DNA of 64,000 nt from Phycisphaeraceae bacterium (GTDB taxonomy: Bacteria > Planctomycetota > Phycisphaerae > Phycisphaerales > UBA1924). The notes under the pieces are model-generated. The model made no database searches. It was not told the DNA's origin and saw nothing but the letters and a program-made list of their open reading frames with translations. How positions within the stretch are numbered: the stretch's first letter is position 1; the number at the start of each line of letters is the position of its first letter. This document shows positions 1 to 64,000 of the stretch, in pieces. Location: the NCBI GenBank assembly GCA_021297895.1, contig JAJTHN010000012.1, forward strand, positions 1 through 64,000, given 5' to 3'. The position numbers and the translations under genes were made by a program.

Positions 1-38
1 GCTCGGCGCGGGCGGTGGGGGCCGCCCGCGGATCGGCG

Positions 39-488
39 CTAGTGGCAGCGGACGGCCCAGTCGTACGGGATGTCGTTCTTGAACGGGTCGAGCCGATCGC
101 TGCGTGAGGGGTCGTGCGGGTGCGAGCAGCAGTTGGCGACGATCGCGTGCGGGTCGGACATGCCCTTGAAGCCGTTCCAGACGCCGGGCGGGATAATCAC
201 CAGCGCGTGCTGATCCGGGCCGAGGAAGACCTCCATGAGTTTGCCCCTGCTGGGCGAACCGTCGCGGTCATCGAACATCACCAGTTTGATGCGTCCGAAG
301 ACGCAGGCGTAGTGGAGCGTCATTTCGCGGTGGCGGTGCCAGCCCTTGACGACGCCCTTGTAGATCGTGGAGAAGTAGATCTCGCCGAAGGATGTGAAGT
401 GCGCATCGGTGGAGCGGAGCATGTGGAAGATCGTGCCGCGCTCATCGGGGATGCGCCTGAGCGGGATGACCTGAACATCGTGGATCAT
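39..488 (-). CDS. dTDP-4-dehydrorhamnose 3,5-epimerase family protein (RmlC-like cupin)
   Basis: A 149-residue single-domain cupin resembling the RmlC/RfbC family, which epimerises C3 and/or C5 of 4-keto-6-deoxy nucleotide sugars. The His-rich stretch GWHRHREMTLHY (residues 49-60) replaces the usual RGLHxQ of classical RmlC and is typical of the shorter family members found in CDP- or dTDP-sugar clusters; FGRIKLVMFDDR follows it. It is the last visible gene of a minus-strand group after the CDP-glucose 4,6-dehydratase and the C-methyltransferase, 82 bp behind the latter. Substrate is inferred from context: probably a CDP-linked 4-keto sugar rather than dTDP-rhamnose, since rmlA, rmlB and rmlD are not seen. 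The cluster may continue beyond the left edge of the window. Confidence 0.85.
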   Translation of the reverse strand: MIHDVQVIPLRRIPDERGTIFHMLRSTDAHFTSFGEIYFSTIYKGVVKGWHRHREMTLHYACVFGRIKLVMFDDRDGSPSRGKLMEVFLGPDQHALVIIPPGVWNGFKGMSDPHAIVANCCSHPHDPSRSDRLDPFKNDIPYDWAVRCH

Positions 489-570
489 GCGGGCGGTTCC
501 GGTGCGGGGGTGTGGATGCGGCGGGCGGATGCGCGGGGCGGATGCGGGTGTTGGATGCTGGACCGGAGGG

Positions 571-1950
571 TCATGCCCTGGCCGCGAGCGGACCAGATGG
601 GCCGACGGGCGCGGCGGAGCGATCGAGGGCCTCGAGGTTCGCGGCGCTGATGGTGTGCAGATGCGGGATCGGCACGATGAACTCGCCGCCGCCGTCGAGA
701 TACGCGCGCTGCTGGCGGGCGATTTCGCGTGCCCAGTTCCAGCTCAGCAGCACGAGCGCATCGGGCCTGAGGGCCGGGTCGCGGAGCACATCGGGGCTGA
801 CGATCGCCAGCGCGTTGCCGGGGGCGAAGTGCCCCTGCTTGGCGGTGCTCAGGTCGCAGATGAAGTCCAGCAGCGTTGCATCGATGCCCGCGAAGTTCAT
901 CAGCGTGCTGCCCTTGGCGCTGGCGCCGTACGCGGCGAGTTTCTGCCCCGCGGCCTTGCGCGTGCGCAAGTCGCGCACGAGCGCATCGCACAGGTCGCGG
1001 ACGCGCTGGGCAAAGCGGGCGTAGAACGCGCCGGTGGTCATGCCGGTCTGTCGCTCGTGGGCCAGCAGCGACGCGACGGCGGGGGCGACTACGGGCGATG
1101 CGCCCGCGGGCTCGGCGAAGACCCGGAGCGAACCGCCGTGAACCGCGATGCGCTCGACATCGCTGACGATCAGCCCGTGGCGGGCGAAGAGCGCGTTGAT
1201 CGCCGTCAGCGAGAAGTAGCACAGGTGCTCGTGATAGATCGTGTCGAACTCGGCGTGCTCGATCATGTCGCCCAGGTACGGGAACTCGAACACCGCCACG
1301 CCCGTGGGCTTGAGCATCGCCGCGGCACCGGCGACAAAGCCGTTGAGATCCGCGACGTGCGCGAGCACGTTGTTGCCCAGCACGCAGTCAGCACGCACGC
1401 CCTCGCGGGCCAGGCGCTGGCCCACATCGCGGCCGAAGAACTCGCACCGCGTGGGGATTCCGTTCCGCGAAGCGACCTCGGCGATGTTCCGCGCCGGCTC
1501 GATGCCCAGCACGCCGATGCCCGCGGCGACGAAGTTCTTCAGCAGGTAGCCGTCGTTGCTGGCGACCTCGACAACGAGGCTGTCGCGCGTGAGGTTGCGG
1601 CGGCGGATGAGCATCTCGGCCTCGCCCTTGGCGTGGGCGAGCATCGCCTGGCTGAACGACGAGAAGTACAGATAGTGCCCGAAGAGCACCTCGGGCTCGA
1701 CCGTCTCGCGGATCTGCACGAGCGAGCAGCCCGGGCAGAACGCCAGCGAAAGCGGGAAGCGCGGGTGCGGCTCATCCGCTGTCCGCAGCAGGTTGTTGGC
1801 CAGCGGCACGCGGCCGAGATCCAGCACAAGATCCAGCGAGCCGTGGCCGCAGGACCGGCAGCGCTGCTCGATGACATATCGGCTGGCGGTGTCGGCGGTG
1901 GTGCCGGGGGTGGTGCCGGGGTTGATGTTGGCGGCGGGGCTCGTGCTCAT
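571..1950 (-). CDS. Class I SAM-dependent sugar C-methyltransferase (TylC3-like)
   Basis: A 459-residue protein with the three-part layout of NDP-hexose C-methyltransferases: an N-terminal zinc-binding region with paired CxxC (Cys31/34 and Cys72/75), a central Rossmann SAM domain (VEVASNDGYLL, residues 128-138), and a C-terminal putative methyltransferase region. YHEH at 239-242 matches the catalytic Tyr-His-Glu-His segment known from TylC3-type 3-C-methyltransferases. The start ATG at 1950 overlaps the stop of the dehydratase gene as ATGA, so the two are translationally coupled; a longer reading of the frame inside the dehydratase gene is rejected. Inferred role: adding a branch methyl to a 4-keto-6-deoxyhexose made by the upstream dehydratase. 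Confidence 0.88.
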   Translation of the reverse strand: MSTSPAANINPGTTPGTTADTASRYVIEQRCRSCGHGSLDLVLDLGRVPLANNLLRTADEPHPRFPLSLAFCPGCSLVQIRETVEPEVLFGHYLYFSSFSQAMLAHAKGEAEMLIRRRNLTRDSLVVEVASNDGYLLKNFVAAGIGVLGIEPARNIAEVASRNGIPTRCEFFGRDVGQRLAREGVRADCVLGNNVLAHVADLNGFVAGAAAMLKPTGVAVFEFPYLGDMIEHAEFDTIYHEHLCYFSLTAINALFARHGLIVSDVERIAVHGGSLRVFAEPAGASPVVAPAVASLLAHERQTGMTTGAFYARFAQRVRDLCDALVRDLRTRKAAGQKLAAYGASAKGSTLMNFAGIDATLLDFICDLSTAKQGHFAPGNALAIVSPDVLRDPALRPDALVLLSWNWAREIARQQRAYLDGGGEFIVPIPHLHTISAANLEALDRSAAPVGPSGPLAARA

Positions 1951-3176
1951 GATGCGTGATCCAGGGTGGGTGCCGACCAGGCGCGGCCGCGTTCCCTCGC
2001 GTGCGAGGTGAATGCGGCGATCTGCGCGAGCGTCAGATCGCGGGCATCGGCGTGCTCGGTCAGGAACGCGCGGTACCACGCCGCGGTCTGCGTGACAGCC
2101 TCCGCGGCGGTCCATGTCGGTCGCCAGCGCAATTGCTCGCGGGCCAGGGCGATGCTTAGCCCAAGGTGCGGCGACTCGGGCGGAGCGTTCGGGTCGGGGC
2201 GCTCGCTGTAGCCGTCGCGCACGTCGATGCGGTCATCGTCGATGCGCCGCCAGGCGCGGACCATCCGCGCGGTCAGGTCGCGAACGCTCAAGCGGCCGCT
2301 CGGGTCGGCGTCATCGGGGCCGAAGTTGAACGCCCGGGCGTGGCGCGCCGCATCGTCGCCCAGCAGCAGGGCCGCCAGGTGCAGGTAGCCGCTGAGCGCA
2401 TCGAGGACGTGCTGCCACGGGCGGTCGCTGGCGGGGTTGCGCAGGACGACGGGCGTGCCCTTGCTCATGGCGGTGGCGATGTCGGGCACGAGACGGTCCA
2501 GGGCCCAGTCGCCGCCGCCGATCACGTTGCCGGCGCGTGCGGTGGCCAGCGCGACGCCGTGCCGGGCCAGCGAGGCCGGCGCGAAGAACGAATCGCGGAA
2601 ACTCGCCGCGACAATCTCCGCCGCGGCCTTGCTCGCGCTGTACGGGTCTTTGCCGCCGAGCGGCTCTTCCTCTCGGTGGGCGTGCGGTGTGGGGCTCGGC
2701 CTGTAGCACTTGTCGCTGGTGACGATGACCACGGCGCAGCGCGTGTCGGCAACGGGGCGCGTGCGGATGGCTTCGAGCAGGTTCGCGGTGCCGGTGACGT
2801 TTGTCTCGAATGTGCCGACGGGGTCGGCGTAACTCGGCCGCACCAGCGCCTGGGCCGCCATATGGATGATCACGCTCGCGCCCGCGCCGTGGACCACACG
2901 CCGAACGCCCGCGGCGTCGCGTACGTCGACGCGATGATCCTCCATTGTGCGGGACAGTCCGAGCACATCGAACAGCGAGGGGGTGCTGGGCGGGTCGAGC
3001 GCCAGGCCGATCGGCGTTGCGCCGATGCTCAGGAGCCACTGGCAGAGCCATGCGCCCTTGAAGCCCGTGTGCCCTGTGACCAGCACGCGGCGGCCGCGCA
3101 TGGCATCGGCGATGCCGCCCGCCGACTGCGGGGTGCGGAGTTCGGGGCCGGGCTGTGCGGAAGAGGTGGGGGGCAT
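1947..3176 (-). CDS. rfbG: CDP-glucose 4,6-dehydratase
   Basis: A 409-residue extended short-chain dehydrogenase. The NAD-binding motif GHTGFKGAWL (about residues 35-44) with FKG instead of FIG is diagnostic of CDP-glucose 4,6-dehydratases. The catalytic YxxxK is in DPYSASKAAAE and the TSD element in VIVTSDKCY. The enzyme makes CDP-4-keto-6-deoxyglucose, the entry point to 3,6-dideoxy and branched sugars. No glucose-1-phosphate cytidylyltransferase (rfbF) is visible beside it: the next gene on the right is divergent. It is the first gene of the minus-strand group and overlaps the methyltransferase by 4 bp. About 25 residues precede the fold, so an internal start (for example at the Met of MRGRRVLVTG) is possible. 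Confidence 0.9.
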   Translation of the reverse strand: MPPTSSAQPGPELRTPQSAGGIADAMRGRRVLVTGHTGFKGAWLCQWLLSIGATPIGLALDPPSTPSLFDVLGLSRTMEDHRVDVRDAAGVRRVVHGAGASVIIHMAAQALVRPSYADPVGTFETNVTGTANLLEAIRTRPVADTRCAVVIVTSDKCYRPSPTPHAHREEEPLGGKDPYSASKAAAEIVAASFRDSFFAPASLARHGVALATARAGNVIGGGDWALDRLVPDIATAMSKGTPVVLRNPASDRPWQHVLDALSGYLHLAALLLGDDAARHARAFNFGPDDADPSGRLSVRDLTARMVRAWRRIDDDRIDVRDGYSERPDPNAPPESPHLGLSIALAREQLRWRPTWTAAEAVTQTAAWYRAFLTEHADARDLTLAQIAAFTSHARERGRAWSAPTLDHAS

Positions 3177-3264
3177 CAGTCAGCGCGGGAAGACGGAGAG
3201 TCGCGGCTGCAGTTTAGTCGATCCTCGCACGCCGCGGCGCGCGGACCCATACGCTCGTTGCGGC

Positions 3265-4635
3265 ATGAGCAATACCCCAGCGACAGACCAGCACGCCTCG
3301 GCCATTGCGCGGTTCTCCACCGGCGATGTGGTGGTCGCGGTCGTGGGTCTGGGGTATGTCGGCCTGCCGCTGGCCCACGCGTTCCATGAGGCCGGGCTTT
3401 CGGTGCTTGGTGTCGATACCGATCCGGCAAAGCCCCGCGCGCTGCGTCCCGCGGCGGGCGAGCGGCCCACGCCCTACCTCCGGCACCTGGGCGATGAGCT
3501 CTACAACGCGCTCGCTTCGAGCGACCGGTTCGACGCAACGACGGATCACACGCGGCTTGCGCAGGCGGATGCGATCCTTGTGTGCGTGCCCACGCCGCTG
3601 GATGAGCAGCACGCCCCGGACCTTTCGTACGTCGTCGGTGCGGCGCTGCAGATCGCCCGCGTGCTGCGTCCGGGCATGCTCGTGGTGCTCGAGTCGACGA
3701 CCTATCCGGGCACGACGCGGGGCGAGTTTCTCGCGCCGATGCGCCAGCTCCGCCCGGACCTTGTTCCCGGGCGCGACTACTTCGTCGCCTTCAGCCCCGA
3801 GCGCGAGGACCCCGGCAATCCGCACTTCCGCACGCGCGACATCCCCAAACTCGTCGGCGGAATCGATGAACCCGCCACCCGCGCCGCGTGCGCGCTGTAC
3901 GCCCGCGCTTTCCGCAGCGTGATCCCCGTCGCCAGCGCGGAGGTCGCCGAGAGCGCCAAACTGCTGGAGAACACCTTCCGCGGCGTGAACATCGCGCTGG
4001 TCAACGAGCTGAAAATGGTCTTCGATGCCATGGGCGTCGACATCTGGCAGGTCATCGACGCGGCATCGACCAAGCCTTTCGGGTTCATGCGGTTCACGCC
4101 GGGGCCGGGCCTCGGCGGGCACTGCATCCCGATCGATCCGTTCTATCTCGCCCACAAGGCCCGCGAGCTCGGTCGGCCGTCGCTATTCGTCGAGCTGGCC
4201 GGCGTCATCAACACACGCATGCCTGAGTATGTGGTCTCGAAGCTCGATGAGGCTCTGCGGGCCAGAGGGAGCGCCGACGGACTCTCCGGTGCCCGCGTGC
4301 TCGTGCTCGGTCTGGCGTACAAGCCCGACATCGACGATGTCCGCGAGAGCCCGAGTTTCGAGATCATCGATCACGTCCGCGCCCGCGGCGGGGAGTGCGA
4401 TTACTCCGACCCGCTCGTCCCGCGTACGCACGCGATGCGCAAGCGCGACCTTGGGATGTCCAGCGTCGAACTGACGCCCGCGTCCGTCACCTCGTACGAC
4501 GCGTTGGTCCTGAGCACCGCGCACGCCGCGTTCGACTACGAGATGATCGCCCGGCACGCGCGGCTGGTCGTTGACACACGAAACGCCTTCGCGGCCCACG
4601 CCCTGACGCTGGCCGAACGGCTGGTCAAGGCCTGA
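3265..4635 (+). CDS. Nucleotide sugar dehydrogenase (UDP-GlcNAc 6-dehydrogenase, WbpA type)
   Basis: A 456-residue UDP-glucose/GDP-mannose dehydrogenase family member, oxidising the C6 alcohol of a UDP-sugar to a carboxylate with two NAD+. Seen: N-terminal NAD-binding VVGLGYVGLPLA (26-37), the family segments VPTPLD and ESTTYPGTT, SPEREDPGN (178-185), and the catalytic cysteine in GPGLGGHCIPIDPFYL (Cys287). The SPEREDPGN and PFGFMRFTPGPG features favour the WbpA/WbpO (UDP-GlcNAc or UDP-GalNAc) branch over Ugd, but substrate is not proven. The start chosen is the ATG at 3265, 88 bp from the divergent rfbG start; the upstream frame extension runs antisense through rfbG and is not real. Context: surface polysaccharide precursor supply. 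Confidence 0.88.
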   Translation: MSNTPATDQHASAIARFSTGDVVVAVVGLGYVGLPLAHAFHEAGLSVLGVDTDPAKPRALRPAAGERPTPYLRHLGDELYNALASSDRFDATTDHTRLAQADAILVCVPTPLDEQHAPDLSYVVGAALQIARVLRPGMLVVLESTTYPGTTRGEFLAPMRQLRPDLVPGRDYFVAFSPEREDPGNPHFRTRDIPKLVGGIDEPATRAACALYARAFRSVIPVASAEVAESAKLLENTFRGVNIALVNELKMVFDAMGVDIWQVIDAASTKPFGFMRFTPGPGLGGHCIPIDPFYLAHKARELGRPSLFVELAGVINTRMPEYVVSKLDEALRARGSADGLSGARVLVLGLAYKPDIDDVRESPSFEIIDHVRARGGECDYSDPLVPRTHAMRKRDLGMSSVELTPASVTSYDALVLSTAHAAFDYEMIARHARLVVDTRNAFAAHALTLAERLVKA

Positions 4636-4663
4636 TGGCGCGGGCCTCCTAACCTCATCGTCT

Positions 4664-6568
4664 ATGCGTGACTTCTGGCATCTTGCGCGGCACCTGCTGG
4701 CCTATCGCCGGCTGCTGCTGGCGACGATCGCGCTGGCGATCCTGGCCGGGCTGAATCTCGGCGCGGGGCTGGTGGGTATCGGTGCGGTCATGTCACGCCT
4801 GCTGCCCGGCCCCAACGCTCAAGCCAACCAGCGCGGCCTGCCGGACTTGGCGACGGACCTCAACGCGCAGATCGGCGGGGTCATTCCGCAGGGCCTGATC
4901 GATGCCCTTCCCACGGGTCAGTTCGCCGCGGTTGTGGCGCTGGTCATCGCGCTGGGTGTGCTGACGGTCTTCGGCGCGTTCGTGAACTACGGGCACCAGT
5001 TCTTCGCCCTCACGCTCGTCGGGCGGGCGGTGCGTGACCTGCGTGCCCGGCTGTATCGCCACGTTGTTCGTCTGCCGCTGCGGAGCGTGCTGACCCTCGG
5101 GCCGACGCACTATGCCAGCCAGGTGATCTTCGACACCGGCGCGGTCGGCGGCGGCCTCGCATCGATCCTGAGCAAGACGCTCGTGCAGGTCAGCAAGGGC
5201 ATGGGCGCTCTGGTCGTCGCGTTCATCAGCGACTGGCGCATCACGCTGGGCGGGCTGCTGGTGGCGCCGCTGCTGTACCACGTCATCCGGCGAACGGGCA
5301 AGCGCGTGCGTCGCAGCCAGCGGCTGAGCGTCGAGGCGCAGTCGTCGATGATGGGCACCGCGCGGAGCGCCGTCGAGCACCTGCGCGTGGTCAAGGCCTG
5401 CACCGCCGAGCAGCGCGAGGTCGCCGTCTTCGAGGTCGCCAGCAACGAGTACTTTCGCCAGGAAATGAAGATGCGTCAGGCGCGGTCGATCGCCGCGCCG
5501 ATCCTCGAGACGCTGACGATCTTTGTCCTGGGCGCGCTGGCGCTGATCGCGGCCAAGGCGATCCTCGACAACCACCTCGAGCCCGCGGCGATGCTCGCGG
5601 CGCTGACGAGCCTGGGCATCGCCGGCGCGTGCGTCCGCCCGCTCAGCGGTCTGAGCCACGACCTGCAGATGGCCGGCGCCAGCGCCGGGCGCATCCTGAC
5701 CACCCTCAACGAGAGCGCCGAGCCCGGCCACGATGCGACGCTGCCCCGCCTGCCGCGCCACCGCCTGAGCCTGGAGTTCCGCAACGTTTCGCTGACCTAT
5801 CCCAAGGCCACACAGCCGGCGGTCCGAAACCTGAGCCTGAGCATCCGCCACGGCCAGACCGTCGCGATCGTCGGGCCCAACGGCAGCGGCAAGACCTCGC
5901 TGCTCTCGCTCATCCCGCGGCTGTTCGACCCCGATGAGCACTCCGGTGATGACACCGGCTCGGGCGTCACGCGCGGCGCGGTCCTTGTCGACGGCGTGGA
6001 CATCCGCACGGTCAACATCAACACGCTCCGCGATCAGATCGGCGTCGTTACCCAGCAGGTCGTGCTGTTCAAGGGCTCCATCCGCACGAACCTGGCCTAC
6101 GGAGTCGAGCAGGCCAGCGACGAGCAGATCCGCGACGCGGCCCGGAAGGCCCGCGCCGAGGAGTTCATTCTCGAACGCCCCGGTGGATACGACGCCGAGA
6201 TCGGCGAGGGCGGGAGCGGTCTCAGCGGCGGACAGATGCAGCGGCTGAGCATCGCCCGCGCGATCCTTCGCGACCCGGCGATCCTCATCCTCGACGAGGC
6301 CACGAGCATGATCGACGCCGACAGCGAGGCCAAGATCGCCGCGACGCTCAGCGAGTTCAGCAAGGGGCGGACGACGCTGGTCATCGCTCACCGCCTGAGC
6401 ACGGTGATCAATGCCGACCGCATCGTGGTGATGGACCACGGCCGGCTCATCGACTCCGGCACGCACGCCGAGCTCATGGCCCGCTGTCCCACGTACCGAC
6501 TCATCGCCGAGAACCAGCTCGTGCGTCAAGACGCCGCCCCGGGCGAGCAGCCCTCCCCGACCGCCTGA
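4664..6568 (+). CDS. ABC exporter, fused permease/ATPase (MsbA-like)
   Basis: A 634-residue half-transporter. The N-terminal half is a type-1 exporter transmembrane domain with about six hydrophobic segments, the first at roughly residues 14-40, and a rather long periplasmic insertion of about 55 residues between TM1 and TM2. The C-terminal ATPase has Walker A GPNGSGKTSLL, signature LSGGQMQRLSIARAIL, Walker B ILILDEATSMID and H-loop IAHRLST. An acidic insertion (DPDEHSGDDTGSG) sits between Walker A and the Q-loop. It follows the sugar dehydrogenase by 28 bp and is probably co-transcribed, suggesting lipid-linked sugar or lipid export as a homodimer in the inner membrane. A multidrug-type role cannot be excluded. 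Confidence 0.88.
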   Translation: MRDFWHLARHLLAYRRLLLATIALAILAGLNLGAGLVGIGAVMSRLLPGPNAQANQRGLPDLATDLNAQIGGVIPQGLIDALPTGQFAAVVALVIALGVLTVFGAFVNYGHQFFALTLVGRAVRDLRARLYRHVVRLPLRSVLTLGPTHYASQVIFDTGAVGGGLASILSKTLVQVSKGMGALVVAFISDWRITLGGLLVAPLLYHVIRRTGKRVRRSQRLSVEAQSSMMGTARSAVEHLRVVKACTAEQREVAVFEVASNEYFRQEMKMRQARSIAAPILETLTIFVLGALALIAAKAILDNHLEPAAMLAALTSLGIAGACVRPLSGLSHDLQMAGASAGRILTTLNESAEPGHDATLPRLPRHRLSLEFRNVSLTYPKATQPAVRNLSLSIRHGQTVAIVGPNGSGKTSLLSLIPRLFDPDEHSGDDTGSGVTRGAVLVDGVDIRTVNINTLRDQIGVVTQQVVLFKGSIRTNLAYGVEQASDEQIRDAARKARAEEFILERPGGYDAEIGEGGSGLSGGQMQRLSIARAILRDPAILILDEATSMIDADSEAKIAATLSEFSKGRTTLVIAHRLSTVINADRIVVMDHGRLIDSGTHAELMARCPTYRLIAENQLVRQDAAPGEQPSPTA

Positions 6569-6584
6569 GCCCCTCAGCCCACCC

Positions 6585-7178
6585 ATGCCCACCGCCGCCG
6601 ATCAACACGGCCCGCGACGCGTCCGACTGCTGTTTGCCGCCGCGCTGACATGCTCCGCGCTGCTGGCCGGGTGCGAATCCACACCGCCCCCCGCCACGGG
6701 CGAGCACCTCACGCCCATCGAGGGCGAGTCGCTCCCATCGGTGTCCGCGGCGGCGTCGATGCTCGCGCCGGTGCGCCTTCGCATTCACCCGCTGTCGCGG
6801 CTGGAGCGCGACGAACTGGGCCGTGCGCAGTTGGTGCTGCAGATGGAATTGCTCGACGCCGCGGGGCATTCGGGAAAGTGGCTTGGCCGCGCGACGGTGG
6901 CGATCGAGCGTCTTGCCGGCCCATCGGCGGGCGAGGCGACGACCGATGCCGCGCGACGCTTCAACCTGACGACGCCCCAGAACAGCAACGCCCGCTTCGA
7001 CTGGATCACGCGCACGTACGTGCTCCGCATCGCCCCGCTTCCGACCTGGTACGACACGCTCGTCGACGGCAGCGAGCGCGACGCCACCGCCCGGGTCCGC
7101 TGCACGTTCACGCTCCTGGATGCGCAGGGCACCGCCCGCACGCTCGAAGACACCGCCGTGCTTCGTGCTTTCCGCTGA
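6585..7178 (+). CDS. Hypothetical lipoprotein
   Basis: A 197-residue protein with a lipoprotein signal: basic start, hydrophobic stretch, lipobox LAGC with Cys30, then a Pro/Thr-rich linker. The mature part is probably a single beta-rich domain (LRIHPLSRLER, LVLQMELLDAAGH, RTYVLRIAPLPTWYDTL). I recognise no named family. It starts 16 bp after the ABC exporter and precedes the phosphohexomutase by 83 bp, so it is likely read with its neighbours and anchored to a membrane facing the periplasm. The proline/threonine after the cysteine gives no clear sorting rule for this phylum. Confidence 0.75.
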   Translation: MPTAADQHGPRRVRLLFAAALTCSALLAGCESTPPPATGEHLTPIEGESLPSVSAAASMLAPVRLRIHPLSRLERDELGRAQLVLQMELLDAAGHSGKWLGRATVAIERLAGPSAGEATTDAARRFNLTTPQNSNARFDWITRTYVLRIAPLPTWYDTLVDGSERDATARVRCTFTLLDAQGTARTLEDTAVLRAFR

Positions 7179-7261
7179 CACCCGCTCCGCCGACCCGCCG
7201 CGAACCTACGCTCGCGGCGATCGTGCGCACACGCACCACGCACCTGCTCGGAGCATTTTTC

Positions 7262-8788
7262 ATGTCCGCCGCGAACACCCATAACGACGTGCTCATGCTC
7301 TCGGTCTCCGGTTGCCGGGGCATTGTCGGAACGAGCCTGACACCCGAGACCGTTTCGCGCTTCGCCGGAGCGCTGGGCACGTATCTTGTTGATCGGCACG
7401 CCAGCGCCAAGGTCAAGGGTCCGGTCGTGGTCGTTGTCGGGCGCGACGGGCGCGCCGGCGGGGCGATGATCGCCGACGCCGCGATCGCGAGCCTGAACGC
7501 GGCGGGCGTTCACGTCGTCGACACGCAGGTGGCGATGACGCCGACCATCGGAACGACGGTCGATGCGCTCGGCGCCGCGGGTGGCCTGGTCATTACCGCC
7601 AGCCACAACCCGCAGCAGTGGAACGGCCTGAAGCCCATCATCCCGAGCAAGCCCCGCCCGGCCCGCGCCAAGGTCGCCGCCGATGGCCTGCTGGAACTGA
7701 CCGTTCCCCGGGCCTCGGCCCGCCTTGGCAAGGCCGACGCCTCCGCGCCGAACAAGGCCCTGGCCGACACGCTCATCAAGGCCTTCCACGACGGCGCGGC
7801 ACGCCGGGTCGGCTGGAAGGACATCGGCTCGCGCACCGTGGGCGATCTGGAGGCCATGCGCTCGCACCACGAACTGGCGCTGGAGGCCATCGACAATCTG
7901 GGCATCCTTCGCGCGATCCAGAAGAAGCGATTCGGCGTCGTGCTCGACAGCGTGAACTCCTCCGGCCGCGAACTGACGCCCAACTTCCTCATCAGCGAAC
8001 TTCGCTGCAAGGCCACGCTGCTGCACTGCGATGACTCGGGCCTTTTCCCGCACACGCCCGAGCCGCTGGCCGAGAACCTCAAGGGTCTGGCCGCGAGTGT
8101 CCGCAAGCACAAGGCCCACGCCGGCTTTGCGCAGGACCCCGATGCCGACCGCCTGGCGCTCATCGATGAGAAGGGGCGATACATCGGCGAGGAGTACACC
8201 GTCGTGCTCGCCGCCCGCGCGCTGGCGGAACTGGGCGCGCTCAAGCCCCGCAGCACGCTGGTGGTGAATCTCTCGACCAGCCGCATGATCGAGGATGTCG
8301 CCGCGGCCTTCGGCTGCCGCGTCCGGCGCTCGGCCGTCGGCGAGGCCAACGTCGTGGAGACGATGAAGAGCCTCGGCTCGCCCATCGGCGGCGAGGGCAA
8401 CGGCGGGGTCATCTGGCCCGCCGTCACGTACATCCGCGACTCCATGTCGGCGATGGGCCTGATCCTCGGCCTCATGGCAAAGACGGGCAAGACCCTCTCT
8501 ACGCTCGCGGATGAAGTGCCGGTGTACGCCATCGTCAAGCGCAAGGTCGAGGTCGCGTCGCGCGATGTGGCGACCCGTGCGGTTGAGAAACTCGCGGCAC
8601 ACTACAAGGCCGCCCCGGGCGTGACGGTCGATCGTCAGGACGGAGTCTGGCTCGGCTTTGAGCAGCAGCGCGCGTGGCTGCACGTCCGCGCCAGCAACAC
8701 CGAGCCGATCATGCGCCTCATCGCCGAGGCCCCGACCGCGGCCGACGCCAACCGTCTGCTCGATCAGGCCGCTGGCATCATCGCCTGA
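7262..8788 (+). CDS. glmM: Phosphoglucosamine mutase / phosphohexomutase
   Basis: A 508-residue alpha-D-phosphohexomutase. The phosphoserine loop is TASHNPQQWNG with catalytic Ser114, the metal loop is DPDADRLALID, the sugar-binding loop GEGNGG is preceded by GSPIG, and the C-terminal phosphate-binding segment is RASNTEPIMRLIAE. The enzyme interconverts glucosamine-6-P and glucosamine-1-P if truly GlmM; phosphomannomutase or phosphoglucomutase activity is the alternative. It is longer than the usual 445-450 residues, mainly from an insertion after the phosphoserine loop (residues about 125-190). The ATG at 7262 was chosen because the family fold begins about 10 residues later. It lies immediately upstream of rnpA. 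Confidence 0.85.
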   Translation: MSAANTHNDVLMLSVSGCRGIVGTSLTPETVSRFAGALGTYLVDRHASAKVKGPVVVVVGRDGRAGGAMIADAAIASLNAAGVHVVDTQVAMTPTIGTTVDALGAAGGLVITASHNPQQWNGLKPIIPSKPRPARAKVAADGLLELTVPRASARLGKADASAPNKALADTLIKAFHDGAARRVGWKDIGSRTVGDLEAMRSHHELALEAIDNLGILRAIQKKRFGVVLDSVNSSGRELTPNFLISELRCKATLLHCDDSGLFPHTPEPLAENLKGLAASVRKHKAHAGFAQDPDADRLALIDEKGRYIGEEYTVVLAARALAELGALKPRSTLVVNLSTSRMIEDVAAAFGCRVRRSAVGEANVVETMKSLGSPIGGEGNGGVIWPAVTYIRDSMSAMGLILGLMAKTGKTLSTLADEVPVYAIVKRKVEVASRDVATRAVEKLAAHYKAAPGVTVDRQDGVWLGFEQQRAWLHVRASNTEPIMRLIAEAPTAADANRLLDQAAGIIA

Positions 8789-8812
8789 GCGTCCGGTCGG
8801 CAACAATCCACC

Positions 8813-9202
8813 ATGCCCAGCGACCAGCCGCCACTGCGCTTCCGCCGATCGCAGCGCCTGGTCCACGCGCTGGAGTTCGAGGCCGTCTTCGCGCAGCGGT
8901 GCAGTGTGCAGCGCGGCCCGCTCCGCATTCACGCCCGACTCGCGTTCGCCCCGGGCGTGACACGCCTGGGCCTGAGCATCGGCAAGCGCGTCGGCATCGC
9001 CACGACCCGCACGGCCCTGAAGCGTCGCCTCCGTGAGGCGTTCCGCCTCGAGCAGCACGCCCTGCCGGACGGCATGGATCTGGTCATCTCCGCTCACGCC
9101 CACGAACCCCGCACGCTGCCGACCTATCGCGACGCTCTGCGCTCGGCCGCGGCGGAACTGCACGCCCGACTGACCCGCCGCCCCTCGGGGCCGACACCAT
9201 GA
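8813..9202 (+). CDS. rnpA: Ribonuclease P protein component
   Basis: A 129-residue small basic protein with the RnpA fold pattern: N-terminal LRFRRSQRLVHALEFEAVF and the central LGLSIGKRVG...ALKRRLREAFRL region that binds the 5' leader and M1 RNA. It matures tRNA 5' ends with the RNase P RNA. Odd: the near-universal RNR motif before KR is replaced by RTA (residues 66-68), and Asn of VGNA is Ile. The gene overlaps yidD by 4 bp (ATGA), the classic rnpA-yidD pairing, but rpmH is not upstream: only 24 bp separate it from the phosphohexomutase gene. Confidence 0.9.
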   Translation: MPSDQPPLRFRRSQRLVHALEFEAVFAQRCSVQRGPLRIHARLAFAPGVTRLGLSIGKRVGIATTRTALKRRLREAFRLEQHALPDGMDLVISAHAHEPRTLPTYRDALRSAAAELHARLTRRPSGPTP

Positions 9203-9480
9203 CCTCGCCGTCCGCTCCGCAGTCGCCCCCTGCCGATCGCTCGGCGCGCGTTCGCCTGATCCTCAGCACGCCGTTCATACTGGCCATCCGCATGTACCAG
9301 GTGCTGCTCAGCCCGCTCATGGCCGGACATTGCCGGTTCCACCCGACCTGCTCGCACTACGGCATCGAGGCTTATCGCGTGCACGGGCCGATCGTCGGCT
9401 CGTGGCTGACGCTCCGCCGATTGGCCCGCTGCCACCCCTTCGGCGGCAAGGGGTATGACCCCGTGCCGCCGCGGCGATAA
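9199..9480 (+). CDS. yidD: Membrane protein insertion efficiency factor YidD
   Basis: A 93-residue YidD protein. The conserved core is present: HCRFHPTCSHYGIEAYRVHG, then LTLRRLARCHPFGGKGYDPVP, with the family cysteines. A predicted amphipathic/hydrophobic segment (about residues 20-38) associates it with the inner membrane, where it assists YidC-dependent insertion. Its ATG overlaps the rnpA stop, so translation is coupled. yidC, normally next, is not in the window; a TetR regulator follows instead. Confidence 0.92.
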   Translation: MTSPSAPQSPPADRSARVRLILSTPFILAIRMYQVLLSPLMAGHCRFHPTCSHYGIEAYRVHGPIVGSWLTLRRLARCHPFGGKGYDPVPPRR

Positions 9481-9564
9481 GCAGCGCGGGTGTGCCCAGT
9501 CGCCCGCTCTGGTCGTCTACCATCCGCCGCCACGCATCACCCCCCGCTGGAGCCCGCCCACCCG

Positions 9565-10185
9565 ATGTCACGACTCCCCGCGGCCATGCGACGCGAGCAA
9601 CTGCTCGAGACCGCCGCCAAGGTCTTCGCGGCACGTGGCTACTCGGGCACGACCACCGCCGAACTGGCCAAGGCCGCAGGCGTGAGCGAGCCGATCATCT
9701 ATCGCCACTTTGACAGCAAAAAAGAGCTGTTCATCGAACTGGTCCGCAAAACCAGCCGCGACACCATCGCCAACTGGGAGAATGGCCTGCACGGCCTGAC
9801 CGATCCCGCCGAGCGGCTGCTGCGGCTGCTAGGCTCGAATCCCATGGTCTCTCCCGACGGCGCGATCAAGTACCGCGTGATCGTGCAGGCCATGACCGAG
9901 GTCGAGGATCAGGAAATCCAACTCGCCCTGCAGGACCACATCCGCGCTCTGCACGAGTTTCTCCGCGCACAGATCGACGCGACCCAGGCCTCCGGCGTCG
10001 TGCCCAAGCGCTATTCCGCCGACCTGACCGCCTGGCTGCTCATCTACCTCGGTCTTGGATACGGCACGCTCAGCGCCTTGCACGTGGCCAATCACGGTTA
10101 CGACGCATCGGGCGCTCACGTTGATGATGTCATCGGCGCCCTCATGCTCGGCGCGGCGTTCAAGCGCCGGCGCGAAGGGCCCTGA
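9565..10185 (+). CDS. TetR/AcrR family transcriptional regulator
   Basis: A 206-residue regulator. The N-terminal TetR DNA-binding domain covers about residues 8-54, with AAKVFAARGYSGTTTAELAK and the recognition helix VSEPIIYRHFDSKKELF. The C-terminal ligand/dimerisation part is all-helical and does not indicate a ligand. The start at 9565 was preferred over an upstream in-frame ATG at 9490 because the helix-turn-helix normally begins within 10-15 residues. No efflux or enzyme gene is divergent from it; the next gene, a DUF1338 enzyme, lies 204 bp downstream on the same strand, so its target is unknown. Confidence 0.88.
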   Translation: MSRLPAAMRREQLLETAAKVFAARGYSGTTTAELAKAAGVSEPIIYRHFDSKKELFIELVRKTSRDTIANWENGLHGLTDPAERLLRLLGSNPMVSPDGAIKYRVIVQAMTEVEDQEIQLALQDHIRALHEFLRAQIDATQASGVVPKRYSADLTAWLLIYLGLGYGTLSALHVANHGYDASGAHVDDVIGALMLGAAFKRRREGP

Positions 10186-10389
10186 CAGTCTCGCCGTCGC
10201 CGGCCGCGCACCCGCCGCTTGGTCCGGGCCGCAGGCCCACAACAGACCACCCAAATCAACCCGAACATTCGCCTGATCTCGAAACGCTTCGGCGGTCGTG
10301 GTGTATGCTGAATCAAGGCTCCGGTCCGTTCGTCCGTGTCGCCGAGCGGGCCGGGGCGGGAGCAAGAACCTCCATCCGCGAGCCGAGCC

Positions 10390-12120
10390 ATGAACGCTTT
10401 CGACGACAAGATTGAGATGCAGAACCGCCTGTTCTCCGAACTCTCGCGCATGTTCGGCAAGGAGGTCCCGCTCTACGACAAGGCCCTGCTGGTCAACTTC
10501 CAGACCAACCGCACGGTCTGCTCGCTGCTCTCGCGCGTTCATGTCGGCTTTGCCGTTTCCGACGAGCAGCTCGACAAGACCTCCGGCGAGCGTCACGGCG
10601 CGATCCGCATCGGCCGTCCCGATGAGTACCGATGGATCGGCCGCTTCTTCGCGTGCTTCGCGATGCACCCGCACAACTTCTACGACATGGCCAACGTCGG
10701 GGCCAAGAGCCAGCCGATCATCGCGACCGCCTTCCGCAGCGTGCACCGCCCGGAGCACCGCGTCTTCACATCGCTGCTGCTGACCGATTACTTCGACGAC
10801 GCCACGCGAGCCCGCATCGAGGCCCTGCTGGCCCAGCGAACGGTCTTCAGCGATCGCGCCAAGGCGCTGATCGAGAAGTCGGAGTCGCAGGGCGGCCTGT
10901 CGCGCGATGACGCGACCGCGCTCATCGCCGAGGGCACGCAGCGGATCTTCAAGTGGACGGGCCAGGCCCGCGACCACGCGCTGTACAAGGAACTGTGCGA
11001 TGCCGGCTTCAAGATCGCCGCGGACATCGCGTGCTTCCAGAGCCACCACATCAATCACCTCACGCCCAACACCTTCTGCATGGACCTGTACACCAGCGCC
11101 ATGAAGATGTGCCTTGGCGAGATGGATGAGCCGACCTTCCGCTCGCGAGCCACCCTCGCGCTGACGCGCCTGAGCAAGACGGCCGACAAGGACTACATGC
11201 GCCTGACGTTCAAGCATCTCTCGCCGTCGGAGGTCGATGCATTCACTCGCGGCACCGTCAGCGCGGCGGACATCGCCTCGCTGGTCGATGCGCTGACCAC
11301 GCGCCTGCGCCAGAGCGACCTGAACCTCAGCACGCTCAAGCACGCCGGATTCAAGGACTTCACCGAAGGCCCCAGCGAGGACACGCCCGTGCTCCTCCGT
11401 CAGGACGCGTACAAGGCGCTCACCGAGCCGGTCACGTTCACCAACGCCGACGGCTCGACGATCAACACCGTGCACACGGCCCGCTTCGGCGAGATCGAGC
11501 AGCGTGCGTACGCCACGACGCCCAAGGGGCGCAAGCTCTACGACGAGTGCCTGACTCAGGCCGACAGCGCCCGCGAGAAAGACCCCGGCATGCCCAAGCG
11601 CGACTTTGCCGCGTACGAGGCGATGTACGCCCGGCCGTTCGCGCCGTTTCCCAAGACCCTTCCGGAGTTGCTCCGCGCGGGCTTGGTGCTCGGTCGGTAC
11701 TGGGCCACGGCCAAGGGCCGCGCCGCCCGCGGCACGCTGAGCACGACCGACATCCACGAACTGGTCGCTCAGGGCTATGTCGCGTATGAGGGACTGCGGT
11801 ACGAGGACTTCCTTCCCGTCTCGGCCGCGGGCATCTTCGCCAGCAACCTCAACCAGTACGGCACCAAGACCACCGCCGCATCGCGCCCGGTCTACACGCA
11901 GAAGCGGCTGGAAGACATCCTTGGCCGGAGCATCATCGACTCCGATGCGGTGTACGCCGCGATGGAGGCCGAATCGCTGCTGGCGACATACGCGGAGTTG
12001 GGCCTGATGGACAAACTCCCCGCTGATCGCAAGAGCGCACTGCAGGCCGCGGCGAGCAAGTACCCGGCCGAGGGTGCGGCCACCGCGAGCGCATCGGCCC
12101 CTGTTCCCGCCGGAGTCTGA
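10390..12120 (+). CDS. DUF1338 family protein, 2-oxoadipate dioxygenase/decarboxylase (HglS/YdcJ) type
   Basis: A 576-residue member of the VOC-fold DUF1338 family. Known HglS enzymes use Fe(II) and O2 to turn 2-oxoadipate into D-2-hydroxyglutarate in lysine catabolism. The expected metal and substrate residues are visible: ERHGAIRIG with His69 and Arg73 four residues later, HHINHLTPN with His223, and RFGEIEQRA (365-373) carrying the glutamate ligand. The C-terminus is a low-complexity Ala/Ser/Pro tail. ATG 10390 is preferred to the in-frame 10336, because the family starts near LFSELSRMF. No lysine-degradation neighbours are present, so the substrate here is an inference. A hairpin at 12166-12190 ends the transcript. 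Confidence 0.75.
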   Translation: MNAFDDKIEMQNRLFSELSRMFGKEVPLYDKALLVNFQTNRTVCSLLSRVHVGFAVSDEQLDKTSGERHGAIRIGRPDEYRWIGRFFACFAMHPHNFYDMANVGAKSQPIIATAFRSVHRPEHRVFTSLLLTDYFDDATRARIEALLAQRTVFSDRAKALIEKSESQGGLSRDDATALIAEGTQRIFKWTGQARDHALYKELCDAGFKIAADIACFQSHHINHLTPNTFCMDLYTSAMKMCLGEMDEPTFRSRATLALTRLSKTADKDYMRLTFKHLSPSEVDAFTRGTVSAADIASLVDALTTRLRQSDLNLSTLKHAGFKDFTEGPSEDTPVLLRQDAYKALTEPVTFTNADGSTINTVHTARFGEIEQRAYATTPKGRKLYDECLTQADSAREKDPGMPKRDFAAYEAMYARPFAPFPKTLPELLRAGLVLGRYWATAKGRAARGTLSTTDIHELVAQGYVAYEGLRYEDFLPVSAAGIFASNLNQYGTKTTAASRPVYTQKRLEDILGRSIIDSDAVYAAMEAESLLATYAELGLMDKLPADRKSALQAAASKYPAEGAATASASAPVPAGV

Positions 12121-12165
12121 GGTTCGCCGGCGCGCGGCGGCCTTCCGCACGCAGACAATCAAAGA

Positions 12166-12190
12166 GTTCCCGGCGCAGCGCGCCGGGAAC
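12166..12190. terminator. Bidirectional hairpin between convergent genes
   Basis: A perfect 10-bp inverted repeat, GTTCCCGGCG (12166-12175) and its complement (12181-12190), with a 5-nt loop. A/T pairs extend the stem by one base. It sits 46 bp after the DUF1338 gene and 53 bp before the stop of the convergent beta-helix gene. Only short T runs flank it, so it is terminator-like rather than a textbook intrinsic terminator. Confidence 0.7.
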
Positions 12191-12242
12191 TTGGGTGACT
12201 CCGCAGGGTTCGGAGTGTCGTGATACTGCGCCGCGTCGCCGG

Positions 12243-13529
12243 TCAGTTGGTGAAGTTCGCGTTGGGGTCGGTGGTGTTCAGGGTGCTGGTCGCGCTGTCG
12301 CCCGAAGCCGCTCCGAGGACCGCCGCAGAGCGATCGATGATCGGCCCGTAAATGCTGTTGGCGACGATGCTCCAGTTCAGCGTGGTGGCTCTGCCGCTCT
12401 GATTCTGGATGAGGATGTTCCGCTCGCCGGAGATCTGAAAGCCGAAGTCGCCGCCGTTGGTTGAGTTCCTCTCCAGCCGATTGTCCGAGCCCGTCGTACG
12501 GAACCCGGCACCCGTGCCCGCGGCTCCGTTGGCGCGTGCGACGCACCCGCGGATGGCGGAGTTGTTGATGACCACAAACCCGTTGAGCCCGTTCTCGGTC
12601 GCGCTGCAGTCGGTGAATGAAGTTGTGCCGCCCGCAGAGAAGCCCTCGCCGGTGTTGCCCGTCGCGGTGCAGTCGCTCACGCGGCTGTTCGACGAAAGCG
12701 AGAACCCGTTGGCGCTGTTCTCTGTGGCGATGCACCCGATCAGCACCGACGAAGCAAAGCCGGAGAAGCCGTTGACCGCGTTGTTGTGCGCCGCGCAGTT
12801 GATCACGCTTGCCGAGGAGCCCTGAAATCCGCTTCCACCATTGAGCCGCGCGGTGCTCCCGCTGATCGAGCTCCCAACGCCGACGACGATTCCCGAGCCG
12901 ATGTTCCCGCGGGCCACGCATCCGGAGACCACCGTCGCCGAGGCGCCCGAGATCCCAAAGAGGGCGTTGTCCACCGCGGTGCAGTCGATCACGCGGCCGC
13001 TATCGCCGACACCTATGCCCACCGCGCCGTTGTTCCGCGCGATCACCAGTTCCACACGCTTGCCGGGATCCGTACCGGACCCATCAAGGTTCACGCCGTC
13101 GCCGCCCCATTCCGTGACCGTGCCATTCCTCACGACCGTCGAGAGCACGAAGCCATCCATCACGATCCCCGAGAGCGACCCCGCAACGCCCACCAGCGCG
13201 TACCCGTTCAGATCGATCGTCACATGGCTCGCCGCGACCTCGATTCCGTGCTTGCCGGTCTGGCCCGTGATGTTTCCCGTCAGGTAGTACGAACCCGGCG
13301 CGGTGATGCGCAGCACGCTATTGGCATCACCCGGCGCCGTCGCCACAGAGAGCGCGATCCGCGGCTCGGCCTCGGCGATGGTCTTGCCCGTTGAGCCAAC
13401 AGGCCCCGCGGGCGGCGTCAAAGGCCCGCCGTGCGCTCCGGCAACCATCAGCACCAGTGCGCTCATGCCGACCGAGTGCCGCCACGCGACGCGCTTGATC
13501 TGCTTTGTTCCGTTCAGTCTCATGTTCAC
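12243..13529 (-). CDS. Secreted right-handed parallel beta-helix repeat protein
   Basis: A 428-residue protein with an N-terminal Sec signal (basic start, hydrophobic VGMSALVLMVAGAHG, about residues 18-33) followed by repeated turns of about 22-24 residues with the pattern xVxxCxAxxNxxxGI, for example VIDCTAVDNALFGISG and VSGCVARGNIGSGIVVG. This is the pectate-lyase-like parallel beta-helix seen in planctomycete exported proteins. No catalytic residues can be assigned, so enzymatic activity on polysaccharide is only possible. Two Met codons six bases apart (13529 and 13523) could start it. The gene is convergent with the DUF1338 gene and divergent from the M48 protease. Confidence 0.85.
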   Translation of the reverse strand: MNMRLNGTKQIKRVAWRHSVGMSALVLMVAGAHGGPLTPPAGPVGSTGKTIAEAEPRIALSVATAPGDANSVLRITAPGSYYLTGNITGQTGKHGIEVAASHVTIDLNGYALVGVAGSLSGIVMDGFVLSTVVRNGTVTEWGGDGVNLDGSGTDPGKRVELVIARNNGAVGIGVGDSGRVIDCTAVDNALFGISGASATVVSGCVARGNIGSGIVVGVGSSISGSTARLNGGSGFQGSSASVINCAAHNNAVNGFSGFASSVLIGCIATENSANGFSLSSNSRVSDCTATGNTGEGFSAGGTTSFTDCSATENGLNGFVVINNSAIRGCVARANGAAGTGAGFRTTGSDNRLERNSTNGGDFGFQISGERNILIQNQSGRATTLNWSIVANSIYGPIIDRSAAVLGAASGDSATSTLNTTDPNANFTN

Positions 13530-13773
13530 AGCTTGACTCCCGTGAGGAATGGTCGTGGGATCTTCCGACCTCCATCATGCGGCAAACTGCTGGCGGGTGC
13601 GTCAATCCGGTCCTGGCGACATCACCATGCGCGAAATTCACCCTTCGCCCGGCGACGGGAAACTGCCCGGATCAATGTACGAACAACCCCCGGCGTCCCG
13701 ATCGACCGCCGGTGTCGGGCTCGTCCGTCTCCGATGGTCCAACAATCCCCGGCACAAAGGAGTCCGCTCCACC

Positions 13774-14760
13774 ATGCCATCACCGCTTCCCCCAAGCACC
13801 ACCTACATCGATCTCATCGCCAAGAACAAGCGACAGAGCGTCGTGCTCATGGTCTTCATGATCGCACTTCTCGCGCTGGTCGGCGGGATCATCGCCGCCA
13901 GCCTCTCCATGGGCAACCCGCAGGCCCTGATTCCCTCGGTCATCGTCGGCATCGTCGCCGCCCTGATCACCGGAGGGCTTGGCGCGCTCTGGAGCTACTA
14001 CGCCGGCGCGAACGCCATCCTCCGCATGAGCGGCGCACAGGAGATCTCGCCCACCGACGATCCGGAGCTGTTCAACGTCGTCGATGAGGTCCGCATCGCC
14101 GCGGGTTTGCCGATGCCTCGGGTGTTCATCATCAACGACACGGCGCTCAACGCCTTCGCCACGGGGCGCGACCCGCAGCACGCCGCGGTCGCCATCACCA
14201 CCGGCCTGCGTCGGACGCTGCCGCGCGATCAACTCCAGGCCGTCATGGCGCATGAAGTCGCGCACATCCGTCACTTCGATATCCGCTTCTCGCTGCTCAT
14301 GGCCACCATGATCGGCCTCATCGCCTTTGCCTGCGATGCGTTCCTGCGCATCACACTTCACAGCCTGCGATTCGGCGGCGGCAGCCGCGGCCGTGGCAAG
14401 AACGGCGGCGGCGTGATCGTCTTCATGCTCGTCCTGCTTGTCGTCGCCGCCATCCTCGCCATCTTCGCGCCCCTTATCGGACGCTTCATCCAAATGGCCT
14501 TCTCCCGCGAGCGCGAGTATCTCGCTGATGCCGGCGCTGTCGAACTCACTCGCAACCCCGAGGCCATGATCGGCGCCCTCGAGAGCCTCTCGCGCGATCG
14601 CGATCCCTTCGTCGATCACGCCAACCGCGGCACCGCCCACATGTTCATCGTCAACCCCCTCCGCAAGATGCACGCCTCCGGCCAGGCCCTCGACTCGGCA
14701 TTCTCCAGCCATCCGCCGATCGCCAAACGAATCGATCGCCTCCGCGCTCTTCTGCGATGA
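13774..14760 (+). CDS. htpX: M48 family zinc metalloprotease, HtpX-like membrane protein
   Basis: A 328-residue inner-membrane protease of the HtpX type, involved in membrane-protein quality control. Hydrophobic segments lie at about residues 23-45 and 50-75, the zinc motif HEVAH follows in LQAVMAHEVAHIRHFD, a further membrane pair lies at about 170-185 and 210-240, and the third zinc ligand is expected in SREREYLADAGAVEL. The C-terminal SHPPIAKRIDRLRALL matches the family end. The ATG at 13774 was chosen because the TM1 segment then begins at the usual distance. An upstream extension to 13549 has no family support. It is monocistronic, followed by a 406-bp gap. Confidence 0.9.
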   Translation: MPSPLPPSTTYIDLIAKNKRQSVVLMVFMIALLALVGGIIAASLSMGNPQALIPSVIVGIVAALITGGLGALWSYYAGANAILRMSGAQEISPTDDPELFNVVDEVRIAAGLPMPRVFIINDTALNAFATGRDPQHAAVAITTGLRRTLPRDQLQAVMAHEVAHIRHFDIRFSLLMATMIGLIAFACDAFLRITLHSLRFGGGSRGRGKNGGGVIVFMLVLLVVAAILAIFAPLIGRFIQMAFSREREYLADAGAVELTRNPEAMIGALESLSRDRDPFVDHANRGTAHMFIVNPLRKMHASGQALDSAFSSHPPIAKRIDRLRALLR

Positions 14761-15166
14761 TCCCTCGACCCCCTGCGGCCCCGCCGCTCGCCAACTCGTC
14801 AGACATGGCGCAATCAGGGTGGACCATCTTCCGGGTGTATCCGGATTACGCTGTCGACAGAGCCATCCCTCCTGCTACCCAAAAAAGGGCATTTACGGAC
14901 CTCTGGCATGGAAATTCTCGCATCAGCGCGGGTTGACCGATCCGCCGAATCCGGATCGCGGTATCTCTCTCTGACATGATGCCGCGCGTTGGGTGCGCAC
15001 GCGTCGGCCGTCGTGTATACACACCGTTCTTCCCGCGCCCGCCGGTTGCGGGGCAGATCATCTCGGGTCGTACCTTCGCGGCGTCCGCGACGGCTTCCCG
15101 GGAGTCCAAGTGGTTTCATCGTCTGTGTTGTCCGCCTCAATCCGCCCGGCCTCAGGAGTCCTCGGC
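14761..15166. other. 406-bp gap without a gene
   Basis: No convincing gene. It holds a 7-bp inverted repeat at 14938-14958 (CGATCCG and complement, 7-nt loop) about 180 bp after the protease gene, which could be a weak terminator, and an A6 run near 14881. GC is lower around 14800-14990 than in the flanking genes. I cannot assign a promoter for the downstream secreted protein with confidence. Confidence 0.4.
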
Positions 15167-16642
15167 ATGTCGCGTGTCCCCGCCTTCGCTCGCCTTTCCG
15201 CACGTCGCTCGGTGCTTGCTCTCTCCATCATGCTGCTGGCAGGGTCCAGCGCGGCCGCCGCGGTGCCGACACAGTGGACGTACAAGCTGCTGGCCAAGAC
15301 CGGCAACGCCTACAACGGCCTGCCCTTCGGCGCGACGTTCCTGGCCTCGGGCATTCCCAACGACCCGGCCATCGACGCCGACGGCAACGTCGCGATCCGC
15401 TACACCGCCGCGGGCAATGTCGACGGGTACTTCTACTACAACGCCGCGAGCGACAGCGCCTCGCTCGTCCTGCCGGTCGGTACGAATCAGTTGTACGCGT
15501 CGAGCGTGGACCTGAAGGCCGGGCGCATCGCGGTGCCCGAGCAGGGCCTTGCCGGCGGCGCGAAGGTGTACTCCCTCGACGGCACCGTCGAGAAGTCGCT
15601 CACCGGCGGCGCTGCACAGGTGCTCGGCTCCATCGTCGGCCTGCGCGTCAATACCGCGGGAACCGCCGGCTTCCGCGCCTGGGCGAGCACGCCCACCGGT
15701 TCGACGATCAAGCTCGTGCTCGACAGGGGCTTCGGCGAGTCACGCACGCAGACCACGCTCGCCTCGACGAGCGATCTGGTCTACTCGCAGATCCAGACGC
15801 CCACGATGAACGACATCGAGCAGATCGGGACGAAGGTCTCGTTCTCCGCCGGCTCCGTCGGCCTTGTGCGCTTCCAGGCGGGCCAGCAGCCAACGACCGT
15901 GCTGCGGCTGAGCGACCTGACCACGCACGATTCGCTGGGCGATCTGACCTTCATGAACAACGCGGGCGAGTTCGCGTTCACCATCCGCCGCGCGGGGACG
16001 TTCCAGTGGGAACTGCGCAAGTCCTCCTCCGGCCTGGGCACGCTCATCGCCGGCGCCGGCCCGAACTTCGGCAATGGCTCCTGGACGCTCTCGACCCCGC
16101 GGATCAACAACCGCGGCATGGTCGCCTTCCGTGCCGAGGGCGCGCCCATCTCCGGCGGCTTCGGCGTCCCCGGCCTGTACATCGGCGACGGTGCTTCGCT
16201 GGCCAACGTCGTGACCTTCAACACCGCCGTGCCCAACGCCATCAACCCCGGCAACCCCGCCCTGCGAATCGGCTTTGGCAACTCGCCCAACCAGCAGACC
16301 GTTGTCGGCAATGTCGCCATGAACGACAAGGCCCAGATCGCCTTCCTCGCTCGCCTGAGCGACGGAACCTACGGCCTCATCCTCGCATCGCCGAATCCGC
16401 CCCTGACCTCCGCATGTTCTCCGGCCGACATCGCCAACACCGATGGTGATTCCGGTGCCGATGGCCGCGTCGATAACGGCGACTTCTCCCTGTTCTTCTC
16501 GGCGTTCTTCCTCCCGGGCACCGACCCTGCCCGCCTTGTCGCCGACATCGCCAACACCGACGGCGACCCCAGCCCCGACAGCACCATCGACAACGGCGAC
16601 TTCGCTCTGTTCTTCGCCACCTTCTTCACCGGCTGCCCGTAA
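15167..16642 (+). CDS. Secreted NxxGxxAF-repeat protein with dockerin-like C-terminus
   Basis: A 491-residue exported protein. A Sec signal ends near residue 34 ([16 protein letters not shown]). The body is a beta-propeller-like set of repeats of about 50-60 residues carrying the NxxGxxAF signature: [16 protein letters not shown] and a degenerate NDKAQIAF. The C-terminus (from about residue 418) holds two copies of ADIANTDGD...DNGDFxLFF, Asp/Asn-rich EF-hand-like repeats resembling dockerin type I calcium loops, a tail known from Phycisphaerales exported proteins. Role unknown; surface attachment or complex assembly is inferred. The ATG at 15167 was chosen to start the signal peptide. A strong terminator follows at 16686. 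Confidence 0.85.
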
Positions 16643-16685
16643 CTCGCGCCCGCGGCTCGCCTTGCCCATCTTCCCGCCTGATCCC

Positions 16686-16713
16686 AAACACCCCGAATCC
16701 TCGGGGTGTTTTT
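16686..16713 (+). terminator. Intrinsic terminator
   Basis: Stem ACACCCCGA (16688-16696) with its complement (16701-16709), loop ATCC, followed by a T5 run. It ends the transcript of the NxxGxxAF protein 43 bp after its stop and separates it from icd. Confidence 0.9.
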
Positions 16714-16799
16714 CATTCGCCCCGCGGCCGGATTTCTCGCCCGCGACGCCCTCGGCTACCATCGCCCCCTCACACAACGCGTCCCGCCGCGCCCCCTGC

Positions 16800-16805
16800 A
16801 AGGAG
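16800..16805 (+). promoter_or_regulatory. Shine-Dalgarno site fixing the GTG start of icd
   Basis: AAGGAG lies 6 nt before GTG 16812. The next in-frame ATG (16830) has no comparable site, so the GTG is preferred. Confidence 0.75.
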
Positions 16806-16811
16806 TCCATC

Positions 16812-18275
16812 GTGCCTGCAAAGATCACCATGTCCGCCGGAAAACTCAGCGTCCCCGATCAGCCCATCATCCCGTTCATCGAGGGCGACGGAACCGGCCC
16901 GGACATCTGGCGCGCCAGCGTTCGCGTCTTGGATGCCGCGGTGAACAAGGCCTACGCGGGCAAGCGCAAGATCCACTGGCAGGAAGTCCTCGCGGGCGAG
17001 AAGGCCTTCAACAAGACCGGCAACTGGCTCCCCGAAGAGACCCTCGCCGCGTTCCGCGATCTGCTCGTCGGCATCAAGGGCCCGCTCACCACGCCCGTCG
17101 GCGGCGGCATCCGCTCGCTGAACGTCGCGCTGCGGCAGATCCTCGATCTGTACGTCTGCCTCCGTCCGGTCCGCTGGTTCAAGGGCGTTCCCAGCCCCGT
17201 CAAGCGGCCGCAGGACTGCGAGATGGTCATCTTCCGCGAGAACACCGAGGACATCTACGCCGGCATCGACTTCGCCGCCGGCAGCCCCGAGGCCAAGATC
17301 ATCCTCGACGCCCTGAGCGAGAAACTGCCCAAGGAGTTCAAGAAGATCCGGTTCGGCACGCAGGAGGCCGGCGCCGGCTGGGCCGCCCAGACCGGCGGCC
17401 AGTTCCCGACCGATGTCGCCGTGGGCGTGGGCATCAAGCCCGTCTCGCGCATCGGCTCGAACCGCCTGATCGCCGCCGCCATCGAGTACGCCCTGAAGGA
17501 GAAGCGCAAGAGCGTCACGCTCGTGCACAAGGGCAACATCATGAAGTTCACCGAGGGCGCGTTCAAGGACTGGGGCTACGACATCGCCCGCCGCTCGTTC
17601 CGCGAGCACATCGTCACCGAGCGTGAGTCCTGGATCCTCGGCAACAAGGAAGCCAAGCCCGACCTCTCCGCCGAGGCCAACGCCCGCATGATCGACCCCG
17701 GCTACGACATGATGACCCCCGACCAGCAGGCCAAGCTCGTCAAGGAGGTCGAGGGCGTTCTGTCGTCCATCTGGGCCACGCACGGCCCCGACCGCGACGG
17801 CAAGTCCAAGTGGAAGTCCAAGCTCATGATCAAGGACTCCATCGCCGACATCACCCTCCAGCAGGTCCTTACCCGCCCGCGCGACTTCGATGTCATCGCC
17901 ACGCTCAACCTCAACGGCGATTACCTCTCCGACGCGCTGGCCGCCCAGATCGGCGGCATCGGCATCGCCCCGGGCGCCAACATCAACTACGCCACGGGCC
18001 ACGCCATCTTCGAAGCCACCCACGGCACCGCCCCCAAGTACGCCAACCTCGATCAGGTCAACCCCGGCTCCGTCATCCTCTCCGGCGAGATGATGCTCCG
18101 CTACATGGGCTGGACCGAGGCCGCCGACCTGATCATCAAGGGCATGGACGGCGCGATCTCCGCCAAGACCGTCACGTACGACTTCGAGCGCCTCATGAAG
18201 GCCGAGGGCGAGCCGGGCGTGACCAAGGTCAAGTGCTCCGAGTTCGGCGATGCGGTGATCAAGCACATGAACTGA
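16812..18275 (+). CDS. icd: NADP-dependent isocitrate dehydrogenase
   Basis: A 487-residue beta-decarboxylating dehydrogenase of the TCA cycle, converting isocitrate to 2-oxoglutarate. Seen: [14 protein letters not shown] (27-40), the isocitrate-binding [15 protein letters not shown] with the serine that is phosphorylated in E. coli Icd, [13 protein letters not shown], the Lys/Tyr catalytic region, [28 protein letters not shown], and the cofactor region [11 protein letters not shown]. Kinase control is not implied, because aceK is not seen. It is longer than the E. coli enzyme by about 70 residues. The start is GTG, supported by AAGGAG six bases upstream. It is a single-gene unit between a terminator and a 237-bp gap. 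Confidence 0.93.
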
Positions 18276-18512
18276 TCCGGATCGTTCGACTTCACACCCG
18301 GAGTTGCCACGCCGTTTCGAGGGTGTCGTGCGCGATCGCGTCGCCGCAGCGCTGTGCTCTATCGGCGCGATCCCTTTCCCCTTCGGGTGATTCTCTCCGG
18401 CTCGTCGGTCATCCGCCTTTCCGGTCGACATTTCCGTGCCATACTCCTCTTCGCAGGTTCACCGTCGGCGCTCTCTGCCGACTCACAACCCAGGAAGAAG
18501 GAGATCCGCCTC

Positions 18513-19451
18513 ATGTCGCGCATCATGTCGATCGCCATCGTTCTCGCTCTGGCGGGATCGTCGTCCATCGCACTGGCCGGCCTCTCGCAGGCGAGCATCT
18601 CCGCGCCGGGCGGATTCGTTCAGACCCTCGCCGCCCCAGCCAGTTCAACGAGCAACCCCTGGGCCGGCAGCGATCTGACGATTATGTTCACGTCGCCCAG
18701 CACCGACCTGCAGGAGGCGACCTTCTCCGGCAACGCCTCGGTCTTCCGCGCTTCAGCCCACGCCAGTGCCAACACCTCCAACAGCGCTTCCGGCACTGTC
18801 GGCATGGGCTTTCTCAAGTTCCAGGCACAGAACAATGGGCCGAACAACTCCAACTTCGCCGCCGCCGATGCAAGTGGCGGGTGGAAGGACACCTTCACCA
18901 TCTCATCACCCGGCCTGACCGGTCAGTCCGGCTTCATGCAATTCACCCTCAACATCACAGGCAGCCTCGCCGCCAGCGGCTTTGCCGGTCTGGCGTCTTT
19001 CGGTGTCACCGCGTACAAGGACAACATCCAACTTATGGCCAACCCCTTGGCCAACCCCGGAAACTCCGATCTCATCAGCACCGATCGTCAATACGGCAAC
19101 TGGGTCGCCTCCAGCGCCCCCGATGTCTCCAAGAACGTGAATGATGTCATCACCATGGCCGTCCCGTTTACCTACGGCACCCCCTTCACGCTCGGCATCT
19201 ACGCTCGCGCCCACGCCGGCATGCGTTCCAGCAGCGGTGTCCCCGGCAACTCCCAGGCAAGCGTTCAGTTCCAGAACACCCTGGTCTGGGGCGGCATCTC
19301 GAACATGTTCGTCGGCGGCACCAGCACGACCACCAACGACTACACCGTCGCCGCGGCTTCCGGCGTCGATTGGCGCGGCGTCGTTCCCTCCCCCGCCGCC
19401 GCCTCGCTGCTGGGCATGGGCTCGCTTCTGGTCAGCCGCCGCTGCCGCTGA
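18513..19451 (+). CDS. Secreted protein with PEP-CTERM-like C-terminal sorting signal
   Basis: A 312-residue exported protein. It has a classical signal peptide (MSRIMSIAIVLALAGSSSIA) and a Ser/Thr/Asn-rich beta-type body. At the end, VPSPAAASLLGMGSLLVSRR combines a VPSPA motif, a short hydrophobic helix and a basic tail, the architecture of PEP-CTERM/exosortase substrates, with PSPAA in place of VPEPA as often seen in Phycisphaerae. Body function is not recognised. AAGGAG at 18498-18503, nine bases upstream, supports the ATG at 18513. A terminator follows at 19493. Confidence 0.8.
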   Translation: MSRIMSIAIVLALAGSSSIALAGLSQASISAPGGFVQTLAAPASSTSNPWAGSDLTIMFTSPSTDLQEATFSGNASVFRASAHASANTSNSASGTVGMGFLKFQAQNNGPNNSNFAAADASGGWKDTFTISSPGLTGQSGFMQFTLNITGSLAASGFAGLASFGVTAYKDNIQLMANPLANPGNSDLISTDRQYGNWVASSAPDVSKNVNDVITMAVPFTYGTPFTLGIYARAHAGMRSSSGVPGNSQASVQFQNTLVWGGISNMFVGGTSTTTNDYTVAAASGVDWRGVVPSPAAASLLGMGSLLVSRRCR

Positions 19452-19492
19452 AGCGGGGCCGTCGCGGCGGAACATCACTTCATCACACGCAG

Positions 19493-19518
19493 AGGCCGGG
19501 ACAATCGTCCCGGCCTTT
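19493..19518 (+). terminator. Intrinsic terminator
   Basis: Ten-bp stem AGGCCGGGAC (19493-19502) and complement (19507-19516), loop AATC, followed by TTTGTTC. Located 42 bp after the PEP-CTERM-like gene. Confidence 0.85.
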
Positions 19519-19553
19519 GTTCATTTCATCGCATGTGGCCGTATGCTCCCCGC

Positions 19554-20216
19554 ATGAGCAGCACCACCCCCCGCGGCCCCCAGACCCCCCGCCCGGCGTT
19601 CAACGCCCGCCCCGGCGAGCAGTACACGATCCGCCGCAAGTTCTTCAAGCTCTTCGGCGCATCCTTCCGCGTGTACAACCCCGAGGGCCGCGTCGTCGCC
19701 TATTGCAAGCAGAAGGCCTTCAAGCTCAAGGAGGACATGCGCCTCTACACGGACGAAACCGCCGCCGAGGAGCTGCTGGTCATCAAGGCCCGGAGTGTCA
19801 TCGACTTCGGCGCGACCTACGACGTCGCGCTGCCGACGGGGCAGGTGCTCGGCTCGCTGCGTCGGGCGGGGCTGATGTCGACCTTTGTGCGCGACAGTTG
19901 GATGGTCTTCAACAACGAGGGGCGACAGATCGCCGCGCTGGCCGAGGAGGGTTCGTTCAGGCCGCTGCTGAGGCGGTACGTGGAGATTGTCAGCGTCTTC
20001 TCGCCGCAGGTCTTCTCGCTCAATCGCGCCAGCGAGCAAGCCGGCGGGCAAGCCGCGGGTGCTGCCGGCGGGCCTATCGCGACCTTCCGCACGCACTTCA
20101 ACCCGATCTCCTACCGCCTGAGCATCGCGATCCGGGCCGATGATCCGGAGCTCGATGACCTGATGATCCTGGCCGTCGGCTGCCTGATCGCCGCGATCGA
20201 GGGCCGGCAGGACTGA
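19554..20216 (+). CDS. LURP-one-related (Tubby-like fold) protein
   Basis: A 220-residue protein with the pattern of the LURP-one/DUF567 family, related to phospholipid scramblases and Tubby: YTIRRKFFKLFGASFRVYNPEGRVVAYCKQKAFKLKED split over about residues 24-62, then LRLYTDE-like turns, LVIKARSVIDFGATYDV, LRRAGLMSTFVRDSWMVF and a C-terminal hydrophobic segment DDLMILAVGCLIAAI. The last probably forms the buried helix of the 12-strand barrel. Bacterial members have no settled function; membrane or phosphoinositide-like lipid binding is a family-based guess. Start at the ATG 19554 rather than 19533, because the preceding residues show no conservation pattern. Confidence 0.7.
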   Translation: MSSTTPRGPQTPRPAFNARPGEQYTIRRKFFKLFGASFRVYNPEGRVVAYCKQKAFKLKEDMRLYTDETAAEELLVIKARSVIDFGATYDVALPTGQVLGSLRRAGLMSTFVRDSWMVFNNEGRQIAALAEEGSFRPLLRRYVEIVSVFSPQVFSLNRASEQAGGQAAGAAGGPIATFRTHFNPISYRLSIAIRADDPELDDLMILAVGCLIAAIEGRQD

Positions 20217-20243
20217 CGCCGCTCCTGCGCGAGGCGGAAAGAA

Positions 20244-20273
20244 ACCGGCCCCGGACAATCGCCCGGGGCCGGT
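20244..20273. terminator. Bidirectional terminator between LURP-one gene and tkt
   Basis: Eleven-bp perfect stem ACCGGCCCCGG (20244-20254) with complement (20263-20273) and an 8-nt loop. On the minus strand it is followed by a T-rich TTCTTT, giving an intrinsic terminator for tkt; on the plus strand the T run is weak. Confidence 0.8.
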
Positions 20274-20305
20274 CGAACTTCACGCGAATCGGAACTCGCT
20301 GGCGA

Positions 20306-22273
20306 TCAGACGACCTGCAGCAGCTTCATCGTCTCCTTGACGATGTCCTCGCTGGTGATGCTGCACATCTTGAGCACTTCCTCGGGGGTCTTGGCGCTCT
20401 TGGGGATGCGTCGCACGAACATCTGACGCAGGGTGAACGAGTCGCCGCTGGCCGTCAGCGCATCGGCAACGGCCGAGCCGATGCCGCCGCCGTAGTTGTC
20501 CTCGATGGTCACGATGTAGCCGCCGTTGGCGTTGGCGATGTCCAGCAGCTTGTCCTCATCGAACGGAAGCGAGTACAGGTCGACCAGGGTCGCGCTGACG
20601 CCCGCCTTGTCCAGCGCATCCAGGGCCTTGTTGGCCTCGTGCACCATGTAGCCGCTGGCGCACAGCAGAACATCGCGGCCCTCGCTGAGAACCTCGAAGC
20701 CGCCGAGGTTGAAGGCCGTCTGGTCGCTGTAGATGAACTCGGTGTCGGCACGCAGCGTGCGCATGTAGCACACGCCCTCGTACTCGGCCATCGCGTGCGT
20801 CAGGGCGTACGCGGCATAGGCGTCGCTGGGCTGGAGGACGTAGCAGCCGGGGTTGCCGCGGTGGTCGCGCATCGTGCTGAAGGCGCGGAACCAGGCGATG
20901 TCCGGCAGGCTCATCTGGCTCGGGCCATCGGCCGCGAGGGTGATGCCCGCGTGGCTTCCGACGATCTTGAGGTTGGCCCCGCTGTTGATGGCCATTTCGA
21001 TCTGGTCGTAACCGCGTGTGACGAACTTGGCGAAGGTCGAACAGAAGGGGATCTTCCCCGCGGCGGAGAGACCGGCCGCGACCGAGTACATGTTCTGCTC
21101 GGCGATCTTGCACTCGACAAAGCGGCTCTCGAGGGTCTTGTCCTTCTTGAACATGTCGGCGAACGTCGAGTTGGAGACGTCCGCATCCAGCGCCACCACG
21201 CGCTCATTGGCCTGGCCCAGGGCCCGCAGCGCGATGCCGTAGGCGCGGCGGGTGGCCATCTTGCCCGACTGGATCGCGCTGACAAGGTCGAACTTCTTGG
21301 CGATCTCGCCGAGGGTCACAAAGTCGTTGTTGCGCAGCTCGCGGTTGGCGGCCTGCGCCGGGGGCTGGATCTCGAACCCGTCGCTGGAGACCAGCGAGCT
21401 GGTCAGCTCCACGCGACGCTCATCCAGCTCGGCCATCGCCTTCTGCATCACGTCGCCGGTCGCCGGCTTGCCGTGCCAGCCCGCGCCGCTCATGACCGTC
21501 GTGCCCCAGCCCTTGACCGTCCGGGCCACGATGGCCATCGGCTGTCCGGGGGTGCCGCTGATCTTGGCGAACTCATCCATCGCGGTCTTGATCTGCGCGG
21601 GGGCGTGACCGTCGATCTCCATCACGTTGAAGCCCAGCGCCTCGAGCTTGGCGCGGGTCACGGCGGCGGACTGCTGCTTGCTGACGCGGTCGGCCTGGCC
21701 GTAGTCGTTGCAGTTGAAGATCGCCAGCACGTTGCTGAGGCGATGGTCCATGATGAAGTCCAGCGCCTCGGCGATCTGGCCCTCGCGGCTCTCACCATCG
21801 CCGATCACGCAGTAAATCCGGCGATCGATCCCGTCCTGGCGGGCGGCGATGCCGAGTCCCGCGGCCACCGAGAGGCCCTGGCCCAGCGAGCCGGTCGCCG
21901 CGTCGAAGAAGGGGAAGCCTTCCATGGGGTTCGGGTGGCCATCGACCTCGCTGGCGGCCTCGCGCAGCTTCATCGCATCGGCAACGGTCATCGGCCTGCG
22001 GCTGGACGGATCCTTGCCGATCATGACGCCGAGCTTCGCGCACGCGGCGTAGACGATCGGGACCGCATGTCCCTCGCTGAGGACCAGACGATCGCTGGTG
22101 GGGTAGTCGGGGTACTCGGGGCTCCAGCGCATCGAGTTGAACATCAACACCGTGATGATGTGACCGAGCGACATGGCCGTCGACGGGTGTCCGGATCCGG
22201 CCGCGGCGCACATCTCCAGGGACAGACGGTCCAGTTCGATGGCTTGGGCATGGACGGCGGCTTCGAATGACAT
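20306..22273 (-). CDS. tkt: Transketolase
   Basis: A 655-residue thiamine-diphosphate enzyme of the pentose phosphate pathway, carrying full N-terminal, central and C-terminal domains. Seen: GSGHPSTAMSLGHI, SEGHAVPIVYA, the ThDP motif starting GDGESREGQIAEALDF and ending at FNCNDYGQAD, the central-domain ThDP glutamate region ECKIAEQNMYSVAAGLS, and GITLAADGPSQM with SLPDIAWFRAF. The sequence resembles the archaeal/planctomycete-type transketolase more than the E. coli one. Start at 22273 is supported by AAGGA eight bases upstream. A long same-frame extension through the repeat region (to 23215) is rejected. It is divergent from dnaN across a 1.4-kb repeat-rich gap. Confidence 0.92.
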   Translation of the reverse strand: MSFEAAVHAQAIELDRLSLEMCAAAGSGHPSTAMSLGHIITVLMFNSMRWSPEYPDYPTSDRLVLSEGHAVPIVYAACAKLGVMIGKDPSSRRPMTVADAMKLREAASEVDGHPNPMEGFPFFDAATGSLGQGLSVAAGLGIAARQDGIDRRIYCVIGDGESREGQIAEALDFIMDHRLSNVLAIFNCNDYGQADRVSKQQSAAVTRAKLEALGFNVMEIDGHAPAQIKTAMDEFAKISGTPGQPMAIVARTVKGWGTTVMSGAGWHGKPATGDVMQKAMAELDERRVELTSSLVSSDGFEIQPPAQAANRELRNNDFVTLGEIAKKFDLVSAIQSGKMATRRAYGIALRALGQANERVVALDADVSNSTFADMFKKDKTLESRFVECKIAEQNMYSVAAGLSAAGKIPFCSTFAKFVTRGYDQIEMAINSGANLKIVGSHAGITLAADGPSQMSLPDIAWFRAFSTMRDHRGNPGCYVLQPSDAYAAYALTHAMAEYEGVCYMRTLRADTEFIYSDQTAFNLGGFEVLSEGRDVLLCASGYMVHEANKALDALDKAGVSATLVDLYSLPFDEDKLLDIANANGGYIVTIEDNYGGGIGSAVADALTASGDSFTLRQMFVRRIPKSAKTPEEVLKMCSITSEDIVKETMKLLQVV

Positions 22274-22281
22274 GGGTGTGA

Positions 22282-22286
22282 TCCTT
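22282..22286 (-). promoter_or_regulatory. Shine-Dalgarno site of tkt
   Basis: AAGGA on the minus strand, 8 nt before ATG 22273. It decides the start against a much longer open frame that runs into the 21-bp repeats. Confidence 0.7.
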
Positions 22287-22514
22287 TCGCGTGCGGAACA
22301 GTGGCCCGGCACCGGGGCGGGCCCGATGCGGGTGGGTGCAGACCGAGCCCGGCAGACGGGCCCAATCATGCGTATCGGCGCATGGCACGTCCTTTGCCGA
22401 GAAAATCTCGTCCATGGAGTATCAGCGCCCCCGCCCCCAAGGTCCAGTCCGCGCCGAAAAACCGATGGTCCGCCGTTGCGCCGCCGAGATGCCCTCCGGA
22501 GGGAAGAAGTGGAT

Positions 22515-22670
22515 GCACGAAGGCGCGAAGACGCGAAGAAGAGGGGGAAGAAGGGGGAGAAGAGAGGGGAAGAGGGGGAGGGGAGCGGGGAAGAAGAAGA
22601 GGGGGGAGGGGGAGATGGGGTGCGGGAAAGAGGAGAAGGGGTGGGGAGAGGGGGAGACCGGGTCTGGACG
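22515..22670 (+). repeat. Purine-rich intergenic repeat element, copy 1
   Basis: About 155 bp, almost purely G and A on the plus strand, opening with GCACGAAGGCGCGAAGACGC and then long GGGGGAAGAAG-type runs. The same opening followed by a purine run occurs in inverted orientation at 23404-23580: about 24 of the first 25 bases match, then gapped similarity. A transcript would be nearly pure purine and the duplex could adopt triplex structure. It lies 240 bp upstream of tkt. No gene is credible here. Confidence 0.75.
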
Positions 22671-22887
22671 CCGGATCTGAGGCTTTGCGAAGATCCGGAT
22701 CGGGGGGCGACGATCGGGGATAGGGGTGCGGGGATCGGGGATGAGATTGCCGAGATCCTCAGCTCATGGCCTCCGTCGCCGCCGAAACGCCTTCCGTGAA
22801 TAAGCTGTCGGTTGCCCATCGGCCACCGCCCGCCCATGCCCGCTCGGAGCGCGCTGAGGTGCCCAATCAGGGTGATCCCCACCCCTC

Positions 22888-23265
22888 GGGAGGGATTCCT
22901 GATCGCACGGGCGGTGCGCGGCCGCGCATGGGAGGAGCTTTCGATCGAACGGGAGGAGCTCAAGTTCGATCGGGAGGAGCTCAAGTTCGATCGGAAGGAG
23001 CTCAAGTTCGAACGGGAGGAGCTCAAGATCGAACGGAAGGAGCTCACGATCGAACGGAAGGAGCTCAAGTTCGAACGGAAGGAGCTCAAGTTCGACCGGG
23101 AGGAGCTCACGATCGAACGGAAGGACCTCAAGTTCGATCGGGAGGCCCTCAAGATCGATCGGGAGGAGCTTTCGATGCATCGGGAGGAGCATTCGTGAGC
23201 ACGGGCGGGGCTCACGTGCGCTGATCAGGGGCTCACGAGCGAGCGGGAGGAGCCCGCGTGCGACC
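22888..23265 (+). repeat. 21-bp tandem array A (about 18 units)
   Basis: A head-to-tail array with an exact 21-bp period. The best-conserved units are the twelve from 22930 to 23181; they start GGRAGGAGCTC and end WTCGAWC. Units 22951-22971 and 22972-22992 are identical. Degenerate units keep the phase on both sides (22888-22929 and 23182-23265, with traces to about 23349). Each unit holds two palindromes, GAGCTC and TTCGAA/ATCGAT. Because 21 is divisible by 3, several frames stay open and read as heptapeptides (for example EELKFDR), but no ribosome-binding site or domain supports translation. Confidence 0.92.
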
Positions 23266-23403
23266 GAATGGGGCCTGCCTTGCGTCTTTCGCCTCAGGAT
23301 CGTGATCGATCGGTCCGCTTTCGGCCATGATCGCCGCGCGTTCGATCACAATCGACCCTCGCGACCACCCATGGCCCCCCGCGCCGGCCTTTTTCCGCCC
23401 ACC

Positions 23404-23580
23404 CCAGCCCCCATCGCGCACCCCTCTTCCCCTCTCCCCCTCCCCGCTCTTCTCTTCCCCCTCCTCTGTCTTCCCTTCCCCCTCCCCTGTCTACTCCTCC
23501 CCCTTCCCTCTTCTCTCCTCCCCTTTCCCTCTTCTCTTCTCCCCCTTCCCCCTCCTCTTCGCGTCTTCGCGTCTTCGTGC
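23404..23580 (-). repeat. Purine-rich intergenic repeat element, copy 2 (inverted)
   Basis: About 175 bp of almost pure pyrimidine on the plus strand, ending in TCTTCGCGTCTTCGTGC. On the minus strand this is an inverted copy of the element at 22515-22670. The two copies flank tandem array A and point toward it. It ends 112 bp before the dnaN start codon, so it may form part of the dnaN 5' region. Confidence 0.75.
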
Positions 23581-23691
23581 AAATCCCCTCTTCGAGCGGC
23601 CAGCGTGGCCCGGTGATCGCGCGGTTGCGGGCGGGGGGTGGGCGGGAGCGGTCGCGGGTGATTACACTGTTGTTCAACATCTGGAGTCCGC

Positions 23692-24942
23692 ATGAAGATT
23701 ATCGCTGATCGCGCTGCGCTCATGGAGGCGGCGAACCTTGTTGCCGCCGTTGTCCCCGCCCGTTCTCCCTCGCCGGCGCTCTCCTGCCTCAAGCTCACCG
23801 CCGAGAAGCACGGCGGCGTCGGCACATTGACCGTGGCCGGCACCGATGCCGAGGCCTCGCTGGAAATGACGCTCACGCAGGTCGATGTCAGCCAGCCGGG
23901 CGTCGCGGTTGTCAGCGCCGAGAAGCTCAAGCAGATCCTCGGGGCCGTGGCCGAGGGCGCGCCGACCATCACGATGGAACTCGACGGCGACCAGTGCAAG
24001 ATCACCGGCAGCCACGCCAAGTTCCGCATCTTCGCATTCCCCGCGGGCGACTACCCGCCCTTCCCCGACTTCGCCGCGGCCATCGGCAGCGCGACCGGAC
24101 CGGGCGCAGCGCGCAGCACGTTCATCCACAGCGCCGGCGGGTTGCTGGCGCTGGTCACGCGGACCGTCTTCGCCACCGCGCGGGAGACCAGCCGCTACGC
24201 GATCAACGGCGTGCTGCTCAAGCGTGACGGCCGCAAGATCGAAATGGTCGCCACCGATGGCCGCCGTCTGGCCCTTTCGCGCTCCACGCTCAAGCCGCAG
24301 CCCGCGGGCGGCGGCGCGGGCGGCTCGGGGGGCGAGAGCACGCCGGTCTCGTGCATCATCCCGACGCGCGCGCTGAACCTGCTGACCCGCCTTGCGGGCG
24401 ATCCGGAGGCGAGCGTGCGGATCGCCGTCACCGACAACCGCGTGTTCTTCGCGTTTTACGATGTCGAGCTCAAGGGCAAGGAGGGCAAGGACGCATCGGG
24501 CGGCGGCCAGAGCCCGCGCGCGATCCTCAGCAGCACGCTGGTCGAGGGGACCTTCCCGCCGTACGAGGATGTCATCCCCAAGGATCACGACAAGAAGGCG
24601 ACAACGGGCCGCGATGAGCTCAGCAGCGCCGTGCGTCAGGCCAGCGTGCTGACCAACGAGGAAAGCCGCGGCATCCGCATGACCTTCAGCGGGAAGAACA
24701 AGAGCGTCCGCCTCAGCAGCCGCGCACCGGAGCTGGGCGATTCGGAAATCGACCTCGGGCTGACGGCCTATGAGGGCGAGGACCTGACGATTTCGTTCAA
24801 CCCGGCCTTCATCGCCGATGCGCTCCGCGCGGTTCCGGAGCCCGAGGTCATGTGGGAGTTCAAGGCCTCCAACAAGCCCGGCGTGATGAAGGTCGGTGCG
24901 GAGTTTCTGTACGTGATCATGCCCGTGAACCTGCCGGAGTAA
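23692..24942 (+). CDS. dnaN: DNA polymerase III subunit beta (sliding clamp)
   Basis: A 416-residue beta clamp, longer than the usual 365-380. It begins MKIIADRAALMEAANLVAAVVPARSP with the standard N-terminal helix, contains EKLKQILGAVAEG, FVTRTVFATA-like LVTRTVFATARETSRYAINGV and the C-terminal NPAFIADALRAV and FLYVIMPVNL. Two Gly-rich insertions (near AGGGAGGSGGES and KEGKDASGGGQ) account for the extra length and probably lie in inter-domain or surface loops. GGAG five bases upstream supports the ATG. dnaA, recF and gyrB are not next to it, and I find no DnaA boxes in the upstream gap, so an origin here is not supported. Confidence 0.95.
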   Translation: MKIIADRAALMEAANLVAAVVPARSPSPALSCLKLTAEKHGGVGTLTVAGTDAEASLEMTLTQVDVSQPGVAVVSAEKLKQILGAVAEGAPTITMELDGDQCKITGSHAKFRIFAFPAGDYPPFPDFAAAIGSATGPGAARSTFIHSAGGLLALVTRTVFATARETSRYAINGVLLKRDGRKIEMVATDGRRLALSRSTLKPQPAGGGAGGSGGESTPVSCIIPTRALNLLTRLAGDPEASVRIAVTDNRVFFAFYDVELKGKEGKDASGGGQSPRAILSSTLVEGTFPPYEDVIPKDHDKKATTGRDELSSAVRQASVLTNEESRGIRMTFSGKNKSVRLSSRAPELGDSEIDLGLTAYEGEDLTISFNPAFIADALRAVPEPEVMWEFKASNKPGVMKVGAEFLYVIMPVNLPE

Positions 24943-24981
24943 GAGGGCGGGAGCGAGGGCGCGATCGGCGGGAGTGCGCCT

Positions 24982-25086
24982 GGGCACGGGTGCGCCGGGG
25001 GTGGTGGTGCGCGTGATCGGCGTGGCGGTGCGCGCGATGAGTGTGATGGCTTGCGCGATGAGCGTGGCGGTGCGCTGCACGCTTGG
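24982..25086 (+). repeat. 21-bp tandem array B (about 5 units)
   Basis: Degenerate head-to-tail units at 24982, 25003, 25024, 25045 and 25066, each exactly 21 bp. The clearest begin GGYGGTGCGC and end GATGAGYGT. The sequence is unrelated to arrays A, C and D. It begins 40 bp after the dnaN stop and has no gene. Confidence 0.75.
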
Positions 25087-25172
25087 ACCCATGGGCGTTT
25101 GTCCTGAGGTACCGCGCGGCCGGCGCGGGGTGGCCCCCGATGGGGGCGATCGGCCCGGCGAACTTCAAGAAG

Positions 25173-25277
25173 TCTTGATGCGGTGGGGGGTGGCGTTGAT
25201 CTTGCTGCGGCTGGGCTTGATATCGCTGCGACTGGCCCTGATGTCGCTTCGACGGTCCTCGATATCGCTTCGCGGGG
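25173..25277 (+). repeat. 21-bp tandem array C (4-5 units)
   Basis: Units start at 25173, 25194, 25215, 25236 and 25257 with a period of 21 bp. The core of each is TTGATATCGCT(G/T)CG or a near variant; the first unit is degenerate. It lies in the gap between dnaN and the SnoaL-like gene, 140 bp before that gene's start, and could belong to its promoter region. Confidence 0.75.
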
Positions 25278-25417
25278 GCACGCCCGCCCGGCCAGAGCCC
25301 TCGCCGATCATCCCCCTCTGGTTTTCCACGCCGTGGGCCGAGACACGGCTCGCGGGTTCTGGTACGCTTGCGCCACCGCCGGGATGGACCCCGGCACGCG
25401 ACCACTCAAGGTGAAGC

Positions 25418-25957
25418 ATGGCCAAGAAGAAGACCACATCCCCCGCGAAGAAGACCGGCACAAAGGCCAAGGCGAGCAAGAAGCCCGCCCCCGCAAAGAA
25501 GCCCGCGGCCAAGTCCAAACCCGCCGCCAAGAAGCCCGCCGCCGCCAAGCCGTCGGGCAAGCCCGCCCCCGCCGCGGGCGTGTCGCAGATCTCCACCGGC
25601 GGCGGCGCCAGCCCCGGAGAAATCGGCCGCAACCTCGTGGCGATGTTCAACGGCGGCAAGGGCGAAGAGGTCGAGAAGAAGTACTGGGCCCCGACGATCA
25701 CATCGATCGAGGGCATGGGCATGGCCTGGCACGGCCTCAAGGCCGTCCGCGAGAAGAACACACAGTGGGGAGCGCAGAACGAAGTGCTCGGCGGTTCGGC
25801 CGAAGGGCCGTACGTCGGCGCGACAGGTTTCGCCGTCAAGTTCCGCATCCACATCCGCGAACGCAGCACCGGCAAAGAGGACCTGATGGAAGAAGTGGGC
25901 GTCTACACCGTCCGCGACGGCAAGATCGTGACCGAAGAGTTCATGTACCTGGCCTGA
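25418..25957 (+). CDS. SnoaL-like (NTF2-fold) protein with histone-H1-like Lys/Ala/Pro tail
   Basis: A 179-residue two-part protein. Residues 1-55 are almost only Lys, Ala and Pro with KKPAPAKKPAAK-type repeats, like histone H1 C-terminal tails or bacterial HC1-like proteins, and should be disordered and bind nucleic acid. Residues about 65-179 look like a SnoaL-like/NTF2 domain (NLVAMFNGGKGEEVEKKYW, VYTVRDGKIVTEEFMYL), a fold used for cyclases, isomerases and stress-related proteins. The combination is uncommon. Tandem array C lies upstream and array D downstream. Function unknown; DNA or RNA association is an inference from the tail. A strong terminator follows. Confidence 0.8.
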   Translation: MAKKKTTSPAKKTGTKAKASKKPAPAKKPAAKSKPAAKKPAAAKPSGKPAPAAGVSQISTGGGASPGEIGRNLVAMFNGGKGEEVEKKYWAPTITSIEGMGMAWHGLKAVREKNTQWGAQNEVLGGSAEGPYVGATGFAVKFRIHIRERSTGKEDLMEEVGVYTVRDGKIVTEEFMYLA

Positions 25958-25996
25958 GCGACGCGTTCGCGGCCGTCATCGAGCGTTCAGACCACG

Positions 25997-26026
25997 GGCG
26001 GCGGGCCAGAGGCTCGCCGCCTTTTT
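25997..26026 (+). terminator. Intrinsic terminator
   Basis: An 11-bp GC-rich stem with one G-U pair (25997-26007 with 26011-26021), three-base loop, then T5. It is 39 bp after the SnoaL-like gene. Confidence 0.88.
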
Positions 26027-26078
26027 CATGGTCCCGTGACAGCCCCCGGCGGCGAACGCGGCGGGCCCGCCGAGCGCA

Positions 26079-26141
26079 CGCGGCGAGCTGCAGTACGCCC
26101 GCGGCGAGCTGCAGTACGCCCGCGGCGGGGGGCGATGCTCA
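26079..26141 (+). repeat. 21-bp tandem array D (two perfect units plus degenerate flanks)
   Basis: Two identical 21-bp units (26079-26099 and 26100-26120) beginning CGCGGCGAGCTG, followed by a partial third unit at 26121 that touches the end of the convergent lptB gene (stop at 26139). A degenerate relative precedes them at about 26057. Each unit contains overlapping AGCT and CTGCAG palindromes. Confidence 0.85.
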
Positions 26142-26873
26142 CTCGAACTCATCGCCGCGAAAGAGCGAGCCCAGGTACACGCGCCGGACCATCTCATCGT
26201 TGATCAGTTCCTTGGGCGTGCCCATCGCGAAGCGCTTGCCCTCATCGATGATGTACGCCCGGTCGCACACGCGCAGCGTCTGCTGGACGTTGTGATCCGT
26301 GATCAGGCACGCGATGCCCGTCTCACGCAGCCTGCGGATCTCGGCCTGCAGCTCCTCGACCGCGATCGGGTCCACGCCGCTGAAGGGCTCATCCAGGAGG
26401 ATGATCTTCGGGCTGGTCACCAGCGCCCGCGCGATCTCGAGCTTCCGCCGCTCGCCGCCGGAACACGTCCGCGCCGGGTGCCGGGCCTTGTGCGTGAGCC
26501 CGAACTGCGCAAGCAGCGCCGCGGCCTTGCTCAGCCGCTCCTGCCGCGTCGTGGGCATCGTCTCGAGAATCGCCAGCAGGTTCTGCTCGCACGTCAGCCG
26601 CTGGAAGACGCTCGGCTCCTGCGACAGGTAGCCCATGCCCAGCCTCGCGCGCTGGTACATCGCCAGGCCCGTCACATCCGCGCCGTTGAGCAGAACCTTT
26701 CCCGCATCGGCCTCGATCATCCCGACGACCATGCGGAAGCTCGTCGTCTTGCCCGCGCCGTTGCGCCCCAGCAGCCCGACGATCTCCGACGGCTCAACGT
26801 GAAAACTCACGTCCTGCACCACGCGCCGGCCCGCGAACGTCTTCGACAAGTTGAGCGCCTGCAGCAGACTCAC
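26139..26873 (-). CDS. lptB: LPS export ABC transporter ATP-binding protein
   Basis: A 244-residue ATPase of the LptB type, which powers LPS extraction with LptFG. Seen: Walker A GRNGAGKTT, Q-loop YLSQEPSVFQRLT (the SVF element is typical of LptB), signature CSGGERRKLEIARAL (usually LSGGE), Walker B IILLDEPFSGVDPIAV and the switch TDHNV. The start codon is GTG at 26873, the only fitting one, with only a distant AGGA. lptA, lptC, lptF and lptG are not adjacent. It is followed on the same strand after 45 bp from fahA, so the two may be co-transcribed. A general branched-chain amino-acid ATPase is the less likely alternative. Confidence 0.88.
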   Translation of the reverse strand: MSLLQALNLSKTFAGRRVVQDVSFHVEPSEIVGLLGRNGAGKTTSFRMVVGMIEADAGKVLLNGADVTGLAMYQRARLGMGYLSQEPSVFQRLTCEQNLLAILETMPTTRQERLSKAAALLAQFGLTHKARHPARTCSGGERRKLEIARALVTSPKIILLDEPFSGVDPIAVEELQAEIRRLRETGIACLITDHNVQQTLRVCDRAYIIDEGKRFAMGTPKELINDEMVRRVYLGSLFRGDEFE

Positions 26874-26918
26874 GCGGTCAGTGTAGTTCCTCTCCGGTCC
26901 TCAGCGCCGAGTCTTCGC

Positions 26919-28418
26919 TCACCGCGTCTCCGCCTTGACCACCTCGCCCCGGCACTGGCCAAGGCTCACACGCACCGTCCCGCCGAGCACCTTCGCCTCC
27001 CCCCAGCCGCGCAGGATGACCTCATCGCCGTCGCCCAGGAACGTCCGCTCCTCGCCCGAGGGCAGCTTCAGCGCCGCCCGCGGCAGGGGCTTGCCGTCCG
27101 GCCCGTTTCCGGCCCACGTCCGCTCGAGCAGGCACCCGCGGCTCTCGGCCTCCGGCCCGCTCACCGTGCCGCTGGCGATCAGGTCGCCGGCCTGCAGCGG
27201 GCACCCGCCGCTGGCGTGGTGGGCGATCATCTGCGCGAAGGTCCAGTACATCTCGCGGAACGAGCCGATGCTCACGCGCATCGCCGGCAGGCCGGCCTCG
27301 CGCATCTTCGCGCTGCGGATGAGCACCTCCAGCGACAGGTTCAGCCCGTGCCCCGGCCCCGCCGCGTCCGGGCCCGGCGTGAGGTACGCCAGCGGCGACG
27401 GGTCGCCCTCGCCCCGCGCCGACCCCGGCACACGCAGCGCATCCATCACATCCCGCGTCACGATCATCGGCGAGATGCTCGTCGCGAAGTTCTTGCTCAG
27501 GAACGGGCCGAGCGGCTGGTACTCCCACGCCTGAATGTCCCGCGCCGACCAGTCGTTGACCAGCACGAACCCGAAGATCTGCGCCCACGCCTCATCGATC
27601 GGCACGCTGCGGCCAAAGTCGCTCCCCGGCCCGATCAGCACGCCGAGCTCGAGTTCATAGTCCAGCCGCTGGCTCGGCCCGAAGACCGGCGTCGCCTTCG
27701 CATCGGCCGGGTTGGCCACCGTCTGCCCGTTGGGCCGCACGATCGGCGTGCCCGACACCACCACGCTGCTGGCCCGCCCGTGATAGCCGATCGGCACGTG
27801 CTTGTAGTTGGGCAGAAGCGGGTTGTCCGGTCGGAACATGCTCCCGACCGTTCGGGCGTGATGAATGCTCGCGTAGAAGTCCGTGTAGTTCGGGATCATG
27901 CACGGCTCGGCGAACTCGATCTCCGTCATCGCCGTCAGCGCCTTCTCCCGCAGCCGCCGCTTCTGCTGTCCGCCCGGTGCGCTATCGAGCATGAACGCCT
28001 GCACCGCCTCGCGCAGCATCCGCGCCGGCGTCGGCCTTCCGTCGATGTATCCCGAGCCGCCCATCATCAGCACGTTGGTCATGCCCATGTGGGCCGCGTG
28101 GTGCGCCAGACCCAGCGCATCCTCCGCCTGATCCGATGAGCCAAAGTCCAGCGCGTTCGCGTGGATGAGCATGTCCAGATCCAGCACGTGTGCGCCGACG
28201 GCCATGCCCAGCCGCGCCCGAGGCTGCTCGCCGTCCTCAGCCGTCTCGCCCCTCCGGGCCGCCTCCGCATCGCTCCGCAGGAGGTACCGGCAGATCGGCA
28301 GGTTCTGCAAGGGCCACTCGCACCCGGGCTCGTTGGCCTCGGGCAGCCATGAGCGCAGCGCCGGGTTCATCGTCGGATCGGCCCCTGGCTCGAACGGTCC
28401 GTTGGTGATGTCAGGCAT
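26919..28418 (-). CDS. fahA: Fumarylacetoacetase
   Basis: A 499-residue FAH-family hydrolase, the last enzyme of tyrosine/homogentisate breakdown, giving fumarate and acetoacetate. The C-terminal catalytic domain shows YTDFYASIHHA, YHGRASSVVVSGTPI, the metal-binding LDYELELGVLIG, IFGFVLVNDWSARDIQAWEYQPLGPFLSKNF, and the end region LIASGTVSG. The N-terminal SH3-like domain is also present, so this is the full-length eukaryote-like type. It is about 70 residues longer than many bacterial forms, partly through an insertion near DALRVPGSARGEG. No homogentisate dioxygenase is adjacent. The start at 28418 gives a short acidic leader. Confidence 0.92.
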   Translation of the reverse strand: MPDITNGPFEPGADPTMNPALRSWLPEANEPGCEWPLQNLPICRYLLRSDAEAARRGETAEDGEQPRARLGMAVGAHVLDLDMLIHANALDFGSSDQAEDALGLAHHAAHMGMTNVLMMGGSGYIDGRPTPARMLREAVQAFMLDSAPGGQQKRRLREKALTAMTEIEFAEPCMIPNYTDFYASIHHARTVGSMFRPDNPLLPNYKHVPIGYHGRASSVVVSGTPIVRPNGQTVANPADAKATPVFGPSQRLDYELELGVLIGPGSDFGRSVPIDEAWAQIFGFVLVNDWSARDIQAWEYQPLGPFLSKNFATSISPMIVTRDVMDALRVPGSARGEGDPSPLAYLTPGPDAAGPGHGLNLSLEVLIRSAKMREAGLPAMRVSIGSFREMYWTFAQMIAHHASGGCPLQAGDLIASGTVSGPEAESRGCLLERTWAGNGPDGKPLPRAALKLPSGEERTFLGDGDEVILRGWGEAKVLGGTVRVSLGQCRGEVVKAETR

Positions 28419-28484
28419 GAGCCGAGCGTAGCCCCGCCCGTCGACGCATCCACGCCAACCGCACGCACCCGCTAGACTCGAACC

Positions 28485-29489
28485 ATGCTGGCCCTCATCG
28501 TCCGTCGGCTCATCCAGCTCCCGTTCATCCTGCTGATCATTTTCACCCTCACCCTCGCGCTGGCGTGGGCCACGCCCGGCTCGCCGCTGGACAAAGTCGA
28601 CGGCCGCCAGCCCTCCGAGCAGGTCCGCGAGGCGATGAAGCGTCAGTACAACCTCGACTCGTTCCCGCGGTTCTTCATCTCATACTTCCGCAGCGCCACG
28701 GGCTACGCGTACCTGTCCGACTGGCTCTCCGGCAGGCTTGCGCAGGAACGCGAGCAGGCCGCGCGGCTGAATCAGCCCCCGCCGGTCCGGCGCGTCTTCG
28801 ACCTCGGCCCCTCGCTGCAGTATGAGGACCAGCGTGTCAACGACATCCTCGTCGGCGCGCTGCCGGTGAGCATCACCCTCGGCTCGGCCGCGATGCTCGT
28901 CGCGCTGGCGATCGGCCTGGTCGCCGGCGTCATCGGGGCGATCAAGCCCAACTCGCTGGCCGATCTTGCGACGCTGGCGATCGCGATGATCGGCATCAGC
29001 CTGCCCAACTTCGTCATCGGCACCGCGCTGCTGCTGGTCTTCGGCGCGTGGATGGGCATCTTCCCCGTTGCCCGCTGGGGCCCCTGGGGCGCGGTGCTGC
29101 CGACGATCACGCTCTCGCTGCCCTTTGCCGCGTACATCGCCCGCCTGACCCGCATGGGCATGATCGACGTGCTCTCGGCGGACTTCATCCGCACCGCCCG
29201 TGCCAAGGGTGTCAGCGAGTCGCGCGTCGTCCTTCGCCACGCGCTGAAGAACGCGTTCCTGCCCGTGCTCAGCTACCTCGGCCCCGCCGCGGCCCTGGCC
29301 ATGACCGGCTCGTTCGTCGTCGAGCGCGTCTTCTCGGTGCCTGGGATGGGCCAGTTCTTCGTCGAGGCGGTCCGCAACAAGGACCTGTTCCTCATCAGCG
29401 GCGTGGTGCTGGTCTTCAGCACCCTGCTGATCGTGTTCAATCTCGCCGTCGATGTGCTCTACCGATGGGTGGACCCGCGGATCGAGTAA
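28485..29489 (+). CDS. ABC transporter permease, OppB/DppB type (orphan)
   Basis: A 334-residue inner-membrane permease. TM1 is at about residues 9-30 and a long periplasmic loop follows (about 31-120). Five further segments come next, with the EAA loop FIRTARAKGVSESRVVLRHALKNAFLPV in which G is conserved, and the terminal VDVLYRWVDPRI. This is the peptide/nickel/oligopeptide family. A functional importer needs OppC, ATPases and a binding protein; none is adjacent, as the next gene starts a convergent minus-strand module 3 bp away. Either the partners lie elsewhere or a former operon was cut here. Confidence 0.9.
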   Translation: MLALIVRRLIQLPFILLIIFTLTLALAWATPGSPLDKVDGRQPSEQVREAMKRQYNLDSFPRFFISYFRSATGYAYLSDWLSGRLAQEREQAARLNQPPPVRRVFDLGPSLQYEDQRVNDILVGALPVSITLGSAAMLVALAIGLVAGVIGAIKPNSLADLATLAIAMIGISLPNFVIGTALLLVFGAWMGIFPVARWGPWGAVLPTITLSLPFAAYIARLTRMGMIDVLSADFIRTARAKGVSESRVVLRHALKNAFLPVLSYLGPAAALAMTGSFVVERVFSVPGMGQFFVEAVRNKDLFLISGVVLVFSTLLIVFNLAVDVLYRWVDPRIE

Positions 29490-29492
29490 CGG

Positions 29493-29963
29493 TCAGTCGA
29501 CGCGCCCATCGGCGCTGATTCTCAGCCGCGAACCGCGAAACTTGATTCCATTCTGCGCAAGGATCGCCCGCTTTGGCGACTTGGGCGAGAGCCCGACCCG
29601 CCCGTCGGCGATCCAGACAAGTTCGGCGGGCAGTTGCTTCAGCGTGCCGGGAGAGCTGGATAACCATGTCCTCAGCCACCGGGCTTTCTTGATCACGTCG
29701 GCGACGTCTCCGTCGGTCGCGCGGTGAACCTCGACCCAAACCGCCTGCAGCCCAGAGCCTTGCTTCACACCAATCCCGTAGTCCCACCTCGGGTCGCGCG
29801 GGCAATCCTCCCGCACCGCCGCGTCAAGATCGACGCTCCCGACCAGCGACCTTGAACTCGCTGGGTCGATTAGCTTGGCGTGCGAGCCCAAAGCCTGCAA
29901 GCCAGGTTTGGCAACATCCCTGCCCACGGCCACGTTCACTCGCTCCGCAAATCCCGGCATCAT
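29493..29963 (-). CDS. Small protein coupled to the AAA ATPase; possible PD-(D/E)XK-like nuclease
   Basis: A 156-residue protein I cannot assign to a named family. Its ATG (29963) shares one base with the ATPase stop (TGATG), so the two are translationally coupled. Local pattern: an acidic/aromatic strand RWDYGIGV (Asp61), a strand AVWVEVH (Glu79, His81), a helix DVADVIKKARWLRTWL, and a strand ELVWIAD. This beta-beta-alpha-beta order with D...ExH is compatible with a restriction-endonuclease-like core with His in place of the usual Lys. That assignment is inference only. Base composition is poorer in GC than neighbouring genes. An upstream Met (30047) would put its start inside the ATPase and is not preferred. 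Confidence 0.7.
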   Translation of the reverse strand: MMPGFAERVNVAVGRDVAKPGLQALGSHAKLIDPASSRSLVGSVDLDAAVREDCPRDPRWDYGIGVKQGSGLQAVWVEVHRATDGDVADVIKKARWLRTWLSSSPGTLKQLPAELVWIADGRVGLSPKSPKRAILAQNGIKFRGSRLRISADGRVD

Positions 29964-31111
29964 CACTTCAATCCCCGACCTGAATCCAAGACGGCGCTCG
30001 CCACTGCGTCGCCCGCACGCTCGCTGAACTCCGCGAGCCCTCCCCATTGTGACTCCGCCAGTTCCGCCGCGCCGGGATCGAGCGACGAGATGTCGCGAAC
30101 CCTCTCATCCCGTCCGAACGAATACACCCTCATGTTCTTGCCCATGACTGCTTCCGCCACTTCGCGGAACCCCTGCGTCTTCTTGCAGCCGAAGGCCTCG
30201 AGAATCCGATCGGGCACCGCTCCATGCTCCTGAAGCTGGCGAATGAGCCAGACGCACTCCAGAACGATGGGAGAGTGCGTCGAAAGCACGACGCGATAGT
30301 CTCGTTTGAGCAACTCGAGCACCATCAGCATCGTCGTCATGATCGCGCGTGGGTGCAGGCCCATTTCGGGTTCTTCGACGATGACCCACTCAATATCCTG
30401 CCGCCTGGTCACTTTCGCCGCCGGCATCAGCCAGTAGAGCCCCAAGAGCAACGGTACGAATTCGCGCTGGCCGGCGGACCACACCATCGCCGGTAGACCC
30501 TCCTGCCCCTGCTCTCGAAGGACCAGACGCCTCTGAGACTTGTAGGTGTCCACCTCCAAGGAAAAGCCGCCGAAAAGCGCACTCTCGATCATCGATCGAA
30601 ACTCGGCCTTGAGCCGGTTCTTCTGCGGAAAGATCGCCTTCTCGCCGAACTCTTCGACAAGCAGCCGCAGCTTGTCACTAAAGTCCCGAACAACGAACGG
30701 ATCTCCGGATCGAAAAGCCTGGAACGGCTTTGGCCATCCGTCGGCAATCGCCAGAACCCGCTGCGCCGGAACAAGAAACACTCGCTCCGCGGCACCGCCG
30801 CGCCCGCTCTTCTTTGCCAGACTCTCTCGGGTTTGATCCGCTCCGTTCCACTGCACCGCGGAGCTCTCGCGCCAGATGTGCCGCATCCCCTCACCGAGAA
30901 AGGCATCAAAGAACTCGCCCCACCTCTGATGCCAGTCCAAACCATACAACGTCATCTGCTCATGAATCGCCCGTCGATCTTCGCACAGCTTGAGCATCTG
31001 CACCGCGATGCTCTTGCCCGATGCCTGAGGACCGACCAGCACCGTCAGATCACCGAAGGTGAGCTCGGCCTCCTTGATCGGCCCCAAATTGCGGAGCGTG
31101 AGTTTCTCCAT
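29963..31111 (-). CDS. AAA family ATPase (ABC/SMC-like, PF13304 type)
   Basis: A 382-residue single-domain ATPase with Walker A GPQASGKS (27-34), an internal all-helical insertion, ABC-like signature SAGQRE (212-217), Walker B VIVEEPEMGLHP (243-254) and the H-switch STHSP (277-281). This is the AAA_15/AAA_21 group to which OLD, PtuA (Septu) and AriA (PARIS) ATPases belong, but no TOPRIM or HNH domain is fused. It is the first gene of a two-gene minus-strand unit with the coupled small protein. GC is visibly lower (53-57% in sampled lines) than the 70% or so around it, suggesting transfer. Role unknown; a defence module is the leading hypothesis. Confidence 0.85.
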   Translation of the reverse strand: MEKLTLRNLGPIKEAELTFGDLTVLVGPQASGKSIAVQMLKLCEDRRAIHEQMTLYGLDWHQRWGEFFDAFLGEGMRHIWRESSAVQWNGADQTRESLAKKSGRGGAAERVFLVPAQRVLAIADGWPKPFQAFRSGDPFVVRDFSDKLRLLVEEFGEKAIFPQKNRLKAEFRSMIESALFGGFSLEVDTYKSQRRLVLREQGQEGLPAMVWSAGQREFVPLLLGLYWLMPAAKVTRRQDIEWVIVEEPEMGLHPRAIMTTMLMVLELLKRDYRVVLSTHSPIVLECVWLIRQLQEHGAVPDRILEAFGCKKTQGFREVAEAVMGKNMRVYSFGRDERVRDISSLDPGAAELAESQWGGLAEFSERAGDAVASAVLDSGRGLK

Positions 31112-31165
31112 TGGTCAAGTCTAGCGTCTCGCGCACCCCCTCCGCCCGCGCGATACGCTCCGCAC

Positions 31166-31555
31166 ATGGCTTTCCGCCCAGTCATCGTCCTGCGCATCCG
31201 GTGGGTGATCACGGTCCTGCTGCGCCTGGCGATGCTCGTCCTTGCCCTGGTCGCTCTGGGCCTGCTCCTCGCTCAGGTCATCACCGTCATCCTTACCACG
31301 GGCAGGCTCTCGGCGCTGGCCTTCATCGGCCCGTGGCTCATTCCCGCGAGCATGATTCTGTCACTGGTCCTTGCCGAGAAACTCGCGCTCCCGTGGATCG
31401 CGCCCATGCCCCGCCGCGGCTGTCCGCAGTGCCAATACCCGCGTCCGCCCGGCGCGGCCATCTGCCCCGAGTGCGGCCTCAACTATCAGGACTATGCCGC
31501 CGCCGTCGGCTCTCGCCGCCCCGGCGCACGCCCCCCGCAGGACCGCGAGCCATGA
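31166..31555 (+). CDS. Small membrane protein with C-terminal zinc ribbon
   Basis: A 129-residue protein with two hydrophobic segments (about residues 12-40 and 48-72) and a C-terminal zinc ribbon: CPQCQYPRPPGAAICPECG, two CxxC pairs separated by 12 residues. The pattern is common in planctomycete membrane proteins of unknown role. Its stop overlaps the FkbM methyltransferase start by 4 bp (ATGA). The ATG at 31166 is chosen because the upstream extension is antisense to the ATPase gene. Confidence 0.75.
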   Translation: MAFRPVIVLRIRWVITVLLRLAMLVLALVALGLLLAQVITVILTTGRLSALAFIGPWLIPASMILSLVLAEKLALPWIAPMPRRGCPQCQYPRPPGAAICPECGLNYQDYAAAVGSRRPGARPPQDREP

Positions 31556-32382
31556 CCACCCCCGCGCCCATCAATCCGACTGCCGCCGCCGACGCCGCCG
31601 CCAAGGCCGCTCGACGCGCTGCGCCGATGTTCGCCAACCAGCCCACGCTCGACCGCTACCTCGCGTGCCTCTTCGACACCGACCGCGCTCACGCGCCCGT
31701 CGAAGTCCGCTGCGTGGCCACGGGCGACGTGCCCCTGCTCATGCGCCCCGGCACCACCGACGCGCGGGTGCTCGACGACACGTTCATCGGTCTCTACCAC
31801 CTGCCCCCCGCGCCGCTTCCCGATGATGCCATCATCCTCGACTTGGGCGCGAACGTCGGCTACACCGCCGTGCACTTCGCGACGCTTTACCCGCGAGCAC
31901 GCATCGTCTCGGTCGAACTCGATGAGGGCAGCGCCGACCTGGCCCGCCGGAACACCGCCCCCTTTGCCGATCGCATCACCGTCCTGCACGCCGCGGCGTG
32001 GTTCGAGGACTCCACCGTCACCTACACCACCGGCGACGAGTGGGGGCTGCAGGTCCGCGAGCAGTGGGCCGGCACACCCGAGCACGCCCGCCCCGCCCAC
32101 GCGACCGGCGCGCGAGTCATCAGCGTTCCAGCATTGAGCGTCGACACCATCATGCTCCGCGAGCGCCTGCCGCACATCGACTTTGCCAAGGTCGATATCG
32201 AAGGCGCCGAGCATGCCGTCATCCGCGCCGATGCGCCGTGGCTGGCGCACACCCGGAGCATTCAGGTTGAGGTGCACCATCCCGCGACGGTCGATGGCAT
32301 CCTCGCCCAACTCGCCGCGGCGGGCATGCGTGTGCGCAAGGACACGCGGCACTGGTCGTGCGCCGTCGGCGTGCGAGCCTGA
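31552..32382 (+). CDS. FkbM family methyltransferase
   Basis: A 276-residue SAM-dependent methyltransferase. Motif I is IILDLGANVGYTAVHFA, followed by IVSVELDEGSADLARRN, and the FkbM-typical FAKVDIEGAEHAVI near the C-terminus. The family methylates O-positions of sugars and natural products; in planctomycetes and cyanobacteria it is common around glycan genes. It is coupled to the zinc-ribbon membrane protein by an ATGA overlap. The substrate cannot be told from sequence. Confidence 0.88.
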   Translation: MTTPAPINPTAAADAAAKAARRAAPMFANQPTLDRYLACLFDTDRAHAPVEVRCVATGDVPLLMRPGTTDARVLDDTFIGLYHLPPAPLPDDAIILDLGANVGYTAVHFATLYPRARIVSVELDEGSADLARRNTAPFADRITVLHAAAWFEDSTVTYTTGDEWGLQVREQWAGTPEHARPAHATGARVISVPALSVDTIMLRERLPHIDFAKVDIEGAEHAVIRADAPWLAHTRSIQVEVHHPATVDGILAQLAAAGMRVRKDTRHWSCAVGVRA

Positions 32383-32458
32383 GCGTCGATGGATCTCCGG
32401 ACAGAGTCTCCCCCGCACCTCGGGACACTGCGGACGCCTGCCGAGCTTCTCGAAATGA

Positions 32459-32487
32459 CAGCACGCCGGGGATCTCCCGGCGTGCTG
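32459..32487. terminator. Bidirectional terminator between the FkbM gene and rplS
   Basis: Twelve-bp perfect stem CAGCACGCCGGG (32459-32470) and complement (32476-32487), loop GATCT. On the minus strand it lies 43 bp after the rplS stop and is followed by TCATTTC; on the plus strand it ends the FkbM transcript. Confidence 0.8.
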
Positions 32488-32529
32488 GACAGTGCTTCGT
32501 TCTTTGCTTCGGGCACGAGGCCCGATGCG

Positions 32530-32925
32530 TCAGGCGTTGCTCGGCACGACCTCGCCACCGACGTGCTTCAGGCCGCGGCGACGGTCGGCGATGCGACGGC
32601 TCTTGCCCGAACGCTCGCGGAGGTAGTACAGCTTGGCGCGACGCGCGTTGCCGCGACGGACCACCTCAAACTTCGCCACGCGCGGCGAGTTCATCGGCAG
32701 GATGCGCTCAACGCCCATCTCCTCAACGATCCGGCGGATCGTGATCATCTCGTTGATCCCGCGGCCGGAGCGAGAAATCACGATCCCGGTGAAGACCTGG
32801 ATGCGTTCCTTGTTGCCTTCGACAATCCGGCAGTGGGCCGCGACGGTGTCGCCGATGTCGATCCGCGGGATGTCGGTCTTGATGGCCGACGCGTTGATGC
32901 TCTCGATGATCTGCTGAATGCCCAT
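32530..32925 (-). CDS. rplS: 50S ribosomal protein L19
   Basis: A 131-residue L19. The core is recognisable: RIDIGDTVAAHCRIVEGNKERIQVFTGIVISR in pieces, then the RRIVEEMGVERILPMNSPRVAKFEVVRRGNARRAKLYYLRERSGKSRRIADRR block. The short C-terminal extension (GLKHVGGEVVPSNA) is beyond the E. coli length. It follows trmD after 126 bp on the minus strand. L19 sits at the 30S-50S interface. Confidence 0.95.
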   Translation of the reverse strand: MGIQQIIESINASAIKTDIPRIDIGDTVAAHCRIVEGNKERIQVFTGIVISRSGRGINEMITIRRIVEEMGVERILPMNSPRVAKFEVVRRGNARRAKLYYLRERSGKSRRIADRRRGLKHVGGEVVPSNA

Positions 32926-33051
32926 GGAATCCTCGAATCCGACAAAGGTTGGACCGCCAGAGAACCGCTCGTTCCTGGCCGGGCCAAGATACTAAGCACG
33001 CTCGCCCGCCCCGTCCACATCCGCCGTCGGCACCTAAAAACAGACCGTCAG

Positions 33052-33786
33052 TCAACTTTGTTCCGTGCCCGGCCCCAGCAGGTCCGGGCGGCGGGCCTTG
33101 GTGCGGGCCAGACGCTGCTCGTATCGCCACTTTTCCACGTCCGCATGGTGGCCACCCAGCAAAACCTCTGGGACTGCGCGTCCCCGCCATTCTCGCGGGC
33201 GGGTGTAGTGCGGGTGATCAAGGAGCCTGACGCACTGCGGGCCGACGGGTGCGAAGCTCTCGATGCACGCCGAGGCTTCATCCCCGAGCGCGCCGGGGAG
33301 TAGACGAATAACGGCGTCCATGAGGATCATGGCAGCCAGTTCGCCGCCGGAGAGAACAAAGTCACCGATGGACACTTCGACCGGGGCCAGTTCTTCGATG
33401 ACGCGCTCGTCGATGCCCTCGTAGTGCCCGGCGATAAGCAGCAGCCGCGGGTGGTGGGCGAAGGACTGGACCATCTGCTGCGTCAGCGGTTTGCCCTGCG
33501 GCGTGAGGAGGATTCGCGTGGCGTGACGGGGGTCGGCGGCTTCAACCGCGGTGACGGCGTCGAAGATGGGCTGGCAGGACATGACCATGCCCGGGCCACC
33601 GCCGAAGGGCCGGTCGTCGGTCTTGTCGTGCTTGTTGCCGGCGTAGTCGCGGATGTTGGTCGCCTGCCACTCGACGATGCCGGCTTTCCGCGCGCGGGCG
33701 GGGATGGAGAAGTTCATCGCGCATCCGGCATCGGGGCCGAACATCTCAGGAAACGTCGTGAGGATGTCGATTCGCAGCGGACGCAT
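33052..33786 (-). CDS. trmD: tRNA (guanine-N1-)-methyltransferase
   Basis: A 244-residue SPOUT enzyme making m1G37 in tRNAs reading CNN and GGN codons. Seen: RIDILTTFPEMF at the start, the glycine-rich GGGPGMVM, LLIAGHYEGIDERVIEE and the trefoil-knot VSIGDFVLSGGELAAM; the C-terminal helical part binds tRNA. It lies between rpsP and rplS. rimM, which normally separates rpsP and trmD, is absent, and an intrinsic terminator precedes trmD. Confidence 0.95.
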   Translation of the reverse strand: MRPLRIDILTTFPEMFGPDAGCAMNFSIPARARKAGIVEWQATNIRDYAGNKHDKTDDRPFGGGPGMVMSCQPIFDAVTAVEAADPRHATRILLTPQGKPLTQQMVQSFAHHPRLLLIAGHYEGIDERVIEELAPVEVSIGDFVLSGGELAAMILMDAVIRLLPGALGDEASACIESFAPVGPQCVRLLDHPHYTRPREWRGRAVPEVLLGGHHADVEKWRYEQRLARTKARRPDLLGPGTEQS

Positions 33787-33808
33787 AACGCGGCAACGGG
33801 CAGCTATG

Positions 33809-33834
33809 AAAAAGCCTCGGGAAGGCCCGAGGCT
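33809..33834 (-). terminator. Intrinsic terminator between rpsP and trmD
   Basis: On the minus strand: stem AGCCTCGGG (33826-33834) with its partner (33813-33821), loop of four bases, then TTTTT (33813-33809). It lies 29 bp after the rpsP stop and 23 bp before trmD, so it could uncouple or attenuate trmD-rplS expression. Confidence 0.85.
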
Positions 33835-33862
33835 CGAGGAACAAAGCGAAAAAAGCCGGCGA

Positions 33863-34210
33863 TCAGGCGGGCTTCTTCTCAGCGGCAGGAGCCGCGGCGG
33901 CCTTGGCCTTGGCGGCCTCCACGGCCTTGATACGCTTCTCGCGGCGGGCGTTGAACTCCGCGCCGTCGACGATCTTCTGGCTGATGAGCATCGCCATCAC
34001 CGTGTCCGACGGCTGGGCGCCCATCTTGATCCAGTGCTTGATGCGCTCGGCATTGAGCGAGGTCGCCTTGGCGGCGTCCTTGGTCATCGGGTCGTACCAG
34101 CCGAGATTCTCGAGCACCGCGCCGTCGCGCTTGACGCGGGAATCCACCGCGGTGATGCGGTAGAAGGGGAGGTGCGGACGGCCGATGCGAGTCATGCGAA
34201 TACGAACCAC
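33863..34210 (-). CDS. rpsP: 30S ribosomal protein S16
   Basis: A 115-residue S16: VRIRMTRIGRPHLPFYRI, RVKRDGAVLENLGWYDP and ERIKHWIKMGAQPSDTV. A Lys/Ala tail follows (AAKAKAAAAPAAEKKP). The start is the GTG at 34210 (MVRIRMTR), supported by AGGAG seven bases upstream; the ATG five codons later would remove conserved residues, and an upstream ATG would place the Shine-Dalgarno site inside the gene. It is the first gene of the rpsP/trmD/rplS group. Confidence 0.95.
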   Translation of the reverse strand: MVRIRMTRIGRPHLPFYRITAVDSRVKRDGAVLENLGWYDPMTKDAAKATSLNAERIKHWIKMGAQPSDTVMAMLISQKIVDGAEFNARREKRIKAVEAAKAKAAAAPAAEKKPA

Positions 34211-34217
34211 GCGATTG

Positions 34218-34222
34218 CTCCT
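34218..34222 (-). promoter_or_regulatory. Shine-Dalgarno site of rpsP
   Basis: AGGAG on the minus strand, 7 nt before the GTG at 34210. It fixes the rpsP start. Confidence 0.8.
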
Positions 34223-34522
34223 GAATCTGCTCAACACGTCGGCGCGACATCCGTCGGCTCAACGGGTCGAGATGCTAGGCGCGAACCCGCCCGGCAACAA
34301 GCCTGCCGCGGACCCGAAACTGCCACGCCGCATACCCTTACAAATTACGATCGGCGGAGGCTACGATCTGTCATCGTCAATTCTGCGCCTGTCACGGGTC
34401 GCTCGCCGGGCGTGCCGGTCGGAATTTCGCCCCGGCGCGAACTGCGGGGTGGTCGGGGGCGAAGAGGGGGGACGGTTGCCGACGGCGGAGACTCCCCCGA
34501 TTCGACTACGCTCATTGAACGC

Positions 34523-35878
34523 ATGATTTCGCTGCTGCTGCCCATCGCGCGGACGACGTTCCTGGAATCCCTGCGCCAGCCGATTTACTTCGTGCTGCTG
34601 ATGCTCTCGGCCCTGGGGCTGCTGATCAGCACATGGACGAGCGGATTTTCGATGGGGTACACGGAGCAGTCCGAGGTCTCCGGCGACAACAAGATGTTGC
34701 TGGAGGTCGGGATGGCGACGGTGTTCCTGGTGGGGACGCTGATTGCGGGCTTTGTGTCGACCAGTGCGATCAGCCGCGAGATCGAGAACAAGACGGTGCT
34801 GACGATCATCTCCAAGCCCGTGCCGCGGTGGGTGCTGATCGTGGGGAAGTTCATCGGCATCACGCTGGCGACGACGCTGGCGGTGATCACGATGGTCGCG
34901 TTCCTGCTGCTGGCGATCCGGCACGGGGTGATGAGCAACGTCTTTGATGACTATCACGCGCCGGTGATCACCTTTGCGATGTCGGCGTTTGTGATCTCGT
35001 TCTTTGTCGGCGCGTGGGGGAACTTTTTCTACGGCTGGAACTTTGTCCAGACGGCCTCGCTGCTGCTTTGCCCGCTGATTGTCGGCGCGTATGTGCTGAG
35101 CCTGAACTTCGGACGGACCTGGGGCGTGGAGAGCATGAGCGAGGGGTTCCAGCCGCAGATTCTGACGGCGACGGCGTGCATGTCGCTGGCGCTGGCGGTG
35201 CTGACGAGCGTGGCGGTGGCGGCGAGCACGCGGCTCGGGCAGGTGATGACGATCGTGGTGTGCATCGGCGTGCTGGTTTTCGGGCTGCTGAGCAACGTGA
35301 TGGTCGGGCGGTTTGCGTGGGACAACAACTCCATCGCGGTGGTCGCATCGGCCAAGCCGACGACGCCGCGGTTCGAGGGGCTGAAGAATCCGGGCGACGA
35401 GTACACGATCGCTCTCAAGAGCGGGCCGTCGAACGAGATCAGTGTGGGCGGGCCGCTGTGGTACGGGCCGAACCCCAACGGCTTTGGCATGGCGGTGCCG
35501 CGGTTTGTGGCGTGGGCGGGATCGATCAACGACGATGCGATGATGCTCCGTGAGACGCCGGGCGCGCTGGTGATCACGGCGTACAACCGGGAGGAACTGA
35601 CGCTGAACGTTCGGAACGTCGGCGGCGGTGTGGCGGTCGAGCGTGCACCGCGTGAGGGAGACTTCATCTTCGATGCGCCGCCGAAGCGGAATCTCGCCGC
35701 GGCCGGGATCTGGGGCCTGGTGCCCAACTTGCAGTTCTTCTGGCTGCTGGATGCGGTGAGCCAGAACCAGCCGGTGCCGTGGTCGCACATTGTGCTGGTG
35801 TTGACGTACGCGGCGGTGCAGATCGGCGCGTTCCTGTCGCTGGCGGTGATGCTGTTCCAGAAGCGCGATGTCGGCTGA
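34523..35878 (+). CDS. ABC-2 type transporter permease
   Basis: A 451-residue membrane protein. TM1 is at about residues 17-38. Residues 68-92 contain VFLVGTLIAGFVSTSAISREIENKTVLTIISKP in pieces; the REIExKTVxxxxSKP element is diagnostic for ABC-2 family permeases. Four more hydrophobic segments follow, then a soluble region of about 130 residues (about 270-400) before a last TM. The partner ATPase is not adjacent. The start is taken at ATG 34523; the frame upstream runs antisense through rpsP and trmD and is discarded. Substrate unknown. Confidence 0.82.
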   Translation: MISLLLPIARTTFLESLRQPIYFVLLMLSALGLLISTWTSGFSMGYTEQSEVSGDNKMLLEVGMATVFLVGTLIAGFVSTSAISREIENKTVLTIISKPVPRWVLIVGKFIGITLATTLAVITMVAFLLLAIRHGVMSNVFDDYHAPVITFAMSAFVISFFVGAWGNFFYGWNFVQTASLLLCPLIVGAYVLSLNFGRTWGVESMSEGFQPQILTATACMSLALAVLTSVAVAASTRLGQVMTIVVCIGVLVFGLLSNVMVGRFAWDNNSIAVVASAKPTTPRFEGLKNPGDEYTIALKSGPSNEISVGGPLWYGPNPNGFGMAVPRFVAWAGSINDDAMMLRETPGALVITAYNREELTLNVRNVGGGVAVERAPREGDFIFDAPPKRNLAAAGIWGLVPNLQFFWLLDAVSQNQPVPWSHIVLVLTYAAVQIGAFLSLAVMLFQKRDVG

Positions 35879-35923
35879 GACTCGGGGCTTTGTGGGGGAC
35901 GATTTGATGTTCAGGGGACACGC

Positions 35924-36334
35924 ATGGACAGTCTGACGCAAGGGCTGAACCTGCCGCCGGAGAAACCGAAGTCGGGCGAGAAGTCCACGCCCAGAAAGGC
36001 CCAGGGCTCGCAGACGGGACTGGCGGTTTCGGCGGTGGTGATGCTGGCGCTGGCGGCGGTGCTGCTGGCCTGGCAGATGGGTGTGTTCGAGCCGGCGCGA
36101 AGCGGCGCTGGGTCCAGCGGTGGTGCGGATGAGCCGGTGCTGACCTATCACCCGGCGATGCCGATCTCCGGTGGTGCGGGCGGGGCTCCGGCGGTGACGG
36201 GCTCGGCGGCGGCCGCGGCGGGCGATGGAGGTGCGGGGGATCAGAAGAAGCCCGATGCTCCCAAGGCGCACGAGCAGCCGGGTCGGGCACCGATATCTCC
36301 CGGAAGGCCGGGGCAGTTTGATGTGCCACGCTGA
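35924..36334 (+). CDS. Small single-pass membrane protein, unknown
   Basis: A 136-residue protein with a basic/Pro-rich N-terminus, one transmembrane helix at about residues 32-52 (LAVSAVVMLALAAVLLAW) and a low-complexity Gly/Ala/Ser/Pro periplasmic tail. No family is recognised. It follows the ABC-2 permease by 45 bp, so it may be an accessory to it. The tail composition suggests a disordered linker. Confidence 0.6.
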   Translation: MDSLTQGLNLPPEKPKSGEKSTPRKAQGSQTGLAVSAVVMLALAAVLLAWQMGVFEPARSGAGSSGGADEPVLTYHPAMPISGGAGGAPAVTGSAAAAAGDGGAGDQKKPDAPKAHEQPGRAPISPGRPGQFDVPR

Positions 36335-36416
36335 GCGCCGAGCGTGAAGTTCGGCGGGCGATCCGGAGTCGACGGGTCAGAACAGAGCGGACGTGACGAT
36401 TCGGGTGTAGGGGCGT

Positions 36417-36422
36417 GAGGAG
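36417..36422 (+). promoter_or_regulatory. Shine-Dalgarno site of the amylase gene
   Basis: GAGGAG, 8 nt before ATG 36431. It is too close to the alternative starts at 36422 and 36425. Confidence 0.6.
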
Positions 36423-36430
36423 TGATGGAC

Positions 36431-38212
36431 ATGGCGGATGTGCGTGTGCGTTCAGGTCGTGGTGTGGTGGTCGCGGCGTGCGCGGGCACGGTCGCGCTGG
36501 CGATGCTCGCGTGTGCGGGGACGGCGCAGGGGCAGGCGACGGTGAACCCGGACGCCGCGCGGCGGACGCAGGCAGATGCTCCGAGCGTGCCGCCGATGCA
36601 GGTCGAGCCGCAGTGGTGGAACCGGGGCGTGTTCTATCAGATCTTTGTGCGCTCGTTTGCCGACTCGACGACGGGGCCGCTGGCCAATGACGGCATCGGC
36701 GACTTTCAGGGCATCATCGAGCGGCTGGATTATCTCAACGATGGGGACCCGAAGACGACGACGGACCTTGGCATCACCGGGTTGTGGCTGATGCCGATCA
36801 CGGCGTCGCCGACGTACCACGGCTACGACACGACGGACTACTTCACGATCAATCCGCAGTACGGGACCAACGACGACTTCAAGCGGTTCATGGATGAGTG
36901 CCGTCGGCGCGGCATCCGCGTGACGATCGACCTTGTGCTCAATCACTGCGCGGACAAGCACCCGTGGTTCCAGGGGGCGATCGAGCCCGGGAGCGAGAAG
37001 CACGACTGGTTCATCTGGCGTGACAGCAAGCCGGAGTGGAAGGGTCCGTGGAACCAGGAAGTCTGGCACCCGGTGAAACTCGCCGATGGGCGGACGCGGT
37101 ACTACTACGGCATTTTCTCGCCGCGGATGCCCGATGTGAACTATCGCAACGCCGCGGCGAGTACGGCGATGATCGACATGACGCGCTGGTGGCTGCGCGA
37201 GATGCAGGTGGACGGTTTCCGGCTGGACGCGATCCGGCACCTGATCGAGGACGGCCAGACGCAGGAGAACACGCCGGCGACGCACGAGTGGCTTCGGAGT
37301 TTCCGCACGGCGTACAAGGCGGAGAACGCCGAGGCGTTCACGGTGGGCGAGGTGTGGGCGAGCACGCCGGAAGCGGCGGCGTATGTGGGCGATCAGCTCG
37401 ACAGCACGTTCGAGTTCGACCTCGCGGGCAAGATGCTCGAGGCTGTGAACACGGGCAGGGCGACGGCGCTGGCCTCGCAGATGGACCGCACGCTGCGGTG
37501 GTTCCCGCGGCACTCGTTCTCGACGTTTCTGGCCAACCACGATCAGCCGCGGACCATGACGCAGTTGACCGGCGGCAAGGGCAACGCGGCACCGGACTTT
37601 GCCAAGGCGAAGCTCGCCGCGGGCCTGCTGCTGACGCTGCCAGGGGTGCCGTTCATCTATTACGGCGAGGAGATCGGCATGACCGGTCCGAAGCCTGATG
37701 AGAAGATCCGCACGCCGATGCAGTGGACCAATGACGCGGCTCGGGCGGGCTTCACCAAGGGCAAGCCGTGGCAAGCGCCCAACGAGAACACGCGGCAGAT
37801 CAGCGTGCAGGCTCAGGACAAGAACGAGACGTCGCTGCTGAGCACGTATCGGCGGTTCACGCACATGCGCATCGCCAGCCCGGCGTTGAGCATCGGCGAG
37901 TACACGCCGGTGAGCACCGGCAGCGAGAGCGTGCTGGCGTTCCTTCGGCACACCAAGGAGCAGACGATGCTCGTGGTCGCGAATGTGAGCGACAAGCCCG
38001 TGAGCGCGTACGGGCTGAGCGGCAGGCTGCCGGGCGATGCGATCGCGGCGGGCACGAAGGATGCGCTGGCGGCGCGTGAGCGGTCGATGGTTCGAGCGCC
38101 CGCGATGTCGGCGCTGAAGGTGGAAGAGAACGGCGCGTTCGACAAGTACAAGCCCGGCGCATCGATTCCCGCGCGGACGGTGTGGGTGATCGAGCTCGGC
38201 GGAGAGAAGTGA
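36431..38212 (+). CDS. Secreted alpha-amylase family glycosidase (GH13)
   Basis: A 593-residue exported GH13 enzyme. A signal peptide of about 30 residues (VVAACAGTVALAMLACAGTAQGQ) is followed by WWNRGVFYQIFVRSFADS, conserved region I DLVLNHC, region II DGFRLDAIRHL with the nucleophile Asp, region III FTVGEVW with the acid/base Glu, and region IV FLANHDQPR with the transition-state Asp. The C-terminal beta domain (VLAFLRHTKEQTMLVVANVS) is complete. It probably hydrolyses alpha-1,4-glucans outside the cytoplasm; oligo-1,6-glucosidase or trehalose synthase-like activity cannot be excluded. The start at 36431 rests on the GAGGAG site. Confidence 0.9.
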   Translation: MADVRVRSGRGVVVAACAGTVALAMLACAGTAQGQATVNPDAARRTQADAPSVPPMQVEPQWWNRGVFYQIFVRSFADSTTGPLANDGIGDFQGIIERLDYLNDGDPKTTTDLGITGLWLMPITASPTYHGYDTTDYFTINPQYGTNDDFKRFMDECRRRGIRVTIDLVLNHCADKHPWFQGAIEPGSEKHDWFIWRDSKPEWKGPWNQEVWHPVKLADGRTRYYYGIFSPRMPDVNYRNAAASTAMIDMTRWWLREMQVDGFRLDAIRHLIEDGQTQENTPATHEWLRSFRTAYKAENAEAFTVGEVWASTPEAAAYVGDQLDSTFEFDLAGKMLEAVNTGRATALASQMDRTLRWFPRHSFSTFLANHDQPRTMTQLTGGKGNAAPDFAKAKLAAGLLLTLPGVPFIYYGEEIGMTGPKPDEKIRTPMQWTNDAARAGFTKGKPWQAPNENTRQISVQAQDKNETSLLSTYRRFTHMRIASPALSIGEYTPVSTGSESVLAFLRHTKEQTMLVVANVSDKPVSAYGLSGRLPGDAIAAGTKDALAARERSMVRAPAMSALKVEENGAFDKYKPGASIPARTVWVIELGGEK

Positions 38213-38263
38213 TCCGGGAGAGCGGTCGGGCCGCGGTCGTGCTGGGTGGTCCGCGCGATCGCG

Positions 38264-39718
38264 TTACCGCGCCAGCACGCCGTGCGGGCCGATTCCGACG
38301 CCGACGGTGAAGTTGGCGGGGATGAGGGTCGGGCCGGCGTCGGGGGAAGTCACGCCTGCGGGAACGAGCTTGAAGAAGGCCAGTTCGCCGTCGACCGCGC
38401 CGGGATCGAAGGTGCGGAACTGCGGGACGATGATGTGGCGTCCGGCGGTGTCGAAAGCGATGCCCTCGGGCATGGCGTTGATGGGAATCTCGGCGTGGGC
38501 GGTGAGCGTTCCGGTGGCGGGATCTCTGCTGAGCAGCGAGAGCGAGCCGCCGGGGGTCATGCGCGGATCACCATCGGGGAGCATGGCACGCTTGAGGTTC
38601 GCGGTGACGACCCATCGGCCATCGGGGCTGATGGCCAAGCCCTCGGGCGAGATGCCCACGGTGGCGGAGGAGATGAGTTCGTGCTTGGCGGCGTTGCCGG
38701 ACGGGACGGCCGCGAGGCGGATGACGCTGAGCGAGCCTTGCGGCGCGCCGACGAGGTAGCCGTCGACGTTCGGACCCCAGTGCAGGTCGGTGGTGATGAA
38801 GTCCTTGCCATCGGGTGTGAACTGGCCGCTGAGCGGGTGGGGGCCGGTAGGGACGGGCTGGCCCCAGAGCGCGATGCCCGGCGCGCCGTCGTTTCCATCT
38901 GGCGTGAATTCGTAGAACACGACGCGATCAGCGCTGGGGACGGTCACGGCCAGGTGCCGGCTGTCGGGGTGCCAGACGACGCTGGAGACCTTGCCGAGGC
39001 CCTTGTCGGCGATGATGTCCGGGTCGGGGTCGATGGCCGGGAGCGACCAGGTCAGGATCGCGCCGGGCTGGCCATCGGGGGTGATGGGCACGATGACCAG
39101 GCTCTGGCCGCCGCCGACACGCGCGATGGCGACGAACCTCCCGGAGGGATGAACATCGACGGATGTGGGCTGGCCGCCGACATCGATCCGGCCGGTGACC
39201 TTTGGCTGAGCGGGGTTGGACAGGTCGATGATGCTCACGCGTGAGCCCGCGGCCAGGTCGCGCATCGTGCGTGCGCCGGGCCCGGCGGGGCCGCGGCTCT
39301 CGGCGACGTACGCGGTCTTGCCATCGCGGGTGATGGCGAGGCTGGTGGGCGAGCCGATGACGGAGTTGCTGACCTCCAGCGACACAAAGCCGGTGGACCA
39401 GCGCTGCTCCTGTCCCGGGCGCGGGGCCAGCGGCAGGCGGACGAGCGCGAACATGTCACGGTCGGACTCGCTTCGGCGCGCGAGCACGCCGTCGGCGAAG
39501 GCGGTTGCGCCCATGTCGGCATCGCAGATGACGGCGATGTATGTGCCGGCGATGTCGGCGGGGGTGGGGGGCGCGGCGGTGACGCCGCGGAGCGCATCGG
39601 ACTCGCCTGTGCTGCTGGAGCTCTCGCAGCCGGTCCCGAGGGCGGCCAGGGCGCCGAGCATGATGCCGGGCAGGAGGCGGGAGAGGTTTTGGAATCGTGT
39701 GCGGGCGTGCGGGGTCAT
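38264..39718 (-). CDS. Exported YVTN/lactonase-like beta-propeller protein, probable lipoprotein
   Basis: A 484-residue protein with a hydrophobic signal (LLPGIMLGALAALGTGC) and ESSSS after the cysteine, lipoprotein-like although position -3 is not a canonical lipobox residue. The body shows repeated blades of the surface-protein/lactonase propeller type: PTSLAITRDGKTAYVAES, PTSVDVHPSGRFVAIA, VVWHPDSRHLAVTV, GQFTPDGKDFIT, EGLAISPDGRWVVTANL and EGIAFDTAGRHIIVP. No catalytic site is identifiable. The ATG at 39718 is preferred to 39760 because the signal then starts with a short basic region. It is convergent with the amylase gene. Confidence 0.82.
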   Translation of the reverse strand: MTPHARTRFQNLSRLLPGIMLGALAALGTGCESSSSTGESDALRGVTAAPPTPADIAGTYIAVICDADMGATAFADGVLARRSESDRDMFALVRLPLAPRPGQEQRWSTGFVSLEVSNSVIGSPTSLAITRDGKTAYVAESRGPAGPGARTMRDLAAGSRVSIIDLSNPAQPKVTGRIDVGGQPTSVDVHPSGRFVAIARVGGGQSLVIVPITPDGQPGAILTWSLPAIDPDPDIIADKGLGKVSSVVWHPDSRHLAVTVPSADRVVFYEFTPDGNDGAPGIALWGQPVPTGPHPLSGQFTPDGKDFITTDLHWGPNVDGYLVGAPQGSLSVIRLAAVPSGNAAKHELISSATVGISPEGLAISPDGRWVVTANLKRAMLPDGDPRMTPGGSLSLLSRDPATGTLTAHAEIPINAMPEGIAFDTAGRHIIVPQFRTFDPGAVDGELAFFKLVPAGVTSPDAGPTLIPANFTVGVGIGPHGVLAR

Positions 39719-39835
39719 GGGTGTGCTCGGTGGGCGCTTGCGCGGTGATGGGCCAAGCACGCGCAGCGTACGCGAAGGGTGATGCGCGCGTCAGATGGGG
39801 TCAGATGGGTGTGCGCCGGGTTTGTGCCGCGGCGG

Positions 39836-41266
39836 TCAGCCCTTGAGGAGGGCGCCGATGCTCAGCAGCGAGCCGGGGACGTGCTCGGGCTCGATGCGGC
39901 CGGTGGGCTGCGTGCGCAGTGCGGTGAGCAGGGCGCGCAGGTCGCCGGCGAGCGGGGCGACGAAGACCATCGGCTCGCCGGAGATCGGGTGGCGGATGGC
40001 CAGGCGTGCGGCGTGCAGGGCGACGCGCTGGACGCGCGGCTCGTGAGGGCCGGGAAGGGCGCGGCCGCCGTACATGTCGTCGGCCAGCAGCGGATGGCCG
40101 CGATGCTGGAGGTGAACGCGGATCTGATGCGTGCGGCCGGTCTTGAGTTCGACCTCGACGAGGCTCACGCGTGTGGTGTCCTGTGCGCGCGTGGTCTGCT
40201 GCGGCACCAGCGCGGGGCGCAAGCCGGCGAAGTCGTACATGCCGAGCACGCGGTAGATGGTGACGGCGGGCTTGCCGAGATGATCGTGCCGGACGACCTG
40301 CTTTTCGCGATAGCCCTTCTCACGCGAGGGGCTGGGGCCGAGCGGCACGTCGATCACGTCGATCGACGGCTCGAGATGCCCGTGCGCGAAGGCGACGTAG
40401 CGCTTGTCGGCGGTGCGGTGCTCGAACTGCAGGGCGAGTTGCCAGTGCGCCTGTTCGCTTTTGGCAAAGACGATGACGCCGCTGGTCTGGCGGTCCAGCC
40501 GGTGGACGACGCCGGGACGCGCGAACTCCTTGCCGACGGCGGAGAGGTGGCCGGCGGAGCGATGGCGGAAGTGGTACGCCAGCGCGTTGATCATGGTGCC
40601 GGAGAGTTCGCTGCGCGCCGGATGCACGATGATGTCGGGAGACTTGTTGACGACGATCATGTGATCGTCTTCGTAAAGGACGTCGATGGGCAGATCCTGC
40701 TCGGGCAGGTCCCGGCTGGGAGGCGGGGGCAGGAATACCTCCACGCGGTCTCCGGCGCGGAGGTTGGTGCTGCTCTTGGCGGTGCGCGTGTTGACGAGCA
40801 CGCCGCCGTTCTCGATCAGGGCCTGAAGCTTGGCCCGGCTCATGAAGGTGATGCGATCGGTGAGGTACTTGTCGAGGCGCTTGTTCAGGTCGCGCTTGAG
40901 TTTGAAGACGACGCGGGCGGGCGGGAGTTCGTCGTCGGCATCGGCGTCGTCATCGGAGCTCGGGCTTGCGCCGGTCGGCGCGGCGATGAGGGCGGGGGCG
41001 TCCTCATCGAGTTCGATCAGCGCGCCGGGAGAGGGCGGCGCGATCGGAGCCGGAGTTGTGGCGGGGGTGGCCGCGGGTGTCGCGGCGGGAGAGGCGGGTG
41101 CGGTGGCGAGTTGATCGCGCTGCTGCAGATGTCGGCGGACGGCGCGGGCATCGACCTTTCCGCCGGGGGCGATCAGGTCGCTGGTGCGAGGGCGATGGAA
41201 GTCCTCGCCGGAGTCGGCGTTGGGCGTTGGATCGGGACGGGGGTGATTGTGCTTCTTGCTGCTCAC
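39836..41266 (-). CDS. RluA-family 23S rRNA pseudouridine synthase
   Basis: A 476-residue pseudouridine synthase. An N-terminal low-complexity Ala/Pro and Asp/Glu region (about residues 45-115) precedes an S4 RNA-binding domain (RLDKYLTDRITFMSRAKLQALI). The catalytic domain then carries VVNKSPDIIVHPA, the motif VHRLDRQTSGVIVFAKS with the catalytic Asp, and KTGRTHQIRVHLQHRGHPLLAD. The fold matches RluA/RluC/RluD; the exact uridine targets cannot be told, but RluD-like modification of 23S rRNA is likely. The extra N-terminus is unusual. It lies 18 bp after the TPR protein gene and should be co-transcribed. Confidence 0.9.
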   Translation of the reverse strand: MSSKKHNHPRPDPTPNADSGEDFHRPRTSDLIAPGGKVDARAVRRHLQQRDQLATAPASPAATPAATPATTPAPIAPPSPGALIELDEDAPALIAAPTGASPSSDDDADADDELPPARVVFKLKRDLNKRLDKYLTDRITFMSRAKLQALIENGGVLVNTRTAKSSTNLRAGDRVEVFLPPPPSRDLPEQDLPIDVLYEDDHMIVVNKSPDIIVHPARSELSGTMINALAYHFRHRSAGHLSAVGKEFARPGVVHRLDRQTSGVIVFAKSEQAHWQLALQFEHRTADKRYVAFAHGHLEPSIDVIDVPLGPSPSREKGYREKQVVRHDHLGKPAVTIYRVLGMYDFAGLRPALVPQQTTRAQDTTRVSLVEVELKTGRTHQIRVHLQHRGHPLLADDMYGGRALPGPHEPRVQRVALHAARLAIRHPISGEPMVFVAPLAGDLRALLTALRTQPTGRIEPEHVPGSLLSIGALLKG

Positions 41267-41284
41267 GCGGGAGGCTCCCGCGGC

Positions 41285-42190
41285 TCAGGGCTTGGGGGCC
41301 TCGGGAGCCGGGGCGGGCGCGGGTGCCGGAGCAGGAACGGGCGCGGGAATCGGGGTGGGCACCGGCACGGGCTGGCCGCCCTGGGTCATGCCCGAGGGGG
41401 AGATGATGGGGCTCTGGCCGGCCTGGAGGGCCTGGATCTGCTCGGGAGTGAGGTTGAACTCGGTTTTGATGGTCTCGCCGCGGGACTTGATGTCGGCCAG
41501 GGCCATGAGGCCCGGGGCGGACTGGGCTGCACCGAGAGATTCGAGGCGGGACTTGGCCAGGTCGGTCTGGACAGTGAGTTTGGCGTTCTGGGCGACGGGG
41601 ATGACTTCGTCGTAGATTCGGCGTGCGGCCTCGAACTCGCCGACGGACTCCTTGATCGCGGCCAGGCCCATGGCTGCGTTGATGAAGATCACTTCGCGAC
41701 CGCGCTGGCCGCGGGTCTCGTCGGCGACGCCGGCGAAGAGTTTTTCGGCCTGCGCGATGTGGTCCTTGCGCTGCTCTTCGGTGAGGAGATCCTCGGGCTT
41801 CTCGGGCATGCCGTCGGCGTTGAGTTGCTTGCCGGGCTGCGTGCCGCGGAGGGCGCTGATGCGGTGGGCGTCGCCCGCGGCGATGCGGGCGAGGAGCGAA
41901 ACGATGGGGTACTTGGCCTGCTCCTCGGCGACGCGGACCAGGCCGGCGGGATTGCCGCCGGTGCGGATCTCGTCGAGAGCGGCGTTGTACTGCTCCCAGG
42001 CGGTGGCCTCCGCGGCCGAACGCTGGCGCTTGAGGTAGTTCCAGCCGGTGATGGAGCCGACGACCAGCGCGATGATGATCAGCGCGGGGCCGGTCCACTT
42101 CTGGAGGAACTCGATGAAGTCGCGGTTCAGGCGGCTTTCGGTCTGGCCCGCGCCGATTTCGATCTCAGTCTGACGACGGTCAAGGCTCAT
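41285..42190 (-). CDS. Membrane-anchored TPR-like protein with Pro/Ala tail
   Basis: A 301-residue protein with one N-terminal TM (about residues 35-52, ALIIIALVVGSITGWNYL), a periplasmic helical body resembling YfgM/TPR_21 proteins (EQYNAALDEIRTGG, AQAEKLFAGVADETRG, EFEAARRIYDEVIPVAQNAKL), and a C-terminal tail rich in Pro-Ala-Pro. YfgM associates with the Sec translocon and outer-membrane assembly in E. coli; that role here is only suggested. It lies 88 bp after the GTPase gene and 18 bp before the pseudouridine synthase. Confidence 0.7.
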   Translation of the reverse strand: MSLDRRQTEIEIGAGQTESRLNRDFIEFLQKWTGPALIIIALVVGSITGWNYLKRQRSAAEATAWEQYNAALDEIRTGGNPAGLVRVAEEQAKYPIVSLLARIAAGDAHRISALRGTQPGKQLNADGMPEKPEDLLTEEQRKDHIAQAEKLFAGVADETRGQRGREVIFINAAMGLAAIKESVGEFEAARRIYDEVIPVAQNAKLTVQTDLAKSRLESLGAAQSAPGLMALADIKSRGETIKTEFNLTPEQIQALQAGQSPIISPSGMTQGGQPVPVPTPIPAPVPAPAPAPAPAPEAPKP

Positions 42191-42278
42191 GCGTGCAATC
42201 CTCTTGGGGCGCTGGCGATGTCGCGGGGCGATACAGCAGGGTGTCGATCGGCCCGCGAAAGTTCGGTACTTTCAGGGG

Positions 42279-43442
42279 TCAAGGATAGGTCGCATCCAGC
42301 GCCCGCCAGAAGCGCCAGGGCTGGTTCTCGGACAGCCACCGACCGGGTACCAAGCGCTCGTGGATGTGCCCCAAAAGCTCGGCGATTCCCGTTGGTTGGG
42401 CCGCGCCAGCGGAGACCAGAACCTCCGCGGGCTCGGCGGGCGGGCCCTGATCGGCCCGAAGGCCCACGCGCAGGACCTGCTGACCCGCGGCGGGCAGGCC
42501 CGGGGGGATGAGGAATGTCCCGCCGGCGCCCGCGCAGAGCACGATCAGGTCGGCCGCGTGGGCGGCGCGGAGGGCACGCTCGCGGGCGATCGCCAGAACG
42601 GGGTCGGGCGTGGGCGCGGAGGGATCGTCGAGGCCGGGAGTGTCCAGCCACCGGACGACAAGGCCGGCAAGGTCGATGGTGGCGCCGACGTGGTCGCGCG
42701 TGGTGCCGGGCATGTCGTACGCCAGGGCGACGCTGCGGCCGGCCAGCGTGTTCAGGAGCGTGGACTTGCCGATGTTCGCGCGGCCGATCGCGGCGATCAG
42801 CGGCGGACGGATGAGGCGGGCCAGGGCACGCTCGCGGCCAGTGTCGGGTGCAGCGTCGGGTGCGGCGTCGGCGTCCCGGGGGTCGCGCACGCCCTGGGTG
42901 CTCCAGCGATCGGGCTGGGCGAGAAGCGTGCTGATCGCCAGCGGGCTGAGGGCGAGGCTCAGGGCCAGGAGCATCGCCGCGGCCATCGGCGATTCGGCCT
43001 CCGGGTACAGGCGGAGGGCGAGATTCGTGATGGCGTGCGTGTGCGCGGAGTTGCGCGATGCGGCGCCGGCGGCAGACGGTGCTGTGCGGTGCTCGTTGCT
43101 GATCTCGATGCGCACGCCGAGGTCGATCAACGCGTGCATGAAGGCGTCGATGACCGCGGGGCTGGCATGCAGCATGATCAGGGCTTGGCCGGGTGCCGGG
43201 CGTGCGATGACGGCACGTTCATCGCGCAGCACGCTTCGTACGGAGATTGCGGCGGTTTCGGCCGGGGCAGCGTTTGCGGCGCGGTCGATCGCGTGCTCCT
43301 GCATGCGGCCGAGCAGGCGGGTGATCTCGGCGTTATTCGCGTTGATCTGTACGATGGCGATCGCGCTGCGCCCGTCCGGCGGGCCGGTCAGGAGCAGTGC
43401 GCGGGGCTCGGCGCTGGGCTCAGAGGTCGTCATCGTCGTCAT
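42279..43442 (-). CDS. MnmE/TrmE-like GTPase, degenerate
   Basis: A 387-residue protein built like MnmE (N-terminal folate-like domain, helical part, inserted G domain) but divergent. The P-loop is GRANIGKST (220-228), against GxPNxGKS in MnmE; the switch regions are DMPGTTRD (243-250) and DTPGLDD (267-273). The NKxD base-recognition motif is not seen (the equivalent region reads LRVGLRADQG), and the C-terminal Cys-Ile-Gly-Lys of true MnmE is missing. It may be a paralogue or a lineage-specific factor rather than the tRNA wobble-uridine enzyme. The gene overlaps coaX by 23 bp (by 14 bp if the Met at 43433 is used). Confidence 0.75.
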   Translation of the reverse strand: MTTMTTSEPSAEPRALLLTGPPDGRSAIAIVQINANNAEITRLLGRMQEHAIDRAANAAPAETAAISVRSVLRDERAVIARPAPGQALIMLHASPAVIDAFMHALIDLGVRIEISNEHRTAPSAAGAASRNSAHTHAITNLALRLYPEAESPMAAAMLLALSLALSPLAISTLLAQPDRWSTQGVRDPRDADAAPDAAPDTGRERALARLIRPPLIAAIGRANIGKSTLLNTLAGRSVALAYDMPGTTRDHVGATIDLAGLVVRWLDTPGLDDPSAPTPDPVLAIARERALRAAHAADLIVLCAGAGGTFLIPPGLPAAGQQVLRVGLRADQGPPAEPAEVLVSAGAAQPTGIAELLGHIHERLVPGRWLSENQPWRFWRALDATYP

Positions 43443-44418
43443 CGGCCGCGGAGCGATCGACGGGGGTCGCGAGCGTTTCGTCGTCGGGGTTGTCGGCGGC
43501 GTCGGTGACGATCTGCCACGCGGCGACCATGCCGATGAAGATCAGATCGGGGACGATGTGCTCGACGAGTTCGTCATGCTCGAAGAGCAGGGCGGCGTCT
43601 CCTCCGGTGGCGATCACGCGCGGGTACGAGCCGTTGCTGAGCGCAAAGCGGTCGATGGCGCGATGGGCCAAACCGCGTGCGGCTTCGGCGCATCCGAGAA
43701 GCATGGCGTCGCGGGTTGTGGTTCCGACGGGTTCGCTTGGTACGGGCGGGAGGGGGAACTTGAGCAGGTCGGGCAGTGCGCCGGTGCCTGTGGCGAGGCT
43801 GCGGAGCATCATCGCGACGCCGGGAGCGATCGCCCCGCCGCGGAAGACGCCGAAGCCATCGACAACGCTGACGGTGATGGCGGTGCCGGCATCGATGACG
43901 ACGCAGGCCTCGCCGGACTTTGCGAACGCGGCCAGCGCGGTCAGTGCCCGATCGATGCCCAGGGTGATCGGGGGCGGCAGGTCGGTCTGGAGTGGCACGT
44001 AGAGCACGCCGCTGCGGAAACGCCCCCGCAGGCCGGGCTCGGGGGCGACGCTCAAGCGCGTGAAGCGAGTGCCGGAAGGCCCGATCTGGTCAAGGGCGCG
44101 TTCGACGGTTTCAAGACCCGCGGGGTTCACGCTGGCGACCAGCACGCGTGTCGAGTCCGCGTTCATGCCCGCGCAGGCGTCGCGGATGATCGCCGCCACG
44201 CCCGCGGCGTCGGTGTTCAGTGCCGCGCGGCTGGGCTCGAGCGCGTTGTCGCCCGCCGGATGAACCTTCGGGCCCTGCGTTCCGTCGGGGGCGCGAGAAG
44301 CGGTTGCGCTCGCGGCGGGGCGAGCGGCGCCGGAGGTACCGCCGGGCGTGAGTTTGGCGCGGGCGACGCGTGTGCGCGTGTTGCCGACGCTGATCAGGAC
44401 AAGGTCCGAAGTGTTCAT
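43420..44418 (-). CDS. coaX: Type III pantothenate kinase
   Basis: A 332-residue member of the ASKHA-fold CoaX family, which phosphorylates pantothenate without feedback inhibition. Seen: the phosphate loop VGNTRTRVA, the pantothenate site in TLGIDRALTALAA (the usual GxDR), the second motif VVIDAGTAITVSVVDG, GGAIAPGVAMMLRSL, and the T-x-x-A segment GTTTRDAMLLGC. Odd: the near-invariant Asp before VGNT is Ser (LISVGNT). A long insertion with low complexity follows the first motif, and the C-terminus is a poly-Asp tail. ATG 44418 is preferred over the upstream frame. It follows the membrane protein gene by 25 bp. Confidence 0.85.
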   Translation of the reverse strand: MNTSDLVLISVGNTRTRVARAKLTPGGTSGAARPAASATASRAPDGTQGPKVHPAGDNALEPSRAALNTDAAGVAAIIRDACAGMNADSTRVLVASVNPAGLETVERALDQIGPSGTRFTRLSVAPEPGLRGRFRSGVLYVPLQTDLPPPITLGIDRALTALAAFAKSGEACVVIDAGTAITVSVVDGFGVFRGGAIAPGVAMMLRSLATGTGALPDLLKFPLPPVPSEPVGTTTRDAMLLGCAEAARGLAHRAIDRFALSNGSYPRVIATGGDAALLFEHDELVEHIVPDLIFIGMVAAWQIVTDAADNPDDETLATPVDRSAADDDDDDL

Positions 44419-44443
44419 GCCCGAGCGTAGGGCGGGCTGTGGT

Positions 44444-45706
44444 TCAGCCCGGCGCGACCGCGAGGCCGATATCGACGCGGATGACGCGCTGCGGGGCGAG
44501 CGGGAGCACCTCGTTGAGAACATCCCTGCGGATCGCGTCGTGCTCGGCGGTGCGCCGCGCCAGGTCCGCGCCGCTGGTGCGCTGCGTGAGCGTGAGGATC
44601 TGGACGACGAGCGTGCCGTCGGGTTCGAGCCGCGCATCGACGGCGGCATCGGCCGCGCGGTCGCGTTCGCTGGCGGTCTCGGCGGCCGCGCGGATCGCGG
44701 CGAGATCCACCGCGGGCGCGTTGGGGTCCGTCTGTTCGGGAACCGGGGGCAGTGCCGGCTTGTCGCCGCCGGGCGCGAACGGGTCCTTGGGCTTGCCGGA
44801 GTCCAAGTCGCGCCCGCGGATGTGGCGGGTCATGTCGCGGGAGAACCTTGCCATGCGGGCGCGCTGCTGCGGCGCGGCGATCTGCGAGCCGCGCTGAACG
44901 GTCTCGAAGATGAACGAAGCGCCCGGACCCTGCAGGCCCCGGTCGTTGCGCCGTGCGAACTGCTCCTGCCGCGGGGCTTCGCGCTTGGCTTCGGCGAGGG
45001 TCTCCACCGGGCTGCGGGGCGATGAGAAGCCCGAGATGTCCTCGGCGAGCTTGACCATTTCGATGAACGCGTTGTCAAGGTACGCGCCGCGGTCGGCCTG
45101 CGGGATCTCCTCGTACTTGCCCGCCTCGCGGTCCCACAGATCGATGAAGAGCTTCTCGGCGTTCTTCTGCAATTGTTCGCGGGCCTTGCCCGTGATGCCC
45201 GCGGCGAACGCGGCCAGCATCGCCGAGTCGCCGCTATCCATCGTCTTGAGCCGCTTGATCAGTTCGCGGATCAGCGCGAGGCGATCATCGAGTTCCAGAT
45301 CGTTGAAGTCGGCGGTCAGCAGCGTGAAGTCCATCACATCGCCGATGTCGTCGAAAGCGACATCGGGCACCGCGCGCGGGCGGAGCATGAAGTACGCGGC
45401 GACCGACCCGCCGATCAGCAACGCGACGATCAGCGCGATCGAGGCACGCTTGACCCGCGGTCGGGCGAAGAAGTCGCCCACGGCGTAGATCAGCGACCAG
45501 AGGCGATCGTTCATCGAACGGCGAGCGCGAAGGCGGAAGCCGCGGCCCGCGCCGCCCGAGCCCGCGGAGCCACCGGCGGCCTGGGCGAGCTTGGAAAGCC
45601 CCTCGGCGCGGGTGCGCTCGAGCTGCTCGCCCGCGCTCGGCAGGCGGACGAACCGCGCTCCGGGCTTGTCGCGACCACGCAGTTTGTTGAGCCACTCTGA
45701 GATCAT
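44444..45706 (-). CDS. Single-pass membrane protein, unknown
   Basis: A 420-residue protein with a basic cytoplasmic N-terminus (about residues 1-85, Gly/Ala/Arg-rich), one TM (about 90-108, IALIVALLIGGSVAAYFML) and a mainly helical periplasmic domain (about 115-290: DLELDDRLALIRELIKRLKTM, AREQLQKNAEKLFIDLWDRE). The C-terminal region, EPDGTLVVQILTLTQR and beyond, looks beta-rich. I do not recognise a family. It is the second gene of a presumed minus-strand unit, 37 bp after the prepilin gene. Confidence 0.65.
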   Translation of the reverse strand: MISEWLNKLRGRDKPGARFVRLPSAGEQLERTRAEGLSKLAQAAGGSAGSGGAGRGFRLRARRSMNDRLWSLIYAVGDFFARPRVKRASIALIVALLIGGSVAAYFMLRPRAVPDVAFDDIGDVMDFTLLTADFNDLELDDRLALIRELIKRLKTMDSGDSAMLAAFAAGITGKAREQLQKNAEKLFIDLWDREAGKYEEIPQADRGAYLDNAFIEMVKLAEDISGFSSPRSPVETLAEAKREAPRQEQFARRNDRGLQGPGASFIFETVQRGSQIAAPQQRARMARFSRDMTRHIRGRDLDSGKPKDPFAPGGDKPALPPVPEQTDPNAPAVDLAAIRAAAETASERDRAADAAVDARLEPDGTLVVQILTLTQRTSGADLARRTAEHDAIRRDVLNEVLPLAPQRVIRVDIGLAVAPG

Positions 45707-45743
45707 CGACCGCTCCGGTCCGATTGCTGGGTGGGTGTGGGCA

Positions 45744-46370
45744 TCATGGTCCGACCGAGTCCGGGCCGAAGGACTCGGGATCGAGCTCGAGCCAGTCGGC
45801 GCGCCAATCGCCGAAGTACAGCGCGTTCTGGTTGTACTGGCGGCCGCCGGCCTTGTGGAACTGCCCCGCGTCGGCGAGCACGGGGAAGGTCGGGTTGCCC
45901 TCGTAAAAGCGCGTGACGGTGCGGGCGGGCTGCGGGTCGAAGCGGAAGATCTCCCGCGCGATCATCAGCGATCCGGCCCAGTACTCGTACGAAAAGCCCG
46001 TTTCCTTGCCGAGGCCCTGATCGTCCGACGGGCAGAGGAACGGCTCGGTGACGACCAGCCGACCGGTGTCGTCGTAGTACGGAAGGTCGCTGGAGATGTA
46101 CCCCTCCAGGACCTGCAGCAGCGACGGATCGTTGGGATTCGAGGGCAGATTGCTCTGGTGGAACGGAAGCACGTACGGGAGCACTTCCTTGTTGTCGTTC
46201 ATGTACAACTGGAACGACTGGCCGAAACTGCGGAGATTCGCCGCGCAGCGAATCCGGCGAGCCTCGTTCCTGACCGCGGCGAGGCTGGGAAGGAGGATCG
46301 AGACCAGCAGGGAGATGATGAAGATCACCACCAGCAGTTCGATCAGCGTGAACCCGTGACGCTTGCCCAT
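45744..46370 (-). CDS. Prepilin-type cleavage/methylation domain protein (H-X9-DG like)
   Basis: A 208-residue pseudopilin-like protein. It has a 6-residue basic leader, then GFTLIELLVVIFIISLLVSI, the type IV prepilin cleavage and methylation motif with Glu at position 5 and a hydrophobic helix. Residues RIRCAANLRSFGQSFQLYMNDN and the C-terminal part resemble the H-X9-DG/DUF1559 proteins that are abundant in planctomycetes and verrucomicrobia. No secretion or pilus assembly genes are nearby, so it relies on machinery elsewhere. It starts a presumed minus-strand unit. Confidence 0.85.
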   Translation of the reverse strand: MGKRHGFTLIELLVVIFIISLLVSILLPSLAAVRNEARRIRCAANLRSFGQSFQLYMNDNKEVLPYVLPFHQSNLPSNPNDPSLLQVLEGYISSDLPYYDDTGRLVVTEPFLCPSDDQGLGKETGFSYEYWAGSLMIAREIFRFDPQPARTVTRFYEGNPTFPVLADAGQFHKAGGRQYNQNALYFGDWRADWLELDPESFGPDSVGP

Positions 46371-46614
46371 CCATGCACTCCCCAGAAGTCGCTCAACCAG
46401 TCCGCTCGGCGGGGCCGAGTGGCCGCCAGGTCGTTGCGCGGACTGCTCCGTGCCTTGCCGCGGGGCCGCCGACGATCAGACCCGTAGATCTGTATATGCG
46501 CTGAGGGTGGGTCGGTTGCGGGCTGTTCGGTCCACAATGGGTCGGAATCCCCCGCGAGTGGGTCCGAACGGAATACGACCCGGCATTTCGGCAATGGCGG
46601 GTCGACGGCTTTGG

Positions 46615-47205
46615 TCACTTGCGGAACGTGAAGACGCCCGCGGGTGGCAGGTTTGCCCAGACCCACTCGCTGCGGGAGGCGCTGGAGAAGTACTCGCGGG
46701 CGCGCTGGTGAAAGGCCCGGCCCTTCTTGGTCAGCAGCCCGACCTGGTATCCGAAGGTGATGAGGCTGCCGCCGGGCTTGAGGATCCTGACGGTGGATTC
46801 AAGGATCGCGGTCTGGAGAGCGTCATCGAATGCGGCCCAGGGCAGGCCGCTGATGACCACGTCGACACCTTGGTCGGGAACGCCCTCCTGGGCGAGAATC
46901 TGCGGGGCATCGGTGACGCTGCGCTCGTGGACAATCACGCTCGGGAATCGCTTTCGCAGGTCGCGGGCCATCGCGGGGTTGAGTTCGATCGCGACGAACT
47001 TGGTCGAGGGCTTCAGCCGCGGGACGATGGCGCGCGTGAACGCGCCGGTGCCGGGTCCGAACTCAACGATGGTGCTCGCGCGGTCGAAGTCCACATCGCG
47101 GATCATGACCCTGGCCAGCGCGGGCGATGATGGGGCGATCGCGCCGACCTGCGCGGGGTTCTTGGCGTAGCGGATGAGGAACTTGGCGGTCGAGACGATC
47201 GGCAT
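46615..47205 (-). CDS. SAM-dependent (phospholipid N-) methyltransferase family protein
   Basis: A 196-residue methyltransferase. Motif I is IVEFGPGTGAFTRAI, followed by FVAIELNPAMARDLRKRFP, VDVVISGLPWAAF and a C-terminal SEWVWANLPPAGVF. The ELN and SGLPW elements and the size match the PmtA-like phosphatidylethanolamine N-methyltransferase and rRNA adenine dimethylase-like group. Lipid methylation is the more likely role, but it is not proven. ATG 47205 gives MPIVSTAKFLIRYAKNP, a typical start for the group; the upstream frame extension overlaps the neighbouring lipoprotein gene and is rejected. Confidence 0.82.
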   Translation of the reverse strand: MPIVSTAKFLIRYAKNPAQVGAIAPSSPALARVMIRDVDFDRASTIVEFGPGTGAFTRAIVPRLKPSTKFVAIELNPAMARDLRKRFPSVIVHERSVTDAPQILAQEGVPDQGVDVVISGLPWAAFDDALQTAILESTVRILKPGGSLITFGYQVGLLTKKGRAFHQRAREYFSSASRSEWVWANLPPAGVFTFRK

Positions 47206-47276
47206 GATGGTCGGCCTTGGAGCGGTCGAGACGTTCTTGGGTGCCGACGTCCGGCGGTTTTGGTGCGGTGGTGCGG

Positions 47277-47993
47277 TTACTTCGTCGCGTCGGGCGCATC
47301 GGGTGGGGTGGCTGCGGGCGTGGCGAGCGTGGCCCGACGCATGACCGCCGCGAGGAGTTCGGAGGCTGTGGCCTGATCCTGGCGCTCGGCGACGCTGAAG
47401 GCGGGCTGGAGTTCGCGCTTCTGCAGTTCCGGATCGGTCCAGCGTCCGGCCAGGCGTGCGCTGTTGGTTTGCGGCTGCCAACCGGGGACCTGCTCGCGGA
47501 AGACGGTGACGCCGATGCGCATGAGCATCGGTCGGCCGAGTTCGCTTGCGCGGGCGGCGGACATGGTTCCGCCGTGGTCGGGGTCGGTCTCGGGCGATGC
47601 GGGGAGGAAGGTCACGCGGACCTGGCGCGCGTGGCGGTTGGCCAAGTCGTCGATGCCCCGTGCGCCGACGGTGTCGACGGCGGAGGAGATGATGCCCTGC
47701 TCGAGGTCCACGCGTTCCCACTCCCAGCCGCGGGCGCGGATCTCATCGCGGGCGGCCTGAAAGACGCGGGCGTACGAGGCCGGCTCGATGGCCAGTTCAT
47801 CCACCGCGACGACCCGGATCGAGCCGTCGGCGGACGCATCGCCAACGCGAGCGGGCGCGGAGCAGCCGGCCAGCATGAGCGCCAGCACGGGCACCAGCAG
47901 GGGCACCCCGGCGGCGACGGCCCACAGGCCGGGGGCTGTGCCCGGGCGGATCCATCGGGCGGGGGGCGTTGCGGCGCGGGTCGATCGCTTCAT
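47277..47993 (-). CDS. Hypothetical lipoprotein
   Basis: A 238-residue protein with a lipoprotein signal ending LALMLAGC (Cys44; the N-region is long, so an internal start may apply). The mature part may form an alpha/beta domain (SYARVFQAARDEIRARGWEWERVDLEQGIISSAVDTVG, then VRVTFLPASPET), ending in an Ala/Thr/Pro-rich tail. No family recognised. It lies 71 bp upstream of the methyltransferase on the same strand. Confidence 0.7.
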   Translation of the reverse strand: MKRSTRAATPPARWIRPGTAPGLWAVAAGVPLLVPVLALMLAGCSAPARVGDASADGSIRVVAVDELAIEPASYARVFQAARDEIRARGWEWERVDLEQGIISSAVDTVGARGIDDLANRHARQVRVTFLPASPETDPDHGGTMSAARASELGRPMLMRIGVTVFREQVPGWQPQTNSARLAGRWTDPELQKRELQPAFSVAERQDQATASELLAAVMRRATLATPAATPPDAPDATK

Positions 47994-48173
47994 GCCGGGA
48001 GGATATCGGCTGCGGCGGTGACGCGGCTGGCGGCCTGTACCCGGCGTGCACGGCGGGGATGGCGGGCGGTTGTGCCCCGCACGGCGGGAGAGGTCTAAAG
48101 TGACACCGATCGGGGTGCCATGATGTTCGTGGCGCGGCCGAGAATGGACCACGAGTAGAAAGGCAGATCGCCC

Positions 48174-48506
48174 ATGGCCAACGCGAACGTCAAGGAGTTC
48201 ACGGACGGCAACTTCCAGAGCGAGGTTCTTCAGAGCAAGGAGCCCGTGCTGGTGGACTTCTCCGCGGAGTGGTGCGGGCCGTGCAAGATGCTCGCCCCGA
48301 CGATCGACAAGCTCGCCACGAGCTTCGCCGGCAAGGCCAAGGTCGGCAAGATCGATACGGATGCGGCCCGCGACACCGCGGTGCGCTACGGCATCCAGGC
48401 CGTGCCGACGATCATCGTCTTCAAGAACGGTCAGCCCGTGTCGCGGTTTACGGGCCTTAAGAGCGAGGCGGAACTGGCCGGCGCGCTGAACGCGGCGATC
48501 GGCTGA
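48174..48506 (+). CDS. trxA: Thioredoxin
   Basis: A 110-residue thioredoxin with the active site WCGPCK (33-38), the buried Asp in VLVDFSAEWCGPC, cis-Pro in QAVPTIIVFKNGQP, and a C-terminal helix. It is a cytoplasmic disulfide reductant. GAAAGGC about 10 bases upstream serves as a ribosome-binding site. It is divergent from the lipoprotein gene and stands alone. Confidence 0.95.
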   Translation: MANANVKEFTDGNFQSEVLQSKEPVLVDFSAEWCGPCKMLAPTIDKLATSFAGKAKVGKIDTDAARDTAVRYGIQAVPTIIVFKNGQPVSRFTGLKSEAELAGALNAAIG

Positions 48507-48584
48507 GGCGATCGTTGATGGAATTGCGGGCGGGGCGGTGGTCATCGCATGAGCTGGGCGCTGCGCCCGGTGTCTGGAGTCATC

Positions 48585-49700
48585 ATGTCGATCGCGGCGT
48601 CATCGGGCACGTCTCCCGCAAGCAAGACCCACACCCGCACCCCGCCGGGGAACCGCCCGCTGCGCGCCGGCGTGGTCGGTGTCGGGCGGATGGGTCGGCA
48701 CCACGCGCGCGTCTACGCGCAACTGGAGCAGACGCAGCTGGTCGGGGTGGTGGACCACAACCCCGAGCGTGCGGAGGCGATCGCCGAGCAGTACGGCTGC
48801 AAGGCGATGTTCAGCGTGCAGCAGCTCATCGAGGCGGGCGTTGATGTGGTGAGCATCGCGACGCCGACGAGTTTCCACCTGCCGACGGCCGAGGCGCTGC
48901 TCAGCGCGGGCGTCGCGTGCCTTGTGGAAAAGCCGCTGGCGGGCGACGCGACCGAGGCGCTGCGGATCAAGGAAACGGCCGAGCGCAACGGCGCGGTGCT
49001 CATGGTCGGGCATATCGAGCGGTTCAACCCGATCCTGCGTGCGCTGAAGAAGGAGCAGGAGAACGGGCAGCCGATTTTCCCGCGGTTCATGGAGGTTCAC
49101 CGGGTCAGCCCGATGACGTTCCGCAGCGTGGATACGAGCGTGGTGATGGACATGATGATCCACGATCTGGATGTGATCATCATGCTCATGGGCGGCCGCG
49201 AGCCCGATGAGGTTCACGCCTCGGGCGTGCCGGTGATCACCGAGCACGAGGACATCTGCAACGCGCGGCTGGTCTGGCGTCGCGAAGACGGCGTGTGCGT
49301 TGCGAATGTCACCGCGTCGCGGCTGGCCCTCAAGACCGAACGCGTCACGCGCATCACCGGCGAGAACGCGTACGTGAAGATCGACTACGCCGCGAAGGCC
49401 GGAACGATCATCCGCAGGCTGGCCAACGAGGCGCAGATGATCGAGGTTCGCAACCAGTTGCGCCAGGGCGCGGACCTGAGCAACATGAACTGGCACGAAC
49501 TGGTAAACATCGAGGAACTGCAGGTCGACGAGGGCGAGCCGATCGTGCTGGAGATCAAGTCGTTCATCCAGGCGGTGCAGAGCGGCACGCAGCCGGAGAT
49601 CGACGCGACGGCGGGGCTGGCCAACGTGCGGACCGCCGAACGGATCATCGAGGCGGCGCGGAAAGAGCGTCTGGGCGGGTCGGGCCGCAAGACGGTCTGA
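48585..49700 (+). CDS. Gfo/Idh/MocA family oxidoreductase
   Basis: A 371-residue NAD(P)-dependent dehydrogenase. The Rossmann motif GVVGVGRMGRHHARVY (about residues 26-41) is followed by VSIATPTSFH, the catalytic-region VEKPLAGD with the Lys of EKP, and HIERFNP. The C-terminal alpha/beta domain contains the DMMIHDLDVI helix whose His/Asp are typical. The substrate is unknown; sugar or nucleotide-sugar oxidation (as in WlbA/WbpB) would fit the surface-glycan genes at both ends of the window. GGAG five bases before ATG 48585 supports that start; ATG 48549 in frame is the alternative (383 residues). Confidence 0.88.
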   Translation: MSIAASSGTSPASKTHTRTPPGNRPLRAGVVGVGRMGRHHARVYAQLEQTQLVGVVDHNPERAEAIAEQYGCKAMFSVQQLIEAGVDVVSIATPTSFHLPTAEALLSAGVACLVEKPLAGDATEALRIKETAERNGAVLMVGHIERFNPILRALKKEQENGQPIFPRFMEVHRVSPMTFRSVDTSVVMDMMIHDLDVIIMLMGGREPDEVHASGVPVITEHEDICNARLVWRREDGVCVANVTASRLALKTERVTRITGENAYVKIDYAAKAGTIIRRLANEAQMIEVRNQLRQGADLSNMNWHELVNIEELQVDEGEPIVLEIKSFIQAVQSGTQPEIDATAGLANVRTAERIIEAARKERLGGSGRKTV

Positions 49701-49717
49701 CCCTTGGCGCGCGGGCG

Positions 49718-50971
49718 TCAATCCCACCAGATCTTGGCCCGGCCGCCGCTGCCGGGATTGGAAAACTGGACTGTGCCGAAAGGCCGTTCGCCGCCGAATC
49801 CTCCGACGCCGGAGTCGGCGCCGATCGGGCCGCCGAGGGAAACCGGCGCGGCACCCTGACCGCCGCAGCCGAGGTGGTTGATGAAGCCGTTGGTGCAGAT
49901 CGCGACGCTGGGGCGTGTGCCGAAGTTGCCGTTGATCGATGAAATGACGCTGATGCCGACCGCGGGCGGCGGGACGGAGGCGATGCCCGCGGCACCGTTG
50001 TTCGTGCTGAACAGAACGGCGGTGAAGCACGGCGTGCCGCCGGATTGAGGAGTGCCGAGGATCCCCGCCTTGCCGCCTCCGCCGCCGCCGGCGATCAGCA
50101 TGGGCACACCCTGGCGGCTCAGAACGGTGTCGCCACCATTGCCACCGTTCTGGCCGACGGCGGTTGCGCGGGCGCCGCCGGAGCCGACGGTGATGGTCAG
50201 GATCTCCCCGGGCGTGATATCGACAAACGCGCGGATCGCGGCACCCGAGCCGCCGCCGAAGCCGCCGCTCATGGTCGAGGTGCAGGAGATCGTTTCGGGG
50301 GTCCCGATCATTCCGCCGCCGCCGGCTCCGTAAGGGTCGACGCCGATGCGCGTCACGCCCGCGGGGACGGTGAACTGATGGATGTTCGTAGAGATGGGTG
50401 TGAACTCGACGATGTTCGCCGGGGGCAATTCTGCGCCCTGCGTCAGAGGCACCCAGAACACGCCGGTGAAGCCTTCGAAACGCTTCGCGGTGGGGTTGTA
50501 TCGGAGTGCGCCGGGGACGCTCGGCGACTTCTGCGTGATGGCGCTCGCGGCGACGGCGATGGGGGTGGGTGTGATCTGCTGTCGGCGGGTCAAGAGGACG
50601 TAGCCCTCCGAGCCGCTGCAGTCCTCGCCGTTATCGAGCCGCGTGGAAACTTCGAGAAAGACCGGAACGCCAGAGGTCAGCGCCGGAAGAGGCACGATGG
50701 TGGTGAACAGGCCGTTGGTGACCCGGACGTCGTTCACGCACAGCGTCGGGCCGATTTTCTGACCGCCGAGCCGCGCGTCGAAGAGCTCGAAGCGAATGTC
50801 ATAGATGCCTGTAACGGGCAGGTCGTTCTGCTTGAGCGTGCCCTGATACGTGATGCCGGCTGAGGCCTGAGCGAACGCGGGCGCGGGTGCCCAAGGCGAG
50901 ATGGTCGGTATGGTCGCGAGCGCGGCAGCGGCGAGCAGAAGGCGGATGGAGGGCCGGCGCGACATGTGCAT
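49718..50971 (-). CDS. Secreted Gly-rich protein
   Basis: A 417-residue exported protein: signal peptide of about 35 residues ending AFAQA, a beta-rich N-terminal domain (GITYQGTLKQNDLPVTG, VYDIRFELFDA-like pattern), a linker, then a large Gly-rich region (AGGGGMIG, GGFGGGSGAA, IAGGGGGGKAG) bounded by HQFTVPAGVTRIGVDPYGAGG, typical of the glycine-rich domain seen in planctomycete and cyanobacterial exported proteins. Similar N-terminal parts occur in putative tail-fibre-like or adhesin-like proteins; function unknown. Confidence 0.75.
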   Translation of the reverse strand: MHMSRRPSIRLLLAAAALATIPTISPWAPAPAFAQASAGITYQGTLKQNDLPVTGIYDIRFELFDARLGGQKIGPTLCVNDVRVTNGLFTTIVPLPALTSGVPVFLEVSTRLDNGEDCSGSEGYVLLTRRQQITPTPIAVAASAITQKSPSVPGALRYNPTAKRFEGFTGVFWVPLTQGAELPPANIVEFTPISTNIHQFTVPAGVTRIGVDPYGAGGGGMIGTPETISCTSTMSGGFGGGSGAAIRAFVDITPGEILTITVGSGGARATAVGQNGGNGGDTVLSRQGVPMLIAGGGGGGKAGILGTPQSGGTPCFTAVLFSTNNGAAGIASVPPPAVGISVISSINGNFGTRPSVAICTNGFINHLGCGGQGAAPVSLGGPIGADSGVGGFGGERPFGTVQFSNPGSGGRAKIWWD

Positions 50972-51344
50972 CGGCGTTGCGCGGTGAGATCCGGCGCTGG
51001 AGTATGCGAGACGATCCGGGTCCGGGCAACCGTCGGTCCGAGGATCACCACGATTCTCGCCGGCTGGTTATCGCCCAAGTGGGTCGCATCGAGGACTTTG
51101 GTGCACTCGCAATTGGAGTGAGTTCGAGCGTGCCGACCGTGATCCAGCATGACGGTCGCTCGCGGCGGCGGGGGACTTCGATTGCCGGAGTTGAAGCCCC
51201 TTTCGATGGGCGGATCGGGGCGGGAAGAGGGATCGGTGGGCACTGCGCGACTCCCGAGCATTCCCGGGCGTGCTCGGCTACGCTCGGAGCATGGTGATCC
51301 CAAGCGTGCCTGCGCGAAGCGCAGATGGGTCGGTCGGCAACCGG
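50972..51344. other. 373-bp divergent intergenic region
   Basis: It lies between the secreted Gly-rich gene (minus) and the PEGA lipoprotein gene (plus). It must contain both promoters, but I see no -10/-35 pair I would call. No tandem repeat of the 21-bp kind is present. A short CACTC...GAGTG inverted repeat lies near 51104. Confidence 0.35.
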
Positions 51345-51827
51345 ATGAAATTCGGCGTGCGGTCGTCGGCCGCCGCGCTGGTTGCGCTGTACGGTGTCCT
51401 GACGCTGGGGCTGTCGGGTTGTAGCGGCGGCGGGCACCAGCGCACGATCGCGATCACCAGCGAGCCCGCGGGCGCGACGGTGTGGCTGAACGATGTGGAA
51501 ATCGGGCGCACGCCGGTGGAGTCGACCTTCCGGTTTTACGGGACGTACGACGTGCGTCTGTCGCTGGCGGGGTACGAGCCTGTGCTCTCCGGTCGCACAG
51601 CCAATCCGCCGCCGCACGAGTGGGTGGGGTTGGATCTGGTTACCGCGGGGCTTCCGCTGAAGGATCGCCACGAGTGGCACTTTGTGCTCCAGCCCGTGGC
51701 CGAGAGCGTTGACAAGGCTGGTGCCGAAGCGGCGCTCCGCGAGCGTGCGGTGGAACTGCGGGCCAAAGCTGCCGAGGCGGCGCAAGCCGAGGCACCCGTG
51801 AGCGCCGTCGTGAGCGAGCCGAAGTAA
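51345..51827 (+). CDS. PEGA domain lipoprotein
   Basis: A 160-residue lipoprotein (signal MKFGVRSSAAALVALYGVL, lipobox LSGC with Cys26). A PEGA domain follows: ITSEPAGATVWLNDVEIGRTP then FYGTYDVRLSLAGYEP, in which the family PEGA motif reads PAGATVW. A charged Ala/Glu-rich C-terminal helix ends it. PEGA domains are surface beta-domains of unclear binding role. An in-frame ATG at 51291 is an alternative start, but the 51345 start gives an ideal signal length. Confidence 0.8.
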   Translation: MKFGVRSSAAALVALYGVLTLGLSGCSGGGHQRTIAITSEPAGATVWLNDVEIGRTPVESTFRFYGTYDVRLSLAGYEPVLSGRTANPPPHEWVGLDLVTAGLPLKDRHEWHFVLQPVAESVDKAGAEAALRERAVELRAKAAEAAQAEAPVSAVVSEPK

Positions 51828-51896
51828 CGGCGCACCGGGATCGCGCACCCGATGGGTGCGTCGCTCGACGGGTTGTAGAAGGTGAAGGGTCTGGTC

Positions 51897-53474
51897 ATGG
51901 CGTCATCGCGAGAGCATCCGCTGGGCGGTTCGTTCGTGCAGGCCGCGTCGGCGGTGGCTCGGGATATTGAGGCGTACTGGCAGGATCTGGAGCGTGACTC
52001 GCCGCCCTGGCCTGTGATGAGCAGCGCTACCCCGGGGCAGGTGCTCTCGAAGTTCCCCGGCGATGCGCCCATGCACCCCGAGTCGCTCGAGCGCGTGCTC
52101 GCGGACGTGCGGGAGGTGATCCTGCCGGGCCTGACGCACTGGCAGGCTCCCGGGTTTTTCGGCTACTTCCCCGCGAACACCTCGCCGCCGGCGGTGCTCG
52201 CGGACCTTTTGTGTGCCGGCCTTGGTGTGCAGGGCATGTCGTGGGCGACGAGCCCCGCGTGCACGGAACTGGAAGTTCGCGTGCTTGACTGGCTCGCCCG
52301 GGCGATCGGTTTGCCGGCACGCTTTGAGTTCGGCGATGGCTCGGGCCTTGGCGGCGCGGTGATTCAGGGCACCGCCAGCGAGGCGGCCATCACGACGCTG
52401 GTCGCGGCACGGTCGCGTGTCCGCAACCGGCTCGGACCGTCGGCACGCATCGGCGTGTACGCCTCCACGCAGGCCCACTCGTCGATCGCCAAGGCCGCGA
52501 TGATCGCGGGTGTCATCGACCGCGCGCCGGACTTTGCCGGTCCGGGAGACGACGGCGGCGCGCTCGCCGACGACCAGAGGTCCGGCGGCGTGCTGCGGCT
52601 CATCGCCCCGGGCAAGGGGCTGTCGATGGACACGTCGGCGCTGTCGCGGGCGATGTCGCGCGATGCGGCGATGGGCATCACGCCGACGTTCGTCGTCGCG
52701 ACGGTCGGCACCACGGCGAGCATGGCGGTGGACGATGTCGGCGCGTGCGCCACGCTGGCGGAGCGTCACGGCGCGTGGCTGCACGTTGATGCCGCGTTCG
52801 CCGGCGCGGCGTGCGTATGCCCGGAGTTTCGCGATCTGCTGCGCGGGTGCGAGCGCGCGGACTCGTTCTGCTTCAATCCGCACAAGTGGCTGCTGACGAC
52901 CTTCGACTGCGACTGCCTCTATCTGGCCGATCGCCGCGCGATTATCGATGCGCTGAGCGTGACACCCGAGTATCTGCGCAACCCAGCGGCCACCCCCGCG
53001 GCCAACCCCGCGGCACACCCGGCGCGCATCGACTATCGCGACTGGCAGTTGCCGCTGGGCCGGCGGATGCGTGCGCTGAAGCTGTGGTTCGTGATGCGCT
53101 TGTACGGCGTTGAGGGTCTGCGTGCGTACATCCGCGAGCACGTGCGGCTCGGCGAGATGTTCGCCGCGATTGTCGCGGCGGATGATCGGCTGGAGCTCGT
53201 CGCCCCGCGCGGGCTGAGCCTCGTGTGCTTCGCGCCGCGGCCCAAGCCGGGCGAGATCCTCGCGAGCGTGAACGAGCGTGCGCGGGCGTTGCTGCTGGCG
53301 ACCAACGCCGATGGAAGGGTGTACCTCACGCACGCAACGCTGCCGACGGAGGCCGACGGCTCAGCGCGCGCGGCCGCGCAGCGGTTCGTGCTCCGCATGG
53401 CCATCGGCGGCTCGTTCACGCAGGAGCGTCACGTCCGGCTTGCGTGGTCGCTCATCCGCGGTGCGCTGCCTTGA
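51897..53474 (+). CDS. PLP-dependent decarboxylase (group II, aromatic-L-amino-acid type)
   Basis: A 525-residue pyridoxal-dependent decarboxylase. Seen: MHPESLERVLADV, LTHWQAPGFFGYFPAN, the GGAVIQGTASEA cofactor-phosphate region, YASTQAHSSIAKAA with the His that stacks on PLP, WLHVDAAFAG with the Asp binding the pyridine N, and NPHKWLLTTFDC with the Schiff-base Lys. The overall arrangement fits aromatic-L-amino-acid/tryptophan or tyrosine decarboxylases. The ligand cannot be fixed. AAGGG seven bases before ATG 51897 supports the start. The gene is convergent with the prepilin gene, 22 bp apart. Confidence 0.9.
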   Translation: MASSREHPLGGSFVQAASAVARDIEAYWQDLERDSPPWPVMSSATPGQVLSKFPGDAPMHPESLERVLADVREVILPGLTHWQAPGFFGYFPANTSPPAVLADLLCAGLGVQGMSWATSPACTELEVRVLDWLARAIGLPARFEFGDGSGLGGAVIQGTASEAAITTLVAARSRVRNRLGPSARIGVYASTQAHSSIAKAAMIAGVIDRAPDFAGPGDDGGALADDQRSGGVLRLIAPGKGLSMDTSALSRAMSRDAAMGITPTFVVATVGTTASMAVDDVGACATLAERHGAWLHVDAAFAGAACVCPEFRDLLRGCERADSFCFNPHKWLLTTFDCDCLYLADRRAIIDALSVTPEYLRNPAATPAANPAAHPARIDYRDWQLPLGRRMRALKLWFVMRLYGVEGLRAYIREHVRLGEMFAAIVAADDRLELVAPRGLSLVCFAPRPKPGEILASVNERARALLLATNADGRVYLTHATLPTEADGSARAAAQRFVLRMAIGGSFTQERHVRLAWSLIRGALP

Positions 53475-53496
53475 GCGGTTCGGCCCGCAGAGCGCA

Positions 53497-54492
53497 TCAC
53501 GGCTTGGTGATGCTGACGTTCTGCCAGGAGAGGGTCTGGCCGGGGAATCGCGAGCCCGCCATCATCACGACGATCTGGCTGTACTCGGCGGCATCGGCGT
53601 CCGAGACCGTGAACGTGCTGCTGTATGTGTGCCACTGGCCGTTGCTCTTCTCCGGCGGGGCGTAATCGCGCGTCACGAGCTTGGCCCCGGGAGGAGCGGT
53701 GCCCCAGTGCAGCGCGTTGCCCGAGAGGGTCAGTTGCGTGCCGGGCTTGACGAGGTACACCTGCCAGTAGTTGAGTTGGTTGTCGTAGTTGGTCAGGCGC
53801 GTGTCGAGATTCAGCGTGAACGACCCGGCGGAAATGCTCTGGCCCATGATCACCGTCCGGCGTGCGGCCTCGGTGAACGAGGTGCTCGAGTCGGTCAGTT
53901 CGATCACGCCATCGATCAGCGTGTATCCGCTGCCGACCGTCACGCCGGGCTCGAGAGCCGGGGAGCCCGCTCCGCCGGCGATCCACGAGCCCGCGTTCGT
54001 GTACGAGGCGATGCCGGTCGGCGCGGGCATCGCGCCTGAGCCCGCCGGCGCGGCCTCGGTCAGCGAGAGCGCGCCGGTCGAGGGGTCATAGGTGTACGTG
54101 GCGCCCGTCGGCCCGATGTACGTGTGCACCGTCACGCCCTTGCGCCAGCCGCTGGTTGTGACCTCTGAGAGCACGACGCTGAAGAAGTCCGAGGCATCGG
54201 TGGAGCTGGCGGGCGATGCGTCAAGCCGGGTCGGCCGCTGCGGCCAGCCGCGGACCGCCGTGTCGGAGATGTACTGCTGGATTCCGCTGCGGACAGCCCG
54301 GACCGTCGCCGACTCGCTGCTGCTGAGCGCCCGCTGGCGATGATCGAAGTACCGTCTCACGGCGACGCCGGCGAGCATCGCCAGCACGATGATCGCCGCG
54401 ATGAGTTCGATGAGCGTGAACCCGCCGAATGAACGCGCCGCCCACCCGCGTGAACACCGGCCAGAATCGCACACCGTTCCGCTTCGATCCAT
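53497..54492 (-). CDS. Prepilin-type cleavage/methylation domain protein
   Basis: A 331-residue pseudopilin-like protein. A leader of about 24 residues ends in GGFTLIELIAAIIVLAMLAG, the type IV prepilin motif. The mature part continues with a helix (HRQRALSSSESATVRAVRSGIQQYI) and a C-terminal beta-sandwich-like domain (VIMGQSISAGSFTLNLDTRLTNYDNQLNYWQVYLV in parts, then GQWHTYSSTFTVSD), suggesting a carbohydrate-binding or jelly-roll head. No pilus or secretion machinery is adjacent. ATG 54492 gives a reasonable, if long, leader. Confidence 0.8.
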   Translation of the reverse strand: MDRSGTVCDSGRCSRGWAARSFGGFTLIELIAAIIVLAMLAGVAVRRYFDHRQRALSSSESATVRAVRSGIQQYISDTAVRGWPQRPTRLDASPASSTDASDFFSVVLSEVTTSGWRKGVTVHTYIGPTGATYTYDPSTGALSLTEAAPAGSGAMPAPTGIASYTNAGSWIAGGAGSPALEPGVTVGSGYTLIDGVIELTDSSTSFTEAARRTVIMGQSISAGSFTLNLDTRLTNYDNQLNYWQVYLVKPGTQLTLSGNALHWGTAPPGAKLVTRDYAPPEKSNGQWHTYSSTFTVSDADAAEYSQIVVMMAGSRFPGQTLSWQNVSITKP

Positions 54493-54661
54493 AGATCGAA
54501 CTTCGGCGTTCCTGCCGAAACTCCGCGCCGTTATGAGCGTTCGGATCGCGATTCTCGGACTTGGCGGCCCGCGCGAGCGGAAATCTCTGCACATTCTCAC
54601 CGTGTGCGCCACGTTCGAGCCGTGTTCAACGGGCCGAGGGTGTGAACATGCCGCCGTGGAC

Positions 54662-55801
54662 CTACTTGAAGACGATGGCAGGATCGCCGTTGACCAGTCC
54701 GCGTGCCGCGAGGATCGCGGTGCTCAGCACCATCGCGGGCATGGCCAGTGCCACGACCAGCGCCACCGGCGCCGAGAGCGTGATGTCACGCATGGGCGAC
54801 AGGTCGGTATCGCCAAGGTACAGCACGAGCGTCGCCCCGCCGAGGCCGATGCAGTAGCCGAGCACTGTGACGAACAACGCCTGGAAACAGAGCATGAGCG
54901 TGATGGTCGCGCGGCTCGCGCCCATGGCCTTGAGCGCGGCAAAGTTCTTGCGGTTCTCGTATGCGAACAGGTAGAACGTCTGCCCGACGACAAGCATGCC
55001 GATGATGATCCCAAGCAGGATCACCGAGCCGAGTACCTGCACGATGCCGGTGTTCTCCATCGTCCAGTCGATGATCGAGTCGTTGAACTCCTGACGGGTC
55101 TTGGCGACCAGCCCGGTCTGCGCCTCGATTGCGCGAGCGACCTGCTCATGCGGCACGCCGGGCTGGACCTTCACCAGCGCGAAGGAAACGGTGTTGTTGG
55201 GCTCCTGCGTCAGCCGCACGGCGACGCTGCGGCGGGCGTAGATGATCTCGCCGCCGGTGATCGTCTTGACCGCGCGGCAGACGCCGATGATCCTCACGCG
55301 ACGCTTGCCGATCTCGATCGTCGGCTGCTCGGTGATCGGAATGTCGCCGAAGAGGCGCTTGAATGTTGCGATATCCGCGATGACCTTGTCCGGCCCGCGA
55401 AGGTCCTCGATGCTTCCCGCGAGCATGACCGTCGGTGCGCCGATGAGCGTCGCGTCATCGACGCCGATGAGTCCGATGTTGCGCATCTCGCCGTCGGCGC
55501 CGCGCGCGGTGGTGCCGCCACGATACAGGGGTGTGGCCCACGCGACGCCCTGCACGCCGCGGACGCGGGTGAGCCAGCCCTCGGGCATTTGCTCGACGAT
55601 TTCTGTCGCGCCGATTCCGGGTCGCGTGACCCAGACGTCGATCTCGGGGTTGGCGGTGACCAGATACGCCGAGAGTTCCAGCACGCGCACGAAGATGGAG
55701 GCCTGCTGAACGATGAGCAGCGTGCTGAACGCGACGCCGAAGATCAGCCCGAGGTACTTGACCCGGTCGCCGACAAGCATCCGGAATGCGACGTAGATCA
55801 T
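54662..55801 (-). CDS. ABC transporter permease, DevC/FtsX-like (orphan)
   Basis: A 379-residue permease with a first TM (about residues 17-35), a large extracytoplasmic domain (about 45-250) and three C-terminal TMs (about 255-360) with FAYENRKNFAALKAMGASRATI, the FtsX/MacB-family coupling region. The layout is that of DevC in heterocyst glycolipid exporters and related permeases. Neither the ATPase (DevA) nor the membrane-fusion protein (DevB) is adjacent, which leaves the partner unknown. It lies 169 bp upstream of the prepilin gene on the same strand. Confidence 0.85.
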   Translation of the reverse strand: MIYVAFRMLVGDRVKYLGLIFGVAFSTLLIVQQASIFVRVLELSAYLVTANPEIDVWVTRPGIGATEIVEQMPEGWLTRVRGVQGVAWATPLYRGGTTARGADGEMRNIGLIGVDDATLIGAPTVMLAGSIEDLRGPDKVIADIATFKRLFGDIPITEQPTIEIGKRRVRIIGVCRAVKTITGGEIIYARRSVAVRLTQEPNNTVSFALVKVQPGVPHEQVARAIEAQTGLVAKTRQEFNDSIIDWTMENTGIVQVLGSVILLGIIIGMLVVGQTFYLFAYENRKNFAALKAMGASRATITLMLCFQALFVTVLGYCIGLGGATLVLYLGDTDLSPMRDITLSAPVALVVALAMPAMVLSTAILAARGLVNGDPAIVFK

Positions 55802-55904
55802 GCCGCGACTCCGCGTTCGGAGTCCGGTTGGAACATCATGAATTTCTCTTCAGGCACGTGAGATAGTAGAACCTGTCGCGCCCGGCGCGGCATACACATG
55901 GACC

Positions 55905-56510
55905 ATGAACGAGCACACTTCTGCCGGCTTTGGTCGTCTCGCGGTTGTTGTTGGGGTGCTTTTGGCCCTAGGCATTATCGGCTGCCAACCGACTCGCGAG
56001 CCGGTGACGCAGGATGACCGGATCGCTGAGGCCCGCGAGCTTTCACCGCCGCACGAATCGATCAGAGACCTGGCGTTCCTCGCGGGCACATGGGTCGAGT
56101 CCGAGGCCCGCACCGGCGTGCCGTACAACGAGGAGCACTGGATGCTGCCGCGCGGTTCATCGGTGCTCGGCATGATCCGCCGGATCCGAAAGGACGGTGT
56201 GCCGGCATTTCACGAGATCACCTCGATCACCAGGGAAGACCAAGGCGTCTTCCTCCGCCTGCGGCACTTCCATGGCAAGCTCGAGACGCGCGAGGGCGAG
56301 ACCGATCCGAGCGTCTTCCGGCTGGTCAGCTCGCGATCTTCGTCCGTTGGCGGAAGCGCTGAGTTTGTGGCCGTCAGCGGCACCCGCGGAGTCGCACGTG
56401 TGGTGTACACGCGGGTGCACGATCTGCTCACACTGATGGTCTACTTCGAGCCGGGGCGCGAGCGCACGCTCGATACATTCTCCTACCGCCGAAGCCCGGG
56501 CACGCGCTGA
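55905..56510 (+). CDS. DUF6265-type lipoprotein
   Basis: A 201-residue lipoprotein (signal LAVVVGVLLALGIIGC, Cys27). The mature domain carries LAFLAGTWVES, EEHWMLPRGSSVLGMIRR and FLRLRHFHGKLE, the conserved pattern of DUF6265 proteins (a lipocalin/calycin-like beta-barrel). The family has no assigned function. It stands alone between a divergent permease gene and a convergent CBS gene. Confidence 0.82.
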   Translation: MNEHTSAGFGRLAVVVGVLLALGIIGCQPTREPVTQDDRIAEARELSPPHESIRDLAFLAGTWVESEARTGVPYNEEHWMLPRGSSVLGMIRRIRKDGVPAFHEITSITREDQGVFLRLRHFHGKLETREGETDPSVFRLVSSRSSSVGGSAEFVAVSGTRGVARVVYTRVHDLLTLMVYFEPGRERTLDTFSYRRSPGTR

Positions 56511-56530
56511 GACCGGCGTCCGAGCCGTCT

Positions 56531-57010
56531 TCACGCAGCCTTGAAGCCGACATCGCCGGGCTTGGGCGGGGGCTTGGCGTGGTCGATGGTGCACCCCGGC
56601 TCGACGCCGCACTCCAGCGAGTAGCGCATCATGTCGTGCCACGTGCAGATGCCCACGGGGCGTTTCTGCCCATCGGTCACGGGCACGCACGAGATGTTGT
56701 GCCACAGCAGCATCGACATCGCGACCTTGATCGGCGTGTCGGGCGACACGGTGAACACGTTCCGCGTCATGAACTGATGCACCTTTCGGTCCAGGCAGTA
56801 CACATCCTGCGTGCGCTCGGCCTTGGTGCCGATGAACGGGCTGATGTTGCGCAGCAGGTCGCGATCGCTGACGATGCCGACCAGTTTGCCGTCTTCGACG
56901 ACCAGCAGGTGGTGGAACCGGTGGGAGAGAAAGATGGTGCGCACGTCGTCGAGGGTGTGGTCCATCGAGACGGTGACCAGATCGCGGACCATAATGGAGT
57001 CGATGTTCAT
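56531..57010 (-). CDS. CBS domain protein
   Basis: A 159-residue protein consisting of two CBS domains (about residues 1-60 and 75-140): IMVRDLVTVSMDHTLDDVRTIFLSHRFHHLLVVEDGKLVGIVSDRDLL in pieces, then MTRNVFTVSPDTPIKVAMSMLLWHNISCVPVTDGQKRPVGI. CBS pairs bind adenine nucleotides and act as energy or redox sensors. It has no fused output domain and so may regulate another protein. It is divergent from the HIT gene. Confidence 0.9.
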   Translation of the reverse strand: MNIDSIMVRDLVTVSMDHTLDDVRTIFLSHRFHHLLVVEDGKLVGIVSDRDLLRNISPFIGTKAERTQDVYCLDRKVHQFMTRNVFTVSPDTPIKVAMSMLLWHNISCVPVTDGQKRPVGICTWHDMMRYSLECGVEPGCTIDHAKPPPKPGDVGFKAA

Positions 57011-57078
57011 GCGTTCCTCCGCGGCGCGCCGCTATGGACAAGAATCGGTCGATGCGCCGGGGAACTGAGGGCTCAGCC

Positions 57079-57771
57079 ATGTCCGAAAGCGTCCGATCGT
57101 CCGAGAACTCGATGCCGCCGACCTCATCGCCCGCTCCATCTGCCCGGAGTGACGATGCCCGAACTCAGCCCGCCGCGGCGGGGCAACTCTGGGCCCCGTG
57201 GAGACTCGAGTATCTCCAGGGCCTGGCCGACGGCCCGCAGTCCGGGCCGAACGCGCCGGCGACACCGTCGGCCGGTGTGCCCGTGTCGGCTCGGCCGCCC
57301 GAGCGAGCGTTCGCATCTTTCCTTGCACGCGACTGGGCACAGCCCGAGCACGATCTGGCCAATCACGTGATCGTCCGATCGCCCGTCGGCATGGTGCTGC
57401 TCAACGCCTTCCCGTACGCGAACGGCCATCTGCTCGTGGCGCTGGGCGAGGGCCGGCCGCGGCTGCTGGACTACTCGCCGCAGCAGCGCGCACGCCTGTG
57501 GGAACTGGTGGACCTTGCCACCGATCTGTGCGAGGTCACGCTTCAGCCCATGGGCATCAACACCGGCATCAATCAGGGTGCCGCGGCGGGCGCCGGGGTG
57601 CCGTCCCACCTTCACGTCCACCTCGTGCCCAGGTGGGCGGGCGATACGAACTTCATCACGGTGGTCGGACAGGTTCGCGTGGTGCCGTCGTCGCTGGAGG
57701 CGATGAGTGCACGATACCGCGAAGGATGGTCGCGGATCCGCGATCGCTGGCAGCACGCAATGCGGCCATGA
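57079..57771 (+). CDS. HIT family nucleotide hydrolase/phosphorylase
   Basis: A 230-residue HIT-superfamily enzyme with the motif HLHVHLVPRW at its C-terminal half and the upstream Asn-rich GINTGINQGAAAGAGVPSH element. QLWAPWRLEYL near the N-terminus is typical of the AP4A-phosphorylase-like HIT proteins of actinobacteria and planctomycetes. It probably cleaves dinucleoside polyphosphates or adenylated substrates. A disordered Pro/Ser/Ala-rich leader precedes the domain. The Met at 57034 is an alternative start. Confidence 0.88.
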   Translation: MSESVRSSENSMPPTSSPAPSARSDDARTQPAAAGQLWAPWRLEYLQGLADGPQSGPNAPATPSAGVPVSARPPERAFASFLARDWAQPEHDLANHVIVRSPVGMVLLNAFPYANGHLLVALGEGRPRLLDYSPQQRARLWELVDLATDLCEVTLQPMGINTGINQGAAAGAGVPSHLHVHLVPRWAGDTNFITVVGQVRVVPSSLEAMSARYREGWSRIRDRWQHAMRP

Positions 57772-57792
57772 TTCGGCGTTCCCGCCATCGGC

Positions 57793-58941
57793 TCACGCCG
57801 CGAGAACAAGACCGGTCGTCGGCGCGGGCACATCCCACGGCGTGATCACGCGGCGATCCGGCAACTTCGCCTGCAGCCGCTCCATCGCGTCGAGCATCGG
57901 CCCCGGCGAGAGCGTCGCGACCACGAGCGCATCGGCCTGATCAGGCTCGCCGATAATCTGCACGTTCAGTTCGTGCAGGGCACGCGCGACTTCGGCGGCG
58001 TTCTTTCCCGGCGCGACCAGCGCCACCCGCCCGAGCGGTGACTGCGCGTGCGCTCGCCCCAGCGCGGCTCGCGCCGCGGCTAGGCCGGTGAATCGATCCC
58101 ACAGCGCCTCGGGCAGCGGCGAGCGCTTCTGCCTCGGCAGGCTCAGGGCAAGCCCCGCCGCGCCGAGCACAAAGCCCGGAAGCGCACGCTCCTTGCGGGC
58201 GATCCCGGCGTAACGCGTGATGGTGTGTATCACCGCGCCGCGAACCAGCGGAGCCGGGGCGTACCGACGCATCACCCACGCGTTGTTGCGGACCAGACGG
58301 CCGAGGATTCGTCCCATGCTCCGTCCGCCGAGAACCTTACGGTGCAGCACGCAGAAGCGCCGATCCATGACAACACGATGCCCCGCCGCGAGCATGCGGG
58401 CGCTGAGGTCGTACTCCTCGGCGTAGTAGTCGAAGGTCTGGTCGTAGCCGCCCAGCGACTGAAAGACCTCGCGCCGGATGGCCACGCCGCAGCCGATGAA
58501 GACCTCGGGCAGCCCGCCGGCTTCGCGCGGCCCGGAGCGCAGTTGCTCGGGCGTGGCGACTCGCCAGTTGGGCATGTTCGGACCGGGCAGGAAGATCTCC
58601 GCCGCGACCGCCGCGACATCCGGTGCCGCGGCCTTCAGCGCTGCGATGAAGCCCGTGTCGATCGGCGATGAGTCATCGTCGAGCATGATCAGCCACTGAC
58701 CGTTTGCGATCAGCGCGCCGTGGTTCCTCGCCGCCGCGGCGATGTTCTTGGTCATCACCTGCGAACGCACGCGCACGCCGTTGGTCAGTTCAGGGTCGCA
58801 GATCGCCGGCAGGGTCGAGGCGTTGTCGACCACGATGACTTCGAACTCCTCGGGGCTCAGCGGCAGCGAGCCGAGGATCGCCAGCGTGCGCAGCAGTTCG
58901 CTGGGTCGGTTGTGCGTCGGGATGATGAAGCTTGCGAGCAT
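57793..58941 (-). CDS. Glycosyltransferase family 2
   Basis: A 382-residue GT-A fold transferase. It begins ASFIIPTHNRPSELLRTLA, then VIVVDNAS, the metal-binding LIMLDDDSSPID (DxD), GCGVAIRREVFQSLGGYDQTFDYYAEEYDLSARML, typical of GT2 enzymes elongating surface glycans. A C-terminal region of about 80 residues (GRVALVAPGKNAAEVARALHELNVQIIGEPDQ) resembles a Rossmann-like regulatory domain. It lies 15 bp after the HldE-like gene on the same strand, so the two are probably co-transcribed. Confidence 0.88.
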   Translation of the reverse strand: MLASFIIPTHNRPSELLRTLAILGSLPLSPEEFEVIVVDNASTLPAICDPELTNGVRVRSQVMTKNIAAAARNHGALIANGQWLIMLDDDSSPIDTGFIAALKAAAPDVAAVAAEIFLPGPNMPNWRVATPEQLRSGPREAGGLPEVFIGCGVAIRREVFQSLGGYDQTFDYYAEEYDLSARMLAAGHRVVMDRRFCVLHRKVLGGRSMGRILGRLVRNNAWVMRRYAPAPLVRGAVIHTITRYAGIARKERALPGFVLGAAGLALSLPRQKRSPLPEALWDRFTGLAAARAALGRAHAQSPLGRVALVAPGKNAAEVARALHELNVQIIGEPDQADALVVATLSPGPMLDAMERLQAKLPDRRVITPWDVPAPTTGLVLAA

Positions 58942-58956
58942 GATTGGTCGTGTGTT

Positions 58957-60672
58957 TCAGACGGCCTGGCCCATCCGAGCGCGCATGGCGACCGCGTCGC
59001 CCTCGCCGGGTGCGTACGCGAGCCGCGAGGCGTGCAGCCGGACCATCGCGTGACGCAGATCGGTGGAAGCGACCGGAATGTTGCCGAGGCGCTGGGCCTG
59101 CGTGGCCGCGCCGAGCGAGCCGAGCGTTGCAGAGGCGAGGGTCGATGCGCCGGTCGTCATCGCGAGCGTGGCGACGCTCAGCAGGGTGTCGCCGCAACCG
59201 AGCGGGTCGACCGGATGGCCCGTGAACGCGGGCACGTGCTCGCCGCGGACGCGCGAGGCGTTGGCCTCGATCCCGGGGTCTGAAGGGTTCGCCGAACCCG
59301 GCGTGTCGATGCGATCAAAGGCGATAAGCCCATCGCCGCCGAGCGTGACGAAGATCCCGCGGGAGCGCGTGTCCTCCAGCACCCGCCACGCGACGGAGGG
59401 GATCGATTGGTCGAAGATGCGATAGGTTTCGCGCAGTTCGCTCTCACTGGGGCAGAGCAGGTCCATGGAGTGAAACGCCCGCAGGCTCGAGCGTCGTCCC
59501 GACACATCGCCGCTCATCACGCGCACGCGCGGGCGGAGCGTGGTGCAGAGGTGGTCGAGCACCGTGGGCGTGAGCAGGCCGTTGCCGAAGTCCGCGATGA
59601 TCGCCGCGTCCGCGCCGTCGGCGTGCTCGCCGGCGAGTCGCACGAGCCGCTCCTGCCGCGTCGCGTCGAGAACGATCGGGCTGAGCGCATTGACCTTCAT
59701 CACCTTCTGCGCCCCGACGAGAAACCGCTGCTTTTCGGCCATCGGCACATCGACCGGTATGGACGCGACCTCCACACCCTCCGCGGCCATCCGCTCGCGG
59801 AACCGCTCGCCCTCGGCATTATCCGGCAGGCCCGTGACCAGCACCGGTCGAGCGCCGAGCGCCGCGCAGTGACGCGCGATGATCGCCGCGCCACCGTCAT
59901 ACTGGCGCCGCTCCAGCGGGCGCAGGGTCATCACGGGCGACTCGCTGGCGACTTCCGGCTGATCGCAGAGCACGTACACGTCGCTGATCGTCTCGCCGAC
60001 GACCACGACGCGCCGGTCGCGCATCGCGTTGATCACGCCGTTGAGTCTCGGGCCCTGAAGCTCCTCGTGAGCGAGCAACTGACGCAGCCGCGCGTTGTAG
60101 GGATCAACGCTCTGCTCCAGCGCACGGATCAGCGCGGTGCTGGAGAACACCACATCGCCCGACGAGAAGATGACCTTGCCCCCGGCCGCCTCCACCGCCG
60201 CTCGCTCCGCCGCGAAGCGCGGGTCGTTGTTCTGCTCGTATTCGCGGCCCTTGATGTAGACATCCGGCTGCACCCGCGTGAGGATGTCCTGAGCGGTGGG
60301 AGAAGGGTCGATGTACACCCAGTCCACACAGTCGAGTTCGGCCAGGTTCTCGGCGCGGAGTTCCTCGGGGATCAGCGGTGCCCCGCCGCGCTTGGTGTAG
60401 CACGCATCGGCGGTGATGGACACCAGCAGTATGTCGCCGTGGCTGCGCGCCTGACGGAGGTGGCGGATATGCCCCGGGTGGACGATGTCGAAGCAGCCGT
60501 GACACTGGACCACGTTCAGGCCCATCGCCCGCGCGCCGGCTCGGCGCTCGAGCAGTTCGGGCAGCGACAGAATCTTGGCCCGCTGCCGCGGCCCGCCCGT
60601 TCCTGAGCCTCCGCGGCTCGGGTTGAGGGGTGAACGGTCCGACGATCCGGGTTCGCGACCAGATGAGCGCAT
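58957..60672 (-). CDS. Bifunctional HldE-like nucleotidyltransferase-PfkB sugar kinase (swapped order)
   Basis: A 571-residue fusion. The N-terminal domain (about residues 50-200) is a cytidylyltransferase-like nucleotidyltransferase with QCHGCFDIVHPGHIRHL (the HxGH motif). The C-terminal domain (about 225-560) is a PfkB/ribokinase-type kinase with VVVVGETISDVYV and the C-terminal signature DPLGCGDTLLS with the catalytic Asp. This is the domain pair of HldE (heptose-7-phosphate kinase plus heptose-1-phosphate adenylyltransferase), which makes ADP-heptose for LPS, but in reverse order relative to E. coli HldE. Linked with a GT2 gene, it fits LPS core or other heptose glycan synthesis. Confidence 0.85.
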   Translation of the reverse strand: MRSSGREPGSSDRSPLNPSRGGSGTGGPRQRAKILSLPELLERRAGARAMGLNVVQCHGCFDIVHPGHIRHLRQARSHGDILLVSITADACYTKRGGAPLIPEELRAENLAELDCVDWVYIDPSPTAQDILTRVQPDVYIKGREYEQNNDPRFAAERAAVEAAGGKVIFSSGDVVFSSTALIRALEQSVDPYNARLRQLLAHEELQGPRLNGVINAMRDRRVVVVGETISDVYVLCDQPEVASESPVMTLRPLERRQYDGGAAIIARHCAALGARPVLVTGLPDNAEGERFRERMAAEGVEVASIPVDVPMAEKQRFLVGAQKVMKVNALSPIVLDATRQERLVRLAGEHADGADAAIIADFGNGLLTPTVLDHLCTTLRPRVRVMSGDVSGRRSSLRAFHSMDLLCPSESELRETYRIFDQSIPSVAWRVLEDTRSRGIFVTLGGDGLIAFDRIDTPGSANPSDPGIEANASRVRGEHVPAFTGHPVDPLGCGDTLLSVATLAMTTGASTLASATLGSLGAATQAQRLGNIPVASTDLRHAMVRLHASRLAYAPGEGDAVAMRARMGQAV

Positions 60673-60792
60673 GTTCCGTTATCGGCCCGTTGGGGCTGGG
60701 CCTTTACGGGTGTTTGCCCCGCACGCGAGACTTTCGCGGACTCCGCGCCCGGTTTGCGTACGTTGCAGGCCTGAATAGCCGATAACCACGAC

Positions 60793-63432
60793 ATGAACGG
60801 CCTTGGAGTCTCCGGGCTGGGCCACGCCGCGGCCCCGCACGCGGGCGATCACGTCGCCACCGACCTCGGCCAGGGCCGAACGGCGGCCCCACGCGCCGTC
60901 ACGCCGCTGCTCAGCAGGGCCGACCTGCTCACCCTCGCCCGAGCCGGCAAGCCCTGGGCTTTCATCCCCCGCGGGCTGGACTTCGCCCGCGCCCATCCCG
61001 CCGATGCGACCATCCGGCTGCTCGTCGCCGCGGCGATGCTCAAACTCCGCCTCAAGACCCCCGCCTTGGCGCTGCTGGACTCGATCGCCCCGCCGGCGGA
61101 CATGGACCCCGCCATCGCGCAGCTCCGCCGGGCCGCCGACGCGACCGCCGAGACGCTCATCGACGCCGATGAACGCATCGCCCGCGCACGCGCGAACCTG
61201 AGCGTGCTGCTCCGGCGCGAGGGCGAAGGTGACATGCGCATTCGCGTCCGCGCGGCCGAGCACGCCTTCGACGCATGGGCGCAGCGGAGCCGCACGATCG
61301 CCGCGTATCGCACGACCGACGGCAGCGTCGTGACGCGCCCGCAGGCTGCCGGTGCCGATGATCCCTTTGCCTCGTTCATCGAGCAGCCGAGCTTGCCCGA
61401 AGGTACCCCGGTGCTTCCTGTCTCGCCCGATGCGAGCAGCGCGGCGAGCAACGCAACGGGGATGAAGGCGCTGTACGTCGACGGCTTCGACACGCCGATC
61501 GTCGTCCTCCGCGCTCACGAGCAACTCACGCGGAACCCCGATGGATCATGGCCGCTGATCGCCGTCGTCCACGGCGATGCGTGCACGTTTCTCGATGCGC
61601 TCGCGCACCTCTCGCTCGAGCCGATGCTGACCGCCGACCGCTTCGCGTGCTTCGTCGGCAATGATGCGCCCGCGCTCTTCCGCGAGTTTCTGATTGGCCG
61701 CATCGATCTGCAACTCGGCGGTCATGTGCTCGCTGCCGGCGGGCCCGCGCACGCGGGCGTGATCGAGCCCGTACTTCGGGACGTTCTGGGACAGCAGGAG
61801 CGGGAACTCGTGCGACTGCGCGAAGCCGTCGCCGCGGCGTACGTCGGCAGGAACGCCGCATACTGGCGCGAGCGATTCGCCGGCGTGCTGACGGGCTCAA
61901 GCACAGCCGCCGAGCCGCTCCGCGTGCTGATCCCCACCTGCAGGTTCTCGACGTTCATCAAGCACTCGTCGGCCGATCTGGCGCGAACGCTCGAGCGGCT
62001 CGGCCATCAGGCCCGCGTGCTGATCGAGCCCGATGATTCCAGCCAACTCAGCGTGCTGGCCCACGCTCGCGCGTGCGCAGAGTTCCGCCCTGATCTTGTC
62101 GTGCTGATCAACTACCCGCGCACCAGCGTCCCGGGCCTGCCGGCGAACGTGCCCTTTGTCTGCTGGGTGCAGGACGCCATGCCGCACCTGTTCGACCCGC
62201 GCGTCGGCGCAACGCAGACCGGGCTGGACTTTGTCATGGGCCATCTGCACACGGAGTTCTTCACGCAGTACGGCTACACGCGTCAGCGCACGCTCAGTTC
62301 GTGGTGCGTCGCCAGCGATGAGAAGTTCGCCCCCGACGCGATCCGCCCGGTCTCGCCGGAGCGTCGGGCACGCCTGAGCGTCGACGTCGCGTTCGTGACC
62401 AATCACTCCGAAACGCCCGAGCAGATGCGCGAGCGGCTGATCCGCAACGCCGCCACCGGCCCCGAACGCGACATGCTCACGCCCATGGTTCAGGCCGCGT
62501 GCGAAATGGCGCTGCAGCAGGCCCGCGTGTCGCTCGCAAGCGGCGCAACATATCCGCACGCCATCGATCGTGTCGCCCGCGCACCGGATGACTGCGGGCC
62601 GGGCGCGGCACTCTGGCCGGAGACCATCGCCAGGAACGCGGTACTCGCCGCGACGGGCAGGGAGCCCGAACAGCACTGGGTCACGATGCTCACGCACCAG
62701 ATCATCCGTCCGCTGATGGACCGCGCGATCCGCCATGAGTCGGCGCACTGGGCCGCGAGCATCTGCGACCGCCGCGGCTGGAGCTTCCGCCTCTACGGCA
62801 AGGGTTGGGAGACGCACCCGACGCTCGCCCGCTTCGCCGGCGGCACGCTCGATCACGGCGAGGATCTCCGCGCAAGTTACGCCCTGGCCGGCGTGCAGCT
62901 CCACGCCACCGGCGGCTCTGCGTATCACCAGCGAGTCGTCGAGTGTGCGCTGGCCGGCGGTCTGCCCCTGACGCGTCGCAAGTACACCGACGCCATGCTC
63001 GCGATGGCGTATATGGAGGCCCGCGCGTGCGATACGGGCGAGCCCGTCGCGTGCGATCTTGTGCGAAAGTGGGAGTGGGTTCGCATCGCCGATGACTGGC
63101 GCATGATGGCCCTGGCCGCGGGTCTGCAGCGCAACGGCATCAGCGTGCCCGACCTGTTCCCGCGTCTGCCGGAACTGCGTCAGCAGCCGTGGATCCGCTA
63201 TCACAGCCACGAGCCGGACTTCCGGGAGAACTTCATCGCCGGCGATCTGTTCGAGACCGGCTTCTGCACCGAGCAGGAACTCGAGTCCCGCCTCGAGCTC
63301 GCCCTGGCCCGCGGCCCGTGGCGCGAGCAGATGACCCGCACCATTCGCGAAAGAGCGCTGGCGTTCTACACGCACACGGCGCTGGTCCGCGGCATGCTCG
63401 CAATGGTTGCCGGCGGCTGCAGCGATCGCTGA
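60793..63432 (+). CDS. Large glycosyltransferase-like protein (CgeB/GT-B type) with helical N-terminus
   Basis: An 879-residue protein. Residues about 1-150 are helical and TPR-like. From about 375 it contains a GT-B-like region: RVLIPTCRFSTFIKHSSADLARTLERLGHQ in parts, FRPDLVVLINYPR, VPFVCWVQDAMPHLFD, and, near the C-terminus, a CgeB-like segment with GWSFRLYGKGWETHP, SYALAGVQLHATGGSAYHQRVVECALAGGLPL in parts. CgeB-like proteins are putative spore-coat or surface glycosyltransferases. The N-terminus is probably a scaffold. It is divergent from hldE-like with a 120-bp gap. Confidence 0.8.
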   Translation: MNGLGVSGLGHAAAPHAGDHVATDLGQGRTAAPRAVTPLLSRADLLTLARAGKPWAFIPRGLDFARAHPADATIRLLVAAAMLKLRLKTPALALLDSIAPPADMDPAIAQLRRAADATAETLIDADERIARARANLSVLLRREGEGDMRIRVRAAEHAFDAWAQRSRTIAAYRTTDGSVVTRPQAAGADDPFASFIEQPSLPEGTPVLPVSPDASSAASNATGMKALYVDGFDTPIVVLRAHEQLTRNPDGSWPLIAVVHGDACTFLDALAHLSLEPMLTADRFACFVGNDAPALFREFLIGRIDLQLGGHVLAAGGPAHAGVIEPVLRDVLGQQERELVRLREAVAAAYVGRNAAYWRERFAGVLTGSSTAAEPLRVLIPTCRFSTFIKHSSADLARTLERLGHQARVLIEPDDSSQLSVLAHARACAEFRPDLVVLINYPRTSVPGLPANVPFVCWVQDAMPHLFDPRVGATQTGLDFVMGHLHTEFFTQYGYTRQRTLSSWCVASDEKFAPDAIRPVSPERRARLSVDVAFVTNHSETPEQMRERLIRNAATGPERDMLTPMVQAACEMALQQARVSLASGATYPHAIDRVARAPDDCGPGAALWPETIARNAVLAATGREPEQHWVTMLTHQIIRPLMDRAIRHESAHWAASICDRRGWSFRLYGKGWETHPTLARFAGGTLDHGEDLRASYALAGVQLHATGGSAYHQRVVECALAGGLPLTRRKYTDAMLAMAYMEARACDTGEPVACDLVRKWEWVRIADDWRMMALAAGLQRNGISVPDLFPRLPELRQQPWIRYHSHEPDFRENFIAGDLFETGFCTEQELESRLELALARGPWREQMTRTIRERALAFYTHTALVRGMLAMVAGGCSDR

Positions 63433-63486
63433 TCCGCGGCGGCAAAGTGGCAGATGGATCGTCGAGTTCCAGCGGGCGGCGCGTCC

Positions 63487-63903
63487 TTACGCCGCCCGAT
63501 GGAACTCGTACCGAAGGCCCATGTGAAACCGTCCCTGGTCGTCACACACGCAGTGAACCACCGTCGCGATCCGATCCGGAATCGGCGTGTTGCCGCTCAC
63601 CAGCATCACACGCGTCCCGACTTCAAGTTCAGTCGTGCTCGTCACGCCCAGCCCCGTCGCGCTCGTGTCGACGATGTCCAGCGGCAGCACACCCTGACGG
63701 CTCGGCCCGGCGAACATCGCCGTGATCCGGCTCTCCACCCGCCGACGCGAGTACTCGCGACGTTCCTCCGCCAGGTGGTCCGTGCGCCAGTTCATCGCCC
63801 GCGCCCGCGTGTGCAGCAACTCCACCATCGCGTCACTCTCGTTGACGCGCGTGCGTCGATCGGCTCGTTGGTTCCGTGTCGGTTGGGTTGTCAGCTGCAG
63901 CAT
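63487..63903 (-). CDS. PilZ domain protein
   Basis: A 138-residue protein. A basic N-terminus precedes a PilZ domain (about residues 50-135): REYSRRRVESRITAMF supplies the RxxxR of the c-di-GMP-binding motif, and DIVDTSATGLGVTS the D/NxSxxG element, so both halves are present and binding is plausible. The start at 63903 is supported by GGAG eight bases upstream; 63924 or 63975 are possible longer starts. It is convergent with the glycosyltransferase gene, so its target process is not shown by context; in this group PilZ proteins often act on exopolysaccharide or surface behaviour. Confidence 0.85.
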   Translation of the reverse strand: MLQLTTQPTRNQRADRRTRVNESDAMVELLHTRARAMNWRTDHLAEERREYSRRRVESRITAMFAGPSRQGVLPLDIVDTSATGLGVTSTTELEVGTRVMLVSGNTPIPDRIATVVHCVCDDQGRFHMGLRYEFHRAA

Positions 63904-64000
63904 GTTCGGGCTCCGTCCATCCATCGAGTGACTGTTCGACTGTCCACTGATGGAATCGGAACACCGCTGTCGCAAGTTCAGTGTGCAATGCGTAAAGACT

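Follow-up and report, generated by a model that had tools for sequence, protein, structure and literature searches.

Why should several tandem arrays with differing units, lying around a single gene, dnaN, all repeat every 21 bp? A sequence-only reading of the window (here, the whole analysed stretch of 64,000 nucleotides) had placed four such arrays, A to D, in gene-free DNA, taken their units as unrelated with no single element behind them, and proposed a process or constraint acting on the length itself.

Period-21 arrays and a putative cassette beside dnaN

All four arrays share the 21-bp period beyond chance. The lag-21 identity is 0.87 in the core of array A (22930–23170), 0.59 in its right tail (23171–23265), 0.69 in array C and 0.70 in array D (26060–26141), and 0 of 2000 dinucleotide shuffles were as high in any of these at any lag tried. 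It is 0.58 in array B, with P = 0.001 for any lag (2000 dinucleotide shuffles). The exception is the left edge of array A as first delimited (22888–22929), where the period is not significant (P = 0.38 for any lag). TRF sets limits of 22930–23170 for A, 25191–25269 for C and 26075–26127 for D, and returns no row for B. Three further period-21 arrays near A, absent from the earlier description, are listed with the other features below.

22515–23580, no strand: putative cassette of 1066 bp holding array A, with inverted GCACGAAG-type ends at 22515 (+) and 23580 (−)
22515–22538, + strand: left end, GCACGAAGGCGCGAAGACGCGAAG; the motif occurs 15 times in the own genome, its backwards control 0 times
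22540–22657, + strand: polypurine array, period 21 with indels (TRF, 5.5 copies, 72% match, 6% indels; lag-21 identity 0.72)
22697–22742, + strand: short 21-bp array of about 2.2 copies (TRF and lag-21 test)
22930–23170, + strand: core of array A, GGAGC plus a TCAAGTTCGAACGGGA-type 16-mer; dyad axis P = 0.03
23165–23290, + strand: tail of array A, with degenerate GGAGC/GGGGC units laid out as in the core; lag 21 significant as far as 23265
23422–23560, − strand: polypyrimidine array, repeating every 21 bp with indels, in inverse orientation to the polypurine array
23557–23580, − strand: right end, matching the left end inverted
23692–24942, + strand: dnaN, the flanking gene (ORF and relatives; name taken over from the sequence-only reading)
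24982–25086, + strand: array B, degenerate 21-bp repeat without GGAGC; no significant dyad
25173–25277, + strand: array C, 3.8 copies of TGGCCTTGATATCGCTGCGAC; dyad not significant
26075–26127, + strand: array D, 2.5 copies; dyad not significant; similarity to A borderline

Arrays B, C and D indeed lie outside called genes. For array A, on the other hand, the gene caller placed an overlapping ORF of 109 codons (22872–23198), which we judge to be spurious; this caller was a home-made hexamer model, and it scored array A and the arrays of another locus (L003) as coding.

The gap from the upstream gene to dnaN is 1418 bp here versus 173–365 bp in 9 of 12 relatives. These nine have no room for the segment of about 1.07 kb that holds array A, and the segment is a putative inserted cassette. 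Like MITE-like cassettes, it places array A between inverted ends at a site where relatives lack the room. Unlike them, it has no known transposase, and the contents between such inverted ends vary (an array, an array with a gene, or a GxxExxY nuclease gene); no target-site duplication is visible by eye in the flanks.

A constant tag and a changing palindrome

The unit of array A consists of the 5-bp tag GGAGC and a 16-bp palindrome, so that 21 = 5 + 16. Across the own genome, 14 loci share this layout, with 15 array stretches between them; 17 loci were scanned for chains (none in L161, L018 and L019; L151, on C52, left out). The sequence of the palindrome differs from array to array while the tag is fixed. 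Because the arrays were found by GGAGC, its constancy (14 of 15 array consensuses) is partly built in, and its lower substitution rate (0.039 versus 0.157 per column) is biased because array chains needed at least 4/5 tag matches. The palindromes were absent from the search pattern.

In 14 of the 15 stretches the best dyad axis falls on the centre of the 16-mer, and the dyad is significant in 13 (P < 0.05, column shuffles), the tail of array A falling short (P = 0.08). In the 16-mers, 567 of 840 cells are complementary against a shuffled mean of 26%, units within one array not being independent. Between array consensuses, 87 of 120 pairs are complementary against a mean of 43 and a maximum of 68 in 20,000 half-swaps; a redundant-array test left out L155, L153 and the tail of A. 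The palindrome centre is as complementary as the rest, its central pairs matching in 11 and 12 of 15 consensuses.

Successive exact GGAGC copies in the array regions are spaced by 21 bp 77 times, 42 bp 13 times, 63 bp three times and 207 bp once. Thus 93 of 94 spacings are multiples of 21, and the step is nearly free of indels despite 361 substitutions. Eleven stretches contain 8–13 units head to tail and the remaining ones 3–6. Units at the array ends have diverged further (3.8 differences versus 2.1), some of them possibly being chain overshoot. Mutation inside the arrays erodes the symmetry, with 143 pairs broken and 11 compensated.

Similar palindromes recur at separate places (C49/C79/C80, C62/C71 and C22/C32), and the arrays near the starts of contigs C49, C80 and C52 could be pieces of one array. 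The palindromes of C15 and C62 differ, though both lie upstream of close paralogues (87% protein identity). Nine arrays with both neighbouring genes called have divergent (5) or co-directional (4) flanks and no convergent ones. GGAGC points either way with respect to the neighbouring gene, and array orientation and local GC skew match in sign at 7 of 14 loci.

The earlier view that no single element lies behind the arrays is unsupported as worded, as A belongs to this genome-wide class. B and C match the unit of A at 9 and 10 of 21 positions, no better than shuffles; D is borderline (13/21, P = 0.015), and the similarity test has low power, as a locus with the tag-and-palindrome layout (L017) fails it too. 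A single ancestral sequence for A to D is likewise unsupported for B and C and borderline for D.

Period 21 in the genome and the family

In a 720-kb sample of the own genome, 21 bp is the commonest period of intergenic tandem repeats (13 of 53), and 7 more have periods of 42, 63 or 126. Arrays A to D are not the sole arrays, and period 21 is commoner than 20 and 22. Among 37 arrays lacking GGAG, 7 have period 21 and 2 have period 42, the next-highest periods reaching 3 each; 4 of these 7 sit in L003 or the window, both of which also have GGAGC arrays. GGAGC triplets give 57 matches at period 21 versus 3 for the backwards pattern, with 1 versus 1 at period 24 and 0 versus 0 at period 22.

Across 163 family genomes, none a second genome of the same genus, hand sums at period 21 are about 577 for the backwards pattern and 290 for GGAGC, so coding repeats dominate the family-wide counts. 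The GGAGC excess is clear only in some genomes, such as the own one, G120 (39:18) and G030 (10:3), and not in G019 (12:11) or G014 (1:16). Some relatives in other genera also have intergenic arrays of period 21 that carry GGAGC or a near variant of it. Matches there include coding repeats by eye (e.g. L065), and many family loci among L120–L149 have no significant dyad. In 19 named relatives, the dnaN locus yields six intergenic arrays in all, none at period 21.

The tag-and-palindrome layout explains the length of A as 5 + 16. A process or constraint on length may still operate, since period 21 is over-represented in the sample even among arrays without detectable similarity to A. By the same token, the tagged-palindrome layout leaves part of the 21-bp excess uncovered.

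Origin of the arrays and known repeats

We propose, with about an even chance of being right, that array A represents a DNA-level, REP-like class of 'tagged-palindrome minisatellites' in this Phycisphaerales family, which founds, expands and disperses arrays. A founder unit, the tag plus a new palindrome, would be laid down and then amplified into a head-to-tail array through slippage or unequal exchange, aided by the self-pairing of the unit. Some arrays would spread by copying to further loci or travel in a cassette, and arrays would later decay. The common GGAGC is a candidate recognition site for a nuclease, transposase or other single-strand enzyme. The 21-bp step would be kept by whole-unit copying, and possibly also because two helical turns hold the units on one face. 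The 21-bp arrays without GGAGC (B, C and the purine and pyrimidine arrays) are putative decayed or derived relatives, or may be under a common length constraint. Against this proposal, no enzyme was found, Y1_Tnp loci carry GTAG-type hairpins rather than GGAGC arrays, and a hairpin loop does not need the complementarity seen at the palindrome centre. A REP mobilised by RAYT was rejected, as the two Y1_Tnp genes are flanked, within loci of about 3 kb, by such hairpins without GGAGC arrays; no Y1_Tnp was found in G120, G121, G020, G082 or G023.

That symmetry extends to the palindrome centre would instead suit phased protein sites, for which we see perhaps one chance in four. Each 21-bp unit would be a dimer site, and two turns would align the dimers into a filament, wrap or loop; with the same reservation, paralogous proteins or shape readout would account for the differing palindromes. 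G.T mismatches (48) are not above A.C (56), which argues that the symmetry acts on duplex DNA, not RNA. The nearly indel-free spacing, the period kept in arrays without GGAG and the absence of convergent flanks among the nine arrays agree with protein sites too. Yet the palindromes differ upstream of the C15 and C62 paralogues, symmetry erodes inside arrays, and GGAGC is not itself symmetric. Two-turn phasing is nonetheless a possible cause of the exact step, including in arrays unlike A. Comparably doubtful is a sequence-independent mechanism acting on 21 bp, or two helical turns, that repeatedly founds palindromes behind a constant GGAGC, such as an enzyme producing tandem palindromes or a filament-forming protein family favouring two-turn spacing. 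A process that duplicates stretches of about 21 bp whatever their sequence, with the GGAGC palindromes as its best amplified class, is rather unlikely. The peak at 21 in the 37 arrays lacking GGAG, the 21-bp step shared by polypurine, AT-rich (L188) and B/C units, and two polypurine arrays with 0% indels (L184 and L185) speak for it; but the numbers are small, most of the seven lie beside GGAGC arrays, decayed homology is possible, and the polypurine and polypyrimidine arrays of the window have 6–8% indels.

Two readings at the level of product are much less probable. It is improbable that the arrays are transcribed into hairpins joined by single-stranded GGA, for instance as a CsrA sponge: the genome has two CsrA genes and GGA lies between the palindromes in one orientation, but there is no G.U excess, pairing runs through the would-be loop and orientation to the neighbouring gene is mixed. 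Rfam gave no match in the window at 22000–26500; at seven array loci only tRNA exceeded the gathering score, with microRNA-family matches far below it in two arrays. An RNA hairpin array is thus disfavoured. A heptapeptide (coiled-coil) coding repeat is very improbable, and 21 bp as seven codons was rejected. Array A can indeed be read in an open frame as an EELKFDR-like heptad, and there is a single weak NCBIfam match (flagellar assembly protein, 17.4 bits against a cut-off of 192). However, variable columns fall on codon positions 1/2/3 as 3/1/3, several frames are open simultaneously in most arrays, and the peptides are unconserved between arrays by eye, with no Pfam match.

Among known repeats, REP elements may come closest to the proposed tagged-palindrome class; their description (PMC3733652, accessible part) has a short oriented GTAG or CGTC tag at the end of a palindrome, stems that diversify while the tag is constant, a mostly intergenic, patchy and often clustered distribution, and tandem reiteration in some Pseudomonas. 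Our arrays likewise join an oriented constant tag to a short palindrome, intergenic and patchy. They differ from REP in their tag, in a centre that pairs where REP has an unpaired loop, and in head-to-tail units in place of singletons or inverted dimers; GTAG REP is RAYT-associated, and no RAYT lies beside GGAGC arrays. Prokaryotic satellites (PMC6749651, accessible part) are also mostly short tandem arrays, very uneven among species, some of them non-coding and scattered in one genome; dispersed long-repeat families are given there only for Leptospira interrogans and Methanocella conradii, and palindromes that change at a constant unit length are not described in that part. Borg repeats (PMC9879509, accessible part) share the near-unique unit per region and head-to-tail order, in intergenic and genic DNA, but their units are perfect, A-enriched and of 18, 20, 21 or 36 nt, in contrast to the diverged palindromic units of fixed length here. 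The arrays fit a minisatellite as non-coding head-to-tail units of 10–60 bp. Unlike CRISPR, they have no unique spacers, the 16-mers themselves repeating (mean identity of successive 16-mers 46–93%). No replication-initiator gene, as in an iteron context, was among the array neighbours read by eye, some by Pfam. No description of 21-bp arrays of GGAGC plus palindrome was found in a literature search whose scope excluded most subscription papers, and they are apparently a kind of bacterial repeat new to the literature.

Several GGAGC arrays lie at contig ends and so are a probable cause of breaks in the assembly as well. With a tag that stays the same, a palindrome that keeps changing and hardly any indels in the step, the arrays separate symmetry from sequence more cleanly than the known repeats compared here. 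The arrays thus offer a test system for the birth of tandem arrays, for why some unit lengths win, and for whether two-turn phasing or a single-strand enzyme sets the step.

Tagged palindromes in 21-bp arrays

The source of the window is a draft genome of 3.48 Mb (84 contigs, 97% complete). The four arrays A to D, which the sequence-only reading had placed around dnaN with a 21-bp period, are real by lag identity, apart from the left edge given for A (22888-22929), which is not significant (P 0.38 over all lags), and A, C and D are also reported by a tandem-repeat finder (TRF). The observation had been understated. In the tests made, the accompanying claim that their units are unrelated is right for B and C, and D is borderline.

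Features of the window around array A (the arrays from TRF)
22540-22657, polypurine array, period 21, flanking A
22697-22742, third 21-bp array flanking A, period 21
23422-23560, polypyrimidine array, period 21, flanking A
22515-23580, cassette, 1066 bp between inverted GCACGAAG ends

The unit layout was found by searching the whole genome for three GGAGS with 16 bases between them, which selected for the tag and not for palindromes. Each unit is GGAGC followed by a 16-bp palindrome, such as ACCTTCGCGCGAAGGT, TCGTCACGCGTGACGA or TTCAAAGGCCTTTGAA, or a near-palindrome such as TCGTTTGCTCAAACGA. Symmetry was measured in 15 array stretches from 14 loci, A and its tail being two, with 133 units of which 105 are distinct. 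Pairing holds in 67.5% of dyad cells, against a mean of 26.0% and a maximum of 29.6% in 200 shuffles. When halves are swapped between array consensuses, pairing falls from 87/120 to a mean of 43/120, or from 73/96 to 33/96 with three redundant stretches left out. Array A is a weaker case, with 4.7/8 pairs and a dyad-axis P of 0.03 (0.08 for its tail), and no covariation of left and right halves was found within it (P 0.80). Stretches L018 and L019 have arrays of period 42, with palindromes of type GGAGC-ATTTTTGATCAAAAAT-GCTCC.

Near-perfect palindromes were observed in 42-bp arrays at contig ends (L018:16-130, L019:2806-3025 and L016:1-105; ATTTTTGATCAAAAAT; TTCTGCATCGATGCAGAA), where they probably caused the assembly breaks.

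Unit length is nearly constant. In the genome's array regions, picked by 21-bp chains, 93 of 94 gaps between successive exact GGAGC are 21, 42 or 63 (the other is 207), alongside 361 substitutions in 2793 bases. By TRF, indels amount to 6-8% in the window's polypurine and polypyrimidine arrays, and the polypurine arrays of stretches L184 and L185 have none at period 21.

Frequency of period 21 and its distribution

Periods were surveyed in 41 stretches (the window and 40 others; 720 kb, 94 kb of it called intergenic), where array density may be overstated because sampling mostly began at contig starts, where several arrays sit. Among 53 intergenic TRF arrays, 13 have period 21, four 42, two 63 and one 126, while neighboring periods 20 and 22 occur once and twice. 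A lag scan gave 17 intergenic regions at lag 21, three at 20 and two at 22; ten Markov nulls gave a mean of 0.1 region at lag 21. The next-largest peaks were lags 42 (14 regions) and 8 (13 regions), the latter being the highest among non-multiples of 21. With GGAG-bearing arrays removed, 37 intergenic arrays remain, seven of period 21 (four of them in L003 or the window) and two of 42. Coding arrays, too, often have period 21 (24/97), a count raised in part by arrays that the caller took for genes. Named relatives of the window's dnaN come mostly from metagenome bins of Phycisphaerales/Planctomycetota (closest 65% identity). At the dnaN loci of 19 named relatives, none of six intergenic TRF arrays has period 21.

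A second array set has 8-bp units (GAGTGGGG, TGCCACTG, CTGTGCCA, GCCACTCT).

Arrays of 8-bp units
L013:3304-3341
L018:395-441
L191:1355-1452
L228:1-79

Hand sums over 163 family genomes, with the own genome among them and overlapping matches counted repeatedly, give 290 GGAGC triplets at period 21, 67 at 24 and one at 22, and about 577, 485 and two for a backwards control. Coding repeats explain why multiples of three prevail, but GGAGC triplets are 4.3 times as frequent at 21 as at 24, against 1.2 times for the control (3.5 and 1.2 with the own genome excluded). The own genome has 57, one and zero triplets at 21, 24 and 22 (control three, one and zero). A period-21 match occurs in 58/163 genomes, coding repeats counted in. 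Among sampled stretches, many of them picked around matches in G030, G019 and G014, TRF located arrays of period 21, 42 or 63 that lie beyond called genes in those three genomes and in G120. Samples of G036, G066, G082, G050, G099 and G061 had no such array called intergenic, although G061 has one intergenic 21-bp array when judged by locus. The layout of array A recurs in units of G014 and G061. A class-wide search of 248 genomes found none outside the family near the own genome's count; the highest was 23 (G331), mostly a simple GGAGCAG repeat.

The inverted-end cassette at dnaN

A transketolase-like gene, named from sequence alone, lies upstream of dnaN and divergent from it. The gap between them is 1418 bp here versus 173-365 bp in nine of 12 relatives, the true gap being perhaps up to ~440 bp in three of these nine (L032-L034), whose called start lies upstream of an MSFEAA-like start. 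The other three have a different neighbor, or no called gene near dnaN. The 1066-bp segment accounts for the extra length.

The own genome has 15 copies of the end motif GCACGAAG (backwards control 0), and the motif is present in 6/163 family genomes; with up to two mismatches allowed, 656 kb of sampled stretches contain a single match, at another array locus, L003. Nine of the 15 lie near GGAGC arrays (contigs C22, C35, C49, C62, C79) and six away from them (C14, C81, C61, C32). Another cassette holds a gene and a GGAGC array (C22), another a GxxExxY nuclease gene (C14), and that of C81 lacks a GGAGC array; cassette and array class therefore do not coincide. The nuclease gene, PD-(D/E)XK of GxxExxY type (L229:1364-2153), lies within an inverted-end cassette of the array A type.

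Neighboring genes and the origin of the arrays

A protein family with an MSV[IV]PxK motif near its start has 14 matches in the own genome, and no match in Pfam (one member scanned) or NCBIfam (two scanned).

Four closest family members, beside GGAGC arrays
L156:3660-4337
L152:356-1087
L150:626-1588
L157:4111-4788

Each of these (contigs C15, C62, C49, C22) lies downstream of a GGAGC array whose palindrome differs from those of the other three, which implies fast palindrome turnover or independent array origin at such places. At least two further members have other 21-bp arrays nearby (L187, L188). LRR proteins adjoin two arrays (L156:4976-8029, with a protein-kinase domain, and L152:1798-3120), and the LRR-gene DNA contains 84-bp repeats.

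Two RAYT-like loci were observed. In L117:1-2895 (G000:C16:778-3672), an unbroken leucyl-tRNA synthetase ORF contains, in frame, a RAYT-like Y1 transposase domain (residues 501-555; 25 bits in one search and 20.8 bits, below cut-off, in another), with inverted GTAGGTCGGCAC hairpins on either side of it by eye. A second RAYT gene, in L116 (G000:C71:142223-145567), has REP-like hairpins GTAG-CCACGGGT...ACCCGTGG around it, also by eye.

A coding repeat was ruled out for the arrays. The symmetry acts on DNA rather than RNA, since G.T mismatches (48) are not above A.C (56), palindrome centers pair as well as stems, and array orientation relative to genes is mixed. A protein bound in helical phase and a process acting on length are less probable readings, to which the center symmetry and the unlike 21-bp arrays lend some weight. 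For the origin of founders, in which the tag is constant and the palindrome new, the nearest model would be a tag-recognizing enzyme on self-paired DNA, as RAYT is described to act for GTAG REPs (PMC3733652). No RAYT was linked to GGAGC arrays at the Y1_Tnp loci of the own genome, and G120, G121, G020, G082 and G023 are without Y1_Tnp. The earlier statement that no described system matches stands within the literature searched, REPs being the nearest kind.

Within arrays, covariation of left and right halves is slight (727 vs 705 pairs, P 0.0016, two arrays driving most of it), and symmetry changes comprise 143 broken versus 11 compensated. The symmetry thus comes mostly from the founder unit and later decays, which speaks for founding, amplification and decay more than for strong selection now acting on every unit.
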